NCBI GenBank assembly: GCA_002726395.1
Contig: PBTA01000066.1
Span: 18,166 to 52,439, forward strand
Source of the DNA: Methanobacteriota archaeon
GTDB lineage: Archaea; Thermoplasmatota; Poseidoniia; Poseidoniales; Poseidoniaceae
Direction of reading: 5' to 3'
Length of the DNA stretch: 34,274 nucleotides
In this document: in pieces, positions 1 through 34,274 of the stretch
Numbering within the stretch: the first letter of the stretch is position 1
How the letters are laid out: each line of letters opens with the position of its first letter
Position numbers and translations under genes: made by a program
Notes under the pieces: generated by a model
The model's database searches: none
Seen by the model: only the letters and a program-made list of their open reading frames with translations
What the model was told of the DNA's origin: nothing

Positions 1-1623
1 GGTTCAGTGATTGGTAGAATTATGGGTATGCGGCAGGATTTACGACAATATGGTAAATCGATTAGCCCCTTAATTGCCAAAAAAGTCGCTCAAGCCAATA
101 ATTTAGCCGGCGATAAAGGCCTTGATTATTTGCGCACCATATTAGAAGATGAAGCACCTCACTTACTAGAAGAAAGAGAAAAACAAACCCGAAGAGAAGG
201 GTTACCTGAATTAAGTTCAGCACAAAAAGGCAAAGTTGTGCTGCGTTTTGCCCCCAATCCAAATGGCCCGTTATCTTTTGGTCACGCACGTGGAATTATT
301 ATCAATGGTGAATATGCTAAAGAGTATGATGGTGAACTAATATTACGATTTGATGACACAGATACTACAGTAAAACCTCCTCTACCCGAAGCCTATGGAA
401 TTATTGAACAAGAAGCTGAATGGTTACTTGGTTTCAAGCCGCATCGAATTGTAATAGCCAGTAATCGAATCAAAGAATATTATGAGCATGTAGACATTAT
501 GCTTGATGGAAATTTTGGCTATGTTTGTCAATGTAGTGCTGATGAATTTAGGGAATTCAGAGTTAGTAAAACAAATTGTCCTTGCAGAGATAATGATGTT
601 AAACTAAATGTCGAATTGTGGAATAAAATGCTTGATGGAACATTTGTTCCAGGTGATGCTGTTGTTCGGGTAAAAACTGATATGACCCTAAAAAATCCTG
701 CACTACGAGATTGGCCAGCCCTAAGAATTCAAGACACAACAAAGAATCCACACCCAAGAAAAGAAATTGGTTCAAAGTACCGTGTTTGGCCGCTGTTAGA
801 TTTCCAAAGTGCGGTAGAAGATTACTTGCAGGGGGTAACCCATATTATTCGAGGAAAAGATCTCATGGATTCAACACGTAAACAGACATTACTTTACCAG
901 CACTTCGGATGGGATTATCCTGAAACAATGTACTGGGGAAGGGTCAAAGTTCACGAATGGGGTGGATTTTCTACTTCTCAAATGCGCAAAGACATCGAAT
1001 CAGGAAAATTCACTGGGTGGTCTGATCCACGATTACCGACAATTGCAGGCCTTAGTGGAACCGGTATCCAAGCCGAGGCTTTGCGTAATTTCTGGGTAGA
1101 ATTAGGAGTGACTCAGAAAGATATATCTGTACCGTTAAGTTCACTTTATTCTCATAACACTAAGATTATTGATGATGATGCACCAAGAATTTCCTTTATC
1201 AGAAATCCAGTTTTACTGAAATTATCTGGTGGCGAACAGCGCAGTATTGAGATCCCAACCCATCCGAATTTCCCGACAATGGGAAGTCGCAAAATCAGCT
1301 TAATATCCCAACAAGTGTTAATTGAATCAACAGATTATGGTGAAAATCAATTAAGGTTGAAGGAATTTGCAGACTTTGATATTTCTGAAAACTCTGCAAC
1401 CTTTGTGTCGCAAGAGAGAAGTGATACTCGCAAGATTATCCATTGGGCATCTGTTGACACATCTAGTAAAGCTACTTTGAAGATGGTTGCGAATGGTGAA
1501 ATTATCGAAATTGAAGGTGTATTAGAGCACCATAGTTTATCCAAAGGAGACATTGTACAAATTGAACGTATTGGTTACGGTGTTATTGGTGAAGATAATA
1601 CTATAATATTCACCCATGACTAG
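1..1623 (+). CDS. gltX: Glutamyl-tRNA synthetase, archaeal type (5' end truncated by window edge)
   Basis: RFAPNPNGPLSFGHARGIIINGEYAKEYDGELILRFDDTDT is the class I GluRS HIGH-region; the N-terminal part (VIGRIMG...LRQYGKSISPLIAKKV) resembles the archaeal GluRS N-terminal domain. The frame is open to base 1, so the true start is probably upstream and the GTG at 7 is not the start. Confidence 0.93.
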   Translation, partial: GSVIGRIMGMRQDLRQYGKSISPLIAKKVAQANNLAGDKGLDYLRTILEDEAPHLLEEREKQTRREGLPELSSAQKGKVVLRFAPNPNGPLSFGHARGIIINGEYAKEYDGELILRFDDTDTTVKPPLPEAYGIIEQEAEWLLGFKPHRIVIASNRIKEYYEHVDIMLDGNFGYVCQCSADEFREFRVSKTNCPCRDNDVKLNVELWNKMLDGTFVPGDAVVRVKTDMTLKNPALRDWPALRIQDTTKNPHPRKEIGSKYRVWPLLDFQSAVEDYLQGVTHIIRGKDLMDSTRKQTLLYQHFGWDYPETMYWGRVKVHEWGGFSTSQMRKDIESGKFTGWSDPRLPTIAGLSGTGIQAEALRNFWVELGVTQKDISVPLSSLYSHNTKIIDDDAPRISFIRNPVLLKLSGGEQRSIEIPTHPNFPTMGSRKISLISQQVLIESTDYGENQLRLKEFADFDISENSATFVSQERSDTRKIIHWASVDTSSKATLKMVANGEIIEIEGVLEHHSLSKGDIVQIERIGYGVIGEDNTIIFTHD

Positions 1624-1658
1624 AAACTATCAAAATGCAGTAGCCTTACAGGTTAACT

Positions 1659-2078
1659 ATGGCTAGTAATGATAAGACAGTTGCCGATTTAGACTTAAAT
1701 GATGAACACATCACCGCAGGCCTTGAAGATAGCCTTCAAGAAGCGGCTAAACGCTTACTAACCGTGCCAGGTGGAATATTAGTAATTCTTGATGACCATT
1801 CACGGGTGAAGGGGGTTATTGGCCACAAACAGATACTCACTGCGATAGTCAAAGGTGCAGAACCGAGTAATACCAAATGTAGTGATTATATGGAAATGGA
1901 TTTTATGGAAATTCAGCACGACCAAACACTTTCCAAGGTGCTAAAACAGATAAAACAAAGAACGCCACAAGCCGTTGTTTCAGTTGACGAAAATGGGGAA
2001 TTTAGTGGTTATTTTTCACCCTCAGATTATATGGAAAGTAAGTCATTAGTAAAATCGTTGAAGAGTTTAAAACTCTGA
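1659..2078 (+). CDS. CBS-domain protein (single CBS pair)
   Basis: 139 aa; pattern LLTVPGGILVILDDHSRVKGVIGHKQILTAIVKG ... MEIQHDQTLSKVLKQIKQRTPQAVVSVDENGEFSGYFSPSDYME is typical of tandem CBS motifs. Confidence 0.75.
   Translation: MASNDKTVADLDLNDEHITAGLEDSLQEAAKRLLTVPGGILVILDDHSRVKGVIGHKQILTAIVKGAEPSNTKCSDYMEMDFMEIQHDQTLSKVLKQIKQRTPQAVVSVDENGEFSGYFSPSDYMESKSLVKSLKSLKL
2062..2076. repeat. Palindrome at the 3' end of the CBS gene / convergent junction
   Basis: AGAGTTT-A-AAACTCT, overlapping the TGA stop at 2076-2078; the convergent gene's stop starts at 2079. Confidence 0.7.
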
Positions 2079-4148
2079 TTAACCAACTATTTTTATTGTT
2101 TTCCCACACCCACTACAGGCTATTTTTAATGGCCTCTCATCGCTGGTGACTGGAATTTTGGTATCACATGCTGGGCAGCCAACAACTGGAACATCTATCG
2201 TGACTTCTGGCTTCTCATCAACTTCATTTAATTGCAACCGTCTAGGGCTGACTAGCGCAGTAAGTAACCATAATCCCGAAGTTACTGCTGAAGAGCCAAT
2301 CACAAACAATTCAGGATATGAAAAGAAGTAAATTAGTGCAACAATTGGTAGTAATACTAGTTCCAACATTAGGAACCTGCGATGTTTATTCTTAGTCATT
2401 GAAAGAGAGATGATAAGACCAAAAGAAATTATGATCAACGTGATTATGGTTAATGGCATTGGTGTGGAGATTAAGCCTTTACTTGGTTGGATGTAGAATG
2501 AAAATTCTTCATCAAGACTCATTGATGTACCTTCAACCTTGATTACTTCACCCCATGGGTACCTAGAATGGGAAAATGAAAGATCGTCTGTCTCCAATAA
2601 ATCAGCAGTTCCAAAGGAGGTGGTAATTGACGACTTAGCCTCTAATTTGAACGCATATGATTGCCAAAGTGGTGCACTTTGAGTAGATGTGAAGCTGCTT
2701 ACAAGATCAAATCGCTCTCCATCTTGCACTGTTTGAAGTGTAGAAAATGTCAAACTCAAGGGGTGATAAATAACTCGATCTTCACCCTTTAAATCAAGAG
2801 ATATTGAAATCGTATCAAAATCAGTCGAATCACCAATCAAATCTGAACTGTCAAGTTGCATGCCGTTTATGTCAGACATATAGGTTCGATATCTTTTACT
2901 CATCTCTCTTTCAAACTGCTCTAGTTCTACATTTTCAATACTACGACTTTCCCGGTCTTCATCAGCTACCCCGCCAGGACTCCAACCATAAAACACTGAA
3001 TTAGTTGATAGATCGTTATCTCCGATATGATCCATTCCCCATCTCATCCAGTAAGCCATTTCACCATCAATTTCCAAAGTAGTAGTCCTTGATAATTTCA
3101 AATTACCATCATCAATAGCAAGGTCGACAATTTGGGTAATGGTTAGTGGGCTTCCGCTTCCTCCGGTTCGCAGTGGTTCATTATCGGGATAGAATGTGCC
3201 TGTTCCTCCGCCGGTATCTGAGGTTTCAATTGTGAACTGTGCTGAGCCCTCAATCAATGGACCTCCATCTTGAAAATTTAGTCTTACACTGACCTGAATT
3301 GACTGTTCGCCACCTGACGCTTCAGTCCATGTCCAAGTAACTACAATCGAATCTCCACTCTGCGTTTTAATGGGCTCTCCAGGCACTTCTTGATTGTCTA
3401 CAGATAATTCAATAGATTCTGAATATGCAAGAGCATCAAGACCAAATGGCGAATCAATAATTACCGAAATATAGGCATCACTGCCTTCAATTTCCGGCTC
3501 ATCTATGGACAATTCCATCAAAGGTATATCTGCTGTTATCTTTGAGTCAAAGTCTGTAGAACCCCATAGAAATTCTAACTCAGCATTACCGCCTGGAACG
3601 CTAAAAATTACTGAACGTGCGCTAAGAACCAATTCTATTTCACTAGACGAGGACACTGACATTTCATCAACCGGTATTGAAAACTCGATTGTTCCCTCAC
3701 CTTGTGTCAGTACAGATGAATCAATATTTGTTGAATCCGAGAATGTTTGTGAGCCAATCTTGATTGTTGCAGTGGCGTTAATTTGGGCGCCACCTGCATC
3801 TGTTACCCGGTAATTCATGATCAAATTCCAATTTGATTCGGGTATTGAACCTGGCCAAACTTTACCCATGCTCCAAACACCTACCTCTTCTTGGGATGTT
3901 ATTGAGTTGGTAATCAATGCATTACTTGCTTCGTCTTCTAATAATTGAGAAAAAGGCGTAAGTGTACCACTTGAACCACCAATTAGGTACAAATCTACAT
4001 CATGAGAATCTTCACAACATACCACCACTGATTCTGCTTCGACTACACCAGAAAGTTGCGATGAAAATGGTAAAGAAATCATCAATAAGACCAGGGTTAA
4101 CTGAACTATTCTTGTCGACAAACCTCTCACCACATCAACGCCAATCAT
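2079..4148 (-). CDS. Secreted/membrane protein: signal peptide, large ectodomain, C-terminal TM helices and cytosolic zinc ribbon
   Basis: Hydrophobic N-terminus; TM stretches LTIITLIIISFGLIISLSM and MLELVLLPIVALIYFFSYPELFVIGSSAVTSGLWLLTALV; C-terminal CPAC...CSGC zinc ribbon. Confidence 0.75.
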   Translation of the reverse strand: MIGVDVVRGLSTRIVQLTLVLLMISLPFSSQLSGVVEAESVVVCCEDSHDVDLYLIGGSSGTLTPFSQLLEDEASNALITNSITSQEEVGVWSMGKVWPGSIPESNWNLIMNYRVTDAGGAQINATATIKIGSQTFSDSTNIDSSVLTQGEGTIEFSIPVDEMSVSSSSEIELVLSARSVIFSVPGGNAELEFLWGSTDFDSKITADIPLMELSIDEPEIEGSDAYISVIIDSPFGLDALAYSESIELSVDNQEVPGEPIKTQSGDSIVVTWTWTEASGGEQSIQVSVRLNFQDGGPLIEGSAQFTIETSDTGGGTGTFYPDNEPLRTGGSGSPLTITQIVDLAIDDGNLKLSRTTTLEIDGEMAYWMRWGMDHIGDNDLSTNSVFYGWSPGGVADEDRESRSIENVELEQFEREMSKRYRTYMSDINGMQLDSSDLIGDSTDFDTISISLDLKGEDRVIYHPLSLTFSTLQTVQDGERFDLVSSFTSTQSAPLWQSYAFKLEAKSSITTSFGTADLLETDDLSFSHSRYPWGEVIKVEGTSMSLDEEFSFYIQPSKGLISTPMPLTIITLIIISFGLIISLSMTKNKHRRFLMLELVLLPIVALIYFFSYPELFVIGSSAVTSGLWLLTALVSPRRLQLNEVDEKPEVTIDVPVVGCPACDTKIPVTSDERPLKIACSGCGKTIKIVG

Positions 4149-4154
4149 TCATGG

Positions 4155-4191
4155 CTCATAATTTACTCTACTACATGAAGCCAATTATGAG
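4155..4191. promoter_or_regulatory. Intergenic 9-bp inverted repeat upstream of the 689-aa membrane protein gene
   Basis: CTCATAATT (4155-4163) and AATTATGAG (4183-4191), perfect, 19-nt spacer; lies in the 70-nt gap between the 116-aa gene and the 689-aa gene. Confidence 0.6.
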
Positions 4192-4218
4192 TATTACATG
4201 CAATTTAGATATCTTCCG

Positions 4219-4569
4219 TCAAAGGGCTTTTTCTAACAGAGCACCCAGTTCTTTTTCAAATAATGAGACCAAGGCCTCACCGACTTCGCCCTGTAAATCG
4301 TCAGGTAGTAATCTAAGCCCAAGTCTTGTAGCGGCTCTTGTTGCCTTAAGTTCCGCGTAAATAGAGCGGGCTTTGGATTGGAAATAATAAGACACAGCAT
4401 CTTTTATTTCACTTTTCAATTCTGGATCAGCATCGACTTTATTGCGGATATGGGTCTTTAATTCATCTTTGACAAGGTCCCTAAATGCCTCAATAACTAA
4501 ATCTTCGGTAGAAAGTAGTTCCTTGATTTGGTCTTTGATACTTCCAGTTAGTAATCTCTCTATTGCCAT
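4219..4569 (-). CDS. Small, probably all-helical hypothetical protein, downstream of the RecJ-like gene
   Basis: 116-aa ORF in line with neighbouring minus-strand genes; amphipathic helical composition; no family recognised. Confidence 0.65.
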   Translation of the reverse strand: MAIERLLTGSIKDQIKELLSTEDLVIEAFRDLVKDELKTHIRNKVDADPELKSEIKDAVSYYFQSKARSIYAELKATRAATRLGLRLLPDDLQGEVGEALVSLFEKELGALLEKAL

Positions 4570-4612
4570 GACCTACCCACACAGCCATATGGTTTCAATT
4601 CATCGACAAATG

Positions 4613-5512
4613 TCACATTAACTGACCTGAGGTAATTAATTGCTTCAAGAGGTTAGATGCGAATACTTTGCCTTCTCCATTTTCTTCTGGCCATGCTTGT
4701 TGGGTAGTGTAAATTTGTGAGTGCAAATCTTGTTGCTCATTGCCAGTAACAATCCTATACCAAATTAATTCCTCAAGTCTTGGAGTTGATAGCTTGTCAT
4801 TAGAAAGGCAAGGTAAAGCTAGTTCACTAAGCGCCTGTTGACGTTGTTCATAGCCCATTTTTGACCATTTCTTGGCTAGCCTTTTCAGCATTGAGGCGGA
4901 CATATTTGGTAACATGCCGATATCTGGGTCTGTTATTTCAGGTAAAGGCAACAAACGAATTGAACCCTCATCTTGTAAGATATCTCTAATTTTGGTATAG
5001 ACGGGGTCATAAGAATTGTCTAATGACTCCCGAAGCCAATGACCGACTCCAGATAATGACCTTAACCTTCTAACTCTTGTTCCATTAGGGCATATTTCAG
5101 AGGCGATTGCAGCACACTGAATAACTACATCAAGCGCCCCATTGTGGGCTTTATCGGAGTTCGGGTGATTTACTGAAATGGCTAATGGGACGATACGCAT
5201 CCTAAGTGATTCATCAATTTCTTCCGATTGCCAAGTGTCCTCATAATGCTCAATACTAATTATTAAATCAGCTTTTGATTGGTAATCGTATTCATCACCT
5301 TTTGGTTGATGTATTTTGGATTGTAGAATTTTTCTGCTATAAGGCACATTAGCATCGATCATTGCGGATTCCAAGTATGCAAGAGAGAGAATGCTTTCAA
5401 AATCTGCTGTAGCAAATATGGCAACACTATTAGCAGATTTTATTTTTTCAACTAACGAATTGATTCTAATTTTGACATCACGAAACAAGTTTGTTTCTAG
5501 AATATCATTCAT
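4613..5512 (-). CDS. Divergent RecJ/Cdc45-like (DHH superfamily) protein lacking apparent catalytic motifs
   Basis: 299 aa directly downstream of rpsO, where archaeal RecJ-like/GAN genes commonly sit. N-terminal VAIFATADFESILSLAYLESAMIDANVPYS aligns by eye with the DHH motif I region (vxxHxDxDGxxSaaxlxxal), but the Asp residues are missing and no DHH triad is seen. Confidence 0.5.
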   Translation of the reverse strand: MNDILETNLFRDVKIRINSLVEKIKSANSVAIFATADFESILSLAYLESAMIDANVPYSRKILQSKIHQPKGDEYDYQSKADLIISIEHYEDTWQSEEIDESLRMRIVPLAISVNHPNSDKAHNGALDVVIQCAAIASEICPNGTRVRRLRSLSGVGHWLRESLDNSYDPVYTKIRDILQDEGSIRLLPLPEITDPDIGMLPNMSASMLKRLAKKWSKMGYEQRQQALSELALPCLSNDKLSTPRLEELIWYRIVTGNEQQDLHSQIYTTQQAWPEENGEGKVFASNLLKQLITSGQLM

Positions 5513-5562
5513 CGCTATCAGTTAGCCTATGAAGCCAGTTGTTATTCAATCTCTCGATAAAT

Positions 5563-6030
5563 TTACTCGACCATTAGTCTGAGTTCATCTCTCTTGTAAC
5601 GCCAATCTGTCGGCAGTTTGCCTTCAGAGATGTAGTAATTAGCCAATCGCCTAATCTTTGATTCGGTTATCTCAAGCGAACGCTTGTTGTGAATATCTTT
5701 GTGATTACCACTGCCTAGATGTTCGATGATTCTAGCCGCTTGACGCATGAGATTCATCATGTCTTCTGGGTAGGTGCCGCCGATATCATTTTCTGATAGA
5801 ATAGCACCAATTCTCTTACCAGTGACCAGTTTGACATTGGGAACCGCATGTTGGTCACGCAGGATGGTGCCAATTTGTGCAGTTGTATTGCCGGCTTTTC
5901 CGAGGTCAACAACTAGTTTAGTAACTTCATCAACGTTGGTATTAGACCACTCTGGAGCTGCAGTAACGTGGGGTTTCGATGAACCACTTTGGCCTTTTCT
6001 AGACTTGTACATACGTGCCATGTTAATCAC
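5563..6030 (-). CDS. rpsO: 30S ribosomal protein S15 (archaeal/eukaryotic type)
   Basis: MARMYKSRKGQSGSSKP ... VTKLVVDLGKAGNTTAQIGTILRDQHAVPNVKLVTGKRIGAIL ... DIHNKRSLEITESKIRRLANYYISEGKLPTDWRYKRD. The likely start is the internal Met of MARMYKSRKG (position 6021). Confidence 0.95.
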   Translation of the reverse strand: MINMARMYKSRKGQSGSSKPHVTAAPEWSNTNVDEVTKLVVDLGKAGNTTAQIGTILRDQHAVPNVKLVTGKRIGAILSENDIGGTYPEDMMNLMRQAARIIEHLGSGNHKDIHNKRSLEITESKIRRLANYYISEGKLPTDWRYKRDELRLMVE

Positions 6031-6097
6031 TCAAGCATTCTGCCGACTTGCCTCTCATTATTAACCACTCCGCATGGTGACATACCACTCACTAAGA

Positions 6098-7879
6098 CTA
6101 GATTCTTTGATGGCCTTTAGCGACAATACCTGGAATTTTATCCCATTCCCAGCCAGAAGCAGTCGCCCTTGCCAATCCAATCGGCTGATTATTTTGCAGT
6201 ATTAGAACATCATCACCTGAGTTAATTCCCTCATCAAAAGATTCCACTATTGAGGCAAAGACATCTCCTTTCCACTTTATCGATGGTTTAATGGTAGCAG
6301 TTTTCAGTGAAGAATTCTCGGCAATGAGTTTGACGGATGATTTGGAAAGGGAAAATCCTCTGCGGTCATTAGACCATTGCGCTATTTGTTTGCCATCTAA
6401 TTCAATCTTCCAATAAGGTGGCTTACCACGTATTTTAACGCCCTCTAGCCAACGATCATTATTCATTTTGTATCTTGCCACACTCTGAAAGTTGTCGACC
6501 AATATACGATGGTGACGGCGATTTCGTGGGGATAAATCTTGATTTACCTTAGCCACTGCTTGGCGTAAATTATCAAGAGCGTCTCTAGAAGTAGCCGGCA
6601 AACCGTTCCTGGTCTCAATATACTTGATTCCATCCAGTTGGAAACTCATCGAAGAATGATTAATCACCGTATGATAATTATGTCGGGACAATAAGGCTTT
6701 GACCATTGCTTCGGATCTTGCAAATTCGTCAAGACTCCAATCTCCAGTCACTGGAATATCATAATGAGACGCAGGCCAGACCTCTTCTAAATCCCTAGGA
6801 ACAAGTCCAAGAGGCGAGGTAACCATTACCTCATGGTAACAACTTATTCCAATCGCATCCATAAATTTACGATGAGATTTAGACATTCTGTAAGGCTTCT
6901 TTGCTGAACATGGTAGCAGAATCAGTACATTATCAATACCGTTTGGCGCGACATAATCATTAGTCATGTAATCAACCCACTTGGTGATAATTGGATTTTC
7001 TAAAGAAATAGGAGAATTACAATGCAATATTGTGCTAGATTCCACATGAGAGATTCCTAGATTAGCATTGGTCAGACTCAATTTGTCGTGATGACGTAGA
7101 TGTTCTACAAGTTTTGGACTGTTTAGTGATTGTCGCTCTACTAAAGTTCTCAAAGTTCCACCTGCTAAGTGTGATTTAATTTCTTTTAGAGCATTATTCC
7201 ATTGACTAATTTGGCAACCCATTTCAGCACTATCATCAGTACCACTAACTAAATTTCTTGGCCCTGATTCTGTTAAGAGTAAATTAGCAGCCATACATTG
7301 CCTTGAACGGCTTAAATCAAATAAATCAACACCGAACCAAACCAATACTGCTGCATTATCTGGTCCTCCAAGGCCCGGTGTCCAAACTAAAGCCCCGGGG
7401 AAACGGTTTTTGATCACCGTCAAAGCACGAACTAACTTGTCTTTTTGAGCCGCTAATTGCACAGCATCAACTAGAACCACAATACTTGGTTGTAAATCAC
7501 TATCAGTTAACTTAGAATCATGATTTAGTCGTTGCCATGAAAGTGGCAAAAGTGCACCTGTCTCGGCTAATTCTCCGGCATCAGCTTCCTCTAAAGAAGG
7601 TGGCAAAACATGACCAATTTTCGCAGTAAATTTCGGAGATTCTTCTTGGAAATCTGGCGGCGAAAGTGGCAGTCTAGCATCGATAGTTAGAGTTGCCGGG
7701 ATTTCATTGTCTGTCGTGGTTAAAAATGGCGCTAATTTCACCGGAATTTCAGGGTCTCCATCCAATTGTATTAGGCAGGGAGTTGTCGCAGAAGGTACCT
7801 TTCTATCTCCTAGGCCCCAACTCCTAGCATACAGGTAGCGATGAATTACCGTCCGTCCTAATTCATTCGCCATATTCAA
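6098..7879 (-). CDS. arcS: Archaeosine synthase ArcS (TgtA2-like), with C-terminal PUA-like domain
   Basis: Contains PCSAKKPYRMSKSH, matching the ArcS signature PC-X3-KPY-X2-S-X2-H; N-terminal TGT-like region; C-terminal GDVFASIVESFDEGINSGDDVLILQNNQPIGLARAT resembles a PUA domain. Confidence 0.88.
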   Translation of the reverse strand: MNMANELGRTVIHRYLYARSWGLGDRKVPSATTPCLIQLDGDPEIPVKLAPFLTTTDNEIPATLTIDARLPLSPPDFQEESPKFTAKIGHVLPPSLEEADAGELAETGALLPLSWQRLNHDSKLTDSDLQPSIVVLVDAVQLAAQKDKLVRALTVIKNRFPGALVWTPGLGGPDNAAVLVWFGVDLFDLSRSRQCMAANLLLTESGPRNLVSGTDDSAEMGCQISQWNNALKEIKSHLAGGTLRTLVERQSLNSPKLVEHLRHHDKLSLTNANLGISHVESSTILHCNSPISLENPIITKWVDYMTNDYVAPNGIDNVLILLPCSAKKPYRMSKSHRKFMDAIGISCYHEVMVTSPLGLVPRDLEEVWPASHYDIPVTGDWSLDEFARSEAMVKALLSRHNYHTVINHSSMSFQLDGIKYIETRNGLPATSRDALDNLRQAVAKVNQDLSPRNRRHHRILVDNFQSVARYKMNNDRWLEGVKIRGKPPYWKIELDGKQIAQWSNDRRGFSLSKSSVKLIAENSSLKTATIKPSIKWKGDVFASIVESFDEGINSGDDVLILQNNQPIGLARATASGWEWDKIPGIVAKGHQRI

Positions 7880-7950
7880 TCCTAATGCTATTCGTACAAG
7901 AATAATTCCTTCTAATCCCTAACTTCAAACATGACATCGAGTACGGCAAG

Positions 7951-10155
7951 GTGATGCAGGGGGTTAGGAAGTTAGCATACGCCAAGGCTATCACGCTAAT
8001 GCTGTTGTTTTTTTGCTCAATTTGCAGTTTGTCTGTCAACAAAACTCTAAGCTCAGATAGCCAAGAAAACAATCATGCTCAATTTTCTGAGAATAACTCC
8101 AATATTCACCAGTGGGATATTTTAACAGGCCAGTGGTACAGTATCGAGATTTTTTGTGAGACTTGCACAGCAGAACTTAACTTAGACGAAACAACATTGT
8201 CTGAAGAGTCTAGAATATTTGTTGGCCAAGTGAATGTTTCTGGAAACCTCACATTGATTATTGATAATCCCAATGGAGAAGCGATAGAAATCATTTCACT
8301 AGTTGCGCCAAATGAAACTTATCCAACTATACGGCCTTCACCTGGAGAAATCCATCCACTAGTAGAAGTGTATGATTGTCACAGTAGCGATTCATGTATC
8401 GATCTAGGGTCAAGTTTACTTGCTACTTATGTAGGTAGTGGTGACTTAGGTGAAGAGGTCTACATCAATGGTTTGCTTGATTCTGAACAATCGGAATTTG
8501 TAAGTATTGGTGTGAATATTGGTGATACTCTAGAACTATCCATTGCTTATGCAACCTCAGATATTGATTTCGAGTTATTTTTTCAAGATGAATTAAATGA
8601 ATCGTATTTAGGCAGTATTCTAGCGAGTTCTACATCGACTAATTTCGTTGATAATCAAAATACTGTATTTATCCCAATAAACAGTACTGGTAGAATAATT
8701 ATCAAAGCATCATCTGAAAACATTAACACATTGTGGTCACTCAAAACACTAAACCACCCTCCTGCAAGCACCGCTATGTGGAATTTATCTAGCCAAGATG
8801 AAATCATGGGGCACACGACAAAAACAGTAATTATCGACACTAATGATACTACTGCTGTCATTTTGCATTCTACAAATTTAGCGACTTATTTTTCATACCA
8901 TTGCCTAGTAGGAGGTACTTGGTTATCATCAGGTGATGGAATATTAGAATCGGTCAAAGAAAACTGGCTATTTCCGTTGCCAAACTCTTCTGCTATGAGG
9001 GTGACATTTACTGGTAATGCCTTCCATTTAGTAGCACAAACTAAGACTTTTGCTGACTCTCAAAGTGGTTATGAAGCACCGTCGTTACCACCAATGAGAA
9101 TTAGCACTGATAATTCTTCTTGGCCGACTATTGATTTAACAGAAACTACAACTCACGGGGAATTCACTACCTCTATTGGCGACACATCAGACGTATACAA
9201 AATTGAAATTGATGCTTGGGAAGATTCAGTTCACTTTGTCAAATTTGAAATTGAGGGGGATATTGAATCACTTGAAGTGGAAATGATCGCTAAAGACTTG
9301 GCCGACTGGTCAGAAATTGAATCAAAAACTAAAACAGTTGTCTTTGGAAAATTACAAGTTGCTATGGAATTGCCAAGAGGCACTCACTTTTTCCGTATTT
9401 CATTAATTAACTACACCGATAATATTGATTGGGGCAATTACACACCATCAATCGAATATACAATACTGGCCACTTATCAACTAGTAGATGAGGGTGAAGA
9501 ACCTTGGTTTCCACCAGATGAAAACGCAGAAAAATGGGGTTCTATTGCAAGATGGATCTTAGGATTTTTGTTCCTAATGCCAGCGATATATGTGCTAATT
9601 AGTGTACAGAAGAAAAAGTCATTTGCTCTGCGAATAAAGTCCAAAAAACAACGATTAAATTGGTTGAAATTACAACTTGACAAAGGAGTAAGTCCTAAAC
9701 AAAATCGCCGATTATTGGCAAAATCACTTGAAGCGGTGTCGATACTAGATTGGGAAGAGGCTTGCGAAACGTGGGGTGAGGCAGATGTAACTTATCGAAC
9801 AGATAATGTCGCTATCGCAGCATGGAAACTCGACCCAAGATTGGTAAAAAATGATGGAGCATGGCCGATAATGATCGGTGTTTACATCATCAAGGGAGCT
9901 TGGGAAATATCTGCTCTTAGACTTGACTCACCAAAAGGTCAAGCGTGGAAAATTGTTTCTGTAACTCCAAGGTTCCTGTATTCTGGTGATGAAATATTCT
10001 TGGATTCGATGAATGTTGGCAACAAAACCTTTGTTTCTGTCGAACTAAGTGGGACTGCGACATCAGTAGATATAGAATTAAATGGAAGAATGGATGGAGA
10101 ACCTAGTGCCGCAAGAGTCGCCCAGACATTATACAGACTTAACGAAGAAGAGTGA
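7951..10155 (+). CDS. Surface protein: signal peptide, long ectodomain, one TM helix (about aa 540) and about 190-aa cytosolic C-terminal domain
   Basis: N-terminal hydrophobic stretch AITLMLLFFCSICSL; TM IARWILGFLFLMPAIYVLISV followed by basic KKKSFALRIKSKKQR. The likely start is the ATG at 7954. Confidence 0.75.
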   Translation: MMQGVRKLAYAKAITLMLLFFCSICSLSVNKTLSSDSQENNHAQFSENNSNIHQWDILTGQWYSIEIFCETCTAELNLDETTLSEESRIFVGQVNVSGNLTLIIDNPNGEAIEIISLVAPNETYPTIRPSPGEIHPLVEVYDCHSSDSCIDLGSSLLATYVGSGDLGEEVYINGLLDSEQSEFVSIGVNIGDTLELSIAYATSDIDFELFFQDELNESYLGSILASSTSTNFVDNQNTVFIPINSTGRIIIKASSENINTLWSLKTLNHPPASTAMWNLSSQDEIMGHTTKTVIIDTNDTTAVILHSTNLATYFSYHCLVGGTWLSSGDGILESVKENWLFPLPNSSAMRVTFTGNAFHLVAQTKTFADSQSGYEAPSLPPMRISTDNSSWPTIDLTETTTHGEFTTSIGDTSDVYKIEIDAWEDSVHFVKFEIEGDIESLEVEMIAKDLADWSEIESKTKTVVFGKLQVAMELPRGTHFFRISLINYTDNIDWGNYTPSIEYTILATYQLVDEGEEPWFPPDENAEKWGSIARWILGFLFLMPAIYVLISVQKKKSFALRIKSKKQRLNWLKLQLDKGVSPKQNRRLLAKSLEAVSILDWEEACETWGEADVTYRTDNVAIAAWKLDPRLVKNDGAWPIMIGVYIIKGAWEISALRLDSPKGQAWKIVSVTPRFLYSGDEIFLDSMNVGNKTFVSVELSGTATSVDIELNGRMDGEPSAARVAQTLYRLNEEE

Positions 10156-10159
10156 GATC

Positions 10160-11278
10160 TTATTGGCGTCTTTCTTTAGCATCCTTAACGACGCGTGCTT
10201 CCAATTCGTCTTGAGAAATTTCAACGTCCATTTGTTTAACTAACTTCATGTCTGCTTTACTAATTTTTTTGGGTAAATGTAACTTTACCAACACAACAAC
10301 GTCACCTCTGCCAGAACCTCTTATTCTAGGCAAACCCTTACTGCGAACTTCTATGGTTTTACCCGAATTAGTCATTTTTGGTATCGAAATTTTAAGGTCT
10401 GAGCCATCGATATGGGGCAAAGTAATTGTCGTTCCAGTAACTAAATCAGCATACAGTAATGGTAAAGACATAATTAAATCTGAACCTGAACGTTCAAACC
10501 AAGGATGCTCTTCAACTTCAAGTTCAATAAATAGATCGCCGTTCTCGCCTTTTCCTCGATGTGCAGGTTCTCCCTTGCCTCGCATTCTTAGCCTTGTTCC
10601 GTCCTCAGCACCTCGAGGAACATTGAAGCGTAATTTGGTTTCCTTTATCTCTTGACCAGAACCATTACATGATTTGCATTTTGTCTTGATTAATTGACCC
10701 ACACCCGAACAAGTTGGACAATCTCTGATTACATCTTGAACGAAAGGACCAACTTGCTGACGTGCTCTAATTTTACCTTGACCACCACAATTACTGCAGG
10801 AAATGATGTCACCATCTTCCGCACCAGTTCCATTGCAAGGCTCACACTTTGCCGGCAAGTCTATGACTAATTCTTCACTAGTTCCTTCAAACACTGATTC
10901 AATGGTTATTGAATATCTCACAATTACATCATTACCACGGTTTCGTGACCTGCGCCCTCCACCACCAAAAAAACTGGAGAAGAAGTCTCCTCCAAGTATG
11001 TCATCTAAATTGATGTTGAATGAACCACCACCAAAACCACCAAACGGCGAACCACTAGGTCCATTATGCCCGTAGCGGTCATACATTTGACGCTTTTCTG
11101 AATCAGAAAGAACTGCGTATGCTTCTTGGATTTCCTTAAATTTATCCTCAGCATCTTCTTCTGTACTTCGGTCAGGATGATATTTTCTTGCAAGACTTCG
11201 AAAGGCATTCTTCAACTCTTTATCGCCTGCAGATTTATCAACACCGAGTACTTCGTAATAATCACGTTTCTCAGACAT
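10160..11278 (-). CDS. dnaJ: Chaperone protein DnaJ (type I, with zinc fingers)
   Basis: J domain with HPD (KYHPDRSTEEDAEDKFKEIQEAYAVLSD), Gly/Phe region, four CxxCxGxG-like repeats (CEPCNGTG, CSNCGGQG, CPTCSGVG, CKSCNGSG). SD-like AAGGGGG upstream of the ATG. Confidence 0.96.
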   Translation of the reverse strand: MSEKRDYYEVLGVDKSAGDKELKNAFRSLARKYHPDRSTEEDAEDKFKEIQEAYAVLSDSEKRQMYDRYGHNGPSGSPFGGFGGGSFNINLDDILGGDFFSSFFGGGGRRSRNRGNDVIVRYSITIESVFEGTSEELVIDLPAKCEPCNGTGAEDGDIISCSNCGGQGKIRARQQVGPFVQDVIRDCPTCSGVGQLIKTKCKSCNGSGQEIKETKLRFNVPRGAEDGTRLRMRGKGEPAHRGKGENGDLFIELEVEEHPWFERSGSDLIMSLPLLYADLVTGTTITLPHIDGSDLKISIPKMTNSGKTIEVRSKGLPRIRGSGRGDVVVLVKLHLPKKISKADMKLVKQMDVEISQDELEARVVKDAKERRQ

Positions 11279-11341
11279 TAAAATCCCCCTTCATGCTTCC
11301 GGATAACACAATGTCTTTCAATATCTCGGATAAAATTTGGT

Positions 11342-12370
11342 TCAAATAACATCAAGACCACAATTATCACAAAACCTGTCACCAGATTTGATAGGATAAT
11401 TACAGCCCCTACATCGGGGTTGCTGAACGCTTGCTGGGGCAGCAAATGTCTGCTGATTGCTACTAGGCAGCATAGCCATGGACTCGATTGATTGGTTGGA
11501 GTTATTGCCAACATTTGGTGGCGCAAAAGCAGAATAATTTTTGCTTACTAAAGCAGGTGCTTTTTGAGATATCGACTGTTCCGCCATTTCTGGAGTTTCT
11601 GGTTCTGTATTTTCCGAATATGAAACTTCAGAATCGGGTTCAATCGCGACTTCATTGCGCTCATACTGAATTGGAGCTTGTGGTTTCACCGCTTTTACCG
11701 GAGCGGCTTCAGCCGCTGCATTAAGAGCTGCCATCCTTTTTTGTTCCCTTGATTCAACAGAAGAATTCCCGCGGAATAAACCAGAAATAACATCGAGAAA
11801 CTTATCCATTGGACTTGCTTTTCTAGTAGCCCCAATAGTTGCCGTGATCTCTTGTTCATCAAACGTCGATTTGCCCGAAACACGCCTAGTTGCTTCAACA
11901 ATCGTTTTTGATTCATTTAGCATATCAACATCTACTTTATTTTCATCAGACAATTCCATTTCAGGTGATTCTGTAGAGATTTGAGAGACATTTCTGGTTA
12001 AATTTGTTGAATCATCTAATCTCTCAGATAGTTCTGCATTACTTTGCCAAACTCCAGCCTCTTCAGCAGCATATGTTTTCTTCATTTTTTTCATTACTTT
12101 GGAACGACGGTATTCATAATCCTTAACTGTATTAGATTTACGATAGATAAAAATTCCAACTAGCGTCCCCAGTAGGTAATAGGGTACCATCAATAATGGT
12201 TCAATTTTGAATACGTCGCGCAGTGGAGTAACAATTACATGAAAAAATCCCAATAACAATATTGGCAGGATAGCAACACTTTGCGAACTAAGTGACTTTT
12301 CTACCATTGTACTCATCTCTTGAAATTGGGCATTGTTATTGTAAGTTCCCGTTATTTGATTCTCTATCAT
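11342..12370 (-). CDS. Membrane protein with disordered linker and C-terminal zinc ribbon
   Basis: Two N-terminal hydrophobic helices (SVAILPILLLGFFHVIV, LLMVPYYLLGTLVGIFIY), long low-complexity linker, C-terminal CRGCNYPIKSGDRFCDNCGLDVI. Start uncertain: the ORF start overlaps the upstream GT gene by 35 nt, and an ATG at 12316 would remove the overlap. Confidence 0.75.
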   Translation of the reverse strand: MIENQITGTYNNNAQFQEMSTMVEKSLSSQSVAILPILLLGFFHVIVTPLRDVFKIEPLLMVPYYLLGTLVGIFIYRKSNTVKDYEYRRSKVMKKMKKTYAAEEAGVWQSNAELSERLDDSTNLTRNVSQISTESPEMELSDENKVDVDMLNESKTIVEATRRVSGKSTFDEQEITATIGATRKASPMDKFLDVISGLFRGNSSVESREQKRMAALNAAAEAAPVKAVKPQAPIQYERNEVAIEPDSEVSYSENTEPETPEMAEQSISQKAPALVSKNYSAFAPPNVGNNSNQSIESMAMLPSSNQQTFAAPASVQQPRCRGCNYPIKSGDRFCDNCGLDVI

Positions 12371-13388
12371 TGAAAGAACTAGGTTTACCGATTATTCCGT
12401 AAACTAAACCAAGTGAAAACATTGTATGAAGTAAAAATATGCAGATTGGCAGACCCACGAGTAATGATAGCCTTCGCTTTAGCAAGACTAATCTTAGTGA
12501 TTCTAGCAATAATACAGCGCCATATAGTGTGGCTGGAAAATACCAAAATTGGTTAGATTTAACCAATAAGAATAATGTCAATATGACTCCAAACCAAGGG
12601 AGTATTTCCCTTATGCTAAACCTTTTTGGATGTTTCCTAACAATTCGTGTCCGCCAATAACCATATCTAAAACCCATCTTAGACCAACTCTTCAAAGATT
12701 TACGCTTTGTCATATTAACCTCTACTAGATCTGTTTTGAATAGCAGGAATCCTGCATCGATCATTCGCATTGACAGGTCACTATCTTGGCTAGTGATAAA
12801 GTCTGTATCCCAACCACCAATCTGCTCAATTGCTGTACGGCTATGAAGACAGAACGCAGGAACAGAGGTTTGCACTGTACCTGTAAAATTATCAAATTGA
12901 CCCGAACCGCTGCCAAACGGAGATAGTAGTGCACCTTCAACCCATGATTCCACTAATTCTAACTGTCCCAAACGGGATGAAACTTTACACCCAAGTGCAC
13001 CAATTGGTTGCTCATTGACAGACTCTAATCTCGCCATTTCCTCCAGTAATATCGCTATGTGATTCTTCTTTACTGTACAATGACCGATTATTTCCAAAAA
13101 ATATTTCACTGAATTTGGAACTAAATCCATGGCCAAATTTCTCGCTTCTGCAACATATTTACCAGCATTTTTAGTAAGGATTATTTCGGGACCTTCGGTG
13201 TTTTGTTCAATGAATTGTTCAATGAGTTTTACAGACTGATCTGTTGACCCTCCATCTAAAACAACGACGATATGTTGTTCAAAAGAAACAGTTTGATTAA
13301 CTAGTGAACTAAGACATGCAATGATACTATCTTGCTCATTTAGTATCGGTATTACTGTTGCCACTAAAGGATTAGTTGCTCCAGTCAT
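12336..13388 (-). CDS. Glycosyltransferase family 2, membrane-associated (ExoA-like)
   Basis: VATVIPILNEQDSIIACLSSLVNQTVSFEQHIVVVLDGGSTDQSV is a GT2 GT-A fold; GGWDTDFITSQDSDLSMRM acceptor-side motif; C-terminal TM helices. Confidence 0.88.
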   Translation of the reverse strand: MTGATNPLVATVIPILNEQDSIIACLSSLVNQTVSFEQHIVVVLDGGSTDQSVKLIEQFIEQNTEGPEIILTKNAGKYVAEARNLAMDLVPNSVKYFLEIIGHCTVKKNHIAILLEEMARLESVNEQPIGALGCKVSSRLGQLELVESWVEGALLSPFGSGSGQFDNFTGTVQTSVPAFCLHSRTAIEQIGGWDTDFITSQDSDLSMRMIDAGFLLFKTDLVEVNMTKRKSLKSWSKMGFRYGYWRTRIVRKHPKRFSIREILPWFGVILTLFLLVKSNQFWYFPATLYGAVLLLESLRLVLLKRRLSLLVGLPICIFLLHTMFSLGLVYGIIGKPSSFNDRESNNGNLQ

Positions 13389-13458
13389 GTCAGTGGATTA
13401 GTGTAGACGATTTCATACTTACTCGTAATTTTAAACAAATGAACAGTTTGAAGAGGAA

Positions 13459-13989
13459 TTGTCCACTAGCCGTGATGTGTCAGCACCACGCGTTATGTTG
13501 AATGGCCTAGATGAGGGAATCGAAGTCATAATTTCAACAACAATATCAGGTGCTGAGTCACCAACCCTTGTTCTTGAGAGTGTGCAGAATATTTTTCCAG
13601 ATTTTACTGCTGATGAATTTACTGAGCCCACATTTGGTGTTGCTAATAAATATCATTGGATAAATGAACAAATTTCTTTGAATAATTTTCTCCAAATGGT
13701 TCACAAACAAGCCATTTTGGATACTGCTCTAGATGTGATGAGTCTGAATCTGAAAAACCAGCAAACTAGTTTCCAATTACTAAGGCAAGCAAGTATTGCC
13801 AGTAAAATAGCATTCAATCTAGAACAAGGTAACCCACTAGGTGGAGTAATCAATGTTGAACTGAAAGGTGAGAATCTAGCAGACTGGCTTGAAGCAGCAA
13901 CCTGGCATAAAGGAAGAGACGCCGTACCAAAAAGAATCAATGACGAACGTCAAATGGATTTAGATGGTGAAGCTTCTACTTGGATTTGA
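13459..13989 (+). CDS. UPF0201 (COG1325)-family archaeal protein
   Basis: IEVIISTTISGAESPTLVLESVQNIFPDF ... LNNFLQMVHKQAILDTALDVMSLNLKNQQTSFQLLRQASIASKIAFN... GNPLGGVINVEL. A more likely start is the ATG at 13495 (MLNGLDEG). Confidence 0.7.
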   Translation: MSTSRDVSAPRVMLNGLDEGIEVIISTTISGAESPTLVLESVQNIFPDFTADEFTEPTFGVANKYHWINEQISLNNFLQMVHKQAILDTALDVMSLNLKNQQTSFQLLRQASIASKIAFNLEQGNPLGGVINVELKGENLADWLEAATWHKGRDAVPKRINDERQMDLDGEASTWI

Positions 13990-14995
13990 GATTCCTAAGA
14001 ACTTCTAGAGCTGCATCCTTGTCTGCGCCCAATAACTCAATATCTTCGATACTATCAAACCATGATATCTTGTCATGTGAAGTCCATTCTTCATGATTAT
14101 TATAACGATTATTTGGCTCCAAAATCAGTTGCATAATCTGCAAATCAATACATAACTCGTCATATTCAAAATACCAATTACCAAAGTTTGAACTGTCAAC
14201 TACATCCCAATTAAACTCCTCTTTTATCTCTCTAGTTATTGCCTCTTCAAGTGACTCATTGGCCTCAACTTTACCACCAGGGAATTCCCATTTACCAGGC
14301 ATTTTTGATGAACCATTACGACGGGCCAACAGCATTTTTTTGTTATCGGTGATTAATCCACCAACTACTTCAATGACCGGTTTGAAAAAAAGCCTACTAA
14401 TTACTTGATATAATGATGCGAGAGATTCTTCTACAGAGATATACTGCTCACTTGGCAAATGGATAAAACAACATGGAATCTGATTTTTTAAACCTTTAAC
14501 CGCTAATTTAGACAACGTTTGGTAATATGTCTCATTGCAAATAAAACTACCAGCATCGTTTGATTTGGTAATATGTTTGATTGGTGGATAAGATAATCGT
14601 TGTATTACAGAATCATTGGCATAGATATCGTGTTCACCTAGCCTAACATCATTAACCATGCGCCCAGAATTATCGCGAATTCTCATATCGAGATTATTTT
14701 TAGCAGTGGTTTCAAGTCTGATTTTATCACTTGAGTCACACAAACCAAGATGTATTATTGCGTCCCAAATTTCACCCTCATCCAATCTTTTGGCAATTGC
14801 GTTACTGCCATCATTATCTACCGTTAAAATAATTTTTTCAACGTAAATTTCTTGACCTTGAAGTGTGGCATTTCGCAAGCCACTCCATGGATCAAAGACG
14901 GTAACCATTTCTGGTACTTTTGCCAGTACATCCTTGGAAATATTGGAATTATGGTTGCCGAATGGTTCGAATCCTGTGACCAATATTCGTCCCAT
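13976..14995 (-). CDS. Fusion protein: N-terminal pyroglutamyl peptidase I (Pcp, C15)-like domain + C-terminal NUDIX hydrolase
   Basis: Pcp motifs: ILVTGFEPFGNHNSNIS, GLCDSSDKIRLETTAKN, SNDAGSFICNETYY (Cys), CCFIHLPS (His). NUDIX box: GGKVEANESLEEAITREIKEEFNW. Both lie in one continuous 339-aa frame. Confidence 0.88.
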   Translation of the reverse strand: MGRILVTGFEPFGNHNSNISKDVLAKVPEMVTVFDPWSGLRNATLQGQEIYVEKIILTVDNDGSNAIAKRLDEGEIWDAIIHLGLCDSSDKIRLETTAKNNLDMRIRDNSGRMVNDVRLGEHDIYANDSVIQRLSYPPIKHITKSNDAGSFICNETYYQTLSKLAVKGLKNQIPCCFIHLPSEQYISVEESLASLYQVISRLFFKPVIEVVGGLITDNKKMLLARRNGSSKMPGKWEFPGGKVEANESLEEAITREIKEEFNWDVVDSSNFGNWYFEYDELCIDLQIMQLILEPNNRYNNHEEWTSHDKISWFDSIEDIELLGADKDAALEVLRNLKSK

Positions 14996-15088
14996 GAAAC
15001 CCCCAATCAGTGCTTACTTTTGACCTGTTCGTGTTCATTTATGCGTTATATTGACATGCAATTAGCATTTGGTGGTAATTGAGCCACC

Positions 15089-15430
15089 ATGAATGATTCT
15101 CAATTTGTCAAAATTGAAGATAAGCCCGAAGAGGGTGTTACAGGACTCAAAATTTTCCGCCAGATTTGGAAAGAAATGACACTAGGAGTTGGTTTTTGGG
15201 GAGCATTGCGGCCTTTGTTTGCTGCAATTTTGGCTGCTGTTCCTTTCTTCTTTATCGGGCAACATTTCAATAGAAAGCATCAGAAAGCCTTTGACTGGAC
15301 ATTACTACAAATCCCGCTGGCTTTGACAGTAGTATTGTGGTTTGTTCTGTGGTTCTACTCGATATTTGACGCTTGGAGAGAGGCAACTAGATTTGTGGCG
15401 GAAAAAAATAATCAATTTGTCCACAATTGA
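15089..15430 (+). CDS. Small two-TM membrane protein
   Basis: GALRPLFAAILAAVPFFFIGQHF and LLQIPLALTVVLWFVLWFYSIF hydrophobic helices; ATG start, upstream TATA-like element. Confidence 0.65.
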   Translation: MNDSQFVKIEDKPEEGVTGLKIFRQIWKEMTLGVGFWGALRPLFAAILAAVPFFFIGQHFNRKHQKAFDWTLLQIPLALTVVLWFVLWFYSIFDAWREATRFVAEKNNQFVHN

Positions 15431-15434
15431 TTAT
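15408..15434. terminator. Candidate bidirectional hairpin in overlapping 3' ends of convergent genes
   Basis: ATAATCAATT-TGTCCAC-AATTGATTAT: perfect 10-bp arms, 7-nt loop, containing the stop codons of both genes (15412-15414 minus, 15428-15430 plus). Confidence 0.5.
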
Positions 15435-16197
15435 CAGTCTCGATTTCACCGCTTAACATACCTGCAAGATCATTGAGGTCATCAGAATCAAAATCATCGG
15501 GCAATTGACCGGTTATGATGTTGCCAATATTGGCTGACTCGATGGCCCAATACATTACTGAATCTTCGTTATTTGAATGGCCTTTATGTTCTTCATCCTC
15601 ATGGTCTACCGGAGATTGGTAAACTAAGTTAACCAGTCCAAGTAGGTGGCCAAATTCATGAACTAACACGCTATTTTCAATCTCTTCAGATGACGGACGA
15701 TTGAAAATTGGACCTTCTGCATCATCAACACTTTCACCAAAAATTGCAACTGTTGATGCATCTACAGCTACGCCGAGAACACCGTCATTAGCATATTGAC
15801 CAGACGGGAAAATTGCTTGCCAATAAAGGGTTGATCCAGTTTGTGGATCTTCTGACTTTTTATCCCAGCTTTTGTCTCTTACATCGCTTGAGGACCATTG
15901 ACCTTCATGCTCAAAATTAGTTTCTGTAAGAAGTATCTCGATACCTTGTGGCTTATTGCATACCTGTTCAAGACGAGTTTTTAGCAACTCTGTGGAGCTT
16001 TGTTCTGGCATATAACCAGCTTCATAATCAATCTCCACAACTAGGGAGGTATATTTGGCATCACTAAGACAAGCAAGGGTTAGTCCTCCAGGTATTCCTT
16101 TTTCCACATATGTAGAATCATTACCGAAGCAACCCGAAAGACCGGCACTAACCAAGAGCATAACAAGTAGTACAGAGATAGAGTATTTGCCTGCCAT
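15412..16197 (-). CDS. Putative lipoprotein zinc metalloprotease (zincin with HExxHxxGLVN motif)
   Basis: Signal/lipobox LLVMLLVSAGLSGC; ENSVLVHEFGHLLGLVNLVYQSPVDHEDEEHKGHSNNEDSVMYWAIE: HExxH plus His-rich segment and Met-turn-like SVMYW. Confidence 0.8.
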   Translation of the reverse strand: MAGKYSISVLLVMLLVSAGLSGCFGNDSTYVEKGIPGGLTLACLSDAKYTSLVVEIDYEAGYMPEQSSTELLKTRLEQVCNKPQGIEILLTETNFEHEGQWSSSDVRDKSWDKKSEDPQTGSTLYWQAIFPSGQYANDGVLGVAVDASTVAIFGESVDDAEGPIFNRPSSEEIENSVLVHEFGHLLGLVNLVYQSPVDHEDEEHKGHSNNEDSVMYWAIESANIGNIITGQLPDDFDSDDLNDLAGMLSGEIETDNQLWTN

Positions 16198-16221
16198 GGA
16201 ATCGCCTAAAATGTCATTGTT

Positions 16222-16230
16222 AAAAAAAAA
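16222..16230 (-). terminator. Candidate oligo-T (U9) intrinsic terminator after the 163-aa ORF
   Basis: Nine consecutive A on the + strand (T9 on the - strand) starting 3 nt after the stop codon of the 16234-16680 minus-strand gene; oligo-U tracts are an established archaeal intrinsic terminator signal. Confidence 0.45.
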
Positions 16231-16233
16231 TTG

Positions 16234-16725
16234 TCACCAATCTTCTGGAATCTCAAAGGGAGAAAAAAGTTGACCTGGCGATATGATGTTAGATAACTGG
16301 CTTCTTGCTAGATGTTCCCACATTCTTAGGGCGGAAATACCGTCGGTAAGGATCATTTCTGTTTCTACCATAGTCACTCTGATTAGAGTCATCAAAATAT
16401 CCATCCTATCTTCATCAACAACAGATAAAATTTTATCAACACTTAGCGAAGACGCCACATCCTCATTGATCGGTTTCCTAATCGGCCACTGGTGCTTCAA
16501 CTTCTCTGGAATTTCACTGTTGGTATTGGATGCATGTTCATTTAGTGATGTAAGCATCGGCGAAAGCATATTTTGTATAACTATACTTACTTCAACTAAG
16601 GGCATATTAAGTTGTTTTATCAAATTAACAACACGCTCTTGAAGAGTCACTAAACCCTCTACGGCATCATCTGACATATTTCCACCAACTTTAGTTGCCT
16701 TCTCAACCAGTCTGCCTTGAGTCAT
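16234..16725 (-). CDS. Hypothetical protein (likely start at 16680, MSDDAVEG...)
   Basis: Open frame between the TT3-repeat gene and the lipoprotein gene on the same strand; the internal ATG at 16680 avoids overlap with the upstream gene. No family recognised. Confidence 0.55.
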   Translation of the reverse strand: MTQGRLVEKATKVGGNMSDDAVEGLVTLQERVVNLIKQLNMPLVEVSIVIQNMLSPMLTSLNEHASNTNSEIPEKLKHQWPIRKPINEDVASSLSVDKILSVVDEDRMDILMTLIRVTMVETEMILTDGISALRMWEHLARSQLSNIISPGQLFSPFEIPEDW

Positions 16726-19700
16726 ATCTTAGTGGAGATGAATCGCCTCGTAGCCCATCTTCTTCATCATCATTTACTTCAAACCAATCCACAATCCAAT
16801 CACCGTCAGTATCCCAATTAATCGGACTGGTCCCCTCTGCAATGTGGTCATTGTCAAGATCGACTGTATACCATCCAAATTCATGTTCACCTACGGCTCT
16901 AACAGGTGCTGTCTGGGGTGAACTGGTATAGTAGATCTCCCATTGATCAGTAAGTGCGCCAGATACTAGAGTTTGGTCATCACTTGGATTTAGAGTAAGG
17001 AAATCATCATCGTTATCATCAACAATCAAAATATATCTAAAATCATTAGACGATTGTTTATCCATCTTCAAATAATTAGTACTAGCCTCAGATGGAGTCC
17101 CGAGCCCTAACAAATATCCACGGAATTGCCACCATTCCTCAACAGGATTACCTTCATACACTAACGGAGCTAAACGGACCGCATTTGGTGACGTCAAATC
17201 GACGTTAGTTAATGTAAAAAATTCTTGGAAATTAGTATAAGGTTCATAACTACATCCTGCGCCAGAACAGTCATAATTACCATCATTATCAGGGTCATAA
17301 TTAGCGTCCACAGGATCTGCGGGATTCAAAGTAAACCAAGTTAATTCTAAGTTGGGACGAGACAACTTGTCTCCATTTAGTGAAAGCGGTAAACAAGAGA
17401 TTGTATTAGTATCACATTCTCCGCCAGTTAAAGAATCAATCCAGATAACTTTGATTTGTAAGAGTGAAGAAAAATTATCGTTTGATTCATTCCAAGCCAT
17501 CTTGTATTCATACCAATCTGGTAACATATCTCCATCAGTATCATTGTCGTTTGGATTGATACCATACTTGAATACTTCTCGACCATCACTGAGGTTGTAA
17601 TCAATTTCATGAGAGATTACTAATCCATTCGACGTTTGTGTATTATAGATTATCGAATCACCATCTGTATCATTCAAATCTGGCCGTGTATTATTGTTCC
17701 ATTCCATTAGATTAGTGAACGGCAGAGAGCCCGGACCTGGTTGGATTATCACACCGCTTCCAGTAAAGGTTCGATCATCCCATTCACCTTGTTGTGCCGG
17801 GATATCGAATGCATTTCTATCATACCAACCATCACTATCGCCGTCGTAATTGACATCATGCGGATTGACCGGATTTGCCGCCCAGTGGTCTTCGGTTGAA
17901 ACATCAGGCATACCATAAATTGCGTAACAATATTCCCAACCATCTGGAATGGAATCACCGTCTGAATCACTACTTGTTGGATCGGCAACACCGACTAGTG
18001 TGCGATTAAAGTTATTAGAATCATATGAGTTGATTTTCAACATCCTATCAGCACTGTCTGGACTCTTTGAAATGAAGTCATCATACAATGCTGCTCTAGC
18101 TTCAAAATAGGTATAACCCATTTCTTCTTTGTAGGCATTGATAGCATCATCACCAAAACTCAAAATTCCAACTTCTTGTGGAATTGTATTTCTTTCAGAG
18201 TATTTACCCCATGTCCTTGATTCCCATTCTCTGAGATTGGAAAATCGTTCGTCTAATGAAATATTGCCGTCACCATCACAATCAAAACTGTCTCCATCAG
18301 TATCTAGCAACACATCCCCATCGATGAGTGGATTAATGCTCCATAAATTACCTTCTAAATCCCATTCCGCAAACCAATATTCAAATCCGTCATACATACC
18401 ATCTCCATCAGTATCTGGATTAGTTGGGTCAGTTATACCCATTAGAATAGAAATGAAATTATTTGCTGGTTCACCATTTTGCCAATCGTTAAAATCATCT
18501 AGCAAGCGCTTCCCTCGAGTTTCTTTTGAGATTAATATATTGAACATTCTTTGGGCCTTTTCGGTAGGTTGTAGTAAATCTCCATCAATGTGTAACAGAG
18601 GTGCATCAGAAGGGTGTTCAATTCCATTATCTGGATTTGAGGTTACTAGGGCAAATTCTTGTAAGTCAATTAAACCGTCTTCATCAGAGTCAAACATTCC
18701 GTCACCAGGAACCAGTGGATTTAACGTCCAAGTTTCAGCAGATTGGTTCCAAGTAGTAAACAGTAATTCAACACCATCGATAATTCCGTCACCATCAGTA
18801 TCAACATTATTTGGGTCACCAGTTAATCCTGTTAAATTTCGCTGAGTAGAATTCACAAATGAGCCAAATGAAAGGTCGGTTTGTATTCCAGCCCACGCTT
18901 GGAATGTGTAAGCACTACCGATTGTGGTAACAAACCACTTTGGCGATGAACGCTCGGCATCGGTTTCTGTCAATAGAGGGTCGATTGCGTTATATTCTTC
19001 CCAATTAGTCATTCCATCTTTGTCGGCATCTTCCCATCTATCAGCCGGTTGTAATGGATTAAGTGTCCATTCATCTTCCAATATGTTCCATCTAGAAAAC
19101 CAGATTTCCCAACCATCAGGCATACCATCATCATCGGTATCTGAGTCCAGGGGATTAGATGAACCTGAATCAATTGAATTTTGAGTTGCCAGCAGGGAAC
19201 CTGCTGCACGTTCTGCATAAGATGCCTCTGGTGCACCATTGTCGCTTACAAAAGTGAATAAATCTGTACTAAATCCAAACGGTAACGCACTGAAATCCGT
19301 TGGATTATTTTCATCAAACAAATCGTAGCGCAAATGATATTCAAGGTAGTTTACCAGAGCCTCATTTTGCTGAATTATGCCGTCTCTATCGATGTCAAAT
19401 CCATCACCATCAGGATTTTTCAGTGCATCAGAACCATTTAGCGGATTTATTCCAACTCTTGAACTATCCCAAGAACATGAATAGGCGGCTTCCCATCCAT
19501 CAGGCAACGAATCACCATCTGAATCGATATTGTTTGGATCGGAGTCAGACCACAACTCTGCATCGGTAGAATTCTCTCCATGGGACTCAAATAACAATCC
19601 TTCAATTGCTTGCTGCTTTACTTGAGTCCATCGATATTCACATAAATTTTGTAGCCCATCACCATCAGCATCCCAACTTGCATCCTCTGCTCTGTTGGGA

Positions 19701-22495
19701 TCTAATGACCAATTATTACCACCAGTAAACGAGGAACCAACCCATCTGCGGTTCTCTATCTCCCAGCCGTCTGGCATTCCGTCACCATCTGAATCTGGAT
19801 TTGTTGGGTCAGTCCCAATATCACTGGTTGATAGGCTGAGGTAGGTGGAATTGGCGTCACCACCAACTTGGCTATCACAGATGTACTCAAGTTGTACAGA
19901 ATAATAGCACCACAGGTTAGTGCTCTCGTAGTAGAAACCAAAATACTCTTCACCGTCGCTTAATCCATCACCATCTGTATCTCCAACATTCGGATTAGTA
20001 GAATTATAGCCATCATCTGTAGTAGCGATATATCTGAATTCATCGAGATTGGTCCACAGCCGCTCTAAAATCCCATCACCCGATTGATCTAAATCTAGAC
20101 CATCATAATCGAAATCTAATAGCGCATCCCATGGGTCTGTCGGGTCCAAATTGTTACCAATTTCCCATCCATCAGGCATACCATCACCATCAGAGTCGTT
20201 GGATTTTGGATTCATTAATTCAAGGTTAGAAAATTGTCCAGGTTCGGATGATGCAAAAATAGTCATATTTTCAAAAGAGCCAATAGTTGCAATTTCAGAG
20301 ATATATCCGGGTATAGTTTCCTGTTGATCAATCTCGTATACATTGGAATAGTCACCTGAAAGAACCCACGTACCTGCGTTGGAGCCAAGAATAATTTGTT
20401 GCCCTGTAGAATATATTGATCTTATGTTATTAATGTCTCTTGTACTGACTTCATTTGAACCGGGATTTTCTAATAGACCACTGTGACTTATTACATTGTC
20501 AATAAGTCGCATTTGATGTAGTCCCGAAGGAGTACCAAACCAAAGTACTTGAGGGCTCTCCGGTGATGGACCGTCTAACAGAATATCTCTTACTTCAGCA
20601 GGATTTTCTGCACTTCCCGTTGGTAATGTTCGCAATTCATTTATTGATGCAAAAACTCCTGTGTCCTCTTTTGAGTAGAAGAATCTCCAGTCAGCGATAT
20701 TACCATCCCTACCAGAGTTGGTCTCACAGGTAAGAAGGCCTCTATCGGTAGCAACGAAGAGTGTAAGATTGCCGTTAGCAAGACCGTGCTCTATATCCGT
20801 AACACTAGCATTACCGTTTGATAATTGGTTGGTTATCGCTTGACTTACTTCATGAACTTGTTCAATCAGTCCAAAGCTACTGACTTCAAACACATTACCA
20901 GTTCCCGCAAACCCAAGTCCAATTATCTGATTATTCGGGCTATTAATCAATAATTCTTCCAATTCATGTATCGTTTCTGTTTGTGACCAATCCCAATTAT
21001 CTACAGATTGCAATAATCCGTCGAGCTGGATTCTTGCCACACCCAAACCAACGTTAGAAGCCAAAGCAATGGCATAAACTTGATCACTTTGATCACGTAA
21101 AATAGTTGAGTCATAGAGTTCTACACCTTGAGGTATCCAATAATCAGTGGAAGATGATAGTGAATTGTCAATTACTGTTATCCCGTATTTTGTGGTGACA
21201 TACAACATTGATTCGACAACCTCCAAAGATCTGACATCATGATTTATGACACTGATTTCTTCGCTTTGGGTAGCAAAGGAAATTGGATACTGATAGAGTG
21301 TTGACATTTCGCTAGCGTACATTGTTGATTTTAGCCCCGCCATTACGGTATTACCATCATCAAAGTAAATATTATACTCTTCAATATTAGATAATTGCTC
21401 ACCTAATTCAAGCGCAGTTGCTGTCCTACTTACATCCGGAGAAATAACTCCATCCAAATTTTTATCCCAACCGTCCAAGTCTTCGTCAGACAATGCACTG
21501 CTTCTATTTAGCGGGTCTAAACCGAAGTGAACTTCCCAACCATCAGGAATCCCATCACCAAAAGACGGAAATAAATTCCGAACGGTAAATCCATCCCAGT
21601 TGTACCTATCTGAATCCTTCAATAAAGGATCAGTACCTAACCACAAATCCTCACCTACTGGAGATTCTGAATTAGTACAGGCAGCTAAAATATTCTGGAA
21701 TGTGGCATTTACTCCAGTAGGGATATAGGGCCAATTAGTTAGAATTGAGCCCTCCGGCAAGGTCGCAGTACACCAAAGACCATCAAGTTCTGTAGTATGA
21801 TTTGATGGAGCACCATAGATATATTCTTCACTTGAGGTATACCACTCATTGAAACTCATTATGCCATCTCGGTTTACATCAAAACCATCCTTATCTGGAT
21901 CTTTAGCAACATCACTAGCGTTTAATGGGTCAAAGTCAGTACACTCGTATCGCTGAGAAAATACATCAAAACCACCAATTCTCAGGCACATATAGGCTTC
22001 ATAGCCATCAGGCATACCATCGCCATCGGTATCTGATTTTCGAGGATCTAAGTATGAACGGAAACCTTCCCCATCAACCACACCTGTTAAGCCACGCAAA
22101 AAACCAGGATCTGTACATTCAGCAGGATAGGGCCAGCAATATTCTTCAGTGGAGTTTAAGCCATCTCTGTCAACATCAAGTATTGCATCTGAAGCATCAT
22201 CTGCATCCATACCTTGCATCGAGTAACCTCTGCCATCAATAGCTGTAGAATTTACCCATTCAGCGAATATATCTTCGTGTACATCAGGTATTCCGTCACC
22301 ATCTGAATCGGTTGTTGGGGGACGTTCTTGATTAGTATCATCAGGATGAACATTGGAAACTGGAGATATTGTTGGAAATTGCGCCATAAATAGCAGACTG
22401 ATAACCACTGCCAATGTAGTAAGCAGTGTAGATTGACTTCGACGCATGCCTTCACCTGTCACGAAGTATAGCCTTCGCATTTGTCGACTTCCCAA
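16703..22495 (-). CDS. Giant secreted protein with thrombospondin type 3-like Ca-binding repeats and an internal beta-propeller-like insert
   Basis: 1930 aa; about 25 acidic repeats such as DSDGDGMPDGWE, DTDGDGLSDGEE, DADGDGLQNLCEY. N-terminal signal helix TLLTTLAVVISLLFMAQF; likely start ATG 22447 (MRRSQSTLL). Central aa about 390-750 lack repeats and read as short beta-strand units (LYVTTKYGITVIDNS, LFVATDRGLLTCE, LWFGTPSGLHQM). Confidence 0.85.
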   Translation of the reverse strand: MGSRQMRRLYFVTGEGMRRSQSTLLTTLAVVISLLFMAQFPTISPVSNVHPDDTNQERPPTTDSDGDGIPDVHEDIFAEWVNSTAIDGRGYSMQGMDADDASDAILDVDRDGLNSTEEYCWPYPAECTDPGFLRGLTGVVDGEGFRSYLDPRKSDTDGDGMPDGYEAYMCLRIGGFDVFSQRYECTDFDPLNASDVAKDPDKDGFDVNRDGIMSFNEWYTSSEEYIYGAPSNHTTELDGLWCTATLPEGSILTNWPYIPTGVNATFQNILAACTNSESPVGEDLWLGTDPLLKDSDRYNWDGFTVRNLFPSFGDGIPDGWEVHFGLDPLNRSSALSDEDLDGWDKNLDGVISPDVSRTATALELGEQLSNIEEYNIYFDDGNTVMAGLKSTMYASEMSTLYQYPISFATQSEEISVINHDVRSLEVVESMLYVTTKYGITVIDNSLSSSTDYWIPQGVELYDSTILRDQSDQVYAIALASNVGLGVARIQLDGLLQSVDNWDWSQTETIHELEELLINSPNNQIIGLGFAGTGNVFEVSSFGLIEQVHEVSQAITNQLSNGNASVTDIEHGLANGNLTLFVATDRGLLTCETNSGRDGNIADWRFFYSKEDTGVFASINELRTLPTGSAENPAEVRDILLDGPSPESPQVLWFGTPSGLHQMRLIDNVISHSGLLENPGSNEVSTRDINNIRSIYSTGQQIILGSNAGTWVLSGDYSNVYEIDQQETIPGYISEIATIGSFENMTIFASSEPGQFSNLELMNPKSNDSDGDGMPDGWEIGNNLDPTDPWDALLDFDYDGLDLDQSGDGILERLWTNLDEFRYIATTDDGYNSTNPNVGDTDGDGLSDGEEYFGFYYESTNLWCYYSVQLEYICDSQVGGDANSTYLSLSTSDIGTDPTNPDSDGDGMPDGWEIENRRWVGSSFTGGNNWSLDPNRAEDASWDADGDGLQNLCEYRWTQVKQQAIEGLLFESHGENSTDAELWSDSDPNNIDSDGDSLPDGWEAAYSCSWDSSRVGINPLNGSDALKNPDGDGFDIDRDGIIQQNEALVNYLEYHLRYDLFDENNPTDFSALPFGFSTDLFTFVSDNGAPEASYAERAAGSLLATQNSIDSGSSNPLDSDTDDDGMPDGWEIWFSRWNILEDEWTLNPLQPADRWEDADKDGMTNWEEYNAIDPLLTETDAERSSPKWFVTTIGSAYTFQAWAGIQTDLSFGSFVNSTQRNLTGLTGDPNNVDTDGDGIIDGVELLFTTWNQSAETWTLNPLVPGDGMFDSDEDGLIDLQEFALVTSNPDNGIEHPSDAPLLHIDGDLLQPTEKAQRMFNILISKETRGKRLLDDFNDWQNGEPANNFISILMGITDPTNPDTDGDGMYDGFEYWFAEWDLEGNLWSINPLIDGDVLLDTDGDSFDCDGDGNISLDERFSNLREWESRTWGKYSERNTIPQEVGILSFGDDAINAYKEEMGYTYFEARAALYDDFISKSPDSADRMLKINSYDSNNFNRTLVGVADPTSSDSDGDSIPDGWEYCYAIYGMPDVSTEDHWAANPVNPHDVNYDGDSDGWYDRNAFDIPAQQGEWDDRTFTGSGVIIQPGPGSLPFTNLMEWNNNTRPDLNDTDGDSIIYNTQTSNGLVISHEIDYNLSDGREVFKYGINPNDNDTDGDMLPDWYEYKMAWNESNDNFSSLLQIKVIWIDSLTGGECDTNTISCLPLSLNGDKLSRPNLELTWFTLNPADPVDANYDPDNDGNYDCSGAGCSYEPYTNFQEFFTLTNVDLTSPNAVRLAPLVYEGNPVEEWWQFRGYLLGLGTPSEASTNYLKMDKQSSNDFRYILIVDDNDDDFLTLNPSDDQTLVSGALTDQWEIYYTSSPQTAPVRAVGEHEFGWYTVDLDNDHIAEGTSPINWDTDGDWIVDWFEVNDDEEDGLRGDSSPLRYDSRQTG

Positions 22496-22552
22496 CTACA
22501 CTTATGAGCATGATGGAGTGATGTTCCGACATTGATTCAGTTGGTTGAGTAA

Positions 22553-22579
22553 AAAAATACCGAAAATCATCGGTTTTTT
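22553..22579. promoter_or_regulatory. A/T-flanked hairpin in a divergent intergenic region
   Basis: AAAAA-T-ACCGA-AAATCA-TCGGT-TTTTT: 5-bp core stem extended by A/T pairing with one bulge; terminator-like on both strands but located between divergent genes. Confidence 0.45.
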
Positions 22580-22633
22580 CAATTTGCGAGGGGTTTGTTC
22601 AATACCCTCCCGCGATAGGGGCGAACTATCAAC

Positions 22634-23458
22634 ATGTCTTTGCGAATTACTCACTTAGGAACAGGTAGCCGAGGCAACTCAACGCTGCTTGAAACTGATG
22701 ATGTAAAGGTGTTAATTGATTTAGGATTTAGCGGCGCCCAGTTGCAAAAGCGACTAGCCATGCTCAACATTGAGCCTGAGGATATTGACTGCGCCCTACT
22801 AAGCCACCATCATGGAGATCATGGCGGTGGAGCGACTATTGCTCAACGCAAATGGGACATGCAAATTTTGGCTAATGAAAGAACTGCACAGGAATTAGAT
22901 TTAGACCCCTTGAAAACTTCCTACTTTGGCGCCTTGGATGTGATTAGAATCGGTGACGAATTATCAATCCTAACCGTCCCAGTCCCTCATTCTGGCTCAG
23001 AAAATGTCGCCTTCGTGGCAAGCTGTGGTGGAGAAAGAGCCGCAATAATTACCGATTTAGGCTCTTGGACGGATGAATTAATCAAGCACGTATATGGTTG
23101 TGAACATATTTCAATCGAAGCAAACTATGATGATCGAAAATTGAGCGCCGGACCATATCCATATTCTTTGAAAGAGAGGATTCGTGGTAGAGGAGGTCAC
23201 TTATCCAACAGTCAAACTGGACAATTTCTTGCTGAAGTCAGTACGGAGAGCACGCGAAATATAGTATTGACACACCTGAGTGAAAAAAACAACTCGCCGC
23301 ACCTAGCAGAATCTACCGTATTGTACTACATCTCGGAAGTATTTGACGGAGACATATACATTTCATTACAAGATGGTCCAGAAATGACTCACTATATCGG
23401 AGCAAGCGGTCTTGAAAATCTTACGCCCACTAAACTAAATGAAGTCAAGATTGACTAA
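22634..23458 (+). CDS. Metallo-beta-lactamase-fold hydrolase, YycJ/WalJ-like
   Basis: LGTGSRGNSTLLETDDVKVLIDLGFSGAQLQKRL (GSxGNS motif), SHHHGDHGGG metal-binding motif, AIITDLGSW, IVLTHLSEKNN. Confidence 0.88.
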   Translation: MSLRITHLGTGSRGNSTLLETDDVKVLIDLGFSGAQLQKRLAMLNIEPEDIDCALLSHHHGDHGGGATIAQRKWDMQILANERTAQELDLDPLKTSYFGALDVIRIGDELSILTVPVPHSGSENVAFVASCGGERAAIITDLGSWTDELIKHVYGCEHISIEANYDDRKLSAGPYPYSLKERIRGRGGHLSNSQTGQFLAEVSTESTRNIVLTHLSEKNNSPHLAESTVLYYISEVFDGDIYISLQDGPEMTHYIGASGLENLTPTKLNEVKID

Positions 23459-23467
23459 AAATTAGTC
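23453..23467. repeat. Perfect inverted repeat overlapping the MBL gene stop codon
   Basis: GACTAA-AAA-TTAGTC; 6-bp arms, 3-nt loop; TAA stop at 23456-23458 lies in the left arm. Confidence 0.8.
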
Positions 23468-23469
23468 TG

Positions 23470-23489
23470 ATTTAGGTCAATACCTAAAT
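23470..23489. promoter_or_regulatory. Perfect inverted repeat abutting the pilin-operon start codon
   Basis: ATTTAGGT-CAAT-ACCTAAAT; 8-bp arms, 4-nt loop; right arm contains the AT of the ATG at 23488. Confidence 0.7.
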
Positions 23490-24567
23490 GATACCGAAGT
23501 ATGAGAGGTTTGTGCCACCTAGCAGACGCTACGTTTCAGGACCCCGGAGACGGGAAAATGAAGAGGGTGTTAGCGAAGTCCTTGGCGTGATTATGATGCT
23601 TGCCATGGTTGTTACAATAATGGGTGGTGTTTGGGTATTTTTGAATCCATATATTTCTGATTTTGAAGACAACACCAACTGGAATGCAGCCAATGGCATT
23701 GCTGACCGCTTAGAAGACAGGATAGATGTTTCAGCAGATGCGCCAGAGGGGACTGGAATACGTCATAGTTTGCAGATGAGAACAACACTCTTGCAAGGTG
23801 TCACTAATCTCGAGCACTGGACAATAAGTGCTGATTTGACCCCATATGAGGTAGTAAATATCGGGCAATATAGCAACAATTCGTTTATCATAACCAGTAT
23901 GAACCAGACAGCATCAAAAGTTACCATCACAACAGAAAATAGTCAATTCACTCAAATGATAAGCGCTAACAATGGTTTGGTTGAGCACAATATGCAATTA
24001 GGTGAATGGTATATTATCACTGTTTTTAATGACAATGATGACCCGATTCACCGTAGCGTCAAATATTCACTATCTGGGCTTCGTTTGATTACCAGTTTAG
24101 GCAATGGTGAGCATGAAATATATCTCATCAATAATGCTAGAATTGAGCATTTTGCCGATTCAGCTTGGGAAATTAGTCAATTTCCAAGAATTGAATTTGA
24201 TGAACTCGCAACAGGAGGCATACGCTTGTCGATGGTTCTAACCAATGTAGTAGTAAATGGAAGTTTAGGTAATGCAAACCAACTTGGTATCGACATTATT
24301 TCAGCTGGCTCAATAAACCCATTTTCTGGAGAATGTTTCAATATACGATATACGACAACAAACTCTGTATCTCCAGTCATAAGCCCACAATATGATGATT
24401 TGTGGTTAAATTCATATTCATTAAACCGCGCATCAGGAACACTGGATTCTTACGTCGGTTTATCACCATTTGAAAGAGCAAGTGGAATAGATGGCATAAG
24501 TGTAAATTCTTTGGGTCAATCGGTATTTTTTGATGTAACTATTAATCAGGTGGTTTTGGAAAGATGA
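23488..24567 (+). CDS. Archaeal type IV pilin-like protein (class III signal)
   Basis: RRRENEEGVSEVLGVIMMLAMVVTIMGGVWVFLNPYI: charged N-terminus, Gly/Val-Ser cleavage-like site, then H-domain, as in archaeal pilins. Confidence 0.8.
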   Translation: MIPKYERFVPPSRRYVSGPRRRENEEGVSEVLGVIMMLAMVVTIMGGVWVFLNPYISDFEDNTNWNAANGIADRLEDRIDVSADAPEGTGIRHSLQMRTTLLQGVTNLEHWTISADLTPYEVVNIGQYSNNSFIITSMNQTASKVTITTENSQFTQMISANNGLVEHNMQLGEWYIITVFNDNDDPIHRSVKYSLSGLRLITSLGNGEHEIYLINNARIEHFADSAWEISQFPRIEFDELATGGIRLSMVLTNVVVNGSLGNANQLGIDIISAGSINPFSGECFNIRYTTTNSVSPVISPQYDDLWLNSYSLNRASGTLDSYVGLSPFERASGIDGISVNSLGQSVFFDVTINQVVLER

Positions 24568-26789
24568 AACAGAATCTAACCAGAAATGAAGAGTCTGTTT
24601 CTGCAGCAATTGCGACAGTTTTATTATTTGGTGGAGTTGTTTCAATCATCGGTTTAATGCTGGTTTCAATGCTTCCAATAATTGAAGAATTAGAAGGTTC
24701 AATTGAGCGTGACGATATGTCTTCACAAATGATGATTTTGGCTCAGCAAACTGAAATTTTAAGCGAGCATGGCATGCCTGGTGATTCTACCGAAATAGAT
24801 CTAATACCAATTGACGGAACCCTCTCATGGGACACTACAAGAGGTGGAATGTGGTATTCATCTACTTGGAATAGCGACACGACATTTAGGATGAAAGGAG
24901 TATTAGACTTTGATGATTCAATACAAATAAAACATCCTGAGAGTAAATCAACCTCGGTTTGTTTTGACGACCTAAGGTTAGGCCCGACAAAGCCATTCAT
25001 ATATTCCATTCCAGATTACATAGAAGAAATTATGATTAGTCCAAACCAAGGAATCGCATCACCACTTGGGCCGATAGAAATCAAAGTGAATTCTGCTGAG
25101 CGATTAATCGAAAAGATTGATTTGAACATCGGTTCTACTGTTAAATTAACCACTACTGAATTCCAATATTACAAACTTGAGTCTACCCATGAACTGAACA
25201 TATTGGCAAGTTTGGGTAGCGGAGGTGGTACTATTTTTATGCCAGATAACCCCAGTCAAAGTGATTTAACCGGCAGGTCTTGGAGCATACCAATGAATCA
25301 AGGTAACAATACAGTACACATCATGAGTGAAACATCTAATCAAATTGAATTGATGGTAGATGGAGAGGAAACCAGACATATTGTTACCAATGATGAGGAC
25401 CCAAGAATTGGTGTTTCTTGGACACATACAATCGATTTGAATTCGCCAAAATTAGTATCTCTTTCAACAAGCGCACCATCACGACTTATTTTGCTAACAT
25501 CTGACAATAATATGACAGGTAGCGTAACACTTCAATCAACTTCTGGTGCTCTAATCGGCTCAGAGTTCATCACACCTCAGCTAACTGGAAGTTTAGAATT
25601 ATTCAACCCAAATGAAGAGATTGCAACTATCACTTGGAAAGGGGGAGGAATTTCAATTCAAGCGGATTCAACTGTAATCATACCATGGCCGCCTCAGACT
25701 GTTAACGGTGCGCCAATTATAGATTCAGATAAAGAAATATCAGCATATTGGCACAATAATGATTCCATTAATCCAAGTAATGGATTGAATATAATTCCGG
25801 CAAAAGATACTGGATTTTCCTCTGGAAAATCCCATAGATATGAGATATTTTCCAGCAATGGACTGGAATCAATACATACTCAATTAGCAGGGTATAGTTC
25901 AGTACTAAACTATTCAAATACTAACTCTGCTTATCAGAATCTTACCTTCAACAACCCGTTCCATGAACTGCAAACAAGCCAAGGCAGCCACAACGTTTCT
26001 GTGGAAGATGGGCACCCAATTAGAGTTCACCGGAGTACTGGAGATTCGGGATTAAGTCAATTAATGCATGATGGAGAACAGAGATGTGTTGGAATTAATA
26101 CCACAGCAAGCGGGTGGATTACTACAGAATTGCCATGGAATTCCGTTTCTGGTAGAAGCGAAGGTCAAATTATGAATGCTTGGAGTCAAGGAACACATCC
26201 CTCGAGTTACTCTATAAGTCTAATTGGTAATAACGGAAAGACTGACCATCAAATCATTGCATCATCATGGATTTTCCATATCTCTAGACTTACTTATTCT
26301 TTCTCCTCTTCTATTACCGGACTTGAAGTTGCTTATTCTAACGGGGCAGTACTAACAAACCATCCAGAATTTTTGCCTACCGTATTGAAGCAACCAAATG
26401 ATAGATCTGGACCAGGACCCCGATTTGCAGCAACGATTCCTGCATTAAATCCTACAGCAGATAGTGTATCTGGTGCGGGTGTAATGAATTTAGATATAGA
26501 ATTAGCATACAGAGAGTCATTAGCCTCAGACATTGCATATGAAGTCAGACGTGGGTGGTATAGCCCATATGGTGAAGAGATTGCAAATTCTGCAGCCAGT
26601 AGTCTAGATTCTAGTATCGATTGGACGATTTATCCCGGACGATTGGATTTGCTCACAGATTATGTGGGTTGGGTCCCTGACCCGAGTATCGGAACCTCGG
26701 AAGCGGTTTGGCATACCAATGGCGATCCAATTCAATTTAGTTTACAACTATCCTCACTTGATGTAACAATGACGGAGGCTGTTGGATGA
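24564..26789 (+). CDS. Large pilin-like surface protein (type IV pilin-like N-terminus)
   Basis: MKQNLTRNEESVSAAIATVLLFGGVVSIIGLMLVSMLPIIEELEGSI; ATGA overlap with the upstream gene (24564-24567). Confidence 0.75.
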   Translation: MKQNLTRNEESVSAAIATVLLFGGVVSIIGLMLVSMLPIIEELEGSIERDDMSSQMMILAQQTEILSEHGMPGDSTEIDLIPIDGTLSWDTTRGGMWYSSTWNSDTTFRMKGVLDFDDSIQIKHPESKSTSVCFDDLRLGPTKPFIYSIPDYIEEIMISPNQGIASPLGPIEIKVNSAERLIEKIDLNIGSTVKLTTTEFQYYKLESTHELNILASLGSGGGTIFMPDNPSQSDLTGRSWSIPMNQGNNTVHIMSETSNQIELMVDGEETRHIVTNDEDPRIGVSWTHTIDLNSPKLVSLSTSAPSRLILLTSDNNMTGSVTLQSTSGALIGSEFITPQLTGSLELFNPNEEIATITWKGGGISIQADSTVIIPWPPQTVNGAPIIDSDKEISAYWHNNDSINPSNGLNIIPAKDTGFSSGKSHRYEIFSSNGLESIHTQLAGYSSVLNYSNTNSAYQNLTFNNPFHELQTSQGSHNVSVEDGHPIRVHRSTGDSGLSQLMHDGEQRCVGINTTASGWITTELPWNSVSGRSEGQIMNAWSQGTHPSSYSISLIGNNGKTDHQIIASSWIFHISRLTYSFSSSITGLEVAYSNGAVLTNHPEFLPTVLKQPNDRSGPGPRFAATIPALNPTADSVSGAGVMNLDIELAYRESLASDIAYEVRRGWYSPYGEEIANSAASSLDSSIDWTIYPGRLDLLTDYVGWVPDPSIGTSEAVWHTNGDPIQFSLQLSSLDVTMTEAVG

Positions 26790-27256
26790 AAACTAAACTT
26801 TCGAAAACCGAGGACATCAGTGGTGCAGCCACTGAACTAGGATACATCTTCACTTTCTTACTTGGAGTAATGTTGTTATCTGTATTTAGTATTTGGACAT
26901 GGGATATTGAAACTGCAACCCGGGATAGATGGAATGAACAGGCCGTCAAAATGAATTTAGACGATATTGCTGATGCCATTGAACGAGCTGATGAAGCTAG
27001 TAGGCTTGGCGATATTGAATATACCGAATCCGTATGGTGGAGAGCTACTGAGGCTGACGAAAATTTGTTTACCTTACAATTGTCTGATAATTACTTAATT
27101 TTAGTTGATGAAGGAGGTCCACTAGATACGCAAGTCTACGTTTCAGGGGCAGGTGCAGGTGGGCATAGTGGAACTGTTAATTTATCTGGAGCCCAAATGG
27201 TTTGGATATGTCACAAAGATGGTGTTACAAGTATTGAGGTCGATAGACCCCAATAA
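26786..27256 (+). CDS. Small pilin-like protein
   Basis: MKTKLSKTEDISGAATELGYIFTFLLGVMLLSVFSIWTWDIE; ATGA overlap with the upstream gene (26786-26789). Resembles minor pilin-like proteins found next to archaeal pilins. Confidence 0.7.
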   Translation: MKTKLSKTEDISGAATELGYIFTFLLGVMLLSVFSIWTWDIETATRDRWNEQAVKMNLDDIADAIERADEASRLGDIEYTESVWWRATEADENLFTLQLSDNYLILVDEGGPLDTQVYVSGAGAGGHSGTVNLSGAQMVWICHKDGVTSIEVDRPQ

Positions 27257-29785
27257 TCATCTTCCCATGACAGCATTGTGTACTTTTGTTTGAACCTCTC
27301 TCATACGAGATTTGGCTCCAAGTTCACGAAATACTGCTAGAGCTCTTTGCAAATATTCCATTCTTCGTGATTTATCGGGTGCAACGCTACCCAAACGAAT
27401 CAACAACTCCCCAATTTGCATCCTAAGATCATTAGCCTCTGCAATGATTAGGGCTTCTCTGAAATGTTCCATCGCTTCATCATTTTTACCCGAATCTTGT
27501 AGGACTTCGCCAAGTAAGATAGTTATGTCTACCATTGCTAAAATATCTCCCTCTTCGTTCATGGCATCCAATGCTTGAGAATAATGATGGGATGCGACAT
27601 CTAGGTCACCAACCTTGGCGTAGTAACGCCCTAGTACTGCTTGTGCTCTAGCATGTAGTTGCTTATCATTTGATTTTTCTGTTTTATCAAACGCCGTTAA
27701 AGCATGGTCTCTCGCTCGGTCTATTTCCCCTAAATCCATCAAAGAACGAGCAAGAATTAATTGTGAACTTATCAGTTCTGAATCCTCATTTTCTTCTAAT
27801 ATTCGCTCTACCTGACTATAGGATTCTATCGCTTTAGAATTATCATTTTTTCTTCTTAACAAATAGCCCATATTATTGTAGCTTCTAGCAGCTCCAACAG
27901 CATCCTTTAGTTTGATAAATATCTCAAGAGCCTCCTTATGCATGGCTAGAGATTCATCTAAACTTCCTTGCTTTAGGGATATATCAGCCAATGCAGACAA
28001 TGCTTCTGCTAAAATAGAATTATTTTTGCTGTTGGCCGCTTGTTCTTGCGCTGCAACGAAGGCCTCTTTGGCCTCCTCAAACCGACCTAGAAGGGACAAA
28101 ATCTCTCCTTTGAATTGTAATATTTTTGCCAACATCTCTTGAGAGATATCTGCTATATTCATTGACTCAATCAAACCGAGTAATTCCATATGCCCTTGGG
28201 AAATTAGTACTCGACCATTATCAATAATCATATCCGCAGCATCAACCATGTTATCAGAACTTAGTAAGTGAAAAATCAACTCAATGGTAAAACCAGGAGT
28301 CTGACTTGATTTTTTGTACCAGTTACTGCATTTTGCATGCAGTTCGAATTTTGTCTGATCATCTATACTCCTCAACAAGAATTCCCTTATCAAATCGTGA
28401 ACATCATAAATCTCAGAGTCAACCTGTCTTGCAAGACCTTGCTCGACAAGTGAATCCAAGGTATCAATGTTTAACTGCTGCTCAGATAAGGCATCAATCG
28501 AAACTGGTTCTCTAAAAATCGATAATGCAGATAAGACTCTTTTCTGTTCTGCACTGAGTTTTGAGAATATTTCTACTGTAACATAATTTTCCAATGTTTC
28601 ATGAAAAGCTGTAGCAGATGCACCCCGATTGATTAACTCTAATACTAGTGGGTGACCACGGGAGATACCATGGATGTATAGCCATTGTTCATCTTGTAAA
28701 TCGGTGAAACTGCTTAACAACTTTCTACCTGAATTGGAATCTAATCCATCTAAGGGTAAAACTAAACTTGCAATTCTGCCCTCTGCATCTTTTGAAGGGA
28801 CCACTGGCTTGAAAGAGCGAGAAAACAATACGAGACCTATTTTTTCCTCACTGCCAAGTAAACCAAGGGCCATTGCTTGGAAAATTTGGTGAAGAGTTGA
28901 ATCTGAAACTTTGTGGAAATCGTCCACAACAATTAGCGTTGGCGTGCCTTCTAGAGCATCTATTAACAGATTTGCTGCCTCTGCTGGTTTTGGAACTGGT
29001 GTTGTCGCAATATAATCAGCAAATGTAGAGTCTCCGATATTAGCCAGCCATTCACCAACGGACTCTAGAAAAGACCGAGAACCTTCCCAATCTTGGCACC
29101 TGTGGTAGAGAAGGTTTCGTCTGTGCATAAATCTTTCAATCAATTTACTGGCCATTGTTGTTTTACCAATACCCGCAATACCTGGCACAAGTAGAGTTGT
29201 TGCTCTTGCTTCAAGCAGGTTAAACATGTTGTCAAGTTCGTTTTCACGCCCATAAAAATGTCTTAATCTAGGTAAATCACCAAGAGAAGTGACCAGTTGT
29301 TTCTCGACATGTTTTGATAAATCACGCTCAATCAAATCAGCAGATAACGTCCTTGAATCTATTATGCAATTATCATCCATATATCGGATTATATCAACTG
29401 ACCTCATACTAAATGGCAAAATGGTATTTATTTCTCCCAATGTGGTAGATTCTATTTTACCTTCTTCCAAGATACAGCGTAATGAAAATGAACGTAACTC
29501 GTTCCAAGTATCCTCTGCCAATGTTTTCCCCGATTCCGTCAAAAAGTATGCCTTTCGTTTTCTTGACACTCCTTTCACGTGGGCTTGTCTTTCAATAAGT
29601 AGACCTTGGTCTTTCAAACCTGCAATCGCTCTAGGCACATTTGAGCGCGCAATTGCTACGGCATTTGCAATACCCATTTGTGATAATGAAAACGGTACTT
29701 CTACGCTATTTTTGTAGTCCGAATAATCCAATAGGTGTAGCAAAATCCGTTCTTGCACACCGGGTTTGGTACTTGCCATGATCAA
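27257..29785 (-). CDS. wHTH - STAND/AAA ATPase - TPR protein (MalT/NB-ARC-like signal transducer)
   Basis: N-terminal winged-helix (GIANAVAIARSNVPRAIAGLKDQGLLIERQAHVKGVSRKRKAYFLTESGK); Walker A LLVPGIAGIGKTTMASKL; Walker B TLIVVDDFHKV; C-terminal TPRs (ARSYNNMGYLLRRKNDNSKAIESYSQVERIL...). The likely start is the ATG at 29779 (MASTKPG). Confidence 0.87.
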   Translation of the reverse strand: MIMASTKPGVQERILLHLLDYSDYKNSVEVPFSLSQMGIANAVAIARSNVPRAIAGLKDQGLLIERQAHVKGVSRKRKAYFLTESGKTLAEDTWNELRSFSLRCILEEGKIESTTLGEINTILPFSMRSVDIIRYMDDNCIIDSRTLSADLIERDLSKHVEKQLVTSLGDLPRLRHFYGRENELDNMFNLLEARATTLLVPGIAGIGKTTMASKLIERFMHRRNLLYHRCQDWEGSRSFLESVGEWLANIGDSTFADYIATTPVPKPAEAANLLIDALEGTPTLIVVDDFHKVSDSTLHQIFQAMALGLLGSEEKIGLVLFSRSFKPVVPSKDAEGRIASLVLPLDGLDSNSGRKLLSSFTDLQDEQWLYIHGISRGHPLVLELINRGASATAFHETLENYVTVEIFSKLSAEQKRVLSALSIFREPVSIDALSEQQLNIDTLDSLVEQGLARQVDSEIYDVHDLIREFLLRSIDDQTKFELHAKCSNWYKKSSQTPGFTIELIFHLLSSDNMVDAADMIIDNGRVLISQGHMELLGLIESMNIADISQEMLAKILQFKGEILSLLGRFEEAKEAFVAAQEQAANSKNNSILAEALSALADISLKQGSLDESLAMHKEALEIFIKLKDAVGAARSYNNMGYLLRRKNDNSKAIESYSQVERILEENEDSELISSQLILARSLMDLGEIDRARDHALTAFDKTEKSNDKQLHARAQAVLGRYYAKVGDLDVASHHYSQALDAMNEEGDILAMVDITILLGEVLQDSGKNDEAMEHFREALIIAEANDLRMQIGELLIRLGSVAPDKSRRMEYLQRALAVFRELGAKSRMREVQTKVHNAVMGR

Positions 29786-29793
29786 TCACCTAA

Positions 29794-32700
29794 TCATTGG
29801 TTCTTGTTTACATAATCTGGATCTGGCACCCATTGATTTTGTTCAGCATTCCACAACCATCCTGGATGTTGGGATGTTTGTTGGGGTACTGCCGCTTCTT
29901 GTTGGGCTGGCTGAACAACTGCTTGCTGTTGGTTTGCAGTTTCGGGTTGAACTATCGATGGAACTGGTTTTGCTTTGGCCCATGCATACGGATCTTCTGC
30001 AGTCTGTTGCAAGCCAGTCAAATCCTCTTCATCTTCATATTCTTCAAAGGTAAAGAAGAACATACCAACTGCAACTAGAGCGATTATTATGACAATTCCA
30101 ATTATTATGTACAACAATAAATTGTTACTATCTTCTGCAGACTTGGTTGTTACAGCAAATTGTGCATCACTGCCAGTTTCATCAGAGAATATTTGGCCAT
30201 CCATTTCGAACACTATATCGCGATTGTCCTTTGAACCAAGTTGACTAGCGCTAATTTCCATACTCCAAGTTCCGTCACCTAATACTCTAGTCGAGTTAAT
30301 CATTTGACCAGATTTCGAATCAAATCTAGCCTTTACTAGGCTATCAGGCAAACCTTGCCCAGAAAACACCGCCGGATTAGAATCTGAAATCACACCACTA
30401 TTATCTCGCACTACCTCGAATGACACTTGCTTGACCAAGACATTCACTGAACGGGAAACTTCCCAAAGGTCACTACCGTCTGTAGCAATAAATTTTAGTC
30501 CAACAAGTGACCAAGATTCGAGACTATCGGATCTAGTAGTTGGTGGATTGTAGGTTGCAATACCTTCAGATGATATAGACATGTAGTCATAATACAAATC
30601 ATCGGTTGACACACTAGGATCGTTGTAAACATTAAACCGCAATAAGCCGCCCTCAGGGTCGTTAAAGTAAGAATTCAAATCAAACACAGCTCCACTACCA
30701 CAACTGTCAAGGCTCTTAGAATTAGCATCACAGTAAATTACTACTGTATTTGCCCATCCGTCTGGAGTAAAAGTTGGAGGGGAATTATCTACTGAATTAT
30801 CAATGGTGATAAATCTAGATTCTTCTATTGAATAAGACTCACCATCAAATGACCTGACAACAACCTCATACATTGAGTTATGAGGCACATTGTTAGTTTT
30901 CCATACCGAGTTACTATTCCATGAAGTATTGAATTCACCACTTTGAATTTGGTCTTGGGTAATAGTTATGGTATTTGCCGCAGAGCCACTATCCCTACCA
31001 TTTTTGTAGATATCTATGTCAACTCTGGTAATTAGTCCATCATTATCCCAAACATAACCAGAGATTGAGGTAGATTCACTACCCCTGACTACAGCGTTAT
31101 CCAATGGATAATCCAATGCGATATTGGGCTGAGCGTTTTCATTAATTATTTTCAAGTTTAAAGTCACCACATCGCAGGTATCGTCGGTAGTATCATCTTT
31201 ACAAAAGTCACTATCTGCTGCCCAAATTCTAAAGGTATAATCACCAGTTGCATAAGTAAGGTAATTCCAATCATATTGCCATGCTGAGAGTGTCTCACCA
31301 ACTGATGGTGTCAAGGCAAACTTTGAGGTAAATTGAGGATTTGAGTCCTCAGTTAATTCGAACCATATTTCCTTTATGTCGTTACCATTGACACCAAAGT
31401 ATGGATCGCTAGCAGTACCGCTAAAGGACACAACTGGTCCTTTTGGGGAATTCGAATTATGTTCTGAATCTTGAGCAGGCGTATTCAGGACTATTGAAGG
31501 TGCTTCGAGGTTGAGTTTGTACCGCTTAACAGTAACCGGTGAATAATCCAAACCATCATATGAGCGTACTCTAAAAGTCACATCCCCTTCACCTTCAGGA
31601 TGATTAGACATATCATATTCAAATGCCCAAGTACTAAACGGATAGGAACCTTGAGTAATTTGTCCCCCTGAATTCGAAGTATCTACAGCAGACACCCAAA
31701 CTTCTGAACCTGGAGGTTGAATTTGGACATCTTCAACGATGCCAAACTGTTCTTGCTGAGCGATTATATCACTAGCATAAGGTGGTGCTTCACCATCCCA
31801 AGCAGTACCTGACAGGGTAACAATACGAGCAAAAGACGTCAACTCTGGTTGTTCAACTGTAACACTTGGAGCCATATTCACTAGATTGATTATATCATCA
31901 ACTGGTCCATTAAGAACAAAGTCATATTCCATGATTCCTTTGCCGAATTTATACGCTTCAACACTATACTCTGGTATCTCACGGCCATTTACACAGTCAG
32001 GGTCATTTTCATCTGTCAATGTATCACCGTCATTGTCATATCCATCTGAACAGGTATTTTCATCCAAGGTTTCAGTTATCGCTGGTGGGCCAGGACTAAT
32101 TATGACATCAACACCTTGTTCTCCGACGACGTTATTCCAATTTCGATCCAAATAAAAGTCGCTTGGAAGCGTAACCTCTGGAGTATAACCAAATTGGTCA
32201 GTGGTAAGAGTATAGAGTGGCAGGCCAGTTGATTCTTTGATGATGACTGTGGCACCATCGACGTTAATGTTAGATGCCTTTACTTGGAAACGGACTAATT
32301 CGCCCTCTCGCACTTGAGATCCCCATGGTGAATTTTGATTTTGGACGTGAATTTTGGTATTATCAAAATTTTGTAAACCAGCATATGATAACACTGTAGA
32401 ATTGTTGACCAAGTCTAATGACATAGGCATTTCTGCTGGGGGCATATTTGCTGTATTTGGTACTTTCAAACATTCATTTTGTACTGATGGACATTCTGAA
32501 CCAAGCCACTGTAATTGAATCGGATGAATTTCGTTACCACCAGCATCAGGAATATATTCTGATTGAATAGTAACCCTAGATTCAGTTATGTTGTATACTT
32601 GGGTTGCATTGGTGAAGGTGTTACCTGAAAAATATCCGATTGAACCATATTTGTTACCATAATTATCATCATGGTGAGATATATTGACCGCAAAACTGTC

Positions 32701-34194
32701 CGTTTGCATGTTATTATTCTGCACGTTTACAATACTGCCTTTAATTCGTAATGCATCTCCAACATTATTCTTCACTGTATTGTTGTACAAGGTTGCAGAT
32801 GCCCTAAAGATATGAATTGCCGGACATTGGAAATCTCCACCATACATCTTGACAGAATTACACGTTGCTGCGTTATTTTCAATTACATTGTCAGCCATGT
32901 ATAGCCTTGATTCTGTTGGTGCAACAGAAGGCCACCCTGAATCTTGGTAATGATATTCACCGTGAACAACTGGCTCTTTTCCAACATCAGTAATTGTATT
33001 ACCAATTGCAGTTACATCAGAGGTACCATAAATCCAAAGTCCATTGAAGCCACCAATTGGCCCAATGATATTATCTTGGAGATCAACAATAGAAGAACGG
33101 ATTGCAATACCTGAAGCTTGTTCTGCCCCGGAAATCGTATTTCTGTAGGCTGAAACTCTTGCTTGGTCATAAGCTGTTATTCCAGCACCATCAGTAGTTG
33201 TAAGAATATTATCATTAACATCCAATGTATGCTTTATTGAACCTGTTTGCTTGAAACCTTTAGTATCAATTGCTGCACAGTTTACCGTAATATCTGAGTT
33301 CAGCACTCCTCCTGAAGACTGGGACAAGAACACACCGTAACCATTATCCGATATTGTTACGTCCTCAACAGATAGATACGAATTATCTGCATAAATCATG
33401 GATATACCTGAACCGCTGTTTCCACAACTCCCCTCGGCATCTCCAGTAAAAGTAGAGGTGGTAATACGCAGCGGATCATTGATTCCAGCACCGGCGCCGT
33501 AAGCAGATATCGCCGCTCTTTTGCCAATTGCATACGCATCATTACCAAGCGTGAAGGTTGAACCTGTAATTGTTGGATCTGCAAGATTAGTCAAAAATAT
33601 GTTCGATGAATTGGTATTGGTGAATACTAAGCCGTTTGCGTTGGTTCTAGGACCATCAAATACCAATGCTGCATATCTAGCGGCAGCATTACCGCCGATG
33701 TTTAAAATCAGTTCATACCCATAAGCATTTTCAAATTCTACAAAATTGAAACCTGTCTTAGCCTCATCTATGGTATTTCTGATTACAATTCCTGAGCCAC
33801 AAGCAGCATCAATACTTCCTGCACATGGCCCTCTAACAGTATAATCAGTCGGCAAACTCCATGCAAACTTAACTGCATTAGATGCAGTGCCATCAGATGG
33901 TGCACCACAATAAGCTGCTGCAACACATATCGCTCCTCTAACATCGATATGTTTACCGAATGGAATATTGATTGTCGTGCCGGCATTAACCACTAGACTT
34001 GCACCTGGTGCGACTGTTACATTGTCGGTTAATGTGTGAGTACCAGTCCAAGTTTCTTGACCATTCAGTAAGCCAGTCGTTGTCTGATTAATTCCTGCAG
34101 CAGAAACGGCGGGTATAGAAATCATTGAAAGGGCAACTGAAAAGAACAACAAACCAATCATTGTGATACTTTTTTTCTTTAAATTTGAAGACAT
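29794..34194 (-). CDS. Giant surface protein: signal peptide, right-handed beta-helix, Ig/cadherin-like domains, C-terminal TM, cytosolic tail with WW-like motif
   Basis: 1466 aa; N-terminal signal; beta-helix-like repeats (AISAYGAGAGINDPLRITTSTFTG...); CSDGYDNDGDTLTDENDPDC motif; TM LLLYIIIGIVIIIALVAVGMFFF; tail ending HPGWLWNAEQNQWVPDPDYVNKNQ. SD-like GAGGAG upstream. Confidence 0.82.
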   Translation of the reverse strand: MSSNLKKKSITMIGLLFFSVALSMISIPAVSAAGINQTTTGLLNGQETWTGTHTLTDNVTVAPGASLVVNAGTTINIPFGKHIDVRGAICVAAAYCGAPSDGTASNAVKFAWSLPTDYTVRGPCAGSIDAACGSGIVIRNTIDEAKTGFNFVEFENAYGYELILNIGGNAAARYAALVFDGPRTNANGLVFTNTNSSNIFLTNLADPTITGSTFTLGNDAYAIGKRAAISAYGAGAGINDPLRITTSTFTGDAEGSCGNSGSGISMIYADNSYLSVEDVTISDNGYGVFLSQSSGGVLNSDITVNCAAIDTKGFKQTGSIKHTLDVNDNILTTTDGAGITAYDQARVSAYRNTISGAEQASGIAIRSSIVDLQDNIIGPIGGFNGLWIYGTSDVTAIGNTITDVGKEPVVHGEYHYQDSGWPSVAPTESRLYMADNVIENNAATCNSVKMYGGDFQCPAIHIFRASATLYNNTVKNNVGDALRIKGSIVNVQNNNMQTDSFAVNISHHDDNYGNKYGSIGYFSGNTFTNATQVYNITESRVTIQSEYIPDAGGNEIHPIQLQWLGSECPSVQNECLKVPNTANMPPAEMPMSLDLVNNSTVLSYAGLQNFDNTKIHVQNQNSPWGSQVREGELVRFQVKASNINVDGATVIIKESTGLPLYTLTTDQFGYTPEVTLPSDFYLDRNWNNVVGEQGVDVIISPGPPAITETLDENTCSDGYDNDGDTLTDENDPDCVNGREIPEYSVEAYKFGKGIMEYDFVLNGPVDDIINLVNMAPSVTVEQPELTSFARIVTLSGTAWDGEAPPYASDIIAQQEQFGIVEDVQIQPPGSEVWVSAVDTSNSGGQITQGSYPFSTWAFEYDMSNHPEGEGDVTFRVRSYDGLDYSPVTVKRYKLNLEAPSIVLNTPAQDSEHNSNSPKGPVVSFSGTASDPYFGVNGNDIKEIWFELTEDSNPQFTSKFALTPSVGETLSAWQYDWNYLTYATGDYTFRIWAADSDFCKDDTTDDTCDVVTLNLKIINENAQPNIALDYPLDNAVVRGSESTSISGYVWDNDGLITRVDIDIYKNGRDSGSAANTITITQDQIQSGEFNTSWNSNSVWKTNNVPHNSMYEVVVRSFDGESYSIEESRFITIDNSVDNSPPTFTPDGWANTVVIYCDANSKSLDSCGSGAVFDLNSYFNDPEGGLLRFNVYNDPSVSTDDLYYDYMSISSEGIATYNPPTTRSDSLESWSLVGLKFIATDGSDLWEVSRSVNVLVKQVSFEVVRDNSGVISDSNPAVFSGQGLPDSLVKARFDSKSGQMINSTRVLGDGTWSMEISASQLGSKDNRDIVFEMDGQIFSDETGSDAQFAVTTKSAEDSNNLLLYIIIGIVIIIALVAVGMFFFTFEEYEDEEDLTGLQQTAEDPYAWAKAKPVPSIVQPETANQQQAVVQPAQQEAAVPQQTSQHPGWLWNAEQNQWVPDPDYVNKNQ

Positions 34195-34274
34195 GAAAAC
34201 TCCTCTAACTTACCCTACGCTGGCAAGCAATATAATACTGCTCTAATGTTGAGGATTTTTATAATATCAAAATC

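Follow-up and report, generated by a model that had tools for sequence, protein, structure and literature searches.

A palindrome ahead of a pilin operon of Ca. Poseidoniaceae probably overlies a conserved core promoter

The locus and its question

The window analysed here, a stretch of 34,274 nt, comes from the draft genome (1.8 Mb) of a Ca. Poseidoniaceae (Marine Group II) archaeon. On its forward strand, a gene for an MBL-fold metallo-hydrolase (ORF at 22634–23458; Pfam PF12706, E = 2.2e-14) is followed by three genes, each overlapping the next by 4 nt. The first of these (23512–24567 from the GTG start proposed below) encodes a type IV pilin-like protein with an archaeal type IV pilin N-terminus, although the match (Pilin_N, E = 4e-4) lies under the gathering score and curated cut-offs. 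The second ORF (24564–26789, 741 aa) has a hydrophobic N-terminus and a weak match to DUF7289, and the third (26786–27256, 156 aa) matches no family and has an N-terminus that appears pilin-like by eye. In four genomes from a second, sister family of the order (L285–L288) the MBL gene is present and the pilin gene does not adjoin it.

The question raised by this locus is what, if anything, is done by two palindromes standing in tandem at the MBL–pilin junction. The preliminary description reported GACTAA-AAA-TTAGTC at 23453–23467 and ATTTAGGT-CAAT-ACCTAAAT at 23470–23489. Both, read directly from the forward strand, are indeed perfect, and the first does carry the MBL stop codon (TAA, 23456–23458). 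The first was proposed to be a terminator or 3′-end hairpin, and the second an operator or an RNA hairpin hiding the pilin start codon.

Statistically, neither palindrome is unusual. Of perfect inverted repeats whose arms span 8 bp or more and whose loops span 3–8 nt, the window contains six; 40 dinucleotide shuffles gave 4.0 on average and 11 at most. We read 386 kb of this genome and found 53 such repeats. This is the single place in the 386 kb where a repeat of at least 8 bp and one of at least 6 bp lie within 5 nt of each other. By a rough estimate from repeat densities, however, such a pair is expected about 0.1 times per window and about once per 386 kb, so that the tandem arrangement is unremarkable. 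Furthermore, a search of the genome for other copies of the 20-nt second palindrome, suggested earlier as a check, returned none at 0–2 mismatches.

Pairing is not conserved among relatives

We gathered MBL–pilin junctions from the genus and the family, covering several genera, and compared 96 distinct ones; pairing at the second site was scored over 56 distinct versions aligned to the second palindrome. From the outermost pair inwards, complementarity holds in 8, 24, 12, 16, 33, 44, 27 and 8 of the 56 versions, i.e. below half for six of the eight pairs. Changes on both sides of a pair amount to five cells only, all of them confined to the outermost two pairs, which are mostly mismatched, and the outer arms vary freely. 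Outside the window, both the perfect second palindrome and the first palindrome occur only in L006, the nearest relative, whose pilin is 92% identical; a wider draw of the genus (63 genomes) contained no relative closer than L006. Thus, the alignment called for in the preliminary description finds arms that neither persist nor covary. The dyad of a palindromic repressor operator is expected to be conserved in orthologous promoters, and a hairpin sequestering a start codon to keep its pairing by compensatory change; neither pattern is seen. The symmetry of the second palindrome is thus probably an accident of this species, a judgement that we make jointly with the promoter explanation developed below.

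A linear block is conserved instead of the dyad

What is conserved at the second palindrome is a linear block, aaGGTSAANNSCTAAATGRTACC in the genus (23473–23495, forward strand), which by column conservation extends from −39 to −17 relative to the GTG at 23512 and is positioned off-centre to the dyad. Its central string, GGTSAA-N4-TAA, is present in 94 of the 96 junctions, against a chance of about 0.0014 per junction. Neither the string nor the MBL promoter motif described below is present in the remaining two junctions, L187 and L188. As this string served as the search pattern, its columns are invariant by construction. Beyond it, however, all 18 representatives of the group in which the spacing is 24 nt share the ATG (−24 to −22), the T at −20, the C at −18 and the C at −28. 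As a regulon motif the block shows no genome-wide enrichment over a reversed control, and its best match in the scanned genomes is usually the pilin site itself. The conserved bases outside TSAA (CTAAATGRTACC) are specific to this operon, and they may bind a regulator. By itself, conservation of the block fits a DNA element and a linear RNA element alike.

The pilin start codon

The block also points to the likely position of the pilin start. In all 94 junctions, an in-frame ATG or GTG lies 24, 25 or 26 nt past the TAA of the block, which in the window is the GTG at 23512. By contrast, the counterpart of the ATG at 23488–23490, called as the pilin start in the preliminary description, is unusable in 33 of the 94, either because it is missing, because it lies in another frame or because a stop codon follows it in frame. 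It directly follows TAA but is out of frame in the set with one extra base (e.g. L121 and L147), it is missing in L167–L185, where TAA is followed by GAGGG and the block is retained, and in L029 and L034 an in-frame TGA comes after it. Since a start is found at the downstream position in every relative and the upstream ATG fails in a third of them, the pilin most likely begins at GTG 23512, 24 bases later than had been assumed. The residues ahead of the pilin motif VSEVLG would then number 19 rather than the 27 counted from ATG 23488, and a 19-residue leader is the more usual of the two for archaeal prepilins. The second palindrome does run into an ATG, as had been said, but the conserved start is elsewhere, and this ATG is probably part of the promoter. 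Likewise, the statement that no other intergenic sequence remains holds only with ATG 23488 as the start; from GTG 23512 the gap is 53 nt. A short upstream ORF of the form GTS-AAN-NNN-TAA within the block was considered and rejected, because its first codon is more often GTC, which is not a start codon.

A probable promoter signature in Poseidonia genomes

To place the block in context, we counted motifs upstream of genes with at least 45 nt free upstream in four genomes of the genus (G000, G002, G020 and G056; loci L190–L229 and L303–L341). T[CG]AA lies at −28 of the ATG in 65 of the 669 genes, compared with about 12 per average position, with gene starts called mechanically, as strictly unambiguous starts were too few for use. 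The enrichment is significant in each of the four genomes separately, and 63 of the 65 genes have a pyrimidine (C or T) at −1. The same TTSAA was recovered by an unsupervised motif search, and the promoter consensus, AGCGAAAAATTCAA, contains CGAAA. TSAA also rises a second time, slightly, between −37 and −35. Closely packed genes carry a Shine-Dalgarno sequence, GGTGA, at −9 instead. From these patterns TSAA looks like the TATA equivalent of leaderless promoters in Poseidonia, and the genus thus seems to combine leaderless TTSAA promoters with Shine-Dalgarno sequences within operons. Among the papers that we searched, none describes a promoter motif for Marine Group II. In the haloarchaeon Haloferax volcanii, promoters have a BRE of CGAAA and a TATA box of TTWT (PMC4983044). 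The genus-wide signature resembles these in its CGAAA-like BRE, its A/T-containing core 28 nt from the start and its pyrimidine at −1, but its core is TTSAA and not TTWT, and the pilin site differs further in having a weak BRE, a GGTSAA core and 35 nt to the start codon.

The second palindrome as the probable site of the pilin promoter

TCAA at 23477–23480 (forward strand) matches the genome-wide TTSAA and has its T at −35 from GTG 23512; we propose that it acts as the TATA equivalent of the pilin operon. The core is conserved in orthologous promoters, as expected of an archaeal BRE/TATA element (GGTSAA, 94 of 96), and the alternation of C and G in GGTSAA parallels that in TTSAA. Transcription would begin 26–28 nt downstream of T 23477, at about 23503–23505, where T at −10 and G at −9 are conserved, and this would give a leader of 7–9 nt ahead of translation from GTG 23512. 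The distance from TSAA to the start codon is conserved at 35–37, compared with the 28 common genome-wide. We rejected an alternative placement in which the GTG is strictly leaderless and CTAA is its TATA box, since CTAA shows no enrichment at −28.

The MBL gene appears to have its own upstream promoter of the same kind. TTCAA at 22598–22602 (forward strand) places the T of TCAA at −35 from the ATG and is conserved at −35/−36 in relatives, the same distance as at the pilin gene. This site has a promoter-matrix score of 8.8, within about the top 0.05% of window positions. The pilin site, on the other hand, scores 3.2 (top 1% of positions), below the 4.3 of a site at 23445, and at its BRE position the A at −39/−38 is partly conserved and the matrix score is weak. 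The putative MBL promoter (22598–22620) is strongly conserved among its orthologues, most relatives also having CGCG about 12 nt past TTCAA. With a conserved TTCAA of its own, the MBL gene can form a transcription unit separate from the pilin operon. Moreover, since TCAA fits a promoter element, the second palindrome would overlie the promoter core and not form a start-hiding hairpin. Overall, the reading that we consider the probable one puts the pilin operon's core promoter beneath the second palindrome, with TCAA as core, a start at about 23503–23505 and translation from GTG 23512, the symmetry of the palindrome being accidental.

Possible regulation through the block

The preliminary description had also given the junction a regulatory role. 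The strong constraint on what appears to be the control region of the pilin operon makes such a role reasonable, and an operator may lie there; the dyad itself is not conserved. Regulation through the conserved block would be plausible. A more specific proposal, compatible with the promoter reading, is that a dedicated DNA-binding regulator of the block, or of the dyad in this species, blocks or aids TBP/TFB and so regulates pilus expression. The block reaches beyond TSAA (−39 to −17), is specific to the pilin operon with no enrichment genome-wide, and overlies a weakly matching promoter; such places are frequent sites of archaeal regulator action (PMC5817253). Nevertheless, we regard a dedicated regulator as rather unlikely: the dyad is lost among relatives, the 20-mer occurs just once in the genome, and no regulator gene was identified. 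In addition, blocks of this sort may be usual, because conserved gene-specific bases occur at the MBL promoter too.

Two known systems are instructive here. The junction of this species resembles the palindromic operators of archaeal repressors in having a dyad over the probable core promoter, but here the dyad is neither conserved nor repeated elsewhere in the genome. In the Sulfolobus ups pilus promoters, a weak BRE is preceded by a hexanucleotide that is conserved and not palindromic; this motif, common to 214 genes, occupies −44 to −39 relative to the start site (PMC5817253). The junction studied here shares with them the pilus operon, the conserved non-palindromic control element and the weak BRE, but it belongs to another archaeal phylum and another pilus, and its block spans the core promoter and occurs once per genome. 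By analogy, the weak BRE and the operon-specific bases would fit a promoter needing the help of a regulator, as proposed for ups (PMC5817253). More speculatively still, and with a somewhat lower chance than for a dedicated regulator in general, the family-wide operon-specific element could be the site of a putative Poseidoniaceae pilin regulator, acting together with lineage-specific inverted repeats (e.g. CACCCCCC/GGGGGGGTG) just upstream of a weak-BRE TTSAA promoter.

Inverted repeats upstream of the block

Such repeats bear on the first palindrome, for which a role as terminator or 3′-end hairpin of the MBL mRNA seems improbable. Inverted repeats of unrelated sequence do recur at this place: perfect arms of at least 6 bp are found in 12 of 29 junction clusters compared with 1.3 in mononucleotide shuffles, although the 12 are not independent cases, because some clusters are related. 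At other gene ends the frequency is 3–10%, under slightly different loop limits. The repeat in this species, however, is short and A+T-rich and is retained only in L006; an intrinsic-type terminator has a stable stem and then a U-run, whereas here a 6-bp A+T-rich stem is followed by TGATTTAGG, which is no U-run.

Among the relatives, L022–L028 and their kin (a cluster of 20 junctions) have a strong palindrome, CACCCCCC-NNN-GGGGGGGTG, 2–5 nt upstream of the GGTSAA block, and a shorter form of it is present in L053–L057. Near-exact versions give at most one match per genome in 30 genomes of the genus, at the junction in 11 of the 13 with a match. In L167–L185, a hairpin GAGCCC-TGTAA-GGGCTC at the end of the MBL gene contains the MBL stop codon, and junctions in which TAA replaces TGA as that stop show a compensatory GGGCTT in the opposite arm. 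The junction repeats of relatives may be regulator sites placed upstream or hairpins at the MBL 3′ end, and no function for the window's own 15-mer follows from them.

Proposed RNA elements at the junction

Two explanations act through RNA, and both are less probable than those above. In the first, GGTCAA would be a Shine-Dalgarno sequence for ATG 23488 in a joint MBL–pilin transcript, and some relatives indeed have a block reading AGGTGA, which would make a good one. However, the Shine-Dalgarno sequence of the genus is GGTGA at −9 and the block here lies at −13, 40 of the 56 versions have C instead of G, and the block persists in L167–L185, where the ATG is missing; we therefore give this explanation very little weight. 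Least probable of all is that the RNA of 23470–23489, in a leadered or read-through mRNA, forms a hairpin which hides the start codon and switches translation on and off: the isolated 45-nt stretch does fold well (−11.4 kcal/mol, z = −3.6), but z drops to −1.3 once 76 nt of context are included, the pairing and its few two-sided changes are those of an unmaintained stem, the ATG inside it is not the conserved start, which lies 24–26 nt past TAA, and the hairpin would be wholly outside the mRNA if the predicted start at about 23503–23505 is right.

Implications

In an A+T-rich genome, an eye-catching palindrome can be an accident above a conserved linear element. For Ca. Poseidoniaceae, the comparison revises the probable start codon of a pilin that occurs across the family. 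It also yields a usable genome-wide signature, comprising a CGAAA-like BRE and TTSAA in leaderless promoters with a pyrimidine at −1, and provides a testable candidate promoter for a surface-structure operon in these abundant uncultured marine archaea.
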